NCBI RefSeq assembly: GCF_021568285.1
Contig: NZ_JAKGTQ010000001.1
Coordinates: 744,001-808,000, forward strand
DNA from: Rheinheimera sp. UJ63
GTDB taxonomy: Bacteria > Pseudomonadota > Gammaproteobacteria > Enterobacterales > Alteromonadaceae
Length of the DNA: 64,000 nucleotides
Reading direction: 5' to 3'
The position numbers were made by a program, and so were the translations under genes. Below are positions 1 to 64,000 of this stretch, in pieces. Numbering within the stretch: position 1 is the first letter of the stretch; the number at the start of each line of letters is the position of its first letter. The notes under the pieces are model-generated. The model had not been told where the DNA came from. It ran no database searches and worked only from the letters and a program-made list of their open reading frames with translations.

Positions 1-194
1 GCGGCAGCAATCAGATCAGGATGATTGGCCAACCCTAAATAGTTATTCGCACAGAAATTGAGTACCTGTTGTGAGCCAACCGTCACATCGGCTTGCTGTT
101 GTGATGTGATGATACGTTCTGCTTTGTACAGACCTTCTGCTTTCACCTCTTCGAGTTGTTGTTCTAGATGGTGCAGAAAAGCGCCATTGCGCAT
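1..194 (-). CDS. kbl: Glycine C-acetyltransferase (2-amino-3-ketobutyrate CoA ligase), N-terminal part
   Basis: Only the first 64 codons are inside the window; the rest lies to the left. The enzyme is a PLP-dependent alpha-oxoamine synthase that converts 2-amino-3-ketobutyrate and CoA to glycine and acetyl-CoA in threonine breakdown, normally paired with tdh. The translated start (MRNGAFLHHLEQQLEE) and the downstream stretches ERIITSQQQADV and NFCANNYLGLANHPDLIAAA match the Kbl N-terminus as I know it. A strong ribosome binding site (GAGGAGG) lies 5 bases before the ATG at 194. Truncated only by the window edge. Confidence 0.9.
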   Translation of the reverse strand, partial: MRNGAFLHHLEQQLEEVKAEGLYKAERIITSQQQADVTVGSQQVLNFCANNYLGLANHPDLIAA

Positions 195-324
195 AAAGCC
201 TCCTCTGGCAATATTGGGCAGGAATTAAGCTGTTGAACTCGCTATTGTAAAGATTTAGTGCAGTGACTGCAGCGTTCAACGTGAAGCAGCCCGACGGCAG
301 CGCCGCCAAGCTGTAAAGAAAAAC

Positions 325-996
325 CTACAAATCGGCAGCAAATTCATCGCTACCGGCTAAATCGGTATAATGTTGCTGCAGCTTCCGAAAATCGGGTAAG
401 GCTTCTGCCGTGGCATAAGGCTTAAACAATAACAGTACTTTTAGTACGCCACGATATAAATTAGCCTTATTGACTGCCGCTAACGGTGCTTGGGTTTTTA
501 AATAGCTGATCCAAAAACTCACCAGCAACTTGATATTATGCGCCACGTCGCGGATATCATTGGGCTCGATAGCAATCACCTTAGCGTCATTTAAGCCCTT
601 AATCACCGCCATGACCCGTGCTAACACGTTTTGTTGTACGTGCAAATAATCTTGCTGTAACGCGGGATCGCGCGCCAGAATATCCGGCAAATTGGCATAA
701 AAAAACTGGAAACGCCACATTAACTCAAACACCGCATCAAGATAGTCGGTTAGTAAATCCAGTGCCTGTTCAGGCTGCGCAGGGGGTTTGATCCGTGTAT
801 CGAGTAATTTGGCATATTCGCGAAAGATCTGCCGCACAATATCTTCTTTATTTCTAAAGTGATAATACAAATTACCCGGGCTTATGCCCAGGTGTGCAGC
901 GATATGGTTAGTGGTAACTTGACGTTCGCCTACTTCGTTAAATAAGGCAATACTGGCCTGTAAAATGCGGTCTTTGGTTCTTAACTTCTTTTCCAT
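325..996 (-). CDS. TetR/AcrR-family transcriptional regulator
   Basis: A 223-residue one-component regulator. The N-terminal TetR DNA-binding domain is clear: EKKLRTKDRIL, then a helix-turn-helix at about residues 25-50 with the family signature GISPGNLYYHFRNKEDI. The remaining about 165 residues are the helical ligand/dimer domain, which I cannot assign to a ligand. It sits upstream of kbl on the same strand and divergent from coaD. I chose the ATG at 996 because the TetR fold begins there. An in-frame TTG at 1026 would add ten residues; neither has a convincing ribosome binding site. The target genes are unknown. Confidence 0.8.
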   Translation of the reverse strand: MEKKLRTKDRILQASIALFNEVGERQVTTNHIAAHLGISPGNLYYHFRNKEDIVRQIFREYAKLLDTRIKPPAQPEQALDLLTDYLDAVFELMWRFQFFYANLPDILARDPALQQDYLHVQQNVLARVMAVIKGLNDAKVIAIEPNDIRDVAHNIKLLVSFWISYLKTQAPLAAVNKANLYRGVLKVLLLFKPYATAEALPDFRKLQQHYTDLAGSDEFAADL

Positions 997-1060
997 TACG
1001 TCGTGCGGGCTTCTGTTAATCAGCAAGTATTTTGTTATAGTAACGCCAAACTGAATGTAA

Positions 1061-1615
<555 letters not shown>

Positions 1616-1633
1616 ATAACTTACATACCGCTC

Positions 1634-1668
1634 AAAAAAAGGGGCTCAGTAAACTGCGCCCCTTTTTT
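1634..1668. terminator. Bidirectional rho-independent terminator after coaD
   Basis: A GGGGC...GCCCC stem, extended inside by CAGT/ACTG around an AA loop, is flanked by an A-run on the left and a T-run on the right. It can end coaD transcription rightward and the SapC-family gene leftward. Confidence 0.85.
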
Positions 1669-1712
1669 ATTGCACTGGCGGTCACTGCAACAGTAACCGC
1701 TTAGCTATGGCA

Positions 1713-2450
1713 TTATTCTGTTTTTGCAGCAGCGGCAGCCGCATCACGTGCGGCTAACTTTTGCACTAATTTTTGCGTATGCTGAAGTGACATCAGGTGA
1801 GCATAAATTGCAGTCAAGTAACCTAACTTACGTAATTCAAGGAAGGTTTCATCGCTTAACTCATTCAACGCTTTGTCATCAATCATGTTGATACCGTTGA
1901 TATTACGCTTTTCTTCATTGATGGTAACAGTAAGCACTTGCTCTTTAATTAAGCCTAATTCTTGCATTTTTAGCGTGAAGTTATGAGTGATCTGGCTAAA
2001 ATCAACAAAATCAGCCATTTGCTGCTTACGTGCAACTAAGTATTCACTTTCTGTGCCGTCTTCATTAAATAAGGCAAAACCTTCAGTGTCGTTCACACGC
2101 TCAGACGATTCGTCGATAGCCACGATTAAACGATCACTACCTGGCTGATCTTGTACTAGCACTAAAGGGTAATTACGAGCAACACGAGGAACGTACATAC
2201 CGTCCCACTTGCCATCTTTGATCACCAGGTTTTGCTGTGCTGATAAACCTAATAACACCACTGGCTGGAAATTTTCACCCGATTGATCTTTAACAAAAAC
2301 GATAGGGAATTCAGCACCCGCAACCACAAACTCATGCACTACAACCGGTAACATATGCTCATTAGCAATGTGTTGAAAAAGATTTTGCGTGTTGATCTTG
2401 GTTTTGGCGTGGCCTTCTTTGTGTAACGCCACTACTTTATTTTCTGCCAT
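1713..2450 (-). CDS. SapC-family protein
   Basis: A 245-residue soluble protein that I recognise as SapC family (named after a Campylobacter surface-layer-associated protein) from its body: PVVVHEFVVAGAEFPIVFVKD, VVLLGL, NLVIKDGKWDGMYVPR and the later REYP-like RNYPLVLVQD. It lacks a signal peptide and membrane segments. Function is not established. In Alteromonadales such genes often sit near TonB-receptor or glycan-use genes, but no such neighbour is adjacent here. The C-terminus is a low-complexity Ala-rich tail. Monocistronic, sharing the coaD terminator. Confidence 0.75.
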   Translation of the reverse strand: MAENKVVALHKEGHAKTKINTQNLFQHIANEHMLPVVVHEFVVAGAEFPIVFVKDQSGENFQPVVLLGLSAQQNLVIKDGKWDGMYVPRVARNYPLVLVQDQPGSDRLIVAIDESSERVNDTEGFALFNEDGTESEYLVARKQQMADFVDFSQITHNFTLKMQELGLIKEQVLTVTINEEKRNINGINMIDDKALNELSDETFLELRKLGYLTAIYAHLMSLQHTQKLVQKLAARDAAAAAAKTE

Positions 2451-2644
2451 ATACTACTCTGCTCTCTAAAATTTTAAATTAAGTATGTTGTGTTGGTTCG
2501 CTGCAGCATCTCACTCATTAACCTGGCTATGGAACGGTCGGCCCGCAGTAAGGCGGAACAAGCCAGGCGCTATACAGACTGCTGCTTAGCTGCCTGAGCC
2601 ATGTTATATCACAGCTTTCAAGCAGCAGTAAGCCTGATTACCAA

Positions 2645-4243
2645 TTACTGTGTGAATTCGTAATAGGTCGGGGCATTTGGCCCCACGGGCATGCCCAATA
2701 AGAACACCCAGCTATAGAATAAGATGACCCAGCCCACGAAAAACACCATGGTATAAGGCAGCATGGTGGCAATCAGCGTACCGATCCCCATGTTCTTTTT
2801 ATAACGGGAGGCCACCGCCAAAATAAGCCCAAAATAGCTCATCATTGGCGTAATGAGGTTAGTGACCGAATCACCAATACGGTACGCCGCTTGAATCACC
2901 TCTGGTGAGTAACCGACAATCATTAACATCGGCACAAAAATGGGTGCGAAAATCGCCCACTGTGCAGAAGCCGAGCCCAAAGACAAATTGACAAAAGCAC
3001 ACATTGCAATAAAAAACACAAAGAGTTCTGGCCCGGTTAAACCAATGTTTTGTAACAAGGTGGCGCCTTTTACCGCAAATATCGCCCCTAAATTTGACCA
3101 GCCAAAAAACGCGACAAACTGCGCCGCAAAAAACACCAGCACGATATAAAGCCCCATCGAGCTCATGCTTTTAGCCATGGCATCAATCACATCACGATCG
3201 CTTTTCATGGTGCCAACAATGCGACCATAAACGTAACCCGGAATACCAAAAGTAATAAAGATAAAAACAACGATGCCTTTAAGAAACGGTGAGTTATCTA
3301 CCAAGCCGGTTTCGGGATGCCTTAACACACCATTCTCTGGCACGATACTGAGCGCCAGCAAAATGCCTAAGAATAAAAACGTTAAACCCGCCGCTTTTAA
3401 ACCGCGTTTTTCTTGAGGCGTCAGTGCATCGAGTTTTTGCTCACCCAAATCGACCGAGGCTTCATTCGGGTTATATTTGCCCAGTTTCGGCTCAACGATT
3501 TTTTCTGTGACTAAAGCACCGAGCGTAGCAATAACAAAGGTACTGACAATCATAAAGTACCAGTTAGCTTCGGGGCCAACGACATAGTTTGGATCAATTA
3601 AATTCGCCGCTGAAGTGGTAAAGCCTGCCAGTAAGGGATCGACCGTACCAATAAATAAATTGGCACTGTAACCGCCAGAAACACCAGCAAAAGCCGCGGC
3701 TAAACCGGCTAACGGATGACGGCCTAACGAGTAAAAAATTAAGGCAGCCATTGGAATGAGCACCACATAACCCAGCTCTGAGGCGGTATTAGAAATGATA
3801 CCGGCAAACACAACCGTGACCGTGACCATGCGTTTTGATGCATTCATCACCAATCCCCGCATCGCCGCAGAAATTAAGCCGGAGTGCTCCGCCACACTGA
3901 CACCCAGCAAGGCCACTAACACCACGCCTAAAGGCGCGAAACTGGTAAAGTTAGTCACTAAATTTGAAATAATCCGCTGTAAGCCATCAACCGTCATCAG
4001 GCTTACCACCTGAATGGTGCCGTCGGCTGCGCGGCCAGAGGTACCCTCTGGTCTTGGATCAATCGCGCTAAAATCAAAGTAAGCAGCGATACCACTGCCA
4101 AAAACCACGGCAATAGCAAAACAAGCAAATAAAGTTACAGGGTGTGGGAGCAGATTACCTAAAAATTCTACAGTATCGAGAAATCGGGTAAACCAGCCAC
4201 GTTTTTCCGCAACGCCGTTTGGCGTTTTGCTGGAATTCGTCAT
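2645..4243 (-). CDS. AbgT-family transporter (p-aminobenzoyl-glutamate transporter-like)
   Basis: A 532-residue inner-membrane protein with about 12 hydrophobic segments. Family stretches include GWFTRFLDTVEFLGNLLPHP near the N-terminus, a conserved SANLFIGTVDPLLAGFT region and GDSVTNLITPMMSYFGLI near the C-terminus. AbgT proteins take up p-aminobenzoyl-glutamate or, in several bacteria, export sulfonamides with proton antiport; which applies here cannot be read from sequence. The ATG at 4243 is preferred because AAGAGG lies about 10 bases upstream; an in-frame TTG at 4264 would overlap that site. Transcribed alone, divergent from bdhA. Confidence 0.88.
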   Translation of the reverse strand: MTNSSKTPNGVAEKRGWFTRFLDTVEFLGNLLPHPVTLFACFAIAVVFGSGIAAYFDFSAIDPRPEGTSGRAADGTIQVVSLMTVDGLQRIISNLVTNFTSFAPLGVVLVALLGVSVAEHSGLISAAMRGLVMNASKRMVTVTVVFAGIISNTASELGYVVLIPMAALIFYSLGRHPLAGLAAAFAGVSGGYSANLFIGTVDPLLAGFTTSAANLIDPNYVVGPEANWYFMIVSTFVIATLGALVTEKIVEPKLGKYNPNEASVDLGEQKLDALTPQEKRGLKAAGLTFLFLGILLALSIVPENGVLRHPETGLVDNSPFLKGIVVFIFITFGIPGYVYGRIVGTMKSDRDVIDAMAKSMSSMGLYIVLVFFAAQFVAFFGWSNLGAIFAVKGATLLQNIGLTGPELFVFFIAMCAFVNLSLGSASAQWAIFAPIFVPMLMIVGYSPEVIQAAYRIGDSVTNLITPMMSYFGLILAVASRYKKNMGIGTLIATMLPYTMVFFVGWVILFYSWVFLLGMPVGPNAPTYYEFTQ

Positions 4244-4643
4244 CAATCGGATCCTCTTGGTCAAAGGTGGTGCAATAAGGCATTGCTATTGCAAACCAGA
4301 CGGTTTTTTATTTTATTAAGCGCCAAGGCTGGTTTGCCTTGCTGGCGGCTCAAGTACCGTTCTGGTGAATTGTAAAAGCGCTAAATCTATCACAGGAAAT
4401 CAGTAGCGCAAAGCTGCAAACCTTTTACTGCCTCACTGTCATCGCTTAAAGCCGCTCACTGGCGAACCTTTATTGTGGCCATTTCGCTGCAGATTGACGC
4501 TGGGGTTAAGCCCAATAAATAGGATTTCAATATCCTAAACTGTATTGGTTAGCCAGACACATGGCACACATAGCACTAAAGTACCGTTGTAGTAAGAGGC
4601 CAGCTTTCTTAGCATGCTAAGTATTATTTATAGGAGAGTTATT
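4244..4643. other. 400-bp divergent intergenic region (abgT-like / bdhA)
   Basis: No coding sequence supported. It contains a 15-base direct repeat, AAGTACCGTT[C/G]T[G/A]GT, at 4352-4366 and 4579-4593, and a nested inverted repeat at 4512-4548 (outer CCAATA/TATTGG, inner AGGAT/ATCCT). These are candidate regulator sites for bdhA. The bdhA ribosome binding site AGGAGAG is at 4632-4638. Confidence 0.5.
4512..4548. promoter_or_regulatory. Nested inverted repeat upstream of bdhA
   Basis: Outer arms CCAATA (4512-4517) and TATTGG (4543-4548) enclose inner arms AGGAT (4521-4525) and ATCCT (4532-4536). It lies about 100 bp before the bdhA start, which suits an operator. No T-run follows, so it is not an obvious terminator. 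Confidence 0.35.
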
Positions 4644-5393
4644 ATGCGTGTAGTCGTTACTGGAGCCACCGGCGGCATTGGTTTTGCCGTTGCCGAAGCC
4701 TTTGCTAAAGCAGGTCATGCTGTGGTGTTGGCCGATTTAAATGCTGAATTACTGAAGAGCAAAACGGCAGAGCTCACCGCTGCCGGATATATCGCCGACG
4801 CCTTTGTATTAGATGTAACCAATGACGAGCAAATTGCCGCTTGTGCCGCACAATTTCCAGCAGATATTTTAATTAATAATGCAGGTATTCAGCATGTTGC
4901 TCGCTTAGAAGACTTTCCACCAGAGAAATGGGCATTATTATTAGATGTGATGCTAACCGGCCCCGCCATGTTAACGCGGGCCATGTTGCCGCATATGCAG
5001 CAACAAAACTTTGGCCGAGTGATCAACATTGGCTCTATCCACGCGTTAGTGGCATCGCCGTTTAAATCGGCCTATGTAGCAGCCAAGCATGGTTTACTGG
5101 GCTTTAGTAAAGTGATCGCACTGGAAAACGCAGATAAGAACTTTACCATCAACACCATTTGCCCGGCTTATGTCAAAACGCCATTGGTAGAAAAACAAAT
5201 TAGTGCCCAAGCTAAAGAGCATAACTTAACCGAGCAGCAGGTCATTGAACAAATTATGCTAGCGCCGATGCCACAAAAAGCTTTTATTGACGTCAGTGAA
5301 ATTGCTGAAACCGCCTTATTTTTGTGCCAACCGGCCGCCAAACACATTACGGCGCAAACCTTGGTATTGGATGGTGGCTGGACTGCACGCTAG
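4644..5393 (+). CDS. bdhA: 3-hydroxybutyrate dehydrogenase (SDR family)
   Basis: Oxidises D-3-hydroxybutyrate to acetoacetate with NAD+, linking ketone-body or PHB-monomer use to acetyl-CoA. A 249-residue classical short-chain dehydrogenase: cofactor loop GATGGIG (7-13), NNAG (78-81), catalytic S131, Y144 and K148, and a C-terminal VLDGGWTAR typical of BdhA. The substrate-specific match is to the BdhA subfamily (FKSAYVAAKHGLLGFSK, CPAYVKTPLVEKQI). The ATG at 4644 has AGGAGAG 5 bases upstream; the upstream ATG at 4614 has no such site. Followed after 40 bases by the hybrid kinase gene, probably one operon. Confidence 0.9.
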   Translation: MRVVVTGATGGIGFAVAEAFAKAGHAVVLADLNAELLKSKTAELTAAGYIADAFVLDVTNDEQIAACAAQFPADILINNAGIQHVARLEDFPPEKWALLLDVMLTGPAMLTRAMLPHMQQQNFGRVINIGSIHALVASPFKSAYVAAKHGLLGFSKVIALENADKNFTINTICPAYVKTPLVEKQISAQAKEHNLTEQQVIEQIMLAPMPQKAFIDVSEIAETALFLCQPAAKHITAQTLVLDGGWTAR

Positions 5394-5433
5394 CTGAACC
5401 CGTAAAACTCAGGCACAATCAGGATATTATGTA

Positions 5434-8400
5434 TTGACGAGCTCTGCCTCTGCAATGATTCAAAATGGTAGCGGAATCGGTTTAGCCACCCTTGCCGCCA
5501 TATCACTGCTGTATTTGTTGGTGCTATATTGCGTTGGCCTGTTCGGCCGGCGTATTACCGCACAGCATCCGCTTGCGCCCTGGGTGTTTAGTTTAGCCTT
5601 ATCCATATATTGCACATCCTGGGCTTTTTATGGCGTTACCGCTCAAGCCGTGGTGAATGGCTGGTGGCTGCCCCCCACCTATATTGGCTCTTTTATCCTG
5701 TTTTGGTTTGGCTTTAAATTGCTCGCCCGCGTCGCTGTTGCCTGCCGACGCTATCGTATCACCTCTATTGCTGACTTTATTGCCACCCGCTTTGGCCATT
5801 CGCGGCTGTTAGCGGTGATGATCACGTTAATTTTATTGATGACGGTGATCCCCTATATCACGCTGCAACTGCACGCCGTTGCGACCAGTATTAACACCCT
5901 AGTGAAAGTGGAAACCGGAGAGCATTGGTATACCGATACCGGGCTTTATGTGTGTTTATGGATGGCAGTGTTTGCGCTGCTGTTTGCCGGTAAAAGCGCT
6001 CGCGCCCACCAGCCCAACCCCGGTTTAATGACCGCCATTGCCTTTGAATCGCTAGTTAAACTGTTTGCGTTGTTAGCCATTGCGATATTTGTAGCATGGG
6101 GCATCTTTGACGGCGTAGGTAACATCTTTGAATTAGCCGCCGACAGTAACGCTGTACAGCAAATTCAACGTCAGCGCTTGCCTACTTACACCTATTGGAT
6201 CCATGTATTACTGGGTTTTGCGGCTACCCTTTGTTTGCCTTGGTTATTCCATGTCAGCTTTGTCGAAAACCAAAAGTTGAGCCATTTGCGCAACGCGCGC
6301 TGGGTTTTTCCGCTGTACTTATTATTGATGGGCGCCTTTAGCCTACCCTTAGGTTTAGCCGGTATTATGTTACTGGGTGAAAACGCCAATCTCGACTTAG
6401 TGATTCTACAACTGCCGCTCGCGGCTAATCGCACCGATATTGCCTTGCTGGCATATATTGGCGGTTTCTCGGCGGCCACCAGTATGGTTGTGATCGCCAC
6501 CGTTGTACTAGGGATTTTGATCACCAACGAATTGTTAGTGCCGTTATTGTTTCGTCGAAACAACCTAGCCAATGATCAACAAAAACTGATTAAAGTGGCG
6601 ACTGTAAGACGTTTAGCCATGATCGTGGTACTCACGCTCGGTTTTATTTATTACCGTTTTATTGGCACTGGCACCGGTTTAGCGCAGCTCGGCTTAATGG
6701 CATTTGCTTTAGTAGCACAGTTAGCACCTTCGCTAATTATGGGGCTGTTCTCACGTCAAATAAATCGGCGAGGTGCTATAACAGGTTTGGGCAGTGGCGC
6801 CTTAATTTGGGCTTATGTATTGCTGTTCCCTGAACTCGTGCGGGCCGGCATTATCAGCAGTCAAATACCTTTAACTGGGCCTTTTGGCGTAAGTTGGTTA
6901 GCCCCACAACATTTATTTGGCTGGCAAGGTGATAGTATTACCCTGGGGGTATTACTCAGTTTAAGCGTTAACTGTTTAATGACCCTCCTGGTGAGCCAAT
7001 TAACCAATACCGGTATTAGTGAATGGCTACAAAGCGGCCGCTTTTTGCGCAGTAGCCGTGAAGCCCCAGCTAGACCATTACAACAACTGACCATTCAAGA
7101 GTGTTACTTATTAGTTCGCCGTTTCGCAGGGGAACGCGAAGCCCAGCGCCTGTTACAACGCAACACCAAAGACAACCAAAGCGAATTGCAGCGCTTAGCG
7201 CCGATTAATGTGATTCAAGCCACTGAGCGCAGCCTGGCGGCCGTATTAGGCGGCGCCTCGATGCGTTTAATTATGGATGCCAGTGGTCGACATGGCCGTT
7301 TGCCGATGGAAACCGTGGAACGCTTTGTCGACGAAGCCAGCCAAGTTTTTCGCTTTAATCAGAATTTATTGCTCTCCACTATTGATAACATCAGCCAAGG
7401 TATCGCCGTAGTCGATGCCGATCAACGTGTTATTGCTTGGAATCAGCGCTATATTGAGATGTTTGATTACCCACCGGCGATGGTCGAAGTAGGTCGCCCC
7501 GTTGCTGAGTTAATCCGCTTTAATATGCAACGCGGTTTAATTGATAGCGCCGATATTGAAAGCGAAGTGGCTAAACGTATTGGCTTTTTACGCCAAGGTA
7601 GCCAATATCGGGTGCAGCGCGAACAGCAAGATGGCCGTGTATTAGAAATACAAGGTAACCCCTTACCGGGCGGCGGTTTTGTGACCACCTATACCGACAT
7701 CAGTTCTTTTATTGCCGTGCAGCAACAATTAGAACAGAGTAATCAGCTACTAGAACAACGTGTAGTCGAGCGCACCAGTGCCTTGCAACAGTTAAACGCC
7801 CAGCTACAACACACTCAGCAACAGCTTGAAATAAGCACCCAAGCCAAAACCCGTTTTTTTGCTGCCGCTGGGCACGATTTAATGCAGCCTTTTAATGCGG
7901 CAGCCTTGTTTGCCAGCTTATTGCGCCAAAAAGTGACGGAACCCGAATTAAAACAATTAAGTGAAAACCTCAGCCATTCCCTCAATTCCGCCGAAGAATT
8001 ACTGACGGCTATCCTCGACTTAACCAAACTCGATTCAGGGGTGATTAAAGCCCGTCATCAACCGGTGAGTGTGCAAATATTGTTAGAAGACATTGCCCGT
8101 GATGCCACCATTTTAGCCGAGAAAAAGGGCTTACAATTTAAGCTGCATAGCACAAAATTAGTAGTGAACACTGATCGCAAACTGTTAAAACGTGTCCTAC
8201 AGAATTTACTGGCGAACGCCATCCGTTATACCCCAGCAGGAAAAATTGTTTTAGGTGTGAAACGCCGCGGCGAGCAACTACAAATTTGTGTATTGGATAC
8301 CGGTGTTGGTATTGCGCTGGCTGATCAGCAGCGTATTTTTGAAGAGTTTCAACAAGGTAGCCAACCCGATCAAAAAGGCTTAGGGTTAGGCTTAGCGATT

Positions 8401-8919
8401 TCTCACCGGATCAGCGCTATTTTAAATCACACCTTAACGGTGCAATCGGTGGAAGGACGCGGCAGTTGTTTTAGCCTGTTATTACCACGCGCCCACCTGG
8501 TACCGGCACCGCTTGAGAGCACTGCAAAAATTAGCGATATTAGCGCCAGCTTTGCCGGCAAAACGGTTTTATTGTTAGATAACGAACCACAGTTACGCAC
8601 CGCAGTGGCTGAATTATTACGCAGTTGGCAAATTAATGTGATGGCGGTGGGCCAGCCAACTGAAGCAGTACAGGCATTACAGCAAGGTTTTTTACCCGAT
8701 GCCTTACTATTTGATTATCACTTGGATAACGGTGCTATTGGCATTGATGTAGCAAAAGAGTTGGCTGCGCGCTTTGCCATAACAGCACCGGTGATTATTC
8801 ACTCTGCCGATCACAATGAGCAAATTCGTGAAACAGCATTATCAGCGGATTACTATTTTTTACTAAAACCATTAAAACCGGCCGCACTAAAAAAACTGTT
8901 TGGCCGGTTATGGCGTTAA
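5434..8919 (+). CDS. SSF-domain hybrid sensor histidine kinase (CrbS/MxtR type)
   Basis: A 1161-residue membrane sensor. Residues about 1-520 form a sodium:solute symporter-like domain with about 13 membrane segments, followed by a linker. A PAS domain lies at about 640-740 (NISQGIAVVDADQRVIAWN) and a coiled coil at about 740-790. The histidine kinase core has H814 in AAAGHDLMQP, N-box NAIRYTPAG and G-boxes DTGVGI and GLGLGLAIS. A C-terminal receiver domain has phospho-acceptor D1094 in LLFDYHLD. This architecture is that of CrbS/MxtR and related kinases controlling acetate and carbon use through a LuxR-type regulator. The start is TTG at 5434, with AGGA about 8 bases upstream; ATG 5455 is the alternative. 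Probable partner: the regulator at 17853-18503. Confidence 0.88.
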   Translation: MTSSASAMIQNGSGIGLATLAAISLLYLLVLYCVGLFGRRITAQHPLAPWVFSLALSIYCTSWAFYGVTAQAVVNGWWLPPTYIGSFILFWFGFKLLARVAVACRRYRITSIADFIATRFGHSRLLAVMITLILLMTVIPYITLQLHAVATSINTLVKVETGEHWYTDTGLYVCLWMAVFALLFAGKSARAHQPNPGLMTAIAFESLVKLFALLAIAIFVAWGIFDGVGNIFELAADSNAVQQIQRQRLPTYTYWIHVLLGFAATLCLPWLFHVSFVENQKLSHLRNARWVFPLYLLLMGAFSLPLGLAGIMLLGENANLDLVILQLPLAANRTDIALLAYIGGFSAATSMVVIATVVLGILITNELLVPLLFRRNNLANDQQKLIKVATVRRLAMIVVLTLGFIYYRFIGTGTGLAQLGLMAFALVAQLAPSLIMGLFSRQINRRGAITGLGSGALIWAYVLLFPELVRAGIISSQIPLTGPFGVSWLAPQHLFGWQGDSITLGVLLSLSVNCLMTLLVSQLTNTGISEWLQSGRFLRSSREAPARPLQQLTIQECYLLVRRFAGEREAQRLLQRNTKDNQSELQRLAPINVIQATERSLAAVLGGASMRLIMDASGRHGRLPMETVERFVDEASQVFRFNQNLLLSTIDNISQGIAVVDADQRVIAWNQRYIEMFDYPPAMVEVGRPVAELIRFNMQRGLIDSADIESEVAKRIGFLRQGSQYRVQREQQDGRVLEIQGNPLPGGGFVTTYTDISSFIAVQQQLEQSNQLLEQRVVERTSALQQLNAQLQHTQQQLEISTQAKTRFFAAAGHDLMQPFNAAALFASLLRQKVTEPELKQLSENLSHSLNSAEELLTAILDLTKLDSGVIKARHQPVSVQILLEDIARDATILAEKKGLQFKLHSTKLVVNTDRKLLKRVLQNLLANAIRYTPAGKIVLGVKRRGEQLQICVLDTGVGIALADQQRIFEEFQQGSQPDQKGLGLGLAISHRISAILNHTLTVQSVEGRGSCFSLLLPRAHLVPAPLESTAKISDISASFAGKTVLLLDNEPQLRTAVAELLRSWQINVMAVGQPTEAVQALQQGFLPDALLFDYHLDNGAIGIDVAKELAARFAITAPVIIHSADHNEQIRETALSADYYFLLKPLKPAALKKLFGRLWR

Positions 8920-8931
8920 CGTACGTCACTT

Positions 8932-9534
8932 TTAAGTAAGGGCACTTCGCCGAGTCACTAGCAATACTAGCATTGAAGCAAACAGCCACAGTGTTGTAGG
9001 CTCAGGTACCGCAACCCGACACGCTCCCTGACCTACGCTTACACAAGCCTCACCAGCGGTAAGTTGTAAACTTTCACCAACTCGCCCAACCACATTAAAA
9101 CCCAATAATGGATCTGCCACATCAAAACTGAGCAGAGTTACTCCATCGGTTAACGCAGTAAAGTTAACCGAAAAAAGCTTTAATGGCCCCACTTGAAAAG
9201 CGGCTAACTCATCATCGGTTAAAAATGACACCATAAGACTTTTAATACTGAAGGGTTCAAAGTTAAAATCATAAAACGCTTCACTCGGATCAAATGTAAA
9301 GTTAGCCAATTCAAATATTAGCTCATCGGCTCGTAAAATATTGCTATCAAACAGTAAATTGATATCCCAGCCAGAAACAATATTGGGAGCAAACAAGTTC
9401 GCCCAAACGTCGATGGATAAGGTGTCCCCCACTGCGACATGCTGCTGCACCGGTGTAATGTAGATCAGTGCGGCTTTTGCTGGCATAGTCGTAAGCGCAA
9501 GTAATAACAACAAGCTCGCTAAAAATCTTTTCAT
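8932..9534 (-). CDS. Cohesin-like domain protein with PEP-CTERM sorting signal
   Basis: A 200-residue exported protein. The signal peptide is MKRFLASLLLLLALTTMPAKA. The mature part reads like a cohesin/carbohydrate-binding jelly roll: HVAVGDTLSIDVWANL, VSGWDINLLFDSNIL, then PLKLFSVNFTAL and GVTLLSFDV. The C-terminus is a PEP-CTERM tail: VPEPTT, a hydrophobic segment, then RRSALT. Such tails are cut by an exosortase (EpsH family) and direct proteins to the surface or matrix; no exosortase is in this window. Of two close ATGs I chose 9534 because AAGGA is then about 8 bases away. It follows the dockerin protein gene in the same operon and converges on the kinase gene with only 12 bases between. 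Confidence 0.72.
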   Translation of the reverse strand: MKRFLASLLLLLALTTMPAKAALIYITPVQQHVAVGDTLSIDVWANLFAPNIVSGWDINLLFDSNILRADELIFELANFTFDPSEAFYDFNFEPFSIKSLMVSFLTDDELAAFQVGPLKLFSVNFTALTDGVTLLSFDVADPLLGFNVVGRVGESLQLTAGEACVSVGQGACRVAVPEPTTLWLFASMLVLLVTRRSALT

Positions 9535-9566
9535 AATCATGTTCCTTTTTTATGTTGTCAATTACG

Positions 9567-11396
9567 TTAAGGCGCTATTGCACAGCGAGGCAAACTGCAT
9601 TTCAAGGCGCACAAACGAGTATCATTTACCGTGATAACACCATCATTGTTCTGATCTCTAACATCGCCAGCTAACACAAATTGGCCAATAGCCGCACGCA
9701 CTAAACCAACGTCAACAGAGTCAGTAGCTTGATTGCCATTGACATCACATGCGCTGACTAATGGGCTTATCGTTAGATCGAACAATATGGGCGAGCCTCG
9801 TTGCTCATTGCCATTCAGGCGAGCTTGCACTTGCATAAAACGCCCGCTGTTAGATAACGCGGCACCTTTTGTGGCGACTTGATAAGGCAGAGCCGTTAAA
9901 CCTGCAACACTGTCAGCACTGCGATAGGCAACTTGCACGGAAGTCTCTTCGGGTAAAAACTCATTCCAGTTAATACTGCCCCAGGCCATACCTGCACTCC
10001 CGCCGTCATATACGACAGTCCATGTACCTGTTGGTGATGTAACATTTCGCGCTACTAACCCCGTTGCATCGCTGTAGGTGTAAGGCATATTACCCACCGC
10101 AAAAACGCCAAGCGGTGCGCCAGTTGTACCACTGTATTTTTGTACTCTGCCGGCACTGGTAAACCCAATTTGCAGCACATCATTATTGGCATCCACTTGA
10201 ATACCGACCGAAAAGCTACCTCCCGCCTGCAGAGGTGCTTGCCACTGCAATGTGCCATCTGCTGCCACTTTTCTAATCGAAGTTGAACCAGCGATAATAT
10301 TCCCGCCACCATCCACCACAATACCTAAGGTACTTACTGCCATATTTGGAATAGCGCTATGCGTATTGGTTGTTGGATCGAATTGCCGATTTCCACTTCC
10401 CAAGTACACCTTGCCATTACCCAGCGCTATACCGTAATTACTCATCCCACCGAAAGAGGACACCGTATAAGGCCCAGCGTTGCTTTGCGTATTGGTGATT
10501 TTACCTAAGGTGCTACCTAAGGATGCGCTCCATAAGGTACCACTGGCATCGATTAAACAACCATAAGGTGTCCATGAACCTGCATTGGGCTGCCCATCAG
10601 TTGGCGTTGTTGACACGGGCCCAAAAATGGTGGAACCATCGGCAGCACTGACTTTGTAATAAGCGCGATCATTATATAAACCTACCCACAAATTACCGTC
10701 AGTCCCGATACACATTGCACGACCTAATGTACCCGTGGGTCGCAGTGGTGCAGCGTTACCATCCGGTACACGTTTTGCCCAAGCAATACGCTCATCCTGA
10801 ATTTCATTTTCATCAATAATGCCATTGCCGTTCAAATCCGCCATAGGTAGCATTTCGGAATCATCAATAATCCCGTCATTATTGGTATCTACTGACGTTT
10901 CCATCCTGCCATTACCATTGCGGTCAATAAAACCTTCTGCCAAAATTTTCAGGACGACACCAGCACTCATCGTTCCTTGACTAAAATGGCGATTTAAAAC
11001 ATAGGCATTTCCGTTAATATCAACTGATGTGCGTGAGGGTGCAGCACCAGAGTAAGCCGATCCTAAATGTCCAAAATGTCCAGCCTGCCCTGCCGGTCCA
11101 AACCAAGTACGGTAACGCGCCACTTCAACGTTTAACACCGTATCAAATTTCGAGACGGTGTCTTCACCCGCGTTAGCAATCCAAGCAACTGGAAAAGTTG
11201 TTCCTACCGTATTTAGCTGCAACTGGTCACCATTAGGTGCATCAAAGTTAACGCCATCTAAAGTCCCCGATGCAAAATCTGCATCCAAGGTATAGATTTT
11301 TGGCGCAGCCAAAACTGCTGAACTAAAACTGCAAGCAATAACGAGCAATAGGCTTGGATTTAATAATTGATTACCACGATTACGTTGAGTTTTCAT
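9567..11396 (-). CDS. Secreted beta-propeller protein with calcium-loop repeats and C-terminal dockerin
   Basis: A 609-residue exported protein with an N-terminal signal (hydrophobic LLLVIACSFSSAVLA). The body has repeats of the virginiamycin B lyase/NHL propeller kind (NLWVGLYND, GTLWSASLG, NNDVLQIGF). A calcium-loop-rich insert at about 160-200 carries DRNGNGR, DTNNDGIID and DLNGNGIIDENE. The last about 60 residues match a type I dockerin: two duplicated loops, DVNGNQATDSVD and DQNNDGVITVND, each followed by a helix. Dockerins bind cohesins, and a cohesin-like protein is encoded directly downstream. The ATG follows GGGAGG. Function of the propeller is unknown; it may bind a polysaccharide or protein. 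Confidence 0.72.
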   Translation of the reverse strand: MKTQRNRGNQLLNPSLLLVIACSFSSAVLAAPKIYTLDADFASGTLDGVNFDAPNGDQLQLNTVGTTFPVAWIANAGEDTVSKFDTVLNVEVARYRTWFGPAGQAGHFGHLGSAYSGAAPSRTSVDINGNAYVLNRHFSQGTMSAGVVLKILAEGFIDRNGNGRMETSVDTNNDGIIDDSEMLPMADLNGNGIIDENEIQDERIAWAKRVPDGNAAPLRPTGTLGRAMCIGTDGNLWVGLYNDRAYYKVSAADGSTIFGPVSTTPTDGQPNAGSWTPYGCLIDASGTLWSASLGSTLGKITNTQSNAGPYTVSSFGGMSNYGIALGNGKVYLGSGNRQFDPTTNTHSAIPNMAVSTLGIVVDGGGNIIAGSTSIRKVAADGTLQWQAPLQAGGSFSVGIQVDANNDVLQIGFTSAGRVQKYSGTTGAPLGVFAVGNMPYTYSDATGLVARNVTSPTGTWTVVYDGGSAGMAWGSINWNEFLPEETSVQVAYRSADSVAGLTALPYQVATKGAALSNSGRFMQVQARLNGNEQRGSPILFDLTISPLVSACDVNGNQATDSVDVGLVRAAIGQFVLAGDVRDQNNDGVITVNDTRLCALKCSLPRCAIAP

Positions 11397-11397
11397 C

Positions 11398-12474
11398 TTA
11401 AAGACCTCCCTTTGTAACCGACACCGCAGTTTGCAATTGAATTACTGCTACAGGCTGAGGCACCTGGTCCATATCATGTGATTGGTTTCTGCTAATTCGA
11501 ACTGAATGTTGCATCGTCAAATCATAAAAAAATATTTGCGTCGTGCCCGTCCGTAAGCTGCTATAAACAACTTGCTGCCCATCTGCGGTCCAGTGTGGAT
11601 TAAAGTCTTCGTGAGGGTGCTGGCTCAAGTTTTTTACAGCAGAGCCGTCTGCATTCATAACAAAAATATCCATCCTTGTTAAGCCGGGATCATCCCTGCT
11701 ACTAGCAAAAACTAGCTGCTGACTATCCGGTGACCAGCGAGGAGTTTCATAAGCAGCGGGTTTATCCGCAGTTAAATTAAGCGTTTCTCCCGTTTGTAAA
11801 TCAAATCGCATGATTGCCAAATGCCCGCGCATATCGGCAACATAAGCAATATAGCGACTATCCTTTGATATAGAGGGATGGGCTTTATTACGGTTTGATG
11901 CGTTCTGACTAATATTTCTGAGGTTACTTCCATCTTTATTTACTATCCATACGTCAGTTTTCCCCTCAGTATTGCTTCCCAAAAAAACCAGCTGCTGTCC
12001 ATCATCACTCCATACTGGTGCATCAGGTCCTTTTTCCTGATCATTATCAGCTACAACCGACATCTGCCGTTTTGGCAGATACCAAATATGCAACTGCATC
12101 CCGGCTTTGCTGTTGTCACGTGCCAAATAAGCAACATTTTTGCTATCAGCCGACCATGATGGCGCAGTTTGCCATAACGAGTTCTGATTTAAACGCCGCA
12201 AGTTATTACCATCAGCATCAATCAAATAAATCGAGGATAAACCGTTGCGTACCGAGCTAAACGCTAACGTCTTACCATCATTTGACCATGCAGGTTGAGT
12301 ATTAATTGAATCGCCTTGCGTCAGTGCATGCTCATGCTGGCCTTCACGAACATAAATGTGCGCATTGCCATCTCGTATTGAAACAAACGCCAACGGTGGC
12401 TCACTGGAAGCAAGCGACAACTGACTACTCAATAGCAAAAATGCCATGGCGCAGTTAATAAGTGAAATAGTCAT
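11398..12474 (-). CDS. Exported TolB-like beta-propeller protein
   Basis: A 358-residue exported protein with a signal sequence (MTISLINCAMAFLLLSSQLSLAS) and at least five WD40-like PD40 repeats of the TolB type, for example QPAWSNDGKTLAFSS, APSWSADSKNVAYLA, TPRWSPDSQQLVFAS and NPHWTADGQQVVYSS. It is not TolB itself: the N-terminal TolB domain and the tol gene context are absent. Second gene of the four-gene leftward operon, 3 bases after the small secreted protein gene and 1 base before the dockerin gene, so translation is probably coupled. The role is presumably protein-protein contact outside the inner membrane. Confidence 0.75.
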   Translation of the reverse strand: MTISLINCAMAFLLLSSQLSLASSEPPLAFVSIRDGNAHIYVREGQHEHALTQGDSINTQPAWSNDGKTLAFSSVRNGLSSIYLIDADGNNLRRLNQNSLWQTAPSWSADSKNVAYLARDNSKAGMQLHIWYLPKRQMSVVADNDQEKGPDAPVWSDDGQQLVFLGSNTEGKTDVWIVNKDGSNLRNISQNASNRNKAHPSISKDSRYIAYVADMRGHLAIMRFDLQTGETLNLTADKPAAYETPRWSPDSQQLVFASSRDDPGLTRMDIFVMNADGSAVKNLSQHPHEDFNPHWTADGQQVVYSSLRTGTTQIFFYDLTMQHSVRISRNQSHDMDQVPQPVAVIQLQTAVSVTKGGL

Positions 12475-12477
12475 CTG

Positions 12478-12831
12478 TCACTCTCCCGCTTTATGGACAT
12501 TGACCACTAAAGTTGCAACCACATTATTCTGACTATCAAGCACGCTAAGATGGTGCGCACCAACATAGCTTGTAATAAGCTGATACTGCAGGCTGCCATC
12601 GTTACCAGCGGTAACAACTTCATTGCTTCGCTTGTTGTTAACGACAGTTTCTAAGGTATAACTGGCTCCTGGGCTAAACAGAGTTCCATTCAGAACTACA
12701 GTATCACCAGCAATAGCCTGCGATGGCCCCGACAACGACAACGCGGTATCAGCCAAGCTTGTTGATGAACACAGTAGTAAGGTTACAAATATCGACGATT
12801 TTAAAAATGTGTTAGAAGGGATAATTTCCAT
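12478..12831 (-). CDS. Small exported Ig-like protein, function unknown
   Basis: A 117-residue protein starting the leftward exported-protein operon. Signal peptide at about 1-27 (hydrophobic core IFVTLLLCSSTSLA). The mature part (LSLSGPSQAIAGDTVVLNGTLFSPGASY) looks like one beta-sandwich domain of bacterial Ig-like style. A good ribosome binding site (AAGGAGAAG) precedes the ATG. I do not recognise a named family. Operon membership with a TolB-like, a dockerin and a cohesin/PEP-CTERM protein suggests a part in the same surface assembly. Confidence 0.65.
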   Translation of the reverse strand: MEIIPSNTFLKSSIFVTLLLCSSTSLADTALSLSGPSQAIAGDTVVLNGTLFSPGASYTLETVVNNKRSNEVVTAGNDGSLQYQLITSYVGAHHLSVLDSQNNVVATLVVNVHKAGE

Positions 12832-13329
12832 TGCTAGCTTCTCCTTTATAAATTAGGTAGAAACCCGCATCACGGCTTAATATGCAAGGTACAACAAAAT
12901 TAGTTATTGCATAGCTTAAGCCAACTTTAGTTAGGCTTGTTTTAATTGATTAATTTAAAATGAGCGTGATGATACTGCTGTGCAAGTGTAAAGAATGCTG
13001 ACACTAATACAGTCAAAACTTAATTAATTAAACGTCAAAGCTGAATCCAAACGTTATGTGCACATAAGACATAGCAAGTGTATTCTTACATTCCCGACGT
13101 AACTTTTTTGTAAACTTAGCGCGGTTATTTCTATTTCAGTCTTTGCCGCTATAAAATTTTTGCTACTCATTAAACGTCACCTCCCTAACAAACCAGCCAA
13201 TCGACTTTTTATAATTAATCAGAATTAAAAACTTCGTTTTTTATAAAAAATTATTCTGTTGATTTGCTTTACGACTTTCAAGCCATAACCTATCTTAAAA
13301 ATCACTTTTAATTAACATTAAAATGACAA
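12832..13329. other. 498-bp AT-rich divergent intergenic region
   Basis: Separates the leftward exported-protein operon from the rightward bacteriocin cluster. It is clearly more AT-rich than its surroundings, with repeated TTAATTAA-like stretches. It holds one small leftward ORF with a strong ribosome binding site (13054-13170). No sigma-54 (TGGC-N8-TTGC) element, as reported for some PEP-CTERM genes, was seen before 12831. Confidence 0.5.
13054..13170 (-). CDS. Possible 38-residue small protein, unknown
   Basis: A short ORF starting MSSKNFIAAKTEIEI and ending HLLCLMCT. What makes it stand out is a near-perfect Shine-Dalgarno, AGGGAGGTGA, with ideal spacing (9 bases from GGAGG to the ATG at 13170). 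I recognise no family. It has no double-glycine leader; the C-terminus has two cysteines. It could be a small regulator, a leader peptide for the operon that begins at 12831, or a chance ORF. Confidence 0.35.
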   Translation of the reverse strand: MSSKNFIAAKTEIEITALSLQKSYVGNVRIHLLCLMCT

Positions 13330-14580
13330 ATGAGCCAGCAGCCTTTATTTAGACAAGCCGCACTGAAACAGCAAGCGCAACGCTTAGAGGGAGAGGTGGT
13401 GATCGCCCAACCGCTGAGTAGTACTGTGCTGACAGTCAGTTTATTACTGCTGGTTAGCGGTATTGTCACTTTTTTAGCTCAGGCTGACTTTAATCGTAAA
13501 GCCACCGTCAATGGCTATTTGCAGCCAGATATGGGTATCGCCAAGGTGCATGCCGCACGTGCAGGAGTGATCAGTGAGCTTTATGTTGCAGATGGCGCTA
13601 TGGTCAGCCAAGGTCAACCGCTACTGTTAGTTAATGTACCGGACTATTTAGCCGAAGGCAGTAGCTTAGTCGGTAGCTTAAGCTTGAGCTTACAACAACA
13701 GCAACAATTACTCACCGCTCGGCGCGAACAGCTAGTACTGCACTATCAACAGCAGCAACAAGAATTGCAAAGCCGCTTGGGTTATCAGCAAGCATTATTA
13801 ACCGAGCAGCAACACCAAACCGCCCTGGTTGCCAATCGGCTGCAACTGCAACAACAACGCTTAGATAAGCTGAGTAGCTTGCAAGCAAAAGGCGCCATTA
13901 GCGAGCTGGATTGGCAAGTACAACAAGAAAACTTGCTGTTATTAAAACAACAAGTCACTGAACAGCAGTTAACGCGGCAAAGTCAGCTCGCCGCACTGTC
14001 ACAACTTGAGGGTCAGTTGCAGCGTTTGCCTACGGAGCAACAGCAGCAACTCGCTTTATTAGAGGCAGAATTTTCGCGACTGCAGCAGCAACAATTAGAG
14101 CTACAAGCGCGTAATCAATTGCTGATCACTGCCCCAGTCAGCGGCCGAGTCACCAATTTAGTCGCCGAGCTAGGTAAATATACCCACAGTCATTTACCAC
14201 TTTTAACTATCTTACCGGAGCAAGCACAGCTCCAAGCTATTTTGCTGGTGCCCACCCGAGCTTTTGGGTTTGTTAGCCCAGGCCAGCGCACTCGCTTACG
14301 CTTTGACGCCTTTCCTTATCAGCGTTTTGGTTTATATGAGGGCGAAGTGTTAACAACCGGTGAGGCGATTTTGTTACCTAATGAAGTGGAAATGCCGATT
14401 GCTATTCAAGAGCCCGTCTACCGCGTTGCGGTAGCACTGGACTCGCAAGAGATCCGCGCTTACGGCAGCAGCGTCCCGCTGCAATCGGGCATGCTGCTAA
14501 GCGCAGATATCGTGCTTGAGCAACGCAGCTTATTAAGCTGGTTGCTAGAGCCGATTTTCAGCCTGAAAGGGCGTCTTTAA
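13330..14580 (+). CDS. HlyD-family adaptor of a bacteriocin exporter
   Basis: A 416-residue periplasmic adaptor (membrane fusion protein). One membrane segment at about 31-50, a biotinyl/lipoyl half-domain (ARAGVISELYVADGAMVSQGQPLLLV), a long Gln/Leu-rich coiled coil at about 110-250, the second lipoyl half (LLITAPVSGRVTNLVAELGKY) and a C-terminal beta-barrel. It matches adaptors that work with C39 peptidase-ABC exporters to carry double-glycine peptides across both membranes. The exporter ATPase is at 15744-17837. Starts at ATG 13330 with no obvious ribosome binding site. First gene of the cluster, 32 bases before the first precursor peptide. Confidence 0.85.
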   Translation: MSQQPLFRQAALKQQAQRLEGEVVIAQPLSSTVLTVSLLLLVSGIVTFLAQADFNRKATVNGYLQPDMGIAKVHAARAGVISELYVADGAMVSQGQPLLLVNVPDYLAEGSSLVGSLSLSLQQQQQLLTARREQLVLHYQQQQQELQSRLGYQQALLTEQQHQTALVANRLQLQQQRLDKLSSLQAKGAISELDWQVQQENLLLLKQQVTEQQLTRQSQLAALSQLEGQLQRLPTEQQQQLALLEAEFSRLQQQQLELQARNQLLITAPVSGRVTNLVAELGKYTHSHLPLLTILPEQAQLQAILLVPTRAFGFVSPGQRTRLRFDAFPYQRFGLYEGEVLTTGEAILLPNEVEMPIAIQEPVYRVAVALDSQEIRAYGSSVPLQSGMLLSADIVLEQRSLLSWLLEPIFSLKGRL

Positions 14581-14612
14581 CCTTAACTGTAATCGTCTCT
14601 AGGAGAGATATT

Positions 14613-14786
14613 ATGCAAGAACTTACATTTGAGCAAGTTGAAGAAGTGAGTGGTGGTTTTGTCGCATTATACTGGATTGCTAAGGGTAGCTACATAGCTG
14701 GTAAAGCAGCTGTGAGTTATGCAACTCGGCATTATGTTACAACCGCAGTGGGTATTGGTGTAGCTGTTGAATTAGCGAGCGATTGA
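14613..14786 (+). CDS. Double-glycine leader bacteriocin precursor, peptide 1 (57 aa)
   Basis: A short gene with strong AGGAGAG 5 bases before the ATG. The leader MQELTFEQVEEVSGG has the classical spacing of hydrophobic residues (L4, F6, V9, V12) before GG (14-15), the cut site for C39 peptidases. The predicted 42-residue core starts FVALYWIAKGSYIAG and ends VAVELASD. It is hydrophobic, rich in small residues, without cysteines, and has GxxxG-like spacings (S26/G30, A29/A33, G47/A51). It overlaps no other gene and ends 2 bases before the next precursor's ATG. Likely a class II bacteriocin/microcin component; activity is an inference. Confidence 0.8.
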   Translation: MQELTFEQVEEVSGGFVALYWIAKGSYIAGKAAVSYATRHYVTTAVGIGVAVELASD

Positions 14787-14788
14787 TT

Positions 14789-14992
14789 ATGAATAATTTA
14801 TCGAAGAGTAGTGCCTCAACCAAAATGATAGAACTTCATGAAAATGAACTTACTTCAGTTTCTGGAGGCCATCCTGCTGTAATCGTTGTTGTTACAGCAT
14901 ACGGTGGTTATGAATTTGGTCGAGAAGTAGGAAAAGGTATTAAGAAAGCTTGGAGTTGGGTTAAAGATAAGCTTTCTGAAGAGGAACCATAG
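14789..14992 (+). CDS. Double-glycine leader bacteriocin precursor, peptide 2 (67 aa)
   Basis: The leader ends IELHENELTSVSGG (GG at 26-27) and fits the double-glycine consensus. The predicted 40-residue core begins HPAVIVVVTAYGG and ends in an amphipathic helix, KKAWSWVKDKLSEEEP. Glycines 40, 44 and 48 form two consecutive GxxxG motifs, the helix-helix contact pattern of two-peptide (class IIb) bacteriocins. The ATG at 14789 follows the stop of peptide 1 by 2 bases, so the two are probably co-translated. A longer TTG start at 14783 is possible but would overlap that stop. Confidence 0.8.
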   Translation: MNNLSKSSASTKMIELHENELTSVSGGHPAVIVVVTAYGGYEFGREVGKGIKKAWSWVKDKLSEEEP

Positions 14993-15006
14993 TTAATTAT
15001 TGATTA

Positions 15007-15038
15007 GGGCATCAGCGAAGTCTGTTTCACTGATGCCC
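15007..15038 (+). terminator. Intra-operon stem-loop between bacteriocin and immunity genes
   Basis: GGGCATCAG pairs perfectly with CTGATGCCC, and inside it GAA pairs with TTC. No T-run follows; the ribosome binding site of the next gene comes directly after. This suits partial termination or 3'-end protection that makes the precursor peptides more abundant than the downstream proteins. Confidence 0.6.
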
Positions 15039-15052
15039 CGTTGAGGTGAAAT

Positions 15053-15370
15053 ATGGATGAACCAAATTATTTGATTATATTCTTTGGCATTATTGTTTTT
15101 TACTTCTTTAAGTTGAAAAAATTAAAGAAGTATATGTCTGCCCCTAATGTTCTTTTATATTCAACATTAAAGTTGATAGTGCTGGTTGTTATGACTATGG
15201 CTTGTATGTTATTTGCTCACAATATCATCGATGCAAATAACAAAATAGTCTTAGGTTTTGGCGGGGTTGCATTCATAATAACACTAGTTGTAATTACGAT
15301 TTATGAAGACAAAAAAATTGGTGTTATCGATGACATAATTCAAAAAGCAAAAGACGATTTTTATAAATAA
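15053..15370 (+). CDS. Small membrane protein, candidate immunity protein
   Basis: 105 residues, about three membrane segments (LIIFFGIIVFYFF near the start, a second at about 32-55, a third at about 66-85) and a charged C-terminal tail (DDIIQKAKDDFYK). GAGGTG sits at good distance before the ATG. No family recognised. Small multi-pass proteins directly behind class II bacteriocin genes are usually the immunity proteins, and that is my inference here. The sequence is visibly AT-rich compared with the flanking core genes, a sign of acquisition. Confidence 0.6.
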   Translation: MDEPNYLIIFFGIIVFYFFKLKKLKKYMSAPNVLLYSTLKLIVLVVMTMACMLFAHNIIDANNKIVLGFGGVAFIITLVVITIYEDKKIGVIDDIIQKAKDDFYK

Positions 15371-15422
15371 CCTTAATAAAATACTTATTTTTTCTAACCA
15401 TCATAGTCAAAATTATAAAAGC

Positions 15423-15451
15423 TCATGATCTAGTATTCATAATACTTATGA
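15423..15451. promoter_or_regulatory. Nested inverted repeat before the exporter genes
   Basis: Outer TCAT (15423-15426)/ATGA (15448-15451) and inner AGTATT (15432-15437)/AATACT (15441-15446). It lies about 90 bp before the next small gene, in an AT-rich 167-base gap, and could be an operator for a second promoter driving the exporter. Confidence 0.3.
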
Positions 15452-15537
15452 TTACTAACTTACTTACACAACAACTACTGCTAGCTAAAATAGCTATACG
15501 CTGAATTTAGCCCTGTTTAAAGTTCGGGAGTAAAAAT

Positions 15538-15747
15538 ATGAAGCCTTTCTTACCTATGATCGCTTTAGTTGTTTTTTTCCTCTTATTCGGCATATTTAAT
15601 ATATTTGATCGCTGGCAAACCGGTGAGAGCATTAGAAGAATCGATTACGCTATACTCATGGTCATGCCAATTGGTATTGCCTACTGTTGCTTGATTTTTC
15701 TTATCATAAAGCTGTCCCTTCCCGCTAAATCTCAGCCTAAACAATGA
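15538..15747 (+). CDS. Small two-span membrane protein of the bacteriocin cluster
   Basis: 69 residues with two hydrophobic segments (PMIALVVFFLLFGIFNIF and AILMVMPIGIAYCCLIFLIIKL) joined by a short charged loop. A GGGAG site precedes the ATG. Its stop overlaps the start of the exporter gene by 4 bases (ATGA), so the two are translationally coupled. It may be a second immunity protein or an accessory exporter subunit; no family recognised. Confidence 0.6.
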   Translation: MKPFLPMIALVVFFLLFGIFNIFDRWQTGESIRRIDYAILMVMPIGIAYCCLIFLIIKLSLPAKSQPKQ

Positions 15748-17837
15748 TCTACCAATCCGAAGCCGCTGAATGCGGGCTCGCCTGTATGGCGATGATTGCT
15801 AATCACCATGGCCATCAGCTGGATCTCACCACGCTGCGTAACCGCTATAGTGTGTCATTTAAAGGCGCGAATTTACAGCAACTGATGGTGCTGGCTAATC
15901 AGTTGGGGCTGGCAGGTCGCGCACTTAAATTGGAACTAGAAGACCTCGCTAAGTTAAAAACGCCCTGCATTTTGCATTGGGAAATGAACCACTTTGTGGT
16001 GCTGCGTAAAGTGCATCGAAACGGTATTAGTATTTTCGATCCGGCTATGGGGGAACGGCGATTGTCATTGAAAGAAGTTGATAAAGCCTTCACCGGTATT
16101 GCGCTGGAGCTCACGCCCACCACAGAATTTAGCCAGGTTGATGAACGGGTAAAACTCAAACTAACCGCCTTTTGGCAAAAAGCTGCTGGCTTATGGCCTT
16201 CATTATCTAGACTTTTTATCTTGTCATTATTGTTACAGCTATTTTTACTGGCATCCCCTTACTACACCCAGCTAGTGGTGGATGAAGTATTGATTAGCCA
16301 TGATAAGCCATTGCTCATTGTGCTCGCTTTGGGTTTTGGCTTGTTGGTGTTAATTCAAGTCGTTACCCAAACGCTGCGTGGCTGGGTGGTGCTGCACTTA
16401 GGCTCGGTGTTAAGCGTACAAATGGCCACCAATTTAATGCGTCATCTACTGCACTTACCGCTGAGCTATTTTGATAAACGCCATATGGGCGATGTGGTTT
16501 CGCGTTTTGGCTCATTACATGCGGTGCGAGAGTTATTTACCAACAGCTTAGTAGAAGGTGTTATCGACGGCATTATGGCCTTAGCTGTGCTAATTATGAT
16601 GTATTTATACAGCCCCAAACTGGCATTGGTAGTGGTGATTGCTGTTATGCTTTATGCCGCTATCCGCTTTCTACTGTATCGTCCACTGCATCAACTTACA
16701 GAAACCAGCATTATGGCCAGTGCCAAAGAACAAACAAACTTTATGGAATCGGTACGCGGCATGCAAAGCATCAAATTGTTTGGCCAACAATCGCAGCGGC
16801 TGAATGTCTGGCAAAACCGCTATGCCGATGCGATTAATCAAAATTATCGTTTAGGGAAATGGCAACTTGGCTGGCAAAGCACCAATCACCTGTTATTTGG
16901 CGTTGAAAATGTGCTTGTGGTCTATCTTGCCGCCTTAACCGTGATGAGCGGCGACATGACCGTTGGGATGCTATTTGCTTTTATCGCGTATAAAAGTCAG
17001 TTTACCAACCGCACGGCAGCGCTGATTGATAAATTGATTGAAATAAAAATGACGCGTTTACATCTCGACCGTTTAGCCGATATTGCCTTAACCGAACAAG
17101 AACGAGAGGGCCTGACTAACCCTTACCGAACCATCAGCGGCAATCTAACGCTTACCGATCTGCAGTTTCGCTATGCCAGTAATGAACCCTGGCTGTTTAA
17201 CCAGTTAAACTTAACCGTTGAGGCGGGTGCCAATATTGCTATTATTGGCCCTTCTGGCACGGGCAAAACCACGTTAATGAAATTGATGCTGGGGTTATTA
17301 ACGGCCGAGAGCGGTAAAGTTTTGGTCGATGGCATTGAAATAACACAGTTAGGCTTGCGCCATTACCGCAGTCAAATCGCCGCGGTGATGCAAGACGATC
17401 AACTGTTATCCGGTAGTTTGGCAGAAAATATCAGCTTTTTTGACCCAGAACTCAACATGCAGCAGGTGCATGAGGCGGCCCAATTGGCTGGGATCCATCA
17501 CGATATCAGTGCCATGCCGATGGGCTATAACAGTTTGGTGGGAGATATGGGCAGTTCCCTGTCGGGTGGCCAAAAACAACGTGTTTTGCTGGCCAGAGCA
17601 CTGTATCGTAAACCGAAGATTTTGTTTATGGATGAGGCGACCAGCCATTTAGACGTACAATTAGAACACTATGTCAATCAGGCTATTAAGCAACTTAATA
17701 TGACGCGTATTATTATCGCGCATCGGCCAGAGACCATATTGAATGCCGCACAGATCTATTTATTACAAAACGGTCAGTTACAAGAAATCACCCAGCAATA
17801 CAAAGCACAGTATCAGTTGGCGGCTGAGCCTCACTAA
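15744..17837 (+). CDS. C39 peptidase-containing ABC exporter (bacteriocin processing and export)
   Basis: A 697-residue PCAT. The N-terminal C39 peptidase has Q4, catalytic C10 (AAECGLACMAMI), H83 (HWEMNHFVVL) and D99 (IFDPA). An ABC transmembrane domain with six spans covers about 150-430. The ATPase has Walker A GPSGTGKTT (502-510), signature LSGGQ (606-610), Walker B ILFMDEATS and H-loop IIAHR. It cuts double-glycine leaders and exports the cores with the HlyD adaptor at 13330. All catalytic residues appear intact. The protein begins only three residues before Q4, slightly shorter than most relatives. Its gene converges on the response regulator gene with 15 bases between. Confidence 0.93.
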   Translation: MIYQSEAAECGLACMAMIANHHGHQLDLTTLRNRYSVSFKGANLQQLMVLANQLGLAGRALKLELEDLAKLKTPCILHWEMNHFVVLRKVHRNGISIFDPAMGERRLSLKEVDKAFTGIALELTPTTEFSQVDERVKLKLTAFWQKAAGLWPSLSRLFILSLLLQLFLLASPYYTQLVVDEVLISHDKPLLIVLALGFGLLVLIQVVTQTLRGWVVLHLGSVLSVQMATNLMRHLLHLPLSYFDKRHMGDVVSRFGSLHAVRELFTNSLVEGVIDGIMALAVLIMMYLYSPKLALVVVIAVMLYAAIRFLLYRPLHQLTETSIMASAKEQTNFMESVRGMQSIKLFGQQSQRLNVWQNRYADAINQNYRLGKWQLGWQSTNHLLFGVENVLVVYLAALTVMSGDMTVGMLFAFIAYKSQFTNRTAALIDKLIEIKMTRLHLDRLADIALTEQEREGLTNPYRTISGNLTLTDLQFRYASNEPWLFNQLNLTVEAGANIAIIGPSGTGKTTLMKLMLGLLTAESGKVLVDGIEITQLGLRHYRSQIAAVMQDDQLLSGSLAENISFFDPELNMQQVHEAAQLAGIHHDISAMPMGYNSLVGDMGSSLSGGQKQRVLLARALYRKPKILFMDEATSHLDVQLEHYVNQAIKQLNMTRIIIAHRPETILNAAQIYLLQNGQLQEITQQYKAQYQLAAEPH

Positions 17838-17852
17838 CAATACGCGAATGTA

Positions 17853-18503
17853 TTAATCATACTGTTCTGGCAGTTTCAACTTTTCAAATAAAATACCGGC
17901 TAAGGTGCGGTTATTAACGTTAAGCTTGCGCAAAATCGCTGACACATGCTGCTTGATCGTGGTTTCCTGCACATTCATTTCATAGGCAATTTGCTTATTT
18001 AACAAACCATCGGCAATCATTTTTAACACCCGAAACTGCTGTGGGGTGAGTTGTTCTAGCCGCTGCGCAAAGTCATGATCAATTAAAGCCCGGGCGTTTT
18101 TAACATCATCTGCCAATGCGGGTGGCAGCCAAGTATCGCCACTGGCGACGGCATCGATGGCCTCTGACAATAATTCTAGCGGTGCTGATTTTGGAATATA
18201 CGCGGCAGCACCTAGCGCCAGCGCTTGCTTAATAATAACCGGATCTTCTTCTGCCGACACCATGATCACCGGCACATCGGGATATTCTGTACGCAGTGCG
18301 GTAAGGCCCGTAAAACCGTCCGAGCCCGGCATTTTTAAGTCGAGGAAAATAAAGTGAGTATCAGGATGTTGACGGAGTAAGGGCCAAACTTGCTGCATGG
18401 TTTGTGCCTGCAACAACAAGGCATCTTTACCTAAAATCGCCGCGCAAGCTTGCGACAGTGCAACGCGGAACAAGGGGTGGTCATCAGCAATAATAGCAAT
18501 CAT
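17853..18503 (-). CDS. LuxR/NarL-family response regulator (CrbR/ErdR type)
   Basis: 216 residues. Receiver domain: acidic pocket ADDHP at 6-10, phospho-acceptor Asp in FIFLDLKMPG at about residue 55, and the Lys switch in AAYIPKSAP. The C-terminal LuxR-type HTH spans about 145-210 (LTPQQFRVLKMIADGLLNKQIAYEMNVQETTIKQHVSAILRKL, split here only for description). It has no neighbouring kinase on its own strand. The best partner in the window is the SSF hybrid kinase at 5434-8919, whose CrbS-type family works with this regulator type. Followed on the same strand by nothing; preceded by the TonB receptor gene. Confidence 0.88.
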   Translation of the reverse strand: MIAIIADDHPLFRVALSQACAAILGKDALLLQAQTMQQVWPLLRQHPDTHFIFLDLKMPGSDGFTGLTALRTEYPDVPVIMVSAEEDPVIIKQALALGAAAYIPKSAPLELLSEAIDAVASGDTWLPPALADDVKNARALIDHDFAQRLEQLTPQQFRVLKMIADGLLNKQIAYEMNVQETTIKQHVSAILRKLNVNNRTLAGILFEKLKLPEQYD

Positions 18504-18537
18504 AACAATACTTCAGGACAATTTTGCCCATAATGAA

Positions 18538-18555
18538 CCGGGGCTTTCGCCCCGG
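18538..18555 (-). terminator. Terminator-like hairpin after the TonB receptor gene
   Basis: A perfect 7-bp stem, CCGGGGC/GCCCCGG, around a four-base loop, 15 bases beyond the receptor stop codon. The following leftward bases are only modestly T-rich, so termination may be incomplete and the regulator may be co-transcribed. Confidence 0.55.
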
Positions 18556-18570
18556 CAAGGTTTTTCGAGA

Positions 18571-20814
18571 TTAGAAACGGTAACCGACTGACAAACTTAC
18601 CGTCCGTGGGTCAATGTAATAACCGGTAATGGTTTGCTCACCCGCTAACAACGCAAAATTGTAACCAGCAATACGCGCCTGCTTATCACCTAAGTTTTTG
18701 CCCTGTAGCGACACATCCCAGTAACCGTCTTTTGAGTACCAGTTTACACCTGCATTGATCAAGGTATAGCCGCCGTAATCGAGTACAGAGGGTACTTCAA
18801 AAATTTGCGTCGCGCCGCGATAAGCTAAGTTAGCATTAAACACTAAGCTACCAAAATCGGTTTCTACGGTGTAACGGCTCGCTAAGGTTGCCGTTAATTC
18901 CGGCGTATTAGCAAATCCCCAAACATTAGATACATCAACCACCGCTTGCGATACTGGATCAAAGAACTCTACTTTGTTAAACGACGCATCGATGTAACCG
19001 ACAATCGCGGTTATTTCCAAATCACGTGTCGCCGCGAACAAGGCTTCAACCTCAGCACCGTTAATATCTGCGCTGGCCGCATTTAATACTTGAGATGCAA
19101 CGTTATTACCTACCGCACGTTGCACGGTAACTTGCATATCTTCATAAGAAGAATGGAAAACCGCCGCATTCAAACGTAAACGCTGATTTAACCATTCGCT
19201 CTTAATACCCAACTCATAGGTATCAACCGTTTCTTCTTGGTACGGGTCGGTCGCGTTAGGGTTTACAATTTCAACCGCACGCATATCAAAACCACCTGAC
19301 TTAAAGCCGTCTGTGTAGCTCACGTAATACATTAAATCATTGCTGTACTGGTACTCTGCACCTACACGTGGTGAGAAATGGCTAAAACTTTCACTCCCGC
19401 TAAAATCTGTTTGCACTTGTAATAGGGTATTTGGCGCAGCAGGATCACGTGGCCCTTTGTAGCCTAGGTACAATCTGCGGTCTAAGGTGGCATCTTTGTC
19501 ATCTTTGGTATAACGACCACCCGCAGTTAACGATAACTTGTCAGTTAACTCGTAAGTACCTTGAGCGTAGGCAGCAATACTGTCGGTGTCTACGCAACCG
19601 CCGTTTTCAACAGTTACACCGGCACCGGCCACAATAACAGTACCGAAGGCCCCGCAAGCTTCACCGGTGTAATAGTATAAGCCCGACGCCATTTTAAACT
19701 TATCGCCACTAAATAATAACTGCAGCTCTTGAGAGGTTTGCTCATCTTCATAAAAAGCCGGTACATCTAATGACTGTAAAGGGGTAGAGTCAAAATCGAT
19801 ATTGGTATCGGTAACACCTTTACGTCTGGCGGTCACCGATTTCACCGTCCAGTTATCGTTAAGATCCCACGTTAAGGTTAACGATTGACCTTCCGTATCC
19901 ACTTTGTTGTCGGCTGGCATACTAGAATAAGAGTCGTATACGCTGTCAGTTAATGGCTGATTAGGAACCAATAAACTTTGCGTTAAACGATAGCCCCCTT
20001 TTGAATTTGATTTATCGACAGTTTTATCAGCACTGAAGCGCACGCTAAAATTGTCTGCGGCATTCCACTGCACACTCACACGGCCAGATTGCACATCTTT
20101 GTCATAGTTATCAGCACCGGTATTTAAATAAGTACCAAAACCATCGCGGTTAAAGCTAGCAATAGCACCACTGACAAATAAGTTATCCGTTAAACCTACT
20201 TGGCCCGATAATTTAAAATCTTGCTGATTATCAGTACCGATGGTGCCGCGCACAGCAAATGCCGTATCACCAGTTAACTCTCTGGTGACATACTTAACCG
20301 CACCACCGATAGTGTTACGACCGTACAAGGTGCCCTGCGGACCACGTAGTACTTCGATCCGCTCGACATCATAAACATCTAACGCTGCACCTTGCGGGCG
20401 CGCCATGTAAACGTCATCAATATAAATACCTACGCCAGGTTCAAAACCCCATAACGGATCTTGCTGACCAATACCACGAATATAAGCCGTTAAAGTACTG
20501 TTAGTACCGCGTGATACTTGCAAAGTGGTGTTCGGTGAATATTGCTGTACCGACGTAATATTATCGATACCACGCTGAGCTAATTCTTCTTCACCAATTG
20601 ACGTTACCGCCACGGGTACCGTTTGTAAGTTTTCTACTGTGCGTCGAGCAGTCACTTCAATCCGTTCTAATTTTACTTCATCATCATTGCTGTTGCTTTC
20701 TTGAGCGAAAGCAGGCGCCATTAAACAGCTGCTTACGGCTAATGCCAAGAGGCTGGGTTGAAAGAAGCGCGGGTAGATCGTTGAAGCTTGCTCAATCTTA
20801 TTATTCTTGGCCAT
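18571..20814 (-). CDS. TonB-dependent outer-membrane receptor
   Basis: 747 residues. Signal peptide at about 1-38 ending APAFAQ, TonB box-like IEVTARR, plug domain (PVAVTSIGEEELAQRGIDNITSV, VERIEVLRGPQGTLYGRNTIGG), then a beta-barrel ending in aromatic YRF. It imports an unidentified ligand with TonB/ExbBD energy. It is divergent from the GntP-type permease gene and next to the CrbR-type regulator, so the ligand may be a hydroxy acid, an oligomer of 3-hydroxybutyrate, or a compound carrying it; this is inference from context only. Confidence 0.9.
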   Translation of the reverse strand: MAKNNKIEQASTIYPRFFQPSLLALAVSSCLMAPAFAQESNSNDDEVKLERIEVTARRTVENLQTVPVAVTSIGEEELAQRGIDNITSVQQYSPNTTLQVSRGTNSTLTAYIRGIGQQDPLWGFEPGVGIYIDDVYMARPQGAALDVYDVERIEVLRGPQGTLYGRNTIGGAVKYVTRELTGDTAFAVRGTIGTDNQQDFKLSGQVGLTDNLFVSGAIASFNRDGFGTYLNTGADNYDKDVQSGRVSVQWNAADNFSVRFSADKTVDKSNSKGGYRLTQSLLVPNQPLTDSVYDSYSSMPADNKVDTEGQSLTLTWDLNDNWTVKSVTARRKGVTDTNIDFDSTPLQSLDVPAFYEDEQTSQELQLLFSGDKFKMASGLYYYTGEACGAFGTVIVAGAGVTVENGGCVDTDSIAAYAQGTYELTDKLSLTAGGRYTKDDKDATLDRRLYLGYKGPRDPAAPNTLLQVQTDFSGSESFSHFSPRVGAEYQYSNDLMYYVSYTDGFKSGGFDMRAVEIVNPNATDPYQEETVDTYELGIKSEWLNQRLRLNAAVFHSSYEDMQVTVQRAVGNNVASQVLNAASADINGAEVEALFAATRDLEITAIVGYIDASFNKVEFFDPVSQAVVDVSNVWGFANTPELTATLASRYTVETDFGSLVFNANLAYRGATQIFEVPSVLDYGGYTLINAGVNWYSKDGYWDVSLQGKNLGDKQARIAGYNFALLAGEQTITGYYIDPRTVSLSVGYRF

Positions 20815-20915
20815 GGGGCTCTCCTGTTGATTGCAGATGTTGCTGTCTATTTGGAATTATAGATTTGTAAGTTGTTATCCATAGAGTAGCCCTGATCGCA
20901 GAAATATTAACCTGT

Positions 20916-20931
20916 ACCTTAGTACTATGGT
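20916..20931. promoter_or_regulatory. Palindromic operator candidate between TonB receptor and permease genes
   Basis: A 16-base near-perfect palindrome, ACCTTAGTACTATGGT (one mismatched pair), in the 170-base gap between the two divergent genes. Its GTACC and GGT portions resemble the direct repeats upstream of bdhA (4352 and 4579), so it may bind the same regulator. Confidence 0.45.
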
Positions 20932-20984
20932 GAGGCAGAGCAGACTGTATCAGACTAAGAAAAAATAAAAACAAGGATTACTCC

Positions 20985-22286
20985 ATGTTAAGTCTGTTCG
21001 GATTATTACTGGGTTTAGGTTTACTCATCGTGTTAACGATGCGCGGCTTCAACCTCTTCATTACCGCCCCACTCTGTGCGCTGTTGGTGGCGTTAACAAA
21101 CGGTATCCCCTTTTGGCAGCTAAACGATAAGCTCGATTTTGTGCATGGTTATATGGCAGGTTTCTCTAGCTTTGTCGCGGCCTGGTTCCTGATGTTTTTA
21201 CTCGGTTCCTTATTTGGTAAGTTGATGGAACACAGTGGTGCGGCCGATGCGGTCGCCTTGGCGATTGTCAAACGACTAGGCCATACCCGCGCGGTGTTAG
21301 CCATTGTGTTAGCGTGTGCCGTATTAACCTATGGTGGTGTCAGTTTATTTGTCGTGGCTTTTTCTGCTTACCCCATGGCGGTGAGCTTGTTTAAAGGGGC
21401 CAATTTACCACGGCGCTTTATTCCAGCCACGCTAGCCCTAGGCTCTGTGACCTTTACCATGACATCAGCAGGCTCTCCAGAAATTCAAAACTGGATCCCA
21501 ATCCCTTATCTTGGCACTACCCCTTACGCGGGGTGGCAAGTCAGCATCATGGTAGCGGTTTTCATGGCGGTTGGCGGCTATTTAGCGCTGATGTGGATGA
21601 TAAAAAAAGCACAAGCAAAGGGTGAGCAATTTGTCAGTCGCGCCAGCGATCCGACGGTTACCGATAAACCGTTACCGCATTGGCTGACGGGGTTAATTCC
21701 TTTGTTAGTGGTGTTAGTGACCTCGTTTTTATTACACGACAGTTTACAGCAAGCAGCCTTAATTATTGCCCTAACCGGTGGTGTCGTCAGTTTGTATTTA
21801 TTAACGTTCCGTTTTATTCACAACCCTGGCGCAGCCACCAATGAAGGGGTGCTCGGTGCGTTACTCGCTATCGGTAATACCGCTGCCGTTGTCGGTTTTG
21901 GCGGTGTTGCTAAGTTAACGCCCGCTTTTAATCAAGTGGTTGAATATATGACGCATTTACCTGGCCCAGAGTTAATTGGTGCTGCGGTCGCGGTCAGTGC
22001 CATTGCGGGGTTAACCGGCTCGGCCTCGGGAGGTCAAGTTATTGCGTTACCTGAAATTGCGCCGACTTATTTAGATCGCGGTGTCGATGCCGAACAACTA
22101 CACCGTGTCGTGGCGATCTCATCCGGCGCACTCGACTCACTGCCGCATAATGGCTATGTCGTTACGACTATCCGTGCTATCTGTGGCGAGTCACATCAAA
22201 ATGCTTACTGGCCGGTCGCCGTGGTTAGCGTATTGATGCCGGTACTCGGTGTGATATTAGCCATTACCTTGTTTCAATGGTTTTAA
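20985..22286 (+). CDS. GntP-type permease (probable 3-hydroxybutyrate or related acid)
   Basis: 433 residues and about 12 membrane segments. Signature stretches of the gluconate/citrate-H+ symporter superfamily are seen, for example FLLGSLFGKLMEHSGAA, LTYGGVSLFVVAFSAYP, SAGSPEIQNWIP and a C-terminal LTGSASGGQ followed by SGALDSLPHNGYV. Related GntP permeases carry D-3-hydroxybutyrate, and several bacteria place them near bdhA. The substrate is therefore inferred from locus content. Ribosome binding site AAGGA lies before the ATG. Overlaps no gene; the lipoprotein esterase follows after 11 bases and is likely co-transcribed. Confidence 0.82.
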   Translation: MLSLFGLLLGLGLLIVLTMRGFNLFITAPLCALLVALTNGIPFWQLNDKLDFVHGYMAGFSSFVAAWFLMFLLGSLFGKLMEHSGAADAVALAIVKRLGHTRAVLAIVLACAVLTYGGVSLFVVAFSAYPMAVSLFKGANLPRRFIPATLALGSVTFTMTSAGSPEIQNWIPIPYLGTTPYAGWQVSIMVAVFMAVGGYLALMWMIKKAQAKGEQFVSRASDPTVTDKPLPHWLTGLIPLLVVLVTSFLLHDSLQQAALIIALTGGVVSLYLLTFRFIHNPGAATNEGVLGALLAIGNTAAVVGFGGVAKLTPAFNQVVEYMTHLPGPELIGAAVAVSAIAGLTGSASGGQVIALPEIAPTYLDRGVDAEQLHRVVAISSGALDSLPHNGYVVTTIRAICGESHQNAYWPVAVVSVLMPVLGVILAITLFQWF

Positions 22287-22297
22287 GGAAAACAGTT

Positions 22298-23461
22298 ATG
22301 CGTTCTATTTATTCTTTGCTACTAGCCAGCTTATTACTGTTAAGTAGCTGCAGTTCAGCTGAGCCATTACTCGTTACTAAACAAGCGTTTAGCATTGATA
22401 ACTTTAAAACCGATAATGGCCAAATTATTCATCCGGTAAAAGTAGGTTGGGAAGCCTATGGCAAGCTTAACGCTGATAAGTCTAATGTGATTCTTATTAC
22501 ACATTTTTTTTCTGGCACGTCGCATGCTGCCGGTAAATATCATGCTGATGACGCCGCACCAGGTTATTGGGATGCCATTATCGGCCCTGGCAAAGCCATT
22601 GATACGAATAAGTTTTATGTAATAAGCGTCGACACCCTCGTCAATGCTAATGTGTATGATCCTAACGTTATTACCACGGGGCCTGCAACCATCAACCCTG
22701 CCACCGGCAAGCCCTGGGGATTAAGCTTTCCCGTTGTCACCGTCGGTGATTTTGTCGAAGTACAGCGCCATTTATTAGATAGCCTCGGTATTAAAAAACT
22801 GCATGCGGTAATTGGTGCATCAATGGGCTCTTTTCAAGCGATTGAATGGGCGGTGCGCTACCCTGAGCGGGTTGAACGCTTATTGCCGGTGATTGGCACG
22901 GCTTACATTGATGCCTGGGCTGCGGTGCGCTTAGAGCGCTGGGCTTACCCAATTAAACACGATCCCGCTTGGAATAAGGGTGATTATTATGAACAAGGTC
23001 AGCCCCGTGCCGGTTTAGCCACTGCCGTAGCTTACATTACCCAAGACGCGCTTTATCCAAGCAGTTTTAATGCGCGTTTTCCTGCTCCTGCTACAGATCG
23101 CGCGCCGCACAATGATATTTTGGCGCCTTTTTCAGCTTGGCAACAGTTGATGGAACAAGCCGCCACGCGTGCCAGTGTGCAAGATGCCAATCATATTCTT
23201 TACCTAATTCGAGCATCGCAGTTATTTCGCGCCGGTATGGGCGATAACTGGCAAGCGGCATTAGCCAAAGTGACGGCGAAAACGCTGTTTTTACCGGCGA
23301 CAGGTGATCAACTACTGCTGGCTGAAATGTCGAAACAAAGCGTTGCGGTAATGAACCAAGACAATGCTGCTTATGCTGAAATTCCCGGTGAATTTGGTCA
23401 TTTAGATGGCGTGCTGAATATTAGCGCTGTTGCTGACAAGATCGCGGCATTTTTACGTTAA
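22298..23461 (+). CDS. MetX-like alpha/beta-hydrolase lipoprotein
   Basis: 387 residues. A lipoprotein signal (MRSIYSLLLASLLLLSSCSS, lipobox LLSSC) precedes a hydrolase of the homoserine O-acetyltransferase fold. The nucleophile elbow is GASMGSF, and the C-terminal GEFGHLDG should hold the catalytic His. A secreted lipoprotein form makes methionine synthesis unlikely; proteins of this kind are described as putative esterases. In this locus it might release a hydroxy acid from an ester outside the inner membrane (inference). ATG 22298 follows AAGGA at the correct spacing; a reading from 22277 overlaps the permease end and would spoil the signal peptide. Confidence 0.8.
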   Translation: MRSIYSLLLASLLLLSSCSSAEPLLVTKQAFSIDNFKTDNGQIIHPVKVGWEAYGKLNADKSNVILITHFFSGTSHAAGKYHADDAAPGYWDAIIGPGKAIDTNKFYVISVDTLVNANVYDPNVITTGPATINPATGKPWGLSFPVVTVGDFVEVQRHLLDSLGIKKLHAVIGASMGSFQAIEWAVRYPERVERLLPVIGTAYIDAWAAVRLERWAYPIKHDPAWNKGDYYEQGQPRAGLATAVAYITQDALYPSSFNARFPAPATDRAPHNDILAPFSAWQQLMEQAATRASVQDANHILYLIRASQLFRAGMGDNWQAALAKVTAKTLFLPATGDQLLLAEMSKQSVAVMNQDNAAYAEIPGEFGHLDGVLNISAVADKIAAFLR

Positions 23462-23479
23462 GCCAACCTTTTCCCTGGA

Positions 23480-23512
23480 GGCGCGGCTAGTAAAGCGCGC
23501 CTTTTTTCTTTT
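23480..23512 (+). terminator. Rho-independent terminator after the MetX-like lipoprotein gene
   Basis: Stem GGCGCG (23480-23485) with CGCGCC (23496-23501), followed directly by a T-rich run (six T, C, four T). Confidence 0.85.
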
Positions 23513-23558
23513 CTCGCGCTCTGCTAAACTCAATTAAAATAACACTGTGTTTACAGGG

Positions 23559-24353
23559 ATGAGCCCACTTGTGAGTCACCTTTTCGGCAAAATCTCACGC
23601 TACGCTTTCTTAATGAACAGCCTGCTGTTCTGTTCAAGCCTTTTTGCTAACGCTTTAGCTCATAACCCGATCATTTTCGCTAGCAGCGAATATCCGCCAC
23701 ATTATGGTACTGATCTTGTCAAGCAAGGTGTGGTTATTGAGATTGTTCGGCGCGCTTTTGCCAGACAACAACTCAATATTGAAGTGGCATTCATGCCTTT
23801 TGCCCGCGCGGTGCATGATACCGAACAGGGTTTGTATGCTGGGGTGATTGCCATTTGGTATACCGAAGCGCGTGCCGAGACATGGCTGTATTCCCAGCCA
23901 ATTTATGCCAATCACATTGTTTTATTTAAACGCAAAGCGGATTTTAGAGTAAAACAAAATCTTGACACCGTGCTAGCAGGAAATGGCACCTTGGGGTTCG
24001 TTACCGGTTATCTGCAACATCCTTTACTGCACCAAAGTAACTTGAGTAAAGTCAGTGTGGCTTCAGAAGAGCAACTGTTTAAAATGCTGGCGATGCAACG
24101 CGTGGACTACGTCCCCGCAGATTTACAAAGTGGCTTATATTTTATCTCGAGATTACCGGTTGAATTACGGCAATCGGCTATAGATTGGCTGGTGCCAGCA
24201 TTAGAAATCAACCCCATGCACCTAGCCTTTCCAAAACATCACCCTGATAGCGAATATTTAAAACAGCAATTTGATCTGGGCTTACAGGCCTTAAAAGACA
24301 GTGGCGAGTTTGCTGAATTACTGCATCAGCTTTTACCTGAGCCAAGCAAGTAA
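23559..24353 (+). CDS. Periplasmic solute-binding-like protein (family 3)
   Basis: About 264 residues, with an N-terminal signal segment (FLMNSLLFCSSLFANALA) and a fold like bacterial extracellular solute-binding protein family 3: IFASSEYPPHYG, GVVIEIVRRAF, a mid-protein LGFVTGYL and VASEEQLFKMLAMQRVDYVPA. Such stand-alone proteins are common in Alteromonadales and often have no adjacent ABC permease; here none is present on this strand. The ligand is unknown. Start uncertain: ATG 23559 is used, GTG 23571 (with AGGGA before it) and GTG 23547 are alternatives. Convergent with the iron transporter operon. Confidence 0.75.
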   Translation: MSPLVSHLFGKISRYAFLMNSLLFCSSLFANALAHNPIIFASSEYPPHYGTDLVKQGVVIEIVRRAFARQQLNIEVAFMPFARAVHDTEQGLYAGVIAIWYTEARAETWLYSQPIYANHIVLFKRKADFRVKQNLDTVLAGNGTLGFVTGYLQHPLLHQSNLSKVSVASEEQLFKMLAMQRVDYVPADLQSGLYFISRLPVELRQSAIDWLVPALEINPMHLAFPKHHPDSEYLKQQFDLGLQALKDSGEFAELLHQLLPEPSK

Positions 24354-24366
24354 CTCAGCCCGGCTT

Positions 24367-25407
24367 TTAAGTTAGCCGTGGAAACAACACCAAGTGATCA
24401 AGATCAAGACGAATGCCAATATGCTCGCCAATAGCATGATTATGATGACTTAGCGCTAAACAATAGACTTGCTCGCTGCCCGCTAACGCCAAGGTATACA
24501 GGATGTGCGAACCGCGAAAAGCTTTTTCCAACACAGTAGCTTGGATTGGGCTGTCGTCATCATGCACAATGTCATCCGGCCGGATCAGGACATCGACTAA
24601 ATCATCGGTCTGTACGTCCGTTAAATAACGTTGCCGAAAAACACCTAAACAGGTTTCAACTTGTTGCGCATCTAACATCTTGCCTGGCAACATCACGCCC
24701 CGACCAACAAAGTCAGCCACAAACCGATTAACAGGTCGATGATACAACTCATAAGGGGTCGACCACTGCTGTAACTGGCCTTGTTGCATCACCCCAATCA
24801 TATCTGCCATTGCAAAGGCTTCAAACTGATCGTGCGTCACTAATACCGCAGTGATATGCAATTGCTTTAAGATTTTACGTATATCCCGCGCTAACACTTC
24901 GCGAAACTCGGTATCTAAACTAGAGAACGGCTCATCCAGTAATAACACCTTGGGCTCAGGAGCAAGGGCTCGGGCCAATGCCACCCGCTGTTGTTGACCG
25001 CCGGATAGTTGATGAATATACCGTTTGCCCAGATCGGGCAAACCCACGAGTTGTAATAAACGGCTGACTTTCTCTGCTTTTTGCGCTTTATTAAAATCCT
25101 TTAAGCCAAAGGCAATGTTATCGGCAACGGTTAAATGAGGAAATAACGCAAAATCTTGAAACACCATGCCTACTTTGCGTAATTCAGGCGCCAACTGAGA
25201 TGTACTATTACTCACCTGTTGACCTTGCAAGCGGATCACACCCGAGGCCGGCGCTTCAAAACCGGCAATTGCGCGTAAAATAGTGGTTTTACCACAACCA
25301 GAAGGGCCCACTAAACAGCCAATTTGGCCTTGGGCTAAAGTCAATGAAATGTCATTGACCACTTTATGAGGGCCATAAGCGACAGCCAGTTGCTCTAATG
25401 CCAACAT
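24367..25407 (-). CDS. fbpC: Ferric iron ABC transporter, ATP-binding protein
   Basis: 346 residues. ABC ATPase with Walker A GPSGCGKTT, Q-loop VFQDFALFPHLTV, signature LSGGQQQR, Walker B VLLLDEPFSSLD and switch LVTHDQFEAFAMAD, plus a C-terminal TOBE-like regulatory domain. This is the FbpC/AfuC type that drives ferric iron uptake with FbpA and FbpB. Its ATG overlaps the fbpB stop (TAATG), indicating translational coupling. Last gene of the fbpABC operon. Confidence 0.9.
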   Translation of the reverse strand: MLALEQLAVAYGPHKVVNDISLTLAQGQIGCLVGPSGCGKTTILRAIAGFEAPASGVIRLQGQQVSNSTSQLAPELRKVGMVFQDFALFPHLTVADNIAFGLKDFNKAQKAEKVSRLLQLVGLPDLGKRYIHQLSGGQQQRVALARALAPEPKVLLLDEPFSSLDTEFREVLARDIRKILKQLHITAVLVTHDQFEAFAMADMIGVMQQGQLQQWSTPYELYHRPVNRFVADFVGRGVMLPGKMLDAQQVETCLGVFRQRYLTDVQTDDLVDVLIRPDDIVHDDDSPIQATVLEKAFRGSHILYTLALAGSEQVYCLALSHHNHAIGEHIGIRLDLDHLVLFPRLT

Positions 25408-27050
25408 TATTTGTTTCCTCGCATACGTTGCTCAGTAGAACGCGCTAAAATAATCACAGGTAACAGCCCCACCAATACAATAGCCAGCGCAGGTAAGGCC
25501 GCTTCGGCTAAGCGCTCATCAGAAGCTAATTCATGCGCTCTCACCGCTAAGGTATTAAAATTAAAAGGCCGTAATAACAGGGTTGCGGGCAATTCTTTGA
25601 GTACATCAACAAACACCAGCAACAACGCCGTTAACACGCTACTGCGTAACAACGGTACATGTACGCGCCGCAGCACCTGCCAAGGCCCTAAACCTAAAGA
25701 ACGCGCGGCATTATCCATATTAGGCTTTATTCGCGCTAAACCGGCTTCAATACCATGTAATGACACTGCCAAAAAACGCACACTGTAAGCTAATAGCAGC
25801 GCAAAAATAGTACCGGAAAACAGTAAACCGGTGCGGACACCAAACCATTGCTCAGCAAGTAAATCGATCCGTTGATCAAACCATGCCAAGGGTATCATCA
25901 CGCCAATGGCAATGACCGTGCCAGGAACCGCATAGCCTAACGCGGCTAATTGTACCGGGAATCGTACTAAAGGATCGTCGCGTAAACGTCGTGCATAAGC
26001 AAACAGCAACGCCAACAGCACCGACAACAAAGCCGCCGCCGCGGCCAAAGAAAAACTATTCCAAACTAATTGCCAAAAAGCACTATCCAAGGTGCGCTGC
26101 CAATTGCCAAGCGCCCAACTGGCTAACTGCCATGCCGGTAACAGAAAACCCAATAATACTGGCAGAGTGCACAACAACAGAAATAAACATTGCCGAGCAA
26201 AGCTCACTTGGCGTAAAGCCGCAGCACTGTGTTTTTGACCTTGATGATAATAACGCACTTTGCGCCGTGACCATTTCTCTAACAACAATAAAAACAGCAC
26301 AAAACTGGTTAACAGCGCGGCGAGTTGCGCGGCGGCTAACGCATTGCCCATCCCAAACCAGGTTCGAAAAATCCCCGTGGTAAAGGTAGGTACACCAAAA
26401 TATTGCACTGTGCCATAGTCGGCAAAGGCTTCCATCATCGCTAATGCCATCCCGGTTAAAATCGCCGGGCGCGCCAAAGGTAACGCGACTTGCCAAAAAT
26501 GCTGGCGCGGCGTTAAACCTAAGGTGCGGCTCGCCTCAGATAACGACGCCGACTGCTCAGAAAAAGCATTACGTGCCAACATATAAACATAAGGATATAA
26601 CACTAATGACAGCATCAATACCGCCCCACCCAACGAGCGGATCTCAGGAAACCAATAATCACCGTAAGACCAATCGAAAGTGTGACGTAATTGCTGCTGC
26701 ACAGGGCCAGCAAAGTCGAGCATGCCGGTATAAGTGTAAGCGATGATATAAGCGGGAACCGCTAAGGGTAATAACAATAACCAGTCGAGATAACGTCGGC
26801 CAATAAATTGATATTGGCTAATCAGCCATGCGGCGCCGGTGCCAATCGTTAAGGCACCTAAACCGGTGCCGCCAGCTAACAACAGCGAATTGAGAACATA
26901 ATCAGGCAGCACGGTTTGGCGCAAATGCTGCCAAACCGCTGTTTGCCAAGAGAATAAACTGGCGAATACCATCATTACCGGCAGCGCCAACAACAAGGCG
27001 GGCAGTAATACTGCCCAGCGCCAACGATTAAACAGCGGTATTCTGAACAA
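25407..27050 (-). CDS. fbpB: Ferric iron ABC transporter, permease
   Basis: 547 residues with two fused permease modules and about 12 membrane segments. Each module carries an EAA-type loop contacting the ATPase: EASRTLGLTPRQHFWQVALPLARP and NAARSLGLGPWQVLRRVHVPLLRS (contiguous in the protein; split by module). This double-permease form is typical of FbpB. It lies 29 bases after fbpA and overlaps fbpC. Confidence 0.9.
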   Translation of the reverse strand: MFRIPLFNRWRWAVLLPALLLALPVMMVFASLFSWQTAVWQHLRQTVLPDYVLNSLLLAGGTGLGALTIGTGAAWLISQYQFIGRRYLDWLLLLPLAVPAYIIAYTYTGMLDFAGPVQQQLRHTFDWSYGDYWFPEIRSLGGAVLMLSLVLYPYVYMLARNAFSEQSASLSEASRTLGLTPRQHFWQVALPLARPAILTGMALAMMEAFADYGTVQYFGVPTFTTGIFRTWFGMGNALAAAQLAALLTSFVLFLLLLEKWSRRKVRYYHQGQKHSAAALRQVSFARQCLFLLLCTLPVLLGFLLPAWQLASWALGNWQRTLDSAFWQLVWNSFSLAAAAALLSVLLALLFAYARRLRDDPLVRFPVQLAALGYAVPGTVIAIGVMIPLAWFDQRIDLLAEQWFGVRTGLLFSGTIFALLLAYSVRFLAVSLHGIEAGLARIKPNMDNAARSLGLGPWQVLRRVHVPLLRSSVLTALLLVFVDVLKELPATLLLRPFNFNTLAVRAHELASDERLAEAALPALAIVLVGLLPVIILARSTEQRMRGNK

Positions 27051-27079
27051 CGATGTCGGCTCCTACTACGACGGGTAGT

Positions 27080-28102
27080 TTAACGCCAGCCAGCGCGGTC
27101 CATCACCCGGATCGCTTCAGCATTAAACTCGCCTAACTGTTCTAACGGTAACTCATCGGCTTTGAAGCGACCAAATTGCTCTAACACTTTGCTGATGTTT
27201 ACGTCACTACGAACAGGGTATTCATTATTGACGTCAGCATACCAGTGCTGCGCGTCTGGCTCTACCATATATTCTAGCAATTTCAGCGCATTCGCTTTAT
27301 TAGGAGCAAAAGCGGCTACACCGGCGCCTGAAATATTAATATGTACGCCATTATCTTGCTGATTAGGCCAGAAAATACGCATTTTTGCTGCCGCCGCTTG
27401 TTCAGCGGGATCGGTCAGCATACCGGCTAAGTAGTAAGTGTTGGCTAAAGCGATATCGCATACACCCGCTGCTGCGGCTTTAATTTGATCACGATCGCCA
27501 CCCTGTGGTGGACGTGCAAAATTGGCCACTAACCCTTTAGCCCATTGCTCGGCTACCGCAGCGCCATCATGCGCAATAATAGAAGCAACATGAGATTGGT
27601 TATAGATATTATTTGAAGAACGCACGCAAATTTTACCTTTCCACTTCGGATCGGCGAGATCTTCCATAGTTGATAATTGTGCCGGATCTACCTTTCCCTC
27701 AACATACATAATGGGCCGAGCTCGAACGGTTAAGCCATACCAAACACCGGCAGGATCACGCAAAGTGCTAGGAATAACGCTCGCTAATTTGTCTGAGGTA
27801 ACACCTTGCAATACTCCCTGCTCTTTCGCTCGGGTTAAACGGCCCACATCGGTCGTCAGGAGTAAATCAGCTGGGCTATTGCGGCCTTCACTGCGCATAC
27901 GCGTGATCAATTCATCGGCATTACCCGTAATTAAATTAACCTTAATACCCGTTTGTACGGTAAAGGTATCGAGTAAAGGTTTGATCAGTTCTTCTTGCCG
28001 CGCAGAGTACACATTGACTTCATCGGCATAGGCCGCAGCAGTATGGAATAAACAAGAAGTAAGACCGGCAGCAACTAACAGGGTGACAGAATTGAATTTC
28101 AT
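27080..28102 (-). CDS. fbpA: Ferric iron-binding periplasmic protein
   Basis: 340 residues. Signal peptide ending AAAYA, then DEVNVYSARQEELIKPLLDTF, the family opening. The paired tyrosines that bind Fe3+ are seen in ALANTYYLAGML. It captures ferric iron in the periplasm and passes it to FbpBC. First gene of the operon; a possible Fur site lies upstream at 28146-28163. Confidence 0.9.
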   Translation of the reverse strand: MKFNSVTLLVAAGLTSCLFHTAAAYADEVNVYSARQEELIKPLLDTFTVQTGIKVNLITGNADELITRMRSEGRNSPADLLLTTDVGRLTRAKEQGVLQGVTSDKLASVIPSTLRDPAGVWYGLTVRARPIMYVEGKVDPAQLSTMEDLADPKWKGKICVRSSNNIYNQSHVASIIAHDGAAVAEQWAKGLVANFARPPQGGDRDQIKAAAAGVCDIALANTYYLAGMLTDPAEQAAAAKMRIFWPNQQDNGVHINISGAGVAAFAPNKANALKLLEYMVEPDAQHWYADVNNEYPVRSDVNISKVLEQFGRFKADELPLEQLGEFNAEAIRVMDRAGWR

Positions 28103-28145
28103 TACAGCTCCACGAGATGATGATGCTAAGGCGTATATCTAAACA

Positions 28146-28163
28146 CAAATAATAACAATTCGC
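28146..28163 (-). promoter_or_regulatory. Possible Fur box upstream of fbpA
   Basis: An AT-rich imperfect inverted repeat (CAAATAAT-A-ACAATTCG; 5 of 8 positions symmetrical) 44 bases before the fbpA start resembles Fur sites. Weak by eye; offered because iron control of fbpABC is expected. Confidence 0.35.
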
Positions 28164-28238
28164 AATAAGTGCGTATTGGTTTAATGCTAATTTCACCGCG
28201 AAAACACTTAGCTACAAGGCTAAAGCGCTCCAATAAAA

Positions 28239-28260
28239 TAGCCCTGTCATGACAGGGCTA
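28239..28260 (-). terminator. Terminator after mgsA
   Basis: A perfect 10-bp inverted repeat (TAGCCCTGTC/GACAGGGCTA) around an AT loop, followed leftward by TATTTTATT. Separates mgsA from fbpABC. Confidence 0.7.
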
Positions 28261-28300
28261 TAACGAAGAATGCACCACTGAGCTTGCTCGCTTACCGAAA

Positions 28301-28732
28301 CTAACTCTTTTGTAACCGATTGTTGTGTTGCTGAAAATCAGGCACTGAACGCTGATAATCTTGCTGGTAAAGACTGGAATGTACAATAAAGTCTGCTGTG
28401 GCGACATTACAAGCCACCGGAATATTCCATACTACCGCTAAACGAATTAACGCTTTAACATCAGGATCATGCGGCTGTGATGACAATGGATCCCAAAAAA
28501 ATATCAGCCAATCAATTTGTTGTTCCGCAATTAAAGCACCGATTTGTTGATCGCCACCCAGCGGACCACTGGCCATACAACGTACCGGTTGTTGTAACTT
28601 TTCACTGATCAGCTTTCCGGTGGTACCGGTTGCAATAAGTTGTTTGTCGGCAAAAAAAGACTGATGTTTTTCGATCCATTCGAGTAACGCAGCTTTTTTA
28701 CCGTCATGTGCTACCAATGCGATTGTTTTCAT
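28301..28732 (-). CDS. mgsA: Methylglyoxal synthase
   Basis: Converts dihydroxyacetone phosphate to methylglyoxal and phosphate, a bypass of lower glycolysis used when phosphate is short. 143 residues, near the usual 150. Family motifs: IALVAHDGKK at the N-terminus, TGTTG (phosphate contact), SGPLGGDQQIGALI and FFWDPLSSQPHDPDV, with the two catalytic Asp residues in GGDQQ and DPD regions. Monocistronic, own terminator. Confidence 0.93.
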   Translation of the reverse strand: MKTIALVAHDGKKAALLEWIEKHQSFFADKQLIATGTTGKLISEKLQQPVRCMASGPLGGDQQIGALIAEQQIDWLIFFWDPLSSQPHDPDVKALIRLAVVWNIPVACNVATADFIVHSSLYQQDYQRSVPDFQQHNNRLQKS

Positions 28733-28784
28733 GATTATTCTCCAGTGCTTAGCGTTTAAGCATACTTAGTTTAGGACAAACAGG

Positions 28785-28810
28785 CAAAAAAAAGCCCCGA
28801 CAAGCGGGGC
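28785..28810 (-). terminator. Terminator after ilvC
   Basis: Leftward stem GCCCCG/CGGGGC with a short loop followed by eight T residues (the A-run at 28786-28793 on the + strand). Confidence 0.9.
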
Positions 28811-28911
28811 AAAACAACCAAGGTCCACGTATAACATCATTATTGGTCTGGTATTAACTGCAACACTGCTGCAGGTTAATCACCACTAACCACTTCATTC
28901 AGGTAGACGAA

Positions 28912-30393
28912 TTAATTCGCCTCAACAATTCGTTTCATTGCCGTCATATAACCGCGTAACTTCTTACCAACAACTTCTACCGGGTGTTGGCGAATGGCTT
29001 CATTGACAGCGATAAGTTTTAAGTTATCCACGCCATTTTGGCTGCTGCTTAAACCTTTACCAATCAGTTCACTGCTCATGGCGTTTACTTTGTCGCGTAA
29101 CAATGGAATAGCAGCGTGCGCAAACAAGTAATTACCATATTCAGCGGTATCTGAAATGACCACGTTCATTTCGTATAAACGCTTACGCGCAATGGTATTA
29201 GCGATCAGCGGCGTCTCATGTAAAGACTCGTAGTAAGCCGATTCAGCGATAATCCCCGCATCAACCATCGTTTCGAAGGCCAATTCTACGCCGGCTTTTA
29301 CCATGGCAACCAGTAAGATGCCGCGGTCAAAAAATTCTTGTTCAGCGATTTTTTCATCCGACACCGGTGCTTGTTCAAAACCGCTGTCTAAGGTTTGTTC
29401 ACGCCAAGTCAGTAAATTTTTGTCATCATTATGCCAATCGGCCATCATGGTGCGTGAAAACTCACCGCTGATGATATCGTCCATATGTTTTTCAAATAAT
29501 GGCCGTAATGTCAGTTTTAACTCTTCTGCTAAATCAAAGGCTTTTAACTTCGCCGGATTGCTCAAACGGTCCATCATGTTGGTGATGCCGCCGTGTTTCA
29601 GCGCTTCCGTTACGGTTTCCCAGCCAAATTGAATTAATTTTGCTGCGTAGCCGCTATCCATGCCATCTGCCACCATCTTGTCGAACGCTAAGATGGCACC
29701 TGTTTGTAACATGCCGCATAGGATGGTTTGTTCACCCATTAAGTCTGATTTAACTTCCGCAACGAATGACGATTCCAACACACCAGCACGATCTCCACCG
29801 GTAGCAGAAGCGTAAGCCTTAGCAATTTCTAAACCTTGGCCTTTAGGATCATTCTCTGGATGCACGGCAATTAAAGTAGGTACACCAAAGCCACGTTTGT
29901 ATTCTTCACGAACTTCGGTACCAGGGCACTTAGGCGCAACCATCACTACGGTGATATCCGGACGAATTTGCTTACCTTCTTCAACAATATTAAAGCCATG
30001 TGAATAAGCTAAGGTTGCACCTTGCTTCATCAGTGGCATTACCGCATCAACCACGCTGCTGTGCTGCTTGTCTGGTGTTAAGTTTAAAACTAAATCCGCT
30101 GCTGGAATTAATTCTTGATAAGTGCCTACTTTAAAGCCATTGCTGCTGGCTTTTTGAAAGGAGGCGCGCTTTTCAGCAATCGCTTCAGCACGCAAAGCAT
30201 AACTAATGTTTAAGCCAGAATCGCGCATGTTTAAGCCTTGGTTTAGGCCTTGCGCACCGCAACCTACGATAACAATGTTCCAGTCTTTGATTAAAGCGCA
30301 TCCGTTAGCAAACTCGGCTTTGTCCATAAAACGACAACGGCCTAATTGACTTAATTGCTGACGTAAATTTAAGGTATTAAAGTAGTTACTCAT
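28912..30393 (-). CDS. ilvC: Ketol-acid reductoisomerase (class II)
   Basis: Second step of valine and isoleucine synthesis: NADPH- and Mg2+-dependent isomeroreduction of acetolactate or acetohydroxybutyrate. 493 residues, the long class II form with a duplicated C-terminal domain. Cofactor loop [19 protein letters not shown], then [10 protein letters not shown] and [19 protein letters not shown]. The start at 30393 ([14 protein letters not shown]) matches the family; a reading from 30483 adds 30 unrelated residues. Divergent from its activator gene ilvY, 166 bases away. Confidence 0.96.
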
Positions 30394-30479
30394 AATGTTC
30401 TCGGAATTCTTAGTCTGTCTCAGCCACGCTGAGCAGTAGCAGTATGCTGCGGCCTTATTGCCCTGTACTGCTTTAATGA

Positions 30480-30559
30480 ACACAGTTTAACTACAGACTT
30501 ATATTGCGTGAAGTGATATATTTTCAATTCTGTATTTCATTAATTGCAATAGAGGCATT
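30480..30559. promoter_or_regulatory. ilvC/ilvY divergent control region
   Basis: The gap between the two divergent genes is AT-rich and holds an ATTGCAAT palindrome near 30545 and TTGCGTGAAGTGATA, suitable as IlvY (LysR-type) sites. IlvY is known to bind its shared intergenic region and activate ilvC on acetolactate; exact operators are not resolved by eye. Confidence 0.45.
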
Positions 30560-31441
30560 ATGGACCTGCGCAGTGCTCAGCTTTTTTTACATTTAGCATC
30601 TAGCCTAAACTTTGCTAAAACCAGCGAGCAAATGTTTGTTAGCCCATCAACATTAACTCGCGTGATCCAACGTTTAGAGGATGAACTTGATACCTGTTTA
30701 TTTGAACGAGACAAACGCTCAGTTCACTTAACGGCTGCCGGTGAGCGAGTGCAACGCTTTGTCCGCGTGTGGTTGGATGAATGGCATCAATTACAACTAG
30801 ACTTGCAACTGGCGAGTGCAGAATTAAGCGGCACTATCCGGATTTTTTGTACAGTGACAGCCAGTTACAGTCACCTGCCTGCTTTACTCGATAAGTTTCG
30901 CTTGCAATGCCCTAAAGCTGAAATCCAATTAACCACCGGCGATGCCGCCTCGGCCATAGAGCGGATCCGTGCAGATGAAGCTGATGTGGCAATAGCTGCT
31001 TATCCTGAGTCCTTTCCTGCTAATTTATTTTTTCAGAGTATTGCGAGTATCCCTGTTTACTTAATTGCACCGGTGATCCCATGTAAAGTCAATGATTTGC
31101 TTAATCAACAACCCATTGCTTGGAACAGTGTGCCGATGATTTTGCCTGAGCATGGCCCTGCCCGCAGCCGTTTTAACCAATGGTTACTAGATAAAGGCAT
31201 CAGCCCGAATATTATTGCCAAGGTAGATGGACATGAAGCGATGGTATCGATGGTGGCACTAGGCAGTGGTATTACTATTGTGCCTGAGCCCGTATTTCAG
31301 CATAGCCCAGTACGGGATCGCGTAAGAATTTTAGAAACAAATTATGCTTACAAAGCATTGGATTTAGGGGTTTGTATGCTGCAGAAGCGACGGCTAGAGC
31401 CGTTAATTGCTGCATTTTGGCAGCTAGCACTGAAAAAGTGA
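30560..31441 (+). CDS. ilvY: LysR-family activator of ilvC
   Basis: 293 residues. N-terminal winged HTH (MDLRSAQLFLHLASSLNFAKTSEQMFVSPSTLTRVIQRLEDEL, read as residues 1-43) and a C-terminal periplasmic-binding-like effector domain (GTIRIFCTVTASYSHLPALL). Divergent position next to ilvC and the distinctive N-terminus identify IlvY. It also represses its own gene in enterobacteria. Confidence 0.9.
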   Translation: MDLRSAQLFLHLASSLNFAKTSEQMFVSPSTLTRVIQRLEDELDTCLFERDKRSVHLTAAGERVQRFVRVWLDEWHQLQLDLQLASAELSGTIRIFCTVTASYSHLPALLDKFRLQCPKAEIQLTTGDAASAIERIRADEADVAIAAYPESFPANLFFQSIASIPVYLIAPVIPCKVNDLLNQQPIAWNSVPMILPEHGPARSRFNQWLLDKGISPNIIAKVDGHEAMVSMVALGSGITIVPEPVFQHSPVRDRVRILETNYAYKALDLGVCMLQKRRLEPLIAAFWQLALKK

Positions 31442-31447
31442 GTGGAG

Positions 31448-31474
31448 ATTTCAGGTGGTTTAGCCACCTGAAAT
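31448..31474. terminator. Bidirectional hairpin between ilvY and sspB
   Basis: A perfect 11-bp stem, ATTTCAGGTGG/CCACCTGAAAT, with loop TTTAG, placed between convergent genes 7 bases after the ilvY stop. No long T-run on either side. Confidence 0.65.
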
Positions 31475-31490
31475 ACCGTTTAACCGCTTA

Positions 31491-31913
31491 TTACTTAATA
31501 ACTTTAAGATGACTCCCCCGACCAGGCTTTGGTGGCTCTGGGGGTGGTTCATCATCTAATGATTCTGGCAAGAAATCCTGCTCATCTTCATCGTCTTCTT
31601 CTAAGGTAAATACCGTACCTGCACCGTTTTCACGGGCATAAATCGCCAGTACCGCTTTTACCGGTACCGACAAAGCAAAGGGTTGCCCACCAAAGCGTGC
31701 ATTAAAAGTGACAAAGTCATTACCCAGTTGCAAATTACCCACCGCTGACGGCAGTACATTCAAGACAATTTGACCATTTTGCACAAATTGTTGTGGCACA
31801 CGCACATCTGGATAGTTGGCATCTACCACCAAATAAGGTGTGCATTTGTTATCAATTATCCAGTCGTAAAACGCCCGTAACAAATAAGGGCGATTTGGTG
31901 TCATTTTTTGCAT
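31491..31913 (-). CDS. sspB: ClpXP adaptor SspB
   Basis: 140 residues. Delivers ssrA-tagged proteins to ClpXP. N-terminal substrate-binding fold: NRPYLLRAFYDWIIDNKCTPYLVV and ARFGGQPFALSVPVKAVLAIYARENG (given in two parts). An acidic flexible linker follows, then a basic C-terminal ClpX-binding end, RGSHLKVIK. The ATG overlaps the sspA stop (TAATG), so it is coupled to sspA as in most gammaproteobacteria. Confidence 0.93.
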   Translation of the reverse strand: MQKMTPNRPYLLRAFYDWIIDNKCTPYLVVDANYPDVRVPQQFVQNGQIVLNVLPSAVGNLQLGNDFVTFNARFGGQPFALSVPVKAVLAIYARENGAGTVFTLEEDDEDEQDFLPESLDDEPPPEPPKPGRGSHLKVIK

Positions 31914-32551
31914 TACAGCTTAAGTCCCTTGCGGATCTCACGCTCTGCCTCAGTTAATGAAGCTTGGAAAGCGTCGCGTTCAAATATACGGGTCATATAG
32001 GTTTTTAATTGCTTACTACCTGTGCCGTTTAATTCAATACCTAGTAAAGGTAAACGCCATAATAAGGCCGCCATGTAACAATCGACTAAACCAAATTCTT
32101 CACTCATAAAAAACGGCGCTTCGCTAAATAAAGGCGCAATCGACAATAAGCCTTCTTTAAGTTCTTGTCTGGCAATAGCGGCATCTTCGTGATCGTTTAA
32201 TACCTTGTCAGCTAAGCTATACCAATCATTTTTAATGCGATACATCATCAGGCGAGCCTGACCCCGAGCGACCGGATAAACGGGCATCAATGGCGGGTGA
32301 GGAAAACGCTCATCCAAGTATTCCATAATGATGTCAGCTTGATAAAGCGCAAGTTCACGATCTAATAAAGTGGGCAGACTACCGTATGGATTCACTTCAT
32401 ACAGGTCTTCTGGCACGTTGTCTGGTGTTACCTGAAGGATATCAACAGTAACTCCTTTTTCTGCTAGCACGATACGGACCTGATGGCTGAACATATCGTC
32501 AACTGCTGAAAACAGTGTCATCACAGGGCGTTTATTGGCAATGATCGCCAT
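31913..32551 (-). CDS. sspA: Stringent starvation protein A
   Basis: 212 residues of the glutathione S-transferase fold that binds RNA polymerase and alters promoter choice in stationary phase and starvation. Family stretches: MTLFSAVDDMFSHQVRIVLAEKGV, VNPYGSLPTLLDRELALY and IIMEYLDERFPHPPLMPV. No GST catalytic activity is expected. Two-gene operon with sspB; a terminator of petC precedes it. Confidence 0.94.
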   Translation of the reverse strand: MAIIANKRPVMTLFSAVDDMFSHQVRIVLAEKGVTVDILQVTPDNVPEDLYEVNPYGSLPTLLDRELALYQADIIMEYLDERFPHPPLMPVYPVARGQARLMMYRIKNDWYSLADKVLNDHEDAAIARQELKEGLLSIAPLFSEAPFFMSEEFGLVDCYMAALLWRLPLLGIELNGTGSKQLKTYMTRIFERDAFQASLTEAEREIRKGLKL

Positions 32552-32571
32552 GTATTCCTCCGGTTAATTTA

Positions 32572-32599
32572 GAAACAGCAAAGGGGCACTAAGGCCCCT
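32572..32599 (-). terminator. Terminator after petC
   Basis: Leftward stem AGGGGC/GCCCCT with a six-base loop, followed by TTTGCTGTTT. Ends petABC ahead of sspA. Confidence 0.75.
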
Positions 32600-32627
32600 G
32601 AGTACAGCTTAATGTATAACTGATAAA

Positions 32628-33365
32628 TTATTCGACATCTTTCCAATATTCTTTTTTCAGGAAATATGCCAGAACAAAGAAAATCAGTAGGAATATCATA
32701 ACTTTAATGCCTAAGGCATGTGATTCAAGCTTGCTAGGTTCGCCAGAATAGACCAAGTAGTTGACTAAATCACCTACCGCACGATCGTATTCTTCGGTAC
32801 TTAATTCACCCGAGCCATCAGTACGAATACCAACATACACTTCTGTTGGTTGACCATCGACTAAACGTGTCTCATAAGCACGGTAAGGAACACCTTGTAA
32901 CTCTTGCAGCACATGAGGCATACCCACTAATGGGAATACTTTGTTATTTACACCAAATGGGCGGCTTTCATCAACGTAGAAAGTGCGAAGATAAGTGTAA
33001 ACCCAATCAGCACCACGCACTCGAGCCACGTTGGTTAAGTCAGGTGGCAATACACCAAAAGAAGTTTGCGCATAATCAGCCGGCATAGAGTTGGTAATAT
33101 GATCACCTAACTTTTCACCGGTAAACATTAAATGTTCCATACCTAAATCTTCAGGGATCCCTAAATCTTTAAAGGTACGAGAATAACGCTGATACTGCAT
33201 TTGATGGCAGCCTAAGCAGTAATTCTGGAACAACTTGGCGCCATTTTGTAATGAAGCCTGATCACGCAGATCAACAGGTGCTTTATCAAGCGGAATGCTT
33301 GGCCCGGCAGCGATTGCCAGCGATGAAGCTAACAAGGCGACCGCAGAAAGTAACGTTCTCATCAT
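32628..33365 (-). CDS. petC: Cytochrome c1 of the bc1 complex
   Basis: 245 residues. Signal peptide ending SLAIA, heme c motif CLGCH at about residue 50, an axial Met region (PLVGMPHVL) and one C-terminal membrane anchor (VMIFLLIFFVLAYFL). Accepts electrons from the Rieske protein and passes them to soluble cytochrome c. Overlaps petB by one base; third gene of petABC. Confidence 0.95.
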   Translation of the reverse strand: MMRTLLSAVALLASSLAIAAGPSIPLDKAPVDLRDQASLQNGAKLFQNYCLGCHQMQYQRYSRTFKDLGIPEDLGMEHLMFTGEKLGDHITNSMPADYAQTSFGVLPPDLTNVARVRGADWVYTYLRTFYVDESRPFGVNNKVFPLVGMPHVLQELQGVPYRAYETRLVDGQPTEVYVGIRTDGSGELSTEEYDRAVGDLVNYLVYSGEPSKLESHALGIKVMIFLLIFFVLAYFLKKEYWKDVE

Positions 33366-34639
33366 TATGTTAACCTCACTGGCAATGGCTTAGTTTTCTC
33401 ATTTTTACTGTATAACCACAGCAAGCCGAAGAAGGCAAAATAGGTGAATGAGAAAAATTGTGAAAATAAGGTGTAAGTTGGTGTTGCGGGTAATACACCC
33501 AACACACCTAAAGCAACAAAGCTGATACAGAACACCACTAGATTCCAGCGATGTAACTCACAACGGTAACGCACTGAACGTACGGTGCCACGGTCAATCC
33601 ACGGTAATAATGCTAACGCAATAATCGCAGCAAACATCGCTACTGCCCCCAGCAATGGGTCTGGAATAGCCCGTAAAATGGCATAGAACGGTGTGAAGTA
33701 CCAAACCGGTGCAATATGGTCAGGTGTCTTCATCGGGTTTGCCACTTCAAAATTCGGCTTCTCTAAGAAGTAACCACCGCCTTCTGGCGCAAAGAAAATA
33801 ACAAAAGCAAAAATCAGTAAGAAACCGGCCACGCCCACTAAATCTTTTACCGTGTAGTATGGGTGGAACGGGATAGCATCAACGATAATTTTCTTACCAC
33901 CACGAGTGAAATATTGGTGAAAGGTAAATTTCTTATCCGCTGCAGTTTGCTCAACGCTACCATCGTTATCGCGTTTAATGTCGATACCATCTGGGTTGTT
34001 CGAACCCACTTCGTGTAAAGCCATGATGTGTAAAAACACTAAGATGACTAAAACTAAAGGTAAGGCGATAACATGTAAGGCGAAGAAACGGTTTAAGGTT
34101 GCACCTGAGATAACGTAGTCACCACGGATCCACAAAGTTAAATCATCACCGACAAACGGGATAACCCCGAAAATAGAGATAATAACTTGCGCACCCCAAT
34201 ATGACATTTGACCCCATGGCAGCATATAACCCATGAAGGCTTCTGCCATCAGCACTAAGAAAATCAGCATACCGAAAATCCACAGTAATTCCCGTGGCTT
34301 CTGATAAGAACCGTACATCATGCCACGAAGCATGTGCAGATAAACCACCACAAAGAACGCTGAGGCGCCAGTAGAGTGCATATAACGTAACAACCAGCCG
34401 TATTCCACATCACGCATGATGTATTCAACAGAGGCGAAGGCACCTTCGGCAGAAGGAACGTAGTTCATCGTCAACCAAACACCCGTCAGGATCTGGTTAA
34501 CGAGGACTAAAATGGCAAGCGAACCAAAAAAGTACCAGAAGTTAAAATTCTTTGGCGCTGGATATTGCACTACGTGCAAATTCATCTTATCCATAAAGGG
34601 TAAGCGATATTCAATCCAGCTCATCATATTTTTAAACAT
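33365..34639 (-). CDS. petB: Cytochrome b of the bc1 complex
   Basis: 424 residues with eight or nine membrane spans. The heme-ligand histidines lie in RYMHSTGASAFF, VYLHMLRGMMYGS, FALHVIALP and FLHIMALHEVGSNNPDG; the quinol-site PDH/PEWY region reads PVWYFTPFYAILRAIPD. Oxidises ubiquinol and pumps protons by the Q cycle. Coupled by one-base overlaps to petA and petC. Confidence 0.96.
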   Translation of the reverse strand: MFKNMMSWIEYRLPFMDKMNLHVVQYPAPKNFNFWYFFGSLAILVLVNQILTGVWLTMNYVPSAEGAFASVEYIMRDVEYGWLLRYMHSTGASAFFVVVYLHMLRGMMYGSYQKPRELLWIFGMLIFLVLMAEAFMGYMLPWGQMSYWGAQVIISIFGVIPFVGDDLTLWIRGDYVISGATLNRFFALHVIALPLVLVILVFLHIMALHEVGSNNPDGIDIKRDNDGSVEQTAADKKFTFHQYFTRGGKKIIVDAIPFHPYYTVKDLVGVAGFLLIFAFVIFFAPEGGGYFLEKPNFEVANPMKTPDHIAPVWYFTPFYAILRAIPDPLLGAVAMFAAIIALALLPWIDRGTVRSVRYRCELHRWNLVVFCISFVALGVLGVLPATPTYTLFSQFFSFTYFAFFGLLWLYSKNEKTKPLPVRLT

Positions 34640-35229
34640 TAGACAGTCCCCTCGTCTTCACCAATTAATATGGTGTTGTCGTCAACGTACATGTACGGAG
34701 GAATTACCAAGTTAGCGGGTGCAGGTACGCCTTGGAAAACACGACCGGCCATATCAAATTTAGAACCATGACATGGGCAGAAGAAACCTGAGCGAATGCC
34801 TTCAGTTTGTGCGGCAAAGTCATCTGGCAAGTAGGTAGGAGAACAGCCTAAGTGCGTACAAATACCGACAGCAACAAGGATCTCAGGCTTGATTGAACGA
34901 TGACGATTCTGAGCGTAAGCAGGTTGTTGTTCAACCTCTGAACCCGGATCGCGTAAACGGTCTTCAGTTTCAGCTAGCTGAGCTAACATTTGCTCGGTAC
35001 GTTTGACGATCCAAACAGGTTTGCCACGCCATTCAACACGAATCAGCTGACCAGGTTCGAGTTTGCTAATGTCTGCACTTACTGCAGCACCAGCTTGTTT
35101 CGCCCTCTCACTCGGATTCCAGGACGCAATAAAGGGCACAGCAACTCCTATGGCACCGACGCCCCCTACTACAGAGGTCGCAATGGTAAGGAAGCGGCGG
35201 CGACCATGATCTACAGGCGCATTGCTCAT
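34639..35229 (-). CDS. petA: Rieske iron-sulfur protein of the bc1 complex
   Basis: 196 residues. A twin-arginine-like N-terminus (GRRRFLTIATSVVGGVGAIGVAVP, described by its RRRF core) gives Tat export and a single membrane anchor. The 2Fe-2S ligands are CTHLGC and CPCHGS, spaced as usual. First gene of petABC, with its promoter in the 328-base gap upstream. Confidence 0.96.
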   Translation of the reverse strand: MSNAPVDHGRRRFLTIATSVVGGVGAIGVAVPFIASWNPSERAKQAGAAVSADISKLEPGQLIRVEWRGKPVWIVKRTEQMLAQLAETEDRLRDPGSEVEQQPAYAQNRHRSIKPEILVAVGICTHLGCSPTYLPDDFAAQTEGIRSGFFCPCHGSKFDMAGRVFQGVPAPANLVIPPYMYVDDNTILIGEDEGTV

Positions 35230-35471
35230 CCACTCATCTCCACATTAAACACTTAAACGATTAAAATTTAAGCGGCTGAAATTCAGCAATTATTATAAGT
35301 ACACAAATATGTTCGATCATAATGAAAAGCCTTGCTTTACACAAGGATTAAGGCGAACTGAATGGCTAATATCTTAGTCTTAGTCATGCTTTAACAGTAA
35401 TCCTTAGCATACAGTTGTGCAGCAAAAGCAGTAAAACAGGGGTAATTAACTTTATTTTTCGCGTTAGTTTA

Positions 35472-35506
35472 AATCTTAGCCAGCCTGGCTGCCAATAACT
35501 AAGATT
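35472..35506. repeat. Inverted repeat between rpsI and petA
   Basis: AATCTTAG (35472-35479) and CTAAGATT (35499-35506) enclose a second perfect palindrome, CAGCC-T-GGCTG (35481-35491). Could form a branched hairpin in the petABC leader or serve as an operator. Confidence 0.4.
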
Positions 35507-35513
35507 GCAGACA

Positions 35514-35538
35514 TAAAAAAACCCGGTAAAAACCGGGC
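35514..35538 (-). terminator. Terminator after rpsI
   Basis: Leftward stem CCCGGT/ACCGGG with a four-base loop, followed by a run of T. Confidence 0.9.
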
Positions 35539-35557
35539 TTTTCGACATACCAGCGAA

Positions 35558-35950
35558 TTAACGCTTTGAGTACTGTGGACGCTTACGTGCTTTACGCAGA
35601 CCGACCTTCTTACGTTCAACTTTACGAGCATCACGCGTTACAAAGCCTGCTTTACGCAGTGCTGGACGCAGTGACTCGTCGAACTCCATCAGTGCACGGG
35701 TAATACCGTGACGGATAGCACCGGCTTGACCGCTGATACCACCACCTTTAACAGTGATGTATAAGTCGAATTTCTCGACCATATCAACCAGTTCTAACGG
35801 CTGTTTAACTACCATACAGGCAGTTTCACGGCCGAAGTACTCGGTCAGAGCGCGCTGGTTGATAACGATGTTACCTGAACCAGCTTTTAAGAAGACGCGG
35901 GCCGTTGAGCTTTTACGACGACCAGTTCCGTAGTATTGATTCTGTGCCAT
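35558..35950 (-). CDS. rpsI: 30S ribosomal protein S9
   Basis: 130 residues, the normal length. Starts [20 protein letters not shown] and ends with the universal RKRPQYSKR tail that reaches the P-site tRNA. Second gene after rplM, 12 bases downstream. Confidence 0.98.
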
Positions 35951-35962
35951 GTTATGCTCCGA

Positions 35963-36391
35963 TTAAATATCTAAAATTTGCGGTTGCTGAGCCGAATGTT
36001 GATGCTCTGCGCCAGCGTAAACTTTTAACTTACGGAACATAGCGCGACCTAATGGGCCTTTTGGCAACATGCCTTTGATAGCAGTTTCCAAAACCATTTC
36101 TGGTTTCTTAGCAATCAATTTCTCGAAACTGATTTCCTTGATACCACCTGGGAAACCTGTGTGCGAGTAATATGTTTTTGCCTTAGCTTTATTACCAGTT
36201 ACCACGACTTTCTCAGCATTAACAACGATGATGTAATCACCGGTATCAACGTGTGGCGTATATTCTGGCTTATGCTTACCACGTAAACGCGATGCGATTT
36301 CAGTTGCGATACGACCTAAAGTTTTGCCGTTTGCATCAACAACGTACCAGTCGCGGGTTACGCTTTCTGGTTTTGCAGTAAAAGTTTTCAT
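35963..36391 (-). CDS. rplM: 50S ribosomal protein L13
   Basis: 142 residues, full length. Characteristic [19 protein letters not shown] start and [22 protein letters not shown] motif. Leads the rplM-rpsI operon. In E. coli L13 represses its own operon through the leader; a 130-base leader is present here too. Confidence 0.98.
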
Positions 36392-36523
36392 CTAAACCTA
36401 TTCCAAAAATAACTTAAGTTACACCTGACACTGTGCAGGGCTGATGCAGCAATGTCGTTATCGCACCCCTTCGAATGCAAGAACCGCCGGGCTAACGGCA
36501 GTATGAGGCTGTAACGTCGGCCG

Positions 36524-36560
36524 GGCGCGGATTATATATTAAACAATCTTAAAAATCAGC
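36524..36560 (-). promoter_or_regulatory. Probable rplM-rpsI sigma-70 promoter
   Basis: Reading leftward, a perfect -10 TATAAT (36531-36536) is followed by a GC-rich discriminator (CCGCGCCC), the feature that makes ribosomal promoters sensitive to ppGpp. The -35 is poor (CTGATT at 17-base spacing). Confidence 0.6.
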
Positions 36561-36594
36561 ATTCATTTGCAAAAAAATTAACGGTTCAACACAT

Positions 36595-37686
36595 TTAAGG
36601 TAAATGCTCACTGGCCAGATAATCGTGTGACTGCATTTCCTGCAAACGACTTAAGCAGCGCTTAAATTCAAAGCTGAGTAAACCGCCCTGATAAAGCTGC
36701 TCTAACGGCACTGTCGCAGAGATAATCAGCTTTACGTGCCGCTCATAAAACTCATCAACCAATGCTAAAAAGCGCCGAGCGACATCGTCATTTTGTTGCC
36801 CCATCGCCGTTACACCCGACAATAATACCGTATGATACAGCCGGCTTAACTCGATGTAATCGTATTGACTGCGCGCCGTTTCGCATAACTCCTTAAAGCT
36901 AAACCACACGATACCATCGGCTTCGGCCCGCGTGGTTAATAAGCGGTTGGCGACTTCAATTTTTACCGCTTGCTGACGAGGCTCAACCGATAACGCATGA
37001 AAATACTGCTGTAAATTAATGTCAGCTTGCTCATCTAGCGGATAATGATAAATCTCGGCCATTTCTAAAGTGCGTAAACGATAATCAATGCCACTGTCGA
37101 CATTGACAATTTTGGTGTAGCGCTTGATAAGTTCAATTGCAGGTAAAAAGCGTGCTCGCTGCAAACCATTGCGATATAAACCGTCTGGCTCGATATTTGA
37201 CGTGGCCACTAAAGTAATGCCACGCGCAAACAAGGCTTGCATTAAGGTGCCTAGAATCATCGCATCGGTAATATCTGAAACAAAGAATTCATCAAAGCAA
37301 ATAATATCGGTTTCCGCTTTGAAACGATCTGCAACCTTTTCGAGCGGATCGCTCACCCCTTTTAATGACTTTAATTCATCATGCACTCGGTGCATAAAGC
37401 GATGAAAATGCACACGCATTTTGCGTTGTGTCGGTAAACATTCAAAGAACGTATCGACCAAATAGGTCTTACCTCGGCCCACGCCTCCCCAGAAATACAA
37501 ACCGAGTAAAGGGCTATCGCTCTGCGTTTTTCCGGTCACTTTTTGCCAAAAACTCTGTTTTGCCGGCGGGCGACTGATAAAATCATCAAACAATCGCTGT
37601 AGTTGCTTAACCGCATTTTCTTGAGCAGCATCAAGATGAAAATCAGGGCGTAACAGATCTTGTTGATATTTTTCTAGTGGCGTCAT
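36595..37686 (-). CDS. zapE: Cell division ATPase ZapE (AFG1 family)
   Basis: 363 residues. AAA+-type P-loop ATPase with Walker A GGVGRGKTY, Walker B ICFDEFFVSD and the AFG1 start MTPLEKYQQDLLRPDF. In E. coli ZapE acts at the Z-ring, mainly under heat or low oxygen. Divergent from zapG, another division/envelope gene. Confidence 0.93.
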   Translation of the reverse strand: MTPLEKYQQDLLRPDFHLDAAQENAVKQLQRLFDDFISRPPAKQSFWQKVTGKTQSDSPLLGLYFWGGVGRGKTYLVDTFFECLPTQRKMRVHFHRFMHRVHDELKSLKGVSDPLEKVADRFKAETDIICFDEFFVSDITDAMILGTLMQALFARGITLVATSNIEPDGLYRNGLQRARFLPAIELIKRYTKIVNVDSGIDYRLRTLEMAEIYHYPLDEQADINLQQYFHALSVEPRQQAVKIEVANRLLTTRAEADGIVWFSFKELCETARSQYDYIELSRLYHTVLLSGVTAMGQQNDDVARRFLALVDEFYERHVKLIISATVPLEQLYQGGLLSFEFKRCLSRLQEMQSHDYLASEHLP

Positions 37687-37809
37687 GGTCTTTAACTTGA
37701 AAGTAGCGAAACGAAACCTTAAATATGAGGCATAATAGTAACATGCCTTACCACCTTGTATAAGAAGTTAGGGTACACTAAGTAAAGTATTTCATCGTTA
37801 GGAGTAAGC

Positions 37810-38250
37810 ATGGACTATACATCGGTTTTAATTGGGCTGGTTGTCGGTTTATTAATTGGTGCGGCCATCAGCCGGATCATTAGCCTGAAACAATTTGGCC
37901 AACACAAGCTGCAACAAGAATTAGACGAAAGCCGCAAACAACTGACGCAGTATCGCAAAGATGTCTCAGAACATCTGGAGACAACCAATCAGTTAATGAG
38001 CCAGCTGCAGGATAATTATTCACGCATTGCGCGTCATGTGCAGCAATCGAAAATGCAACTGGTTGAGCAGCCGACCAGCCCAAGCGATGAAGTGAATTAT
38101 TTTGCTGCGGATACCACATTACATATTAAACAATCGTTACATCAACTGAATGAGCGTCGCAGAGAACACTCAGAAATTGGTGAGCAACCGCGTGATTACT
38201 CTGGTCAAGCCAGCGGCTTGATTAAAGAGCGGCCAAGTAAAGGCGAATAG
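37810..38250 (+). CDS. zapG: Envelope growth/division protein ZapG (DUF1043, YhcB)
   Basis: 146 residues. One N-terminal membrane segment (VLIGLVVGLLIGAAISRII), then a coiled coil (LQQELDESRKQLTQYRKDV) and a disordered tail. YhcB family proteins bind divisome and cell-wall factors. Placed as usual between zapE and the deg proteases. GGAG precedes the ATG. Confidence 0.9.
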   Translation: MDYTSVLIGLVVGLLIGAAISRIISLKQFGQHKLQQELDESRKQLTQYRKDVSEHLETTNQLMSQLQDNYSRIARHVQQSKMQLVEQPTSPSDEVNYFAADTTLHIKQSLHQLNERRREHSEIGEQPRDYSGQASGLIKERPSKGE

Positions 38251-38281
38251 AAAACTTTTACCGTTAGTGCGCGACTGCTCA

Positions 38282-38308
38282 GAACTTTTTTGGGGTGCGA
38301 TGCTCTTA
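38282..38308 (+). promoter_or_regulatory. Possible sigma-E promoter of degQ
   Basis: GAACTT (38282-38287), 16-base spacer, TCTTA (38304-38308): close to the RpoE pattern GGAACTT-N15/16-TCTGA, 32 bases before the degQ start. Confidence 0.45.
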
Positions 38309-38339
38309 GTGACACTGTCATATAAGGAGACATTACGCG

Positions 38340-39692
38340 ATGAACCAGAAATTTTCTTTGCTTAGCGCGGCCGTGTTAGCAGCCATGTTGTTGGCTCCTG
38401 CATCCCCAGCACACGCCAGCTTACCGTTTTTCGGAAAAGAAGAGCAGCAAATGCCTTCGCTGGCGCCGATGCTTGAACAAGCCACACCCGCTGTCGTCTA
38501 TGTTTCTGTTGCGGGTAGCCGTGAAGTACGCCAGCGTATGCCTGAAGCTTTTCAATACTTTTTCGGCCAGCGCGGCCAAGGTGAAATGCGCCGTGAACAA
38601 CCTTTCCGTGGTTTGGGTTCAGGTGTCATTATTGATGCCAAAAAAGGCTATATCGTCACCAATAACCATGTTGTGCAAGATGCTTCTGAAATTCAAATTC
38701 GCTTAAAAGATGGCCGTACCTTTACTGCAAAAAAACTGGGTTCCGATCCAGAAAGCGACATCGCTTTATTGCAAATTGAAGCCGATAACCTGGTTGAGTT
38801 ACCTCTAGCAGATTCTGACAAACTGCGGGTGGGTGATTATGCCATTGCCATTGGTAACCCCTTTGGTTTAGAACAAACCGTCACCTCTGGCATTATTAGC
38901 TCACTCAGCCGCAGTGGCTTAAATGAAGGCTTTGAAGATTTTATCCAAACTGATGCCGCCATTAACAGCGGTAACTCGGGTGGCGCTTTAGTGAACTTAC
39001 GTGGCGAACTGATCGGCATTAACACGGCTATTTTAGGGCCTAATGGCGGTAATGTCGGCATAGGCTTTGCTATCCCCGCCAATATGATGAAAAACTTGGT
39101 TGAGCAAATTGTGGAATTTGGTGAAATTCGCCGTGGTAGCTTGGGTATTCGCGGTAATGATGTTAATTCTGAGTTGACCAAAGCCTTAAACCTGAATGTC
39201 AGTCGCGGCGCCTTTGTCGGCGAAGTGCTGCCAGACAGCGCCGCAGCGAAAAGTGGTTTGAAATCAGGTGATGTGATTGTCAGTATGAACGGCAATCGTA
39301 TTCACAGCTTCAATGAATTACGTGCCAAGGTCGCCACGCTGGGTTCAGGCCGAGAAGCCATTTTAGGCGTACTGCGTGACGGTAAAGAACGCGACATTAA
39401 AGTCGTACTGCAAGAGACCACCAGTGGCCAGGTTGCGGCGACACAATTACACCCCATGCTACAAGGTGCAACCTTAAATAATGCTGACAAAGGCGTGGAA
39501 GTCAGTAGCGTGGAAGCGGAATCACCCGCGGCACAAATTGGCTTACGCCAAGGCGATATTATTACTGGGGTTAACCGTCAACGCGTGAACAACCTTGCCG
39601 AATTACGTCGGTTACTAGAAAAACGCGATGGTGGCGTTGCCGCGCTGTATATCCAACGTGGTAATGATCAACTGTATATCCTGATCCGCTAA
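38340..39692 (+). CDS. degQ: Periplasmic serine protease/chaperone DegQ (HtrA)
   Basis: 450 residues. Signal peptide ending SPAHA, trypsin-like domain with the triad His in TNNHVV, Asp in SDIALLQI and Ser in NSGNSGGALV, then two PDZ domains (DVIVSMNGNRIHS and DIITGVNRQRVNN). Degrades misfolded envelope proteins. Having two PDZ domains it is DegP/DegQ class; the following degS gene favours DegQ. AAGGAG before the ATG. Confidence 0.93.
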   Translation: MNQKFSLLSAAVLAAMLLAPASPAHASLPFFGKEEQQMPSLAPMLEQATPAVVYVSVAGSREVRQRMPEAFQYFFGQRGQGEMRREQPFRGLGSGVIIDAKKGYIVTNNHVVQDASEIQIRLKDGRTFTAKKLGSDPESDIALLQIEADNLVELPLADSDKLRVGDYAIAIGNPFGLEQTVTSGIISSLSRSGLNEGFEDFIQTDAAINSGNSGGALVNLRGELIGINTAILGPNGGNVGIGFAIPANMMKNLVEQIVEFGEIRRGSLGIRGNDVNSELTKALNLNVSRGAFVGEVLPDSAAAKSGLKSGDVIVSMNGNRIHSFNELRAKVATLGSGREAILGVLRDGKERDIKVVLQETTSGQVAATQLHPMLQGATLNNADKGVEVSSVEAESPAAQIGLRQGDIITGVNRQRVNNLAELRRLLEKRDGGVAALYIQRGNDQLYILIR

Positions 39693-39785
39693 GCGCTTAA
39701 TTTAGGCAGGTGGTAGCTGAACGCTACTGCCTGTGCTAAAAAAATGCTATGCTAAACTTATTCATCTTTAGGCAGAAGCGACATT

Positions 39786-40871
39786 GTGCGCAACCTTTTG
39801 TTATTTATTTTAAAAAGTAGCGCATACGGCTTAGCGCTCGCCTTTATTCTTATCTTGTTTTTCCCCAACATCGCTCGGGTTGACTTGTCTTTATGGCAAG
39901 CACCTCGTGCCGAGCAAAATACCGCGCCGGTTTCTTATAACCATGCGGTACGACGTGCTGCGCCAGCGGTGGTAAATGTCTATACACGCAGTCGAATTGT
40001 CGATCCCCGCTCATTACAACCTCGCACCATCGAACGGCAAGAGTTAGGTTCAGGTGTCATTATGTCGGCGCAAGGCTATATTCTGACTAATTATCATGTG
40101 GTGTATGGTGCCGATCATATTGAAGTGGCTTTGCAAGACGGTCGCTGGCTAGAAGCCGTGTTAATCGGTCAAGATGAAGTGTCTGATTTAGCCGTGCTTT
40201 ATGTACAAGCCGACAACTTACCGGTGATCCCGCAAGATCCTAACATCGAACCACAAGTTGGCGATTTGGTATTAGCTATCGGTAACCCACTTAATTTAGG
40301 CCAAACCATCACGCAAGGCATTATCAGTGCTAATGGCAACCATGGGTTAAGCTCTCGGGGCTATCCTGACTTTATGCGAATGGATGCCGCCATTAACAAA
40401 GGCAATTCTGGCGGTGCACTGGTAAACAGTAATGGCACCTTGGTTGGCATTAATGCTGCGGCATTCCAAGTACAAAATCAGGATATCCAAGGTATTTTCT
40501 TCGCCGTGCCCTATCAACTCGCCCGTATTATTATGGAAAAGCTCATTAAGCATGGTCGCGTTACACGCAGCTATTTGGGCGTTGCAGGTCAAGCTGTCAT
40601 CAACGCTGCGGGTGATCCTTTATTTTCATCTGGCCAAGCGCTGTATGGTTTGCGCTTAAGTGAAGTTACCAGTAATGGCCCTGCGGCAATGGCTGGCTTA
40701 CAAGCCAATGACATTATTTTGGAAATTGCCGGACAACAATTTCAAGATATGCGGCATGCGTTAAACTTTATCGCTGAAACGCCCCCCGATACCGAGTTAC
40801 AAATCACCATCGACCGTAACGGTCAGCGTATGGTGATCCCAACCATCGTTAGGGAACAGCCGCGCCGCTAA
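39786..40871 (+). CDS. degS: Inner-membrane site-1 protease DegS
   Basis: 361 residues, starting at GTG. An uncleaved N-terminal anchor (LLLFILKSSAYGLALAFIL), protease domain with TNYHVV, SDLAVLYV and NKGNSGGALV, and a single PDZ domain, the DegS layout. It senses unfolded porins and cuts RseA to release sigma-E. In the 93-base gap after degQ a hairpin forms (AGGCA/TGCCT with GTAGC/GCTAC) but lacks a T-run, so read-through from degQ is possible. Confidence 0.93.
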   Translation: MRNLLLFILKSSAYGLALAFILILFFPNIARVDLSLWQAPRAEQNTAPVSYNHAVRRAAPAVVNVYTRSRIVDPRSLQPRTIERQELGSGVIMSAQGYILTNYHVVYGADHIEVALQDGRWLEAVLIGQDEVSDLAVLYVQADNLPVIPQDPNIEPQVGDLVLAIGNPLNLGQTITQGIISANGNHGLSSRGYPDFMRMDAAINKGNSGGALVNSNGTLVGINAAAFQVQNQDIQGIFFAVPYQLARIIMEKLIKHGRVTRSYLGVAGQAVINAAGDPLFSSGQALYGLRLSEVTSNGPAAMAGLQANDIILEIAGQQFQDMRHALNFIAETPPDTELQITIDRNGQRMVIPTIVREQPRR

Positions 40872-40915
40872 ATGCGCACATAAGATGCATCAGCTGATTT
40901 AATCAGTTTTAAGCA

Positions 40916-40950
40916 ATAAAAAAAACCGCATTTCTGCGGTTTTTTTATTT
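40916..40950. terminator. Bidirectional terminator between degS and murA
   Basis: A-run, stem ACCGCA/TGCGGT, loop TTTC, T-run. Serves both converging genes. Confidence 0.92.
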
Positions 40951-40962
40951 ACAAGCAAAGGT

Positions 40963-42485
<1,523 letters not shown>

Positions 42486-42494
42486 AACTACACC

Positions 42495-42788
42495 TTAATT
42501 GGTTATAGGCAAAATGTCGGTCACCGCACTTACCTTAGCAAGTGAAAGTAGCTGTGCCGGCACCTTGATAATTTCAATTTGTATCTTAAAGGTCTTGGCG
42601 CGTGCAATCTGCTGGATCAGCCAAGCTAATCCTGCCGAGTCTACATTGGTTAACGCCGAGAAATCAAAGATTACCTTACCCTGCAACTTATTTAACAACG
42701 TGAAGGGTGAATGCATCATTAACGTATCGCGATCGAGTTCACCACTAAAAAACAGCGTTTGATCGGTTTGGCTGATTGCTAATGCCAC
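42495..42788 (-). CDS. mlaB: STAS-domain protein MlaB
   Basis: 97 residues, a STAS domain (VIFDFSALTNVDSAGLAWLIQQI) that binds and stabilises the MlaF ATPase of the Mla phospholipid transporter. The Ser in VDSAG is kept. Only 3 bases after mlaC. Confidence 0.9.
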   Translation of the reverse strand: MALAISQTDQTLFFSGELDRDTLMMHSPFTLLNKLQGKVIFDFSALTNVDSAGLAWLIQQIARAKTFKIQIEIIKVPAQLLSLAKVSAVTDILPITN

Positions 42789-42791
42789 CTG

Positions 42792-43457
42792 TTACTCCGA
42801 AGTGCTTGCACTATCATCGTCGGCTAACTTAACCGGCTCTTTAGATTTTTCTTTCAGCAACTCAGTCACACTGGCCAAACCTTGCTGTCTGATCAAGTTA
42901 TTTAATTCGGCGCGTTTGCTATCGAGTAACGAAATACCTTCGGCGATTAAATCGATCACCAACCACGTTTCCGCATTGCGTGGACGGCGCAATTTAAAAT
43001 CAATAACGATGTCAGGTTTGCCAGGATCCATCACCCGAGTACGAATAGTGATAATACTTTGATTACCAATCACTTTGGATGGCTCAATCATCACTTTTTG
43101 TTCTTTGTAATAGGTTAAAGCGCCAGCGTAAGAACCAATCATATATTGTTCAAAGGCTTTCACAAAATCATCAAAGGCTTTTGGATCTTTACGAATATCT
43201 ACGGTACGGCCAACAACGATCGCCGCAGCATAACGGCTATCAATATAAGGTAATAATTCTTCTTGCACTATCACCCGCAAATGTTCTAAATCTTGGTTAA
43301 TGATCGGCTGATCTGTTTTCACCCGATTAAAGGTTTTGTCTGCAACCACTTCGATCATTTTGTAAGGATCGGTATAAGTTTCGGTTGCTAGCGCAGGCAA
43401 GACTAAACCTGCAGTTAATAGCAAGGACACACTCACCTTTTGCAAAAAAGCTCTCAT
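42792..43457 (-). CDS. mlaC: Periplasmic phospholipid-binding protein MlaC
   Basis: 221 residues. Signal peptide ending LPALA, then the Tol-Tol-Ttg2D fold (YIDSRYAAAIVVGRTV, DDFVKAFEQYMIGSYAGAL). Ferries phospholipid between the outer-membrane MlaA complex and MlaFEDB. C-terminal acidic extension. Overlaps mlaD by one base. Confidence 0.94.
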   Translation of the reverse strand: MRAFLQKVSVSLLLTAGLVLPALATETYTDPYKMIEVVADKTFNRVKTDQPIINQDLEHLRVIVQEELLPYIDSRYAAAIVVGRTVDIRKDPKAFDDFVKAFEQYMIGSYAGALTYYKEQKVMIEPSKVIGNQSIITIRTRVMDPGKPDIVIDFKLRRPRNAETWLVIDLIAEGISLLDSKRAELNNLIRQQGLASVTELLKEKSKEPVKLADDDSASTSE

Positions 43458-43921
43458 TAATTCCCCCGGTTGAATAAAAACTGTCCAATTAACTCTTCGA
43501 GCACGATAGCTGAACGCGTGTCTTCTATGGTATCACCGTTACCTAGCATCAATACGGTGTCATCGACAAACCCTGGTAACAAGCCAACATATTGTTCACC
43601 TAATAAGCCTGAGGTTAAAATCGCTACTGAACTCGTTTCAGGAAAGTTACTGTACTCAGCGTTAATTTCTAACTTAACCACTGGCGTGTAACTGACGCGA
43701 TCTAATTCAATTGAGCCAACACGGCCAACAATTACGCCACCCACCTTAATGGGTGAACGCACTTTTAAACCGCCAATATTGTCAAACTTGGCATACAAGG
43801 TGTAAGTTTGCGAAGCACCACCAAAACCGGTGTCAGCTACTTTTAAGGCCAACATTAAAAAGGCCGCACAAGCCAAGACAATAAAGCCGCCAACTAAAAT
43901 TTCAATTTTACGCGTGGTCAT
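43457..43921 (-). CDS. mlaD: MCE-domain protein MlaD
   Basis: 154 residues. N-terminal membrane anchor (ILVGGFIVLACAAFLMLAL), then one MCE domain (LYAKFDNIGGLKVRSPIKVGGVIVGRV by position 40-70) with the hydrophobic pore loop LLGEQYVGLLPG. Forms the hexameric ring of the Mla complex. The C-terminal tail is short. Confidence 0.95.
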   Translation of the reverse strand: MTTRKIEILVGGFIVLACAAFLMLALKVADTGFGGASQTYTLYAKFDNIGGLKVRSPIKVGGVIVGRVGSIELDRVSYTPVVKLEINAEYSNFPETSSVAILTSGLLGEQYVGLLPGFVDDTVLMLGNGDTIEDTRSAIVLEELIGQFLFNRGN

Positions 43922-43924
43922 TTT

Positions 43925-44707
43925 TTATCCACCAAACATTAATGCAGTTAATATAAAATCAAAGCCTAAAACAGCCAATGATGCCGTGACTACCGTTTGA
44001 GTGGTGGCACGGCTAATACCTTCCGAGGTCGGGATGGCATCAAAACCTTTGTGTAATGCAATCCAGATCACCACGAGTGCAAACACTGCACTTTTTATTA
44101 CACCATTTAACACATCCTGATACAGGTCAACGTTAGCTTGCATAGCAGACCAATAGCTACCTGCATCGACACCTAGCCATTCTACACCAACTAAATGGCC
44201 ACCTAATATGCCCACAGCATTAAATATCAATGCCAGTAATGGCATGGCAACCACCCCCGCCCAAAAGCGTGGAGCGATAATACGACGCAGCGGATCAACT
44301 GCCATCATTTCCATACCGGATAATTGCTCAGTCGCTTTCATTAAGCCAATTTCTGCGGTAAGCGCGCTACCGGCACGACCTGCAAATAACAGCGCGGTGA
44401 CTACCGGGCCTAACTCGCGCAGCAAACTTAGCGAGACTAACGGGCCTAACATGCCCTCTGCGCCAAACTTGACTAAAACGTTATAACCTTGCAGTGACAG
44501 CACCATGCCGATAAACAAACCGGATACAAGGATAATCATCAACGACAACACGCCAATGACATACAATTGTTTGATAAACAACGGGAAGCCTTTACGGAAA
44601 TCGGGCTTACCCACTATGGCACCAAATAACATGATGCCTGCACGACCAAAACCACTGATGGTACTCAGCGTTTGATGGCCTATTTTTTGTAATCTATTTG
44701 CGATCAC
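43925..44707 (-). CDS. mlaE: Mla ABC permease MlaE
   Basis: 260 residues, five or six membrane segments and the MlaE signature ([33 protein letters not shown], seen in full at about 95-130). Overlaps mlaF by 4 bases. Confidence 0.95.
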
Positions 44708-45507
44708 TTGCCGAGCTCCATTAATTCATCTTCATAAGCTGCAGCTTTATAATGAAAGGGCACTGCCCCGTCTGCATCGCCATTTAAAAATTGCTGCACT
44801 AATGGCGATGGATCGGCACGTAATTGCTCTGGCGTACCTTGGCCAATCACGGTTTTATCTGCCACAACATAAACGTAATCGGCGATACTCATGACTTCTT
44901 TTACATCATGCGACACCACGATAGACGTTAAACCCAAGGCATTATTCAGTTCGCGGATCAGCCGCACAATAACCCCCATTGAAATAGGGTCTTGCCCAGC
45001 AAAAGGCTCATCGTACATGATTAACTCAGGATCTAAAGCGATTGCCCGAGCTAATGCAGCACGTCTTGCCATACCACCGGATAATTCAGCCGGCATCAAA
45101 TCACGTGCACCGCGTAAACCTACGGCCTCCAGCTTCATTAATACAATTAATCGAATTAACGACTCTGATAAACGGGTGTGTTCACGAAGTGGAAACGCCA
45201 CGTTGTCAAATACCGATAGCTCGGTAAATAAGGCACCGCTTTGAAACAGCATGCTCATCTTTTTACGGGCTTGATATAAAGCTGAACGTGACAATTTAGG
45301 GATATTTACGCCATCAAACAGAATATTGCCGCTGTCTGGGATCAATTGACCACCAATGAGTTTTAACAGCGTTGTTTTACCAATGCCGCTAGGCCCCATA
45401 ATGGCGGTAACTTTTCCCCTGACAAACTGCATAGACATATCGCGGTAGATCACTCGTTCTCCGCGTGAAAAGCTCAGGTTTTGGATATCGACCAACACAT
45501 CAGACAA
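44704..45507 (-). CDS. mlaF: Mla ABC ATPase MlaF
   Basis: 267 residues. Walker [10 protein letters not shown], signature LSGGMARR (the usual variant in MlaF), Walker [14 protein letters not shown] and switch [10 protein letters not shown]. The start is an unusual TTG at 45507, supported by GGAG 8 bases upstream; no ATG fits the family N-terminus ([15 protein letters not shown]). First gene of the operon, divergent from yrbG. Confidence 0.93.
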
Positions 45508-45794
45508 CGTTATTTCTCCAGTTCTCTTTGCAACCAGTCAGCTCTCGTTAAACGGGCAATCTTGCTAAGGGCGCGCATGTTATATACATTCATAACAGTT
45601 TACAATATGAGCAAAGTGGCAAAGTGTGCTTATTGTAAACGCTATGAGAGAGTAAGTCGTGGCAATAATTCGAAACGATCAGCAGGTATTTTCGAATAAT
45701 GCTTGGCGTAGGTGTTTTTACCGAGGTTTTTTTGCATTTAGCAGCAAGAAACGGGAAAATACCCTTTTTAACTGTTAAGCAGACAACGGACACC

Positions 45795-46772
45795 ATGATA
45801 TCACCTTTGTTATTAGCCATTATCTTCGTTATCGTCGGACTCGTATTGCTGATTTGGAGTGCTGACCGTTTCGTATTCGGCGCGTCATCTGTTGCCCGCA
45901 ATAGCGGTGTTTCGCCAATGATTATCGGATTAACGATTGTTGCGATGGGTTCATCCGCGCCAGAAATGTTGGTCTCGGCAACAGCCGCAGCACAAGGACG
46001 ACTCGACACCTCGGTTGGTAACGCTTTAGGTTCCAATATCACAAACATCTTAATGGTCATTGGGGTTATTGCCCTATTCAAACCGATAACGGTTGCCTCA
46101 TTAACGTTGAAGCGCGAATTTCCGTTAATGCTGTTTTTCACCTTTGTTGGATACTATTTTTTATCAGACCATAACTTAACGCGGGCTGAAGGTATTATCT
46201 TGCTTATCGCTTTTTTCAGCTTTATCAGTTTGTTGGTGTACTGGGGTAAGCATGCCAGCCCAACCGATCCGCTTATCAGCGAAATTGAATCAGAAATTCC
46301 ACCACCAACCTCTACCCTAAAAGCGGTGTTTTGGGTTATCGCCGGCTTAGTGTTGTTATTAGCCAGTTCACAGCTATTGGTTCAGGGTGCAGTCACCATT
46401 GCGCGTTATGCTGGAATGAGCGATTTAATCATCGGCTTAACGATTATTGCTATCGGTACCAGTTTGCCCGAACTCGCCGCTAGCGTCATAGGTGTACTAA
46501 AAGGCGAAGATGATCTGGCGCTGGGCAATATTATCGGCTCGAACATTTTTAACATTTTAGCCGTGTTAGGCTTAGGCGCCGTGATTGGGCCTTCAACACT
46601 CGATGTTAATGCCGGTACGCGGGATAGCTACGTGATGATCGCGGCGGCCTTTGCACTGTTACTCATGTCAATACGTATCGGCAAGCAACAACGTATCAAT
46701 CGATTAGAAGGTGGCTTGCTTTTAAGCGGCTTTATTGGCTACCAATATTTGTTATTCACTCATTTGGCGTAA
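45795..46772 (+). CDS. yrbG: Calcium/sodium antiporter (YrbG family)
   Basis: 325 residues, the same length as E. coli YrbG. Two inverted halves of five spans, each with an alpha-repeat: GLTIVAMGSSAPEMLVSATA and GLTIIAIGTSLPELAASVIG. The ATG at 45795 starts at the first membrane segment as in relatives; an in-frame ATG at 45699 adds 32 residues without family support. Opens the rightward yrbG-to-npr gene run. Physiological ion unproven. Confidence 0.92.
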   Translation: MISPLLLAIIFVIVGLVLLIWSADRFVFGASSVARNSGVSPMIIGLTIVAMGSSAPEMLVSATAAAQGRLDTSVGNALGSNITNILMVIGVIALFKPITVASLTLKREFPLMLFFTFVGYYFLSDHNLTRAEGIILLIAFFSFISLLVYWGKHASPTDPLISEIESEIPPPTSTLKAVFWVIAGLVLLLASSQLLVQGAVTIARYAGMSDLIIGLTIIAIGTSLPELAASVIGVLKGEDDLALGNIIGSNIFNILAVLGLGAVIGPSTLDVNAGTRDSYVMIAAAFALLLMSIRIGKQQRINRLEGGLLLSGFIGYQYLLFTHLA

Positions 46773-46780
46773 ACTTGGTT

Positions 46781-47752
46781 ATGACCACAAAGACTTTCCG
46801 TGAACAGGCTTTAGCGGTATTACGCATCGAAGCCGAAGCCGTTCGACAACTCGAACAGTATCTTGATGATGATTTTGAGCGCGCTTGTCAGCTGGTACTC
46901 GATAATAAAGGTAAAGTTATCGTCAGCGGTATTGGTAAATCTGGCCATATTGCCAACAAAATCGCGGCAACCCTCGCCTCTACCGGCTCTCCGGCTTTTT
47001 TTGTGCATCCAGGCGAAGCGAGCCATGGTGATCTTGGTATGTTGTCAAAAGACGATATCGTTATCGCCATCTCCAATTCAGGTGAAACAGCAGAATTACT
47101 GACCATAGTGCCAATTATCAAACGCATGGGTATTCCACTGATCGCCATGACCGGGAAAGCGGATTCTACGTTAGCGCGCTTGGCCGATATTCATTTATGT
47201 GTCGGTGTTCCACAAGAAGCGTGCCCACTTGGCTTAGCGCCCACCGCCAGCACCACGGCGACACTGGCGATGGGTGATGCCCTGGCTGTTGCAGTATTAG
47301 ATATCAGAGGCTTTTCAGCCGATGATTTTGCGTTATCACATCCCGGTGGCAGCCTTGGTCGCAAATTATTGTTGCGCTTAGAAGATTTAATGCATAAAGA
47401 GAATTTAGTGCCTATCGTACCGCAAGAGGCCAGCATTAAAGATGCCTTATTAGAGATTTCACGCAAAGGGCTTGGCATGACCACCGTGGTCGATACACAA
47501 GGTCGCTTGGCTGGGCTTTTTACAGACGGTGATTTACGGCGCATTCTTGATCAACGTATTGATATTCACAGCACCTCCATAGCCAAGGTGATGACGGTCA
47601 ATTGCATTACGGTAAAAGCAGAAATGCTCGCCGCCGAAGCGTTGAATATTATGCAGCAACGAAAAATTAATGGCCTGATCATTGTTAACGAGCAGCGCGA
47701 GCCAATCGGCGCCATGAATATGCACGACTTACTGCGAGCAGGAGTAATGTAA
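46781..47752 (+). CDS. kdsD: Arabinose-5-phosphate isomerase
   Basis: 323 residues: SIS sugar isomerase domain (VSGIGKSGHIANKIAATLASTG and ISNSGETAELL) and two CBS domains at about 205-323. Interconverts ribulose-5-P and arabinose-5-P, the first step of KDO synthesis. ATG 46781 chosen over TTG 46775. Confidence 0.95.
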   Translation: MTTKTFREQALAVLRIEAEAVRQLEQYLDDDFERACQLVLDNKGKVIVSGIGKSGHIANKIAATLASTGSPAFFVHPGEASHGDLGMLSKDDIVIAISNSGETAELLTIVPIIKRMGIPLIAMTGKADSTLARLADIHLCVGVPQEACPLGLAPTASTTATLAMGDALAVAVLDIRGFSADDFALSHPGGSLGRKLLLRLEDLMHKENLVPIVPQEASIKDALLEISRKGLGMTTVVDTQGRLAGLFTDGDLRRILDQRIDIHSTSIAKVMTVNCITVKAEMLAAEALNIMQQRKINGLIIVNEQREPIGAMNMHDLLRAGVM

Positions 47753-47753
47753 C

Positions 47754-48308
47754 ATGGACTTATATCGCCAGTTGTACCAAGCTATCAGTGATACTAACGC
47801 CAGCCGCGCGGCTGATATTAAATTACTTATCTGTGATGTCGATGGCGTATTTTCGGATGGGCGCATTTACTTAGGCAATCAAGGTGAAGAGCTAAAAGCC
47901 TTTCATACCCGGGATGGGTATGGCATTAAAGCACTGCGCCAAGCGGGCATAGAAGTGGCCGTGATAACAGGGCGACAATCGGCCATTGTGGAGCAGCGTA
48001 TGAAATCGCTAACCGTGCCCTATATTTATCAAGGGCAAGAAAATAAAACGGCCGCGTTTCAAGCGCTGCTCGCTGAACTGCAATTAGATGCCAGCCAAGT
48101 CGCTTACATCGGTGATGATTTGGCCGATTGGCAAGTCATGCAACATTGTGGCTTAGCCGTCGCGGTAAAAGATGCACATCCTTATTTGCAAAAGCACGCC
48201 CATTTAGCAACGTCATTACCTGGCGGCTTTGGTGCAGTGCGCGAATTATGCGATCTGTTACTGATTGCGCAACAGCGATTTTTACAATTTGATGGCAGCA
48301 GCTCATGA
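47754..48308 (+). CDS. kdsC: KDO-8-phosphate phosphatase
   Basis: 184 residues of the C0 HAD phosphatase type. Nucleophile motif LLICDVDGVFSDG, then ITGRQSAIVE and the third motif AYIGDDLADW. Releases KDO from its 8-phosphate. One base after kdsD; overlaps lptC by 4. Confidence 0.95.
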   Translation: MDLYRQLYQAISDTNASRAADIKLLICDVDGVFSDGRIYLGNQGEELKAFHTRDGYGIKALRQAGIEVAVITGRQSAIVEQRMKSLTVPYIYQGQENKTAAFQALLAELQLDASQVAYIGDDLADWQVMQHCGLAVAVKDAHPYLQKHAHLATSLPGGFGAVRELCDLLLIAQQRFLQFDGSSS

Positions 48309-48859
48309 GAAAGTTTTTTGTGCTCATCGTCATGTTACTCGTGATAGTCGCGGGCTACCTGTGGTTGAATCCCAACGTTGAGCAAGTGGATCTGCAAGTG
48401 GATCGAGAATTTCAACCGGATTACATTGCTGAAAATGTTACCTTGCGCATCTACGACAATGAGGGCTATATTGCCGATCATGTGCAGGCACTGAAATTAG
48501 AGCATTTTGAACAGCTCGGCTTTACGCAGTTTGATCAACCGCGCTATACCCTGTTTAATAAAGCGCATCAGCCTGCTTGGGAAATCAGTAGCTTACAAGG
48601 TGTCTGGTTTCCTGAAGATAAGATTATTTTGGAAAACCAGGTGGTTTTGCAAAACAAACAAACCATCGGTTTAGTGGAACGCGTTGAAACGGCCTCATTA
48701 CAACTGATGTTACCTGAAAAAAGTATTCATACGCATGAAATCGTTCAGATCACCGGCGCCGGTTTTTTCATTAAAGGGCAAGGTATGCATGTCGATTTAA
48801 CAAAAGAAACCATGCAATTGCAAAAGCATTTAGAGACGGTATATTTCAATGAAAATTAA
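48305..48859 (+). CDS. lptC: LPS export protein LptC
   Basis: 184 residues: one N-terminal membrane span (FFVLIVMLLVIVAGYLWL) and a periplasmic beta-jellyroll. It bridges the LptBFG transporter and LptA. Overlaps kdsC by 4 and lptA by 11 bases. Confidence 0.93.
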   Translation: MRKFFVLIVMLLVIVAGYLWLNPNVEQVDLQVDREFQPDYIAENVTLRIYDNEGYIADHVQALKLEHFEQLGFTQFDQPRYTLFNKAHQPAWEISSLQGVWFPEDKIILENQVVLQNKQTIGLVERVETASLQLMLPEKSIHTHEIVQITGAGFFIKGQGMHVDLTKETMQLQKHLETVYFNEN

Positions 48860-49340
48860 CAGTTTAGTGATTGTTCTGGCCTTTTTTTCTGCCGTCAGTT
48901 TGGCCGCCGAACCGGATCATAAACAGCCTATTTCGGTCGATGCAGATAAAACCTTAGCCTCATTAATTGACAGTATTGCCAGTTATGCCGACAACGTTGA
49001 AGTACGTCAGGGATCCATGCTGATCAAAGCAGACAAACTTGAAGTCGACGCCAGTGCCGGTAAAGGCAAAGAGGTGTTTATCACTACCGGCTCACCGGCG
49101 ACCTATTCACAAACTTTGCAAGGTGATCGTCCTGTAACCGCTCAAGCGAATGAGATCCGATTTGACCGTGCCAGCCGCATTTTAACCTTATCGGGTAATG
49201 CCGAAGTGATGCAAAGCGGTAGCTTAGTGCGCGGTGCCGTGATCCGTTACAACATTGAATTACAACAATTAAGTGCTGAAGGTGAGCAAAATCGTCGCGT
49301 TACCACGATTTTCACCCCAGAAAACAAGGACACTCCATGA
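48849..49340 (+). CDS. lptA: LPS export periplasmic bridge protein LptA
   Basis: 163 residues: signal peptide ([15 protein letters not shown]), then the OstA-like jellyroll ([44 protein letters not shown]). Polymerises to carry LPS across the periplasm. Overlaps lptB by 4 bases. Confidence 0.95.
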
Positions 49341-50059
49341 AGTTAGTGGTCTCGCACCTCGCCAAAAGCTATAAAAGCCGGCAGGTGGTGAAAGATGTCA
49401 GCTTAGAAGTCAATGCAGGGCAAATCGTCGGTTTATTGGGCCCTAACGGTGCAGGTAAAACAACAACCTTTTACATGATTGTTGGCTTAGTTCCCTCGGA
49501 TAAAGGCACCATTACCCTCAACGAGCAAGATATTACTTTTGCTCCTATCCACCAACGTGCCCGCGCCGGCATTGGATATTTACCGCAAGAAAGCTCGATT
49601 TTCCGTAAATTGACCGTGCATGAAAACTTATTGGCCATTTTGCAAACCCGCAAAGATTTAAGCACGCAACGCCGCGCTGAAATTGCCGATGATTTATTAG
49701 AAGAATTTCATATCGGTCATATCCGCAACAGTTTAGGGATGGCGTTATCTGGTGGCGAGCGTCGTCGGGTGGAGATCGCGCGGGCGTTAGCCGCTGATCC
49801 CGCTTTTATTTTATTAGACGAACCGTTCGCTGGGGTTGACCCAATTTCAGTACTTGATATCAAAAAAATCATTCAACACCTCGCCCAACGTGGCATTGGT
49901 GTTCTCATTACTGACCATAATGTACGTGAAACGTTAGATGTTTGTGAAATCGCTTATATTGTCAGTCATGGCGAACTGATTGCAGCGGGCTCTCCGCAAG
50001 ATGTTCTCGCAAATCAGCAGGTGCGTGATGTATACCTAGGTGAGCAATTCAGGCTATAG
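49337..50059 (+). CDS. lptB: LPS export ABC ATPase LptB
   Basis: 240 residues, full length. Walker [11 protein letters not shown]-loop [13 protein letters not shown], signature LSGGERRR, Walker [14 protein letters not shown], switch [10 protein letters not shown]. Powers LPS extraction with LptFG (not in the window). Confidence 0.97.
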
Positions 50060-50107
50060 TAAAGAAGATAGAACGCAACTGCGCATTCAGGAGAGAATTA
50101 CAGGTAC

Positions 50108-51595
50108 ATGAAGCCCTCTTTGCAACTCCGCCTAGGACAACAGCTTACCATGACGCCACAACTGCAACAGGCGATACGCCTATTACAGTTGTCTACCATT
50201 GAGCTACAGCAAGAAATACAGGAAGCGTTAGACGCGAACCCGTTACTCGAAGGCGACGATGATTTCGAACGCCAGCCAGATGAGGTTGATCACAGCCTTG
50301 GCAATATCAATCGCGATACCCTTGACGATCCTCGCAACAAAAACTCAGAGCAAAAAGACGCAGCCGATCGCGATACCAGCGATGATCTGAATCAACAAAA
50401 CATTCAAGAAGATTTACCGCTAGATAATAACTGGGATGACTTAGTCAGTGCCGCTCCAGTTAGCAGTGGCAACCTGCCTGATGACGATATGGTGTATCAG
50501 GGGGAAACCAGCGATACCCTGCAAGATTATTTACGTTGGCAAATGCAACTCACGCCCTTTTCTGAAATCGACCGGGCTATTGCTGAAATCATTATTGAAG
50601 CCATCGATGACAATGGTTTTTTAAGTATCAGCTGCGAAGAAATACTCGACTCACTGCAATCTAACGAAGTCGAGGCCGACGAAGTTGAAGCCGTGATTAA
50701 ACGCATTCAATTATTTGATCCGGTCGGGGTCGGTGCCCGTTCGGTGCAAGAGTGTTTACTGGTGCAGTTACGACAGTTTGAGCCAACGACACCCTATTTA
50801 AATGATGCAAAACTCATTATTAGCAACTATACCGAATTTTTAGCGAATAGAGACTTTCGTTCTTTGATGCGCGTGACTAAACTCAAAGAAGAAGAGTTAA
50901 AGGAAGTCATGCAGTTGATCCACAGTTTAAATCCACGGCCGGGTGCTGATGTGATTAAACAAGAGCAACAGTATGTTATTCCTGATGTCACGGTGACAAA
51001 AGTAAAAGGTCGCTGGCAAGTCGAATTAAACGCTGATGCTATGCCCAAAATACGGATCAATCAGCAATATGCGGCGATGAGCAAAACCGCTAAAAATACC
51101 GCTGATACGCAATTTATTCGCTCGCACTTGCAAGAAGCTAAATGGTTTTTAAAGAGCTTAGAAAGCCGAAACGATACTTTGCTTAAAGTAGCCAATTGCA
51201 TTGTGCAGCAACAACAAGCCTTTTTTGAGCATGGTGAAGAAGCCATGAAACCAATGGTGTTGAATGATGTTGCAGAAATGGTCGGTATGCATGAGTCGAC
51301 GATCTCACGCGTCACCACCCATAAATATATGCATACACCGCGTGGAATTTTTGAACTTAAATTCTTTTTCTCCAGTCATGTTAGTACAGAGAGTGGTGGT
51401 GAATGTTCTTCCACTGCCATTCGCGCCTTTATAAAAAAATTGGTGGCGGCAGAAAATCCGGCAAAACCGCTCAGTGACAGTAAAATGGCGGAGATTTTGT
51501 TAGAACAAGGGATAAACGTGGCTAGGCGAACTATCGCTAAATACCGCGAATCGTTGTTTATTCCGCCGTCAAATCAACGAAAGACCCTGCTGTAA
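50108..51595 (+). CDS. rpoN: RNA polymerase sigma-54 factor
   Basis: 495 residues. Region I is Gln/Leu-rich ([27 protein letters not shown], residues 5-31), followed by an acidic region II, the core-binding domain, the HTH ([20 protein letters not shown]) and the C-terminal RpoN box ([10 protein letters not shown]). Directs transcription of nitrogen and other activator-dependent genes. 48 bases after lptB, followed by hpf. Confidence 0.97.
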
Positions 51596-51620
51596 GTGTC
51601 TTAACTAAAAGGAAGAGTCT

Positions 51621-51908
51621 ATGCAAATCAATTTAACAGGCCGTCACGTCGAAATTACCGAAGCCTTAAAAGATTATGTCGAGAATAAATTTGCTAAGCT
51701 AGAGCGTCATTTCGAGAACATTAATAATGTACATGTCATCCTAAACGTGGAAAAATTGCAGCAGATTGCCGAAGCTAAAATCCATCTCACCGGTGGTGAA
51801 GTGTTTGCGGTGTCTGAGAACGAAAACATGTATGCTGCGATTGACCAGTTAATAGACAAACTCGATCGGCAGGTCATTAAACACAAAGAAAAACTGTCAC
51901 GACACTAA
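51621..51908 (+). CDS. hpf: Ribosome hibernation promoting factor
   Basis: 95 residues, the short HPF form (MQINLTGRHVEITEALKDYVENKFAKLERHF). Binds the 30S decoding site to help form 100S dimers in stationary phase. AAGGAAGAG precedes the ATG. Confidence 0.95.
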   Translation: MQINLTGRHVEITEALKDYVENKFAKLERHFENINNVHVILNVEKLQQIAEAKIHLTGGEVFAVSENENMYAAIDQLIDKLDRQVIKHKEKLSRH

Positions 51909-51917
51909 GACATTATT

Positions 51918-52388
51918 ATGAATTTAAACGCGATGTTAGCGGAGAACTGCACGAAAAGTGCAGTTCTATTTAACAGTAAAAAACGTATCCTCGAATATAT
52001 CGCCGAACTGGCTCACCAGCAGCTTCCCGAACTATCCGAATACACCATTCTTGAAGCCTTAATGACCCGTGAAAAACTCGGCTCAACCGGCATCGGTGGC
52101 GGCATCGCCATTCCTCACGGCAAACTTGACTGCGTAACCCAACCGATGTTGGTGTTTGTGGTCAGTAAAGACCCTATCGCGTTTGATGCGATAGATAATC
52201 AAGCTGTCGATATTTTTTGCGCTATTTTAATACCCACGGAGCAATGCCAAACGCACCTAAGTACGTTATCCGGTATTGCCAAACTGTTAAGTCAGAAAGA
52301 TTTAACCAAAAAAATCCGCCATGTCGAGTCAGATGAACAACTGTATCAGCTACTCCTCGACTATAGCCAAAAAACAGGTGAGTCATGA
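51918..52388 (+). CDS. ptsN: Nitrogen PTS enzyme IIA
   Basis: 156 residues. EIIA-Ntr with the active His in GGGIAIPHGKL. Receives phosphate from Npr and regulates K+ and nitrogen processes. Overlaps rapZ by 4 bases. Confidence 0.95.
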   Translation: MNLNAMLAENCTKSAVLFNSKKRILEYIAELAHQQLPELSEYTILEALMTREKLGSTGIGGGIAIPHGKLDCVTQPMLVFVVSKDPIAFDAIDNQAVDIFCAILIPTEQCQTHLSTLSGIAKLLSQKDLTKKIRHVESDEQLYQLLLDYSQKTGES

Positions 52389-53242
52389 AACTACTCGTCG
52401 TCAGTGGCCGCTCAGGCTCTGGCAAATCGGTTGCTCTGAGAGTCATGGAAGATCTCGGCTATTACTGCGTCGACAATCTCCCGGTTAATTTATTACCGAC
52501 CCTGGCAACTGCAGTAATGGGCCAATATGAACGCGTTGCCGTGAGTATTGATGTGCGTAACTTACCGGGCGATCCCGATGAGTTATCAGACATTTTGTCG
52601 TATCTGCCTCGCAAGCTGGAACTGACGATTTTATATTTGGATGCGGATCACACCACGCTAATTAAGCGCTTTAGCGAAACGCGTCGCTTGCATCCGCTAT
52701 CCCATCAAGCGATGTCGCTCGATGAAGCCATTTCGCGTGAACAACAGTTATTAGATCCTATCTCTAGCCGCGCCGATTTATATATCGATACCACTGAGCT
52801 GAATGTGCATCAGTTGGCCGAGCAATTACGTGAGCGGATATTAGGCCAAAAGACCGGCCGTTTAGTGATACTCTTTGAATCCTTTGGTTTTAAATATGGT
52901 ATTCCAAAGGATGCCGATTTTGTGTTCGATGCGCGGTTTTTACCCAACCCACATTGGGAGCCGGATTTGAAACCGCTCACTGGTATAGATCAGCCTGTTA
53001 AAGATTACCTCGCTTCACAAGACGTGGTGGCAAAATACACGTGGCAGATCAATACCTTTATCGCCAGCTGGCTACCTCATCTCGAGCGTAACAATCGCAG
53101 CTACTTAACGATAGCGATTGGTTGCACAGGTGGCCAGCATCGTTCTGTGTATATCGCACAAAGCCTAGCCGAAACCTACCGCAGCCAACGCGAAGATGTA
53201 CAAATTCGCCATCGGGAATTAGTCAGACATCATGGCCGATAA
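52385..53242 (+). CDS. rapZ: RNase adaptor RapZ (P-loop protein)
   Basis: 285 residues. Walker A SGRSGSGKSVAL, then DVRN and a C-terminal CTGGQHRSVYIA motif. In enterobacteria it guides RNase E to GlmZ and so tunes glmS; elsewhere the role is less clear. Overlaps npr by 11 bases. Confidence 0.95.
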   Translation: MKLLVVSGRSGSGKSVALRVMEDLGYYCVDNLPVNLLPTLATAVMGQYERVAVSIDVRNLPGDPDELSDILSYLPRKLELTILYLDADHTTLIKRFSETRRLHPLSHQAMSLDEAISREQQLLDPISSRADLYIDTTELNVHQLAEQLRERILGQKTGRLVILFESFGFKYGIPKDADFVFDARFLPNPHWEPDLKPLTGIDQPVKDYLASQDVVAKYTWQINTFIASWLPHLERNNRSYLTIAIGCTGGQHRSVYIAQSLAETYRSQREDVQIRHRELVRHHGR

Positions 53243-53507
53243 GTTAGCTGCAACAGTCACGATTATTAATGCCCTAGGCCTACACGCACGTGCCGCCACC
53301 AAGCTAGTGCAGTTAAGCCAGCAATTTGATGCCAAAGTAGAATTAGTGCAAGAAGATGGTAAAACAGCAGATGCCGGCAGCGTACTGGCCTTGCTAATGA
53401 TGGCCAGTAGTAAAGGTAAAACCTTGACAGTGACTACCGAAGGCCCTGACGCCGCTGAGGCGTTAGAGGCGATTACTCTATTAATTAATACCGGTTTTGG
53501 TGAATAG
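53232..53507 (+). CDS. ptsO: Phosphocarrier protein Npr (nitrogen PTS HPr)
   Basis: 91 residues. HPr fold with phospho-His in LGLHARAATKLV. Passes phosphate from EI-Ntr to PtsN. Last gene of the rightward run. Confidence 0.94.
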   Translation: MADKLAATVTIINALGLHARAATKLVQLSQQFDAKVELVQEDGKTADAGSVLALLMMASSKGKTLTVTTEGPDAAEALEAITLLINTGFGE

Positions 53508-53532
53508 CGTAAAGCTTGCGCTTTACGCTATT
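53503..53532. terminator. Perfect 13-bp hairpin at the end of npr
   Basis: AATAGCGTAAAGC pairs with GCTTTACGCTATT around TTGC; it begins inside the last codon of npr and lies between the converging npr and mrpG genes. No clear T-run, so it may protect 3' ends as well as terminate. Confidence 0.7.
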
Positions 53533-53542
53533 GTTAGGTTGT

Positions 53543-53926
53543 TTAAGGTAAATTCGATTTAATATGCGAGCGGCTGCTGTTTTGTAACTGCCCTCGCTTC
53601 AATTCTTGCTCGCCTGTGGTACGCGCAATCGCCTCAGTGCGATGATGCAGCGCGGCTTTAATAAGCATATGTGCACTGATTGGCGCGGTGATCAATAAGA
53701 AAATAGTAATCAACAATTCATGCACGCTGATCTCACCGGGTGTCGCACTAAAAAATAACATCGAACCTAACAAAATACCGCCCATGCCCAAGGTGGTTGC
53801 CTTTGTTGGCCCATGTAAGCGCATAAAAAAATCGGGCATCCGCGTTAAACCAATCGAGCCAATTAACACAAAGCTGCCACCGAGTAATAAAAAGAAGGCA
53901 ATTGCCCATTCTATCCAATTTTGCAT
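53543..53926 (-). CDS. mrpG: Mrp antiporter subunit G
   Basis: 127 residues, three membrane segments (IEWAIAFFLLLGGSFVLIGSIGL, then TRMPDFFMRLHGPTKATTLG, the MnhG motif). Last subunit of the Mrp Na+/H+ antiporter. A charged C-terminal extension follows the usual end. Confidence 0.92.
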   Translation of the reverse strand: MQNWIEWAIAFFLLLGGSFVLIGSIGLTRMPDFFMRLHGPTKATTLGMGGILLGSMLFFSATPGEISVHELLITIFLLITAPISAHMLIKAALHHRTEAIARTTGEQELKRGQLQNSSRSHIKSNLP

Positions 53927-53934
53927 ACTGTCTC

Positions 53935-54204
53935 CTATTCGATGATATCGCCACGTAATAAAAACTTACACACGGCCACCGTACTGACAAAACCTAACAT
54001 GGCAATTAATAACGCGGCTTCAAAATACAATGAGGTGCCCATCAGCAAGCCATATAAGATGATCAGGGCGATGCTATTGATATACATGGTATCGAGCGCT
54101 AGGATGCGATCTGGCAAGCTTGGGCCACGTACTAAACGCCATAGGTTAAGTATCAAAGCCAAACTGATCATACCAAAGACTAAAAAGATAACATTCTCTA
54201 ACAT
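53935..54204 (-). CDS. mrpF: Mrp antiporter subunit F
   Basis: 89 residues, three spans; family motif RLVRGPSLPDRILALDTMYIN. Overlaps mrpE by 7 bases. Confidence 0.92.
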   Translation of the reverse strand: MLENVIFLVFGMISLALILNLWRLVRGPSLPDRILALDTMYINSIALIILYGLLMGTSLYFEAALLIAMLGFVSTVAVCKFLLRGDIIE

Positions 54205-54734
54205 TGAAAGATCTCCTTTAGCGGGGCTTCATAGCGCGATTTGATCGAAGCAATCAGCTCTGCTTCGTCTTCTAAATTCAGCACATGAATTAACAACCAA
54301 CGCTGTTTTACTTCTTCACCTTCTGCCAGCATTTCTTTAGTCGGGTAAATATCCGCGCTTACCGTGCCAGGGGTCATCGACACGGTACTGGCTAAAATGG
54401 TGATAGGCAGTTCATGCTGTAAATCCAGCGGCACACGCACAAAAGCGGGTTTTAACCGTTTAGTCGGCCCTAAAATTAATATCGCGACCTGTGCATTTGC
54501 GGTAACAATATCCATCAAAACCATAAGAATATAACGTAGCGCCAAAATGGGGCGTTCAATCAACGGCTGAGGATCTCGGAACTTGGCACTGATCCAAGGG
54601 ATTAATAACGCCAACACGAAACCAAAAAACAGATGCACTGGCGCGACACTTTGATTGAGTAGTAACCATACTAAAAACAACAAGACGCTGCGATACGGTG
54701 TTGGCAACCAGCTGTAACGAGGTTGTAATCTCAT
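54198..54734 (-). CDS. mrpE: Mrp antiporter subunit E
   Basis: 178 residues. MnhE motif set: LFLVWLLLNQSVAPVHLFFGFVLAL in the first spans and ILASTVSMTPGTVSADI near residue 120. Overlaps mrpD by 4 bases. Confidence 0.92.
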   Translation of the reverse strand: MRLQPRYSWLPTPYRSVLLFLVWLLLNQSVAPVHLFFGFVLALLIPWISAKFRDPQPLIERPILALRYILMVLMDIVTANAQVAILILGPTKRLKPAFVRVPLDLQHELPITILASTVSMTPGTVSADIYPTKEMLAEGEEVKQRWLLIHVLNLEDEAELIASIKSRYEAPLKEIFQC

Positions 54735-56254
54735 TGAGCACCTCCAGACACGCTAGATTCAAGTAAAATCGTGGAAATTGTTTGTGACACATCTTCAAGC
54801 TGCACCGCTGCCGCCACACTTAACTCGGTTAAAGGCCCGGCAAACACCACCAGCATTGGGCTAGCTAACAGCAACAATGACACGGCAAAAACCTGCAGCG
54901 GTAAGGCTTTATCACCGCCCGACTCTGAACCGGTAACGCGCCAAAACAAAATACTGCCAGCTCGTGATAAGCCAATTAACACCATTAGGCTGCTCACCAG
55001 CACCACTGACCATAACAGGGCTTGCTGCAGTGGTGTAACGGCCGCTTGCAGGATCATCAGCTTTCCGATAAAGCCCGATAACGGCGGTAAGCCCGCTACC
55101 GTTACCGCAGCAGCAAAGAACAGGCTACCCAGCAATACCGGTTGAGCTACACGGCGCCCAGACACTAAGCGATCACCGGCTTTACCTCGTTGATTAGCAA
55201 TCATGTCGGCCAATAAAAATAAGGCACCGGTCACTAAGGTGGAATGTACGGTGTAATACAACACCGCAGCGGTAGCGGCCGTATTCTGCATAGCGACTAA
55301 ACAGACTAAAGTGCCCACCGATACGATAACCAAATTGGCCACCACCTTGCGAAAATCCAAGCTGCCCATCACCCCAATGGCCCCCAGCACAATGGTTGCT
55401 AAGCCAAAGGGCCATAACCAATTCATGCCTAAACCGGCTAAAGGCCCTGCAGACTCACCAAAAATCGTGGTGTACACGCGGAGCAAGGCATAGACACCGA
55501 TTTTCGTCATCACCGCAAATAATGCGGCTACTGGCGGCGAAGCTGCAGCGTAGGTGTCGGGTAACCAAAATTGTAATGGCAAGATCGCTGCTTTTAGCGA
55601 GAAAACGATCAACAGCAATAAGCCACCGGCTTTGACTAACAACACATCTTCTGGTGGTAAGGTTGAGACTTTTAAAGCCATGTCGGCGATATTAAGGGTA
55701 CCTAAAGCACCGTATAAAATCGCCAGCGAAAACAAGAATACCGCCGAACCGGTTAGGTTCAACACCACATAATGCACGGCCGCTTTGGTTTTGTTTTTAC
55801 CACCCGCGTGAATTAACAGGCCATAAGAGGCAATCAGCAACACTTCGAAAAACACGAACAGGTTAAATAAGTCGCCGGTTAAAAAGGCGCCATTGATCCC
55901 CATAATTTGGAAGTGAAACAGCGGATGAAAAAACGAACCGCGCACATCCTCGCCAGCCGCACCGTAACAAATCGCCGCCAGGGCTAAAAAGGTGGTTAAA
56001 CAGACCATCACCACACTGAGGGTATCGGCAACAAGAATAATACCGAACGGCGGCTGCCAATCCCCTAAGGCATAAAAGGTTAAGCCATTTTGCTGAGTTT
56101 CCCACAGCAGAAAGCATGAAATGATCAGTTGAATTGCCGTGGCAATAATACTGACTAAGCGGCGCCGATTGGGTACATAGTGCACCGGCGGCAGCATAAT
56201 GATAATGGCGGTTAAGATGGGCAATAAAATGGGAGCAATAATCAAATGACTCAT
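54731..56254 (-). CDS. mrpD: Mrp antiporter subunit D (NuoM/N-like)
   Basis: 507 residues, about 14 spans, proton-conducting antiporter-like subunit. Conserved Lys in LLLIVFSLKAAILPLQFWLPDTYAAA and an FFEVLLIASYGLL Glu region. Related to complex I NuoN. Overlaps mrpC by 4 bases. Confidence 0.94.
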   Translation of the reverse strand: MSHLIIAPILLPILTAIIIMLPPVHYVPNRRRLVSIIATAIQLIISCFLLWETQQNGLTFYALGDWQPPFGIILVADTLSVVMVCLTTFLALAAICYGAAGEDVRGSFFHPLFHFQIMGINGAFLTGDLFNLFVFFEVLLIASYGLLIHAGGKNKTKAAVHYVVLNLTGSAVFLFSLAILYGALGTLNIADMALKVSTLPPEDVLLVKAGGLLLLIVFSLKAAILPLQFWLPDTYAAASPPVAALFAVMTKIGVYALLRVYTTIFGESAGPLAGLGMNWLWPFGLATIVLGAIGVMGSLDFRKVVANLVIVSVGTLVCLVAMQNTAATAAVLYYTVHSTLVTGALFLLADMIANQRGKAGDRLVSGRRVAQPVLLGSLFFAAAVTVAGLPPLSGFIGKLMILQAAVTPLQQALLWSVVLVSSLMVLIGLSRAGSILFWRVTGSESGGDKALPLQVFAVSLLLLASPMLVVFAGPLTELSVAAAVQLEDVSQTISTILLESSVSGGAQ

Positions 56255-56607
56255 GCGCCGTTCTCCTTACGACGACCGTCGCTATCAGGCAATTTACCAT
56301 CGACATGGTCATTACCAAGATCTGAGCGCGCGCGAATGGCTAAAATAACTAAGAACGCCGTCATAGCAAAGCCAATAACAATAGCGGTGAGCACCAAGGC
56401 TTGAGGGAGCGGATCAGCATAGTTTTCAGACATCCCCAATACCGCAGCACCTTGTAAGTTAAGCCGACCGGATGAGAATAAAAATAAGTTCACGGCATAA
56501 GACAACATGGTTAACCCCATGGCTACCGGAAAGGTTCGGCCACGTAACATCAGAAAGACGCCACAGGCAGTCAGAAAACCAATGCAACAGGCTAACAAGG
56601 TTTCCAC
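56251..56607 (-). CDS. mrpC: Mrp antiporter subunit C (NuoK-like)
   Basis: 118 residues with three spans (LLACCIGFLTACGVFLML and PLPQALVLTAIVIGFAMTAFLV) and a charged tail. Overlaps mrpA by one base. Confidence 0.93.
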   Translation of the reverse strand: METLLACCIGFLTACGVFLMLRGRTFPVAMGLTMLSYAVNLFLFSSGRLNLQGAAVLGMSENYADPLPQALVLTAIVIGFAMTAFLVILAIRARSDLGNDHVDGKLPDSDGRRKENGA

Positions 56608-59402
56608 TAGATCGTCTCCTTATGCACCGGACGGTGCAAGGTCGTCATTTTACCTAAACTCGATAAAATCAGCAGTGTCGCGCCGACCACGGTTAGGTAT
56701 ACCCCTAAATCAAATGCAATCGCACTGGCCAGTTCTAACTCACCTAGGATAGGCAGATGGAAATAATCAAACCATGACGTTAAGAACGGTCGACCAAAAG
56801 CAAAGCTTGCCACACCCGTAACGAGGGCGATCAATAAGCCGATTGCTATAACACGTTGATATTCAATATCCATCCGTGATTTTACCCAATCCACACCGTG
56901 AGCAATGTATTGTAGGATCAATGCCACTGAGGTAATTAAGCCTGCAATAAAGCCCCCACCGGGTAAGTTATGACCACGGAAGAAAATATACACCGACACC
57001 ATTAATGCCAATGGCAGCAAACTTTGTGACACCGTCGCTAATAACAACGGATGGCGCTCGCGACTCCAAGGCCGTCCATCACCATCACTACTGGGTTTAA
57101 ACAATGGAATACGTGTTAACAATTTGAAGATACCCAAGGCAGCAATACCCAATACGGCAATTTCACCGAAGGTATCAAAACCACGGAAATCCACTAAGAT
57201 CACGTTAACCACGTTGGTACCGCCACCACCGGTTTTGGCATTCGCTAAGAAGAAATCAGAAATAGAGGTAAAGGGCCGCGTCATCACCGCATATGCCCAA
57301 CTGCCAATCACAATACCCACTAGACCCGCCAAGCTGATATCACGGATCACACGAGAGGGTTCAGACTGACTCGGTGTTTTATGCGGCAAGAAAAATAAGG
57401 CTAACATCAACAAAATTACCGTGACAACTTCAACCGACAGCTGTGTTAGCGCGAGATCGGGAGCGGAGAAACGGGTAAAAGCAATCGATACCATCAGCCC
57501 CACGACCGAAATCATCAACAGCGCCACCACGCGTTTACGATGCCAAATCACTGTGGCCAAAGCACTGATCAGCAGTAATGCGGCACCTGTGGCGTTTACC
57601 GCATCAATCGGTAATTCTTCACGACCACCGGCAAGTACCGACACATCCAACAACGGCAAGCCAGCCAGTACAACCACTGCTGACAATAAAAACACCATGT
57701 AACGCTGTAAAGAGCCATTATCGAGCCATTCATAAAAATACCGACAATAACGATTTACGGTTTTAATGGCCAATTCAAAACTGTTCAGTGCATCTAAACC
57801 TGGCAAGCTATTTTGAAAATCAAATAAGCGTTTCCGATAACTGTAAATCAATAAACCGCCGCTAATCGCTACCACACTCATAAACAATGGCAAATTGACA
57901 CCGTGCCACAGCGCCAAGCTATAAGCAGGCACTTCTCCGCCTAACACTGCGCCCGCTGCTGATTGCAACAAGGCCCCCACTGCCCAAACCGGAAACAGGC
58001 CAATAACAATACACAGCACCACTAAAATTTCGACCGGCAAACGCATAAGATGCGGCGGTTCATGCGGTGTTTTTGTTAAGCCCCGTGGCTCACCATTGAA
58101 AAATACATCGTGAATTAATCTTAACGAGTAGGCGACAGAGAATACCGCAGCAATCGTTGCTAACAATGGAATAAGCCAAGACAGTGCCCCGAGTAAATGC
58201 TGATCCAGAGTTTCGGCTAAGAACATTTCTTTAGATAAGAAACCATTCAGTAACGGAATACCGGCCATCGACGCGGCCGCTATCATCACTAAAGTACCAG
58301 TGATCGGCATGTAGGCCCACAAACCATTAAGTTTTCGCATATCACGCGAGCCGGTTTCATGGTCAATAATGCCTGCCGCCATAAACAAAGAGGCTTTGAA
58401 GGTAGCATGGTTAATGATATGAAAAATCGCGACCACCGCCGCTAACTCTGTTCCCATCCCTAGTAGTAGGGTGATTAAGCCTAAATGGCTGATGGTGGAA
58501 TAAGCTAATAAGCCTTTTAAATCATGTTTAAATAACGCCAAATACGCGCCAACTAACAAGGTGGCTAAACCGGTTAAACTGACCAAGATAATCCACAAGT
58601 CAGAACCGGCCAACGCCGGATAAAACCGCGCCATTAAGAAAATACCGGCTTTTACCATAGTGGCAGAGTGTAAGTAGGCACTCACTGGCGTAGGAGCTGC
58701 CATGGCATTGGGTAACCAGAAATGAAATGGGAATTGCGCTGATTTGGTAAAACAGCCCAACAAAAACAGCACTAATAAAATAGGATACCAGCTGTGCGCT
58801 AGCAAAATGTCAGCACTAGCTAAAATCACATCGAGATCATAGCTGCCAACAATACGGCCAATTAATAACAGCGCCGCTAATAAACAAAGACCACCGGCAC
58901 CCGTAATGGTTAACGCCATCCTGGCGCCGCGCCGCGCTTCCGATTTATGCCACCAAAAGCTGATCAGCAAAAAGGAGCTGATACTGGTGAGCTCCCAAAA
59001 CAACCAAAGCTGTAGCACATTGTTGGATAACACAATACCCAGCATCGCGGTCATAAAGAACATCAAAAAAGTGTAGAAACGCGGCATCGAATCAGCTGCA
59101 GAGAGATAAAAGCGCGCATAGAGGATAATCAGCAAGCCAATACCTAAGATCAGCAAGCTAAATAAATAGGCTAAGCCATCGAGTCGCAAAGCAACATCCA
59201 GGCCCAGTACCGGCACCCAAGCCAATGAAAAACGCAGTGTTTCACCGGCGAAGACCGCAGAGGTTTGGCTTAACAATAAAATAAAAGCCAAAGCTGGAGG
59301 TAACGCCGTTAACAGCGCACAGGCACTACGCGACCATTTTGCTGTCAGCATGGGTAAGCTAATACCACACAGCGGTAACAGTAGGATCCACAACAAAGTC
59401 AT
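56607..59402 (-). CDS. mrpA: Fused Mrp antiporter subunits A and B
   Basis: 931 residues. The NuoL-like MrpA body has the Glu span [43 protein letters not shown] (residues about 225-251) and the MrpA C-terminal spans. A MrpB-like domain is fused at about 785-931 ([21 protein letters not shown]). No separate mrpB exists in the operon, which reads A(B)-C-D-E-F-G. Exports Na+ in exchange for H+, for salt and alkaline pH tolerance. GAGGAAG precedes the ATG. Confidence 0.94.
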
Positions 59403-59869
59403 AAGGTTTTTGCTTCCTCGTTAACGTTCACAGACCTGACACTCCTCACTGCTGCATTCATTAGACCATTGAAATACTGCTGATGTTAATCAGCCATTTA
59501 TCACGTGTAATACGTTTGGCAGATGATTTGCTCGAGCAACAGAGGTAGGCAGAAAAACAAATTGTCAGGAAAACTGCGAATATTTATACCTGCATCACAT
59601 CAAAATGTCTATTAAAGTCGGTTGCCAATGCCGTCTAATCCCTATAAATACAGGGGTTATAGCGTTTTTGCTGCTTGGTAACATCAACTTAAACGGCCTT
59701 TTTATCCGGCGTATTTTAGAGCCAATAGCCCTAGTTGGGATAACGTGTAGCGGCTTAACAACCGCTTGTTGCCCACTACCCCATGGCAATATTTGCTATT
59801 CCTGACTATATTTTGACTATCTGCGGCAGCAAATACATGTAGCCGCTCCTGTTTGAATAAGAGATCAGC
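59403..59869. other. 467-bp divergent intergenic region (mrpA / small HTH gene)
   Basis: Carries the promoters of both neighbours. A 6-bp inverted repeat, GCTGAT-GTTA-ATCAGC (59479-59494), could be an operator. A possible 66-codon reading frame at 59605-59805 lacks a ribosome binding site and family resemblance, so I do not call a gene. Confidence 0.45.
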
Positions 59870-60052
59870 ATGGCCATAATGACTGTCAACGAGGTTGCTC
59901 ACTTTTTAGATATTACCCCTATTCGGGTAGAACGCTTAGCCAGAGAACATCTATTGGTACCCTGTGATAAGGCGAATGACGGCAAACCCTTGTTTGCCGA
60001 AGAGGATGTGCAACGCTATAAAGTGTTAGCAGAACGTTTAGGCGGGCTTTAA
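59870..60052 (+). CDS. Small helix-turn-helix protein (excisionase/MerR-like)
   Basis: 60 residues: MTVNEVAHFLDITPIRVERLAREHLLVPC then PLFAEEDVQRY, the pattern of a single winged helix as in excisionases and MerR N-termini. There is no effector domain. AAGAGA lies 8 bases before ATG 59870; ATG 59879 is an alternative. Its end overlaps the end of the convergent thiamine kinase-like gene by 15 bases. No phage genes nearby, so it is probably a resident regulator. Confidence 0.7.
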   Translation: MAIMTVNEVAHFLDITPIRVERLAREHLLVPCDKANDGKPLFAEEDVQRYKVLAERLGGL

Positions 60053-60943
60053 CGCTAACAACTGCGCGAGCTTATTTTGCCAACGGAGTGCGGCGTCCTT
60101 ATCGGGGCTGGCTTGATACCATAACCAACAAAAACCGCTGTATAACCGCTTAGCTAGGTGTAAACGTTCGGCTAAGCTGTGCCGACAATCGCGCGCCGTT
60201 TGACTATGGCTAAAATGCCTTGCGCTAAGATACGCTTGCAGTAATTGTGTTTCTTCAGCCTGGTTTAACTGATAGTTCAAGCAAATCGCTGCTAAATCAA
60301 AGCTACTGTCGGTTAGCTGCGCATATTCAAAATCTAATAACCAAATCTGCTGTTTCGCCCACAGCACATTGCCCTGATGCAAGTCCATGTGGCATAACAC
60401 CCGATCAAACGGCAAGCTTTGCATCTGCTCAGCACTGTGTAACAAGGCGGAAAATAAGGTGGCTGCCGGCTCTAAACTGGCCAACTGGCTATTATCCATC
60501 AGCTGACGTAAGTACTGACTCACCTGCAAAACAGGGGTTTGTATGGTTAATGAGTGTAATTTAGCCACGACTACAGCTAACTGTGTTAAACGCTCGGTGT
60601 TTAGCGCTAAAGGTATGCCGTCGCTAATGTAATCGCTGATCAGTAATTGTTGATGATTGTTTAAAGCTAAAGGTGCCGGCGCAAGACCAATTGCGGCGGC
60701 GGCATGCTGACAACGTAATTCTTGCTGTCGGCAGACGCCTAGCGTATCTAGCGGGTAACGGCGTAAGACATATTCGCCGCGCTCGGTTTTGATGTAATAA
60801 TTCAGATTACTTTCACCTGAAGCCAGTGGCCGCACGATTAAAGGCGGATGGCCACTGAAGAACTCAAGATGTTCGCAAAAACGGCTTATAGCCGCGCTGG
60901 ATCCAACGTCGATGTTTGCTGCAGTTGATAATGACTGCGCCAT
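60038..60943 (-). CDS. Thiamine kinase-like phosphotransferase
   Basis: 301 residues of the choline/aminoglycoside kinase fold. Catalytic loop LCHMDLHQGNVLW and metal site WLLDFEYA are intact; the ATP-binding strand reads SGESNLNYYIKT. In a cluster with a PnuC-type permease and YkoF-like protein it most likely phosphorylates imported thiamine. ATG 60943 fits the domain start; a longer reading from 61063 runs antisense-like through pnuC codons and is unlikely. Its start overlaps the end of pnuC by 58 bases. Last gene of the operon. Confidence 0.8.
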   Translation of the reverse strand: MAQSLSTAANIDVGSSAAISRFCEHLEFFSGHPPLIVRPLASGESNLNYYIKTERGEYVLRRYPLDTLGVCRQQELRCQHAAAAIGLAPAPLALNNHQQLLISDYISDGIPLALNTERLTQLAVVVAKLHSLTIQTPVLQVSQYLRQLMDNSQLASLEPAATLFSALLHSAEQMQSLPFDRVLCHMDLHQGNVLWAKQQIWLLDFEYAQLTDSSFDLAAICLNYQLNQAEETQLLQAYLSARHFSHSQTARDCRHSLAERLHLAKRLYSGFCWLWYQASPDKDAALRWQNKLAQLLALKPA

Positions 60944-61524
60944 GCAAAATACCCAACTAAGGCAATGATGGTATACAGCATAAACAAGGCTGTTAGAAAA
61001 TAAAGGTGTTTTTGTGCATAAACATAAATTGATACCGCATCTATCACCACCCAATATAACCAATTAGACACTAATTTCTGCGCCACTAACCACGTTGCTA
61101 CCAAGCTAAATGCCGTTGTTTGTGCATCTAACCAAGCAAAATCAGCGTGAGTGTAATGCTCCATAAAATAGCCTAAAACCAAGCCTGCGATTGCCGTACC
61201 GCTAACCAGCATAAGGTGCCATTGCCAGGGGCGCTCGAACACCGGCGCCTGACCTTTGCCATGTTGCTGTTGGTATTGCTGCCAGCGGCGCCAACCATAT
61301 AACGCCATACCGGCGTAATACAATTGCAACAACGCATCCGACAACAAGGCAGAATCCCACATCACATGGCTAAATAACAAGGTGCTGAGTAAGGCGGCAG
61401 GCCAACACCACAGGCTTTGTTTTAACGCTAAAAACACATAAGCCAACGCCAATAATGTCGCAATCAGTTCAATACTGTGCAGTAATTGCCAATCACTGAT
61501 CACCTTACTCAGCAGTTCATTCAT
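60886..61524 (-). CDS. pnuT: PnuC-family vitamin transporter, probably thiamine (PnuT)
   Basis: 212 residues, seven or so membrane spans, PnuC motifs WPAALLSTLLF, YYAGMALYGWRRWQ and NWLYWVVIDAVSIYVY. PnuC relatives carry nicotinamide riboside, riboflavin or thiamine by facilitated diffusion with trapping by a kinase. The thiamine assignment rests on the YkoF-like and kinase neighbours and the riboswitch remnant. Overlaps the YkoF-like gene by 4 bases. Confidence 0.82.
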   Translation of the reverse strand: MNELLSKVISDWQLLHSIELIATLLALAYVFLALKQSLWCWPAALLSTLLFSHVMWDSALLSDALLQLYYAGMALYGWRRWQQYQQQHGKGQAPVFERPWQWHLMLVSGTAIAGLVLGYFMEHYTHADFAWLDAQTTAFSLVATWLVAQKLVSNWLYWVVIDAVSIYVYAQKHLYFLTALFMLYTIIALVGYFAWRSHYQLQQTSTLDPARL

Positions 61525-61769
61525 GGCCGTAAATCACCTGGAATAAATTTACACACAAACACCAACTTACCATAAGTTTGCATCGACCATTTCATGCATT
61601 TCTGCAAGGCCTGCATCACCGTATCGTAATCGCCAAAAATTTGGGTACTCATGGTATTGGTGATGATGTGCAAATCGGCTTGATCTGCTAACAAATCGAT
61701 AAAGGCTTGGATCGGCGCTTTATAATCTTTTGCTAACGGATATTTACTGATTTCTACTGATAGTTTCAT
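61521..61769 (-). CDS. YkoF-like thiamine-binding protein
   Basis: 82 residues in one YkoF/thiamine-binding domain (VEISKYPLAKDYKAPIQAFIDLL, HIITNTMSTQIFGDYDTVMQAL). Soluble, no signal peptide, half the length of B. subtilis YkoF, which has two such domains. It probably binds thiamine or its pyrimidine part in the cytoplasm. Sits between receptor and permease genes. Confidence 0.72.
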   Translation of the reverse strand: MKLSVEISKYPLAKDYKAPIQAFIDLLADQADLHIITNTMSTQIFGDYDTVMQALQKCMKWSMQTYGKLVFVCKFIPGDLRP

Positions 61770-61779
61770 TATGCTTTCC

Positions 61780-63858
61780 TTAAAAACTGTAACTGGCGGT
61801 CACACCAAAACGACGTGGCTCAGCAAATTGTTCGTAAACCTTAGGAGCATATTCGTCACGGGGATCGTTGCCAAAGTAAAAACCTCTGACACCGGTTTCC
61901 TCATCAAAGGCATTACGCAACCATGCCGCGATTTGCCACTGTGCTACCTGATAATTCAAGCGTAAATTAACTTGTTCGCTGGCGGCAGCTTCGGCATTAT
62001 GACCGTCAGAATAATAGAAACTGCTGCGCCCTTGCACTCCGGCTTGCAGTGACCATTGCTCGTTTAAAAACCAATCCGCACCGATGCTGAAGTTCACTCG
62101 CGGGGCATGTGCTTGGTCACGGCCCGTTAAATCCAAGCCACCATCGGTGACATACTGGCCCAGTTTAGAACGTAAATAACCGACATTAACGAACAACTGC
62201 AACGCCGCATGCGCTTGGAAACGGTTTTCCATTTCAATACCGTAGTTACGACCACTGGCGGCATTATCAATAAAGCCGGCAAACTCAGGGCCTAAATCGG
62301 GGTTAATCCAACCTTTTACCTGCATATCGTTACGCCACATATAAAATGCCGCAACTCGAGTCAGTAAACGCTGATCTAAACTGCTCCCTTTGACACCCAA
62401 CTCCGCATTAACCACGGTTTCAGGTGCAAAACTGGCTTTCGTCGCTAACAGGGCGAAATCGCCGTCATCGGCTTTGGCTAAGGCTTCACCGTTGATACCA
62501 CCCACTTTATAACCACGCGACACTAAACCATAAATCATCGCTTGCGAGTTAACTTGATAATTTAAACTGATCTTGGCTCCCCACATGGTGGCATCTGGCG
62601 TTAGGCTGATACCGGCAACATCTTGATAATCATCGCTATACTGCTCGACGCGCCCGCCCACGACCATGCTAAGCTGCTCAGTTAGCGCCGAAGTGGTCTC
62701 AGCATAAACCGACAGATTATTTCGCTGTAATTGACTGTCAAATAAGCGCATTTCGCTCTCTGCGCGACGAATGCGATTTAATGTCAAATCACGACTGCTA
62801 GCATACACGCCTAATACCCAGTCAGTATTATGCCAAAGTTGTGCGGCGGGTTTAGAGACTAAACGATAATCTAAAGACGATTGCTCACGTGAACGTAAAT
62901 AGCGATCTTGGTAAGAATATTCCCACGGATGAATACCGCGATAACTCCAGTCTTCATCAAAGCCGTAATCAGATTGCGCATTTAAATAGCTAATTTGCCC
63001 TTGCAGATCGACAGCCGCAAACTCTTGGTAGGCAAAGGTGAGTGCTAAAGCCTTACTACGCAGATTATCTTCACCCGGCTCATCTGATAAAGTGACACGA
63101 TTTTGATCAAGTGAAAACGCATCGTAGCCATTTTGCTGGTCAATCAGATGGGCAATCAAGCCCAGCTGCAGGTGCTCAGAAGGTAACCAACTTAATTTAA
63201 AACGACCCGTAAATTCATCAATGTTGTTGGTGTCGTCGCGCTGTAAAAAAGCATTGTCAATAAAACCATCAGACAGCGCTTGGTCCAGCGTTAAGCTAAA
63301 GGCAACTTGCTCACTTAAGGGGGCACTGTAATAACCCGACAACTGCTGGCTATGATAATTTGCGACAGTGGCGCTGAGTTGCCCTTCTGGGCTAAATACG
63401 GGGTTTTTACTGGTGAAATTCAACATACCCGCCAGCGCATTAGTACCAAAGCGCGTAGCCTCAGGCCCACGGAATACTTCTAACTGTTCCGGATGAGCGA
63501 CACTGCTGATGCCCAAACCCGCATAGTCAATGCCATCAATTAGGATACCGACCGAAGGGTTAACCACATCGATAAATTCACTGCGCTCGCCAATACCCCG
63601 AATTTGAATAAAACGCCCACGCGAAGCACCGGCGGCAAAGTTCACGTTAGCAAATTGTTTTAACACATCATCAAGATGCTGTGCCGATTGACGCTGCATC
63701 TCTTGCTCAGACAAAATGACAACACTACCCGCCAGTTGTTGGATGTTTTGCTGACGAAAGTCGCCTTGCACGGTCACGCGCTCAATTTGTTGCTCAGTCG
63801 CATGCAAGTTAAACGCAGACAATAAAGCGATAGATAAAACAGAATAGCGAAAAAACAT
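61780..63858 (-). CDS. TonB-dependent outer-membrane receptor, probably for thiamine
   Basis: 692 residues. Signal peptide at about 1-20 ending NLHA; plug domain (IERVTVQGDFRQQNIQQLAGSV at 24-45, LEVFRGPEATRFGTNALAG) and a barrel ending in ASYSF. In Alteromonadales, receptors of this kind are known in TPP-riboswitch-controlled thiamine operons with pnuT and a kinase; the gene order here matches that. First gene of the operon, GGAG 10 bases before the ATG. Confidence 0.85.
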   Translation of the reverse strand: MFFRYSVLSIALLSAFNLHATEQQIERVTVQGDFRQQNIQQLAGSVVILSEQEMQRQSAQHLDDVLKQFANVNFAAGASRGRFIQIRGIGERSEFIDVVNPSVGILIDGIDYAGLGISSVAHPEQLEVFRGPEATRFGTNALAGMLNFTSKNPVFSPEGQLSATVANYHSQQLSGYYSAPLSEQVAFSLTLDQALSDGFIDNAFLQRDDTNNIDEFTGRFKLSWLPSEHLQLGLIAHLIDQQNGYDAFSLDQNRVTLSDEPGEDNLRSKALALTFAYQEFAAVDLQGQISYLNAQSDYGFDEDWSYRGIHPWEYSYQDRYLRSREQSSLDYRLVSKPAAQLWHNTDWVLGVYASSRDLTLNRIRRAESEMRLFDSQLQRNNLSVYAETTSALTEQLSMVVGGRVEQYSDDYQDVAGISLTPDATMWGAKISLNYQVNSQAMIYGLVSRGYKVGGINGEALAKADDGDFALLATKASFAPETVVNAELGVKGSSLDQRLLTRVAAFYMWRNDMQVKGWINPDLGPEFAGFIDNAASGRNYGIEMENRFQAHAALQLFVNVGYLRSKLGQYVTDGGLDLTGRDQAHAPRVNFSIGADWFLNEQWSLQAGVQGRSSFYYSDGHNAEAAASEQVNLRLNYQVAQWQIAAWLRNAFDEETGVRGFYFGNDPRDEYAPKVYEQFAEPRRFGVTASYSF

Positions 63859-63981
63859 AGGTGATCGGCTCCGGTAAACAACACGTTGAGGATCACACTG
63901 TTCAGATTTAACGGTATTACGACTAACACACCTTGCTAAGCAAGTGGTAAATAGCGAAACACGTTCTGATGGGGAGTTAGC

Positions 63982-64000
63982 ACCATCCCTCCGCCGGTAT
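63982..64000 (-). promoter_or_regulatory. 3' end of a probable TPP (thiamine) riboswitch
   Basis: Reading leftward from the window edge the sequence is ATACCGGCGGAGGGA. TPP aptamers end in (A)ATACCGGCG-T-AGGGA, so it matches with one change. The 5' part of the aptamer would lie beyond 64000. Just downstream, CTCCCC can pair with GGAGGG, as expected of an expression platform. Confidence 0.65.

Follow-up and report, generated by a model that had tools for sequence, protein, structure and literature searches.

Gram-positive bacteria make two-peptide (class IIb) bacteriocins such as lactococcin G and plantaricin JK, a class with GxxxG motifs in both cationic cores and with full activity only when the two peptides are combined. 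Exporters for double-glycine peptides carry signalling peptides as well as bacteriocins. Class II microcins have an N-terminal leader of 15–18 residues that ends in GG or GA, and for microcins, "class IIb" denotes siderophore-tailed peptides rather than the two-peptide systems so named among Gram-positive bacteriocins (PMC10233263). Validated class II microcins are few, numbering 10 with the majority from E. coli, and the microcin V exporter CvaB has its Cys-His-Asp triad at C32/H105/D121 (PMC9746304). Exchange of variable modules is described elsewhere. In CDI systems (CdiA-CT/CdiI), variable toxin-plus-immunity modules dock at a conserved junction, and orphan arrays hold extra modules that keep variable lengths of the upstream gene, with modules common to main and orphan positions (PMC3150448). 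In pneumococcal blp, conserved regulatory and export genes lie beside an exchangeable bacteriocin/immunity region, for which recombination at leader sequences has been proposed (PMC4860687).

The locus described here occupies positions 13330..17837 of a 64,000-nucleotide stretch of Rheinheimera sp. UJ63 (the window). As the original prediction of a compact rightward cluster had it, six genes with intact frames follow one another in the order HlyD, precursors A and B, two small membrane proteins, and exporter (Table 1). We read them, with a probability of roughly 0.7, as a bacteriocin cluster of class II (microcin V-like) that includes an exchangeable cassette, in a genome of the Rheinheimera/Alishewanella group. 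Spacing is tight: 32 nt separate hlyD from A, 2 nt separate A from B, and the last 4 nt of the 69-aa ORF lie within the exporter gene. Shine-Dalgarno-like motifs precede three of the four small genes, B being the exception. The response regulator next to the exporter is also present at L101, L111, L108, and L106. Rfam searches over 12800–18600 gave no match at E≤0.5, and sigma-70-like promoters and terminators were fewer than the shuffle means (8 vs 11.3 and 4 vs 5.3, respectively).

Table 1. Features of the cluster and its flank; transmembrane (TM) segments were counted by simple hydropathy.
Feature	Position	Strand	Basis
HlyD/CvaA-type membrane-fusion (adaptor) protein, 416 aa	13330..14580	+	Pfam HlyD_D23 2.2e-15, HlyD_3 2.5e-12
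hlyD 3' end, conserved from codon ~366 onwards; putative 5' docking/recombination segment of the cassette	14425..14580	+	Four-fold-site identity; duplicated in relatives' cassette arrays
Short inverted repeat, ATCGTCTCTAGGAGAGAT, around Shine-Dalgarno of precursor A	14592..14609	+	Alignment of 22 cassettes, folding
Precursor A, 57 aa; 42-aa core FVALYW... behind a 15-aa double-glycine leader	14613..14786	+	
Precursor B, 67 aa; 40-aa core containing GYEFGREVG behind a double-glycine leader	14789..14992	+	
105-aa protein, 3 TM, immunity candidate	15053..15370	+	Position, hydropathy
69-aa protein, 2 TM, second immunity or accessory candidate	15538..15747	+	Overlaps exporter start
C39 peptidase-containing ABC exporter (CvaB-like), 697 aa, triad C10/H83/D99	15744..17837	+	Pfam, PDB
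Response regulator, convergent to cluster	17853-18503	opposite to exporter	

The export genes are those expected of a class II microcin, with a C39 exporter that has the Cys, His, and Asp residues, a membrane-fusion protein in the cluster, and TolC in the genome. The exporter matched Peptidase_C39 (1.8e-35), ABC_membrane (1.8e-41), and ABC_tran (5e-33) in Pfam, and it matched PDB entry 4ry2, "ABC-type bacteriocin transporter" (3.2e-102). Its triad residues are spaced by 73 and 16 positions, as in CvaB, which bears out the earlier claim of intact catalytic residues, and the ABC motifs are present. Copies in 13 other genomes of the genus are 71–83% identical. The hlyD gene is the sole close copy in its genome, where the TolC family gave four matches, two of them over the cut-off (TIGR01844). 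Other C39-like places in the same genome are L099 and L100.

Both precursors carry leaders of the class II microcin kind. The 15-aa leader of A is MQELTFEQVEEVSGG, and the core begins with F; the leader of B ends in the 15-aa motif MIELHENELTSVSGG, followed by H, and would be 27 aa long if translated from 14789, with TTG 14783 or ATG 14825 as possible alternative starts. Predicted average masses of the unmodified mature cores are 4391.0 Da (A) and 4461.0 Da (B), and their charges at pH 7 are +0.8 and -0.1, i.e. not strongly cationic. GxxxG motifs occur in B (GYEFG and GREVG); A has only the GxxxG-like SYIAG. The cores end in ...VAVELASD and ...KLSEEEP without a Gly/Ser-rich C-terminal tail, and we rejected assignment to the siderophore-tailed class IIb microcins. 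AlphaFold models of A and B were of low confidence (pLDDT 59 and 63) and were not used.

The original prediction's description of the cluster as undescribed was supported: neither precursor reached the cut-offs of any Pfam or NCBIfam family, and neither matched the plasmid collection at E≤1. The best NCBIfam E values were 0.0082 for A (over the leader) and 0.0049 for B (from the end of the leader into the beginning of the core), and a PDB search with B gave a single match, weak and unrelated. The leader pattern occurred once in the window's own genome with up to three mismatches allowed. Scored at a threshold of 15, leaders matched 123 times in 1.36 Mb of loci and never in the same loci reversed (window excluded from the reversed control), a control that is not an independent test, since these leaders were part of the seed set and the loci, selected through their exporter, overlap one another. 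A family alignment of core A (A4, which replaced A2, a poor alignment of mixed first-position cores) found five full-length matches, own included, across the order (394 genomes). The B core has relatives in L109, L070, L172, and L171. The model A1 matched 180 of 295 genomes at E≤1, but the matches listed were mostly leader-only and thus were not counted as B homologues; loci L171–L188, chosen through A1 matches and biased towards pairs, were left out of frequencies.

Do A and B work together? The original prediction named the cluster two-peptide (class IIb). Two adjacent double-glycine precursors are indeed present, on one strand and 2 nt apart as in the Gram-positive class IIb layout, but for a microcin the term class IIb would mean a siderophore tail, which these cores lack, and core-A relatives are also found without a second peptide. 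In the genus, a second double-glycine ORF follows within 60 nt behind 4 of 24 first-position leaders. We rate joint action of A and B, as judged from sequence, as plausible, but such a peptide lies behind the core-A homologue in only 3 of 7 loci, so the pairing may not be obligate. The other four A-type cores (L090, L193, L248, L249) stand without one in the printed frames of their loci, the scope of this count. In L179 and L250, the A-type core is followed by a second double-glycine peptide and a small membrane protein, although the second peptide of L179 has no ATG, GTG, or TTG start before its leader. B-type cores lie behind another double-glycine peptide in L107, L109, L070, and L172, and the B homologue in L171 has no A-type ORF ahead of it.

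The strongest rival, which we hold to be a serious possibility though the less probable one, is that A and B act independently, each as a one-peptide microcin with its own immunity membrane protein, and have only the exporter in common, as is the case in E. coli strains that make several microcins. Two small membrane genes would match two peptides, the lone A-type cores of L193, L248, L249, and L090 come with a Zn-ribbon-like 2-TM protein, and known clusters run several microcins through one exporter (PMC10233263). Against independence, however, the 2-nt gap between A and B leaves no space for an immunity gene, second peptides sit tightly behind a double-glycine peptide in six other loci (L107, L109, L070, L172, L179, L250), and one small membrane gene follows each such pair.

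Both small membrane ORFs have the size and place expected of an adjacent immunity protein (51–216 aa, often TM). The 105-aa protein had no convincing homologue in 295 genomes of the family (best non-self E 5.4e-4), and the matches listed were mostly parts of larger ORFs. Homology to the 3-TM genes that follow the L175 and L205 pairs was not accepted, as hhalign gave E 0.0086 but a probability of 4.7%. The 69-aa protein has a 36% match immediately 3' of the exporter in L111/L042; elsewhere, among 196 genomes, its best non-self E was 2.5e-4.

The cargo slot between adaptor and exporter is, on sequence comparison, hypervariable and modular, a point that the original prediction missed. First, an element at the hlyD 3' end occurs in 24 copies in 14 of 31 genomes of the genus, with the same precursor leader 80–122 nt downstream of each; a reversed-pattern control gave 0. 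Loss of the precursors in relatives that keep the exporter, named earlier as a possible refutation, was not seen among close exporter orthologues, as the same 14 genomes have both this leader and an exporter at least 71% identical (contig breaks in G016 and G022 hide gene order, and the G022 exporter match lacks residues 457–638); seven more have only a distant exporter (53–70%) and lack this leader. Second, across 13 loci the leader is conserved (amino-acid identity 0.87) and the core is not (0.17). Third, identity at four-fold sites of hlyD is 0.45 over codons 1–360 and 0.78 over codons 361–416. Against 12 relatives, it ranged from 0.25–0.38 before to 0.77–0.94 after a breakpoint that fell at codons 366–376 in 12 of 12 comparisons (permutations 0–21 of 2000). 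No such rise was found in eight paralogous HlyDs abutting their exporter (0.39–0.55 throughout). Ten cassette-type hlyD genes of other genera, which are also more diverged, lacked the plateau (0.29–0.35 throughout), and the docking signature is therefore claimed for this group alone. The inverted repeat is kept with few changes in 22 aligned cassettes and formed a hairpin in 4 of 4 folded sequences (whole-stretch z -0.9, for the window, to -2.2); that this Shine-Dalgarno hairpin is a CsrA-type site is speculation.

Relatives also carry arrays. In 89 loci scanned, 11 hlyD 3' fragments precede extra cassettes at seven loci (L088, L090, L102, L105, L106, L109, L179). The cassette that fills the L105 expression site also sits in the downstream array in L106 (95.3% over 1501 bp), and L105 itself carries it twice (95.4% over 1402 bp). 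The window's genome has one leader, one element, and no hlyD fragment, and hence no array. No such cassette array was described for microcins in the literature searched.

We consider it unlikely that the hlyD-tail plateau is instead a selected regulatory DNA element, such as an internal promoter, with no role in recombination. Four-fold identity peaks at codons 373–396 (0.89–0.95) and is lower towards the stop (0.65–0.80) and in the leader (0.57), which is not what a simple exchange tract predicts, and the element stands ahead of every one of the 24 cassettes. A purely regulatory role, however, fits poorly with remnants that start at varying points (about codons 228–383), with the closer match of three remnants (one in L109 and two in L106, among 11 in all) to other genomes' hlyD than to their own, and with the sharing of ~1.4–1.5 kb between positions at 95%; nor was a sigma-70-like site, the promoter type covered, present in the window's hlyD tail. 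The two roles are compatible, and because leader four-fold identity is below that of the tail, selection on a DNA element within hlyD could contribute to the plateau.

A signalling (pheromone) or other non-killing role appears improbable. Double-glycine exporters do serve signalling peptides, and B weakly matched the peptide pheromone VP1 in NCBIfam (E 0.013, 15.7 bits vs a cut-off of 85), but the cluster contains no dedicated sensor, and toxin/immunity turnover fits the hypervariable cores, which vary in step with small membrane proteins or with proteins of the CPBP/Rce1 type (PF02517 in L103, L089, L113). Decay of the locus, for which the absence of known core homologues from the searched libraries would speak, is very improbable given six intact frames, the triad and ABC motifs, the Shine-Dalgarno-like motifs, and the conservation of the exporter in the genus.

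In the class II microcin reading, the cluster would export an unmodified double-glycine-leader bacteriocin. The C39 domain would bind precursors A and B and cut after GG, and the exporter, HlyD, and a TolC encoded elsewhere would pass the 42- and 40-aa cores to the cell exterior. A and B would most likely attack the inner membrane of close relatives jointly, with the producer protected by the 105-aa protein and perhaps also by the 69-aa protein. The A-B-immunity block would be one allele of a cassette reaching from around hlyD codon 366 almost to the exporter. The common hlyD tail, ribosome-binding site, and leader would supply homology for recombination, so that a new core and immunity gene could dock behind the same export machine; the comparisons suggest that whole toxin-and-immunity modules replace one another in the slot that holds the peptide and protection genes. 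We give roughly even odds to the broader proposal of a microcin docking-site system, in which hlyD end and fixed leader form a standing junction that swaps one- or two-peptide modules between species, stores them in flanking arrays, and moves them in and out of the exporter slot, the window holding a two-peptide allele. No diffusible Gram-negative two-peptide bacteriocin of this kind was described in the literature searched.

A fixed leader, adaptor, and exporter with interchangeable cores offer a ready index for new microcins, as the hlyD-tail element plus leader pattern finds cassettes without core similarity. The locus also makes testable whether Gram-negative peptide bacteriocins include two-peptide action, and how diffusible weapons and immunity are renewed, as argued for CDI/Rhs and pneumococcal blp.

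Among known systems, the cluster resembles microcin V (colicin V; CvaA/CvaB/CvaC/Cvi) and other class II(a) microcins in its 15-aa double-glycine leader, its C39 exporter with identically spaced triad residues beside an HlyD-type adaptor and with TolC elsewhere, and its adjacent small membrane immunity gene, here a candidate (PMC10233263, PMC9746304). It differs in having two tandem precursors whose cores showed no relationship within the limits of the searches, cargo between adaptor and exporter that changes as a module, a chromosomal-type contig, and a host outside Enterobacterales. With Gram-positive class IIb bacteriocins it shares the adjacent double-glycine precursor pair, ~40-aa cores, GxxxG in B (GxxxG-like in A), and small membrane immunity candidates; unlike them, it has HlyD/TolC Gram-negative export, weak cationic character, similarity below all cut-offs, and putative synergy. 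Like blp, it places conserved export genes next to exchangeable bacteriocin/immunity genes, but blp is Gram-positive and pheromone-regulated, and the portions of the blp account used here report no arrays behind adaptor-gene remnants (PMC4860687). By analogy, the nearest known counterpart of the swappable arrays is the orphan toxin/immunity modules of CDI, which share docking at a conserved junction, remnant-bearing arrays, and modules in both positions, the arrays here being those of relatives. The module here differs from that of CDI in being a secreted peptide that brings along a start, ribosome-binding site, and leader of its own, and the junction consists of the adaptor-gene 3' end and leader, whereas in CDI it lies inside the toxin gene.

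In the window (G000:C1:744001-808000 of its own 3.84-Mb, 21-contig genome), hlyD, precursors A and B, two small transmembrane (TM) ORFs, and a C39-ABC exporter lie where the original prediction had placed an undescribed two-peptide bacteriocin (microcin) cluster, and on sequence grounds the bacteriocin interpretation appears right in kind. The cluster most likely follows the logic of class II microcins, as defined in the available portions of PMC9746304 and PMC10233263, with cleavage, export, killing, and immunity inferred from protein families. The C39 domain of the exporter would recognize and cleave the leader, the cores would be exported in one step via exporter-HlyD-TolC, the exported peptides would act on the membrane of relatives, and the 105-aa protein, perhaps also the 69-aa protein, would protect the producer. 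The exporter triad C10/H83/D99 was spaced as in CvaB, the exporter's closest PDB matches were bacteriocin transporters (4ry2 group), and TolC-family proteins were encoded in the same genome. Against NCBIfam, both precursors matched bacteriocin families below threshold: A the cerein 7B type, through the leader alone (E 0.0082), and B the lactococcin G-beta type (E 0.0049). Window 9567-11396 encodes a 609-aa secreted-looking protein with, as read by eye, a C-terminal dockerin-like repeat (DVNGNQATDSVDVG...DQNNDGVITVND).

Genes of the cluster, with window coordinates
Feature	Position	Strand	Pfam
hlyD, adaptor gene	13330-14580	+	well above cut-off
precursor A	14613-14786	+	no match above cut-off
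precursor B	14789-14992	+	no match above cut-off
105-aa ORF, 3 TM	15053-15370	+	no match above cut-off
69-aa ORF, 2 TM	15538-15747	+	no match above cut-off
C39-ABC exporter	15744-17837	+	well above cut-off

Beyond the original prediction, we found that the cargo slot is modular, with a recombination-like junction in hlyD, which is more surprising than the cluster itself. First, the exporter was constant and its cargo variable. At E<=1e-100 the exporter had matches in 78 of 197 genomes, its own counted, including 20 of 30 other genomes of the genus; 13 of these 20 carried an orthologue at 71-83% identity, and the remaining seven more distant copies alone (53-70%). Orthologous loci kept the order hlyD - cargo - exporter, and across 13 of them (12 relatives and the window) amino-acid identity was 0.87 for the leader versus 0.17 for the core. 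Precursor matches in the first-fetched loci ran through the leader or scored low, and the 105-aa protein matched nothing there but itself at E<=1. Candidate immunity genes varied too, being small 2-3-TM proteins in some loci, Rce1/CPBP-type proteins (PF02517) in L103, L089, and L113, and in others ~100-aa 2-TM proteins with Zn-ribbon-like CxxC pairs and Pfam matches sub-threshold at best. The last kind, with two CxxC pairs, followed precursors or pairs in L107, L070, L172, L179, L193, L248, L249, L250, and L090, and is a candidate uncharacterized immunity family. L105:5467-6177, at the expected immunity-gene place within a microcin cassette, encodes a signal-peptidase S26-type protein (PF10502, 1.8e-19); in L101 the part of the cassette between precursors and exporter is mostly taken up by a 322-aa ORF (6058-7026) for which Pfam gave nothing at E<=0.01. 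In L115-L120, same-genus loci of a related exporter clade (66-70% identical), hlyD lies ~1.6-3.5 kb downstream of the exporter, with double-glycine peptides of other kinds. The exporter match of L092 (G022) lacks residues 457-638, which suggests a broken exporter or a misassembled contig.

Second, four-fold synonymous identity among the 13 hlyD genes was 0.45 over codons 1-360 versus 0.78 over codons 361-416 (0.32 and 0.70 for the window gene against the rest), and the top 56-codon window within codons 1-360 reached 0.53. When the window gene was compared with each of the 12 others, a maximum chi-square scan of four-fold sites placed the breakpoint at codons 366-376 every time; between 0 and 21 of 2000 permutations were equally extreme. 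Eight paralogous HlyDs abutting their own exporters were flat (0.39-0.55). A second group, 10 cassette-type HlyDs of other genera, was flat as well (0.29-0.35), so the tail plateau is shown for the window's group only. Leader four-fold identity (0.57) fell below that of the tail, which counts against a simple recombination tract; a regulatory element within the tail may contribute to the plateau. The aligned cassettes of relatives keep a short inverted repeat (window 14592-14609) whose loop contains or adjoins the Shine-Dalgarno. A second hairpin 3' of the hlyD stop, whose two arms both differ between relatives (e.g. GGCTC...GAGCC, GCTCT...AGAGC), is absent from the window.

Third, tail and leader traveled together. 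Of the 31 genus genomes, the same 14 contained both a 23-nt hlyD-tail block, searched with one mismatch allowed (24 copies), and the leader pattern (25 copies); reversed-pattern controls gave 0 matches. When the two match tables were compared, every tail block had a leader 80-122 nt downstream, the single extra leader being in G020. Fourth, hlyD 3' remnants preceded extra cassettes in seven loci (11 fragments: L088, L090 x3, L102, L105 x2, L106 x2, L109, L179); for eight the same-locus hlyD was the best or tied-best match, and for three (L109, both of L106) another genome's hlyD. Exporter 5' remnants were present in L088, L092, L105, and L171 (3362-3511, matching the start of the L171 exporter at 87.6% over 153 nt). 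Finally, the expression-site cassette of L105 (4893-6378) recurred in L106, within the downstream array (9087-10569; 95.3% over 1501 bp), and in L105's own array (95.4% over 1402 bp). With one leader, one element, and no hlyD fragment found, the window's genome represents a one-cassette allele.

The two-peptide part of the prediction is unproven. Precursor B begins 2 nt after A, and tandem double-glycine layouts occur outside the genus (e.g. L070, L172, L175, L205, L250). Among the 24 first-position leaders of the genus (25 minus the second leader of a G020 pair), 22 were scanned, and in four another double-glycine ORF lay at most 60 nt downstream (the window, G010, and one each of G004 and G020); a fifth automatic match, in G003, was a membrane protein and was dropped. 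None was seen by eye in G016 and G022 (724 and 379 nt read), and past the 60-nt limit L106 had a weak one at 69 nt and L101 one at 189 nt. The core A family (FVALYW..G) was followed by a second peptide in three of seven loci (window, L179, L250), with none seen in L090, L193, L248, and L249. B-type cores share a G.GY..G-like motif (window, L109, L070, L172, L171), and that of L171 has no A-type ORF ahead. From this mixed pairing record, we estimate that A and B act jointly with a probability of about 0.55; independent action is a lesser but real possibility. In L182:5420-7731 (G090), ten double-glycine peptide ORFs lie in series beside a C39 exporter, five of them nearly identical (VVFVAYFAAAYVGTFAASAGFAYG...).

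The term class IIb carries clashing meanings for microcins and Gram-positive bacteriocins (PMC10233263, available portion). In the open-access literature, an exact-phrase search for two-peptide microcins returned nothing, none was found among the top matches listed (up to 20 of as many as 555), and no title or abstract start among those matches concerned microcin cassette arrays; neither absence is proof. Judged from the available portions of these papers, the nearest systems in logic to the hlyD-slot cassettes are CDI orphan modules (PMC3150448) and the pneumococcal blp region (PMC4860687). Whereas CDI orphans are described there as generally lacking translation signals (PMC3150448), the array cassettes here mostly retain start, RBS, and leader, and thus need not be silent.
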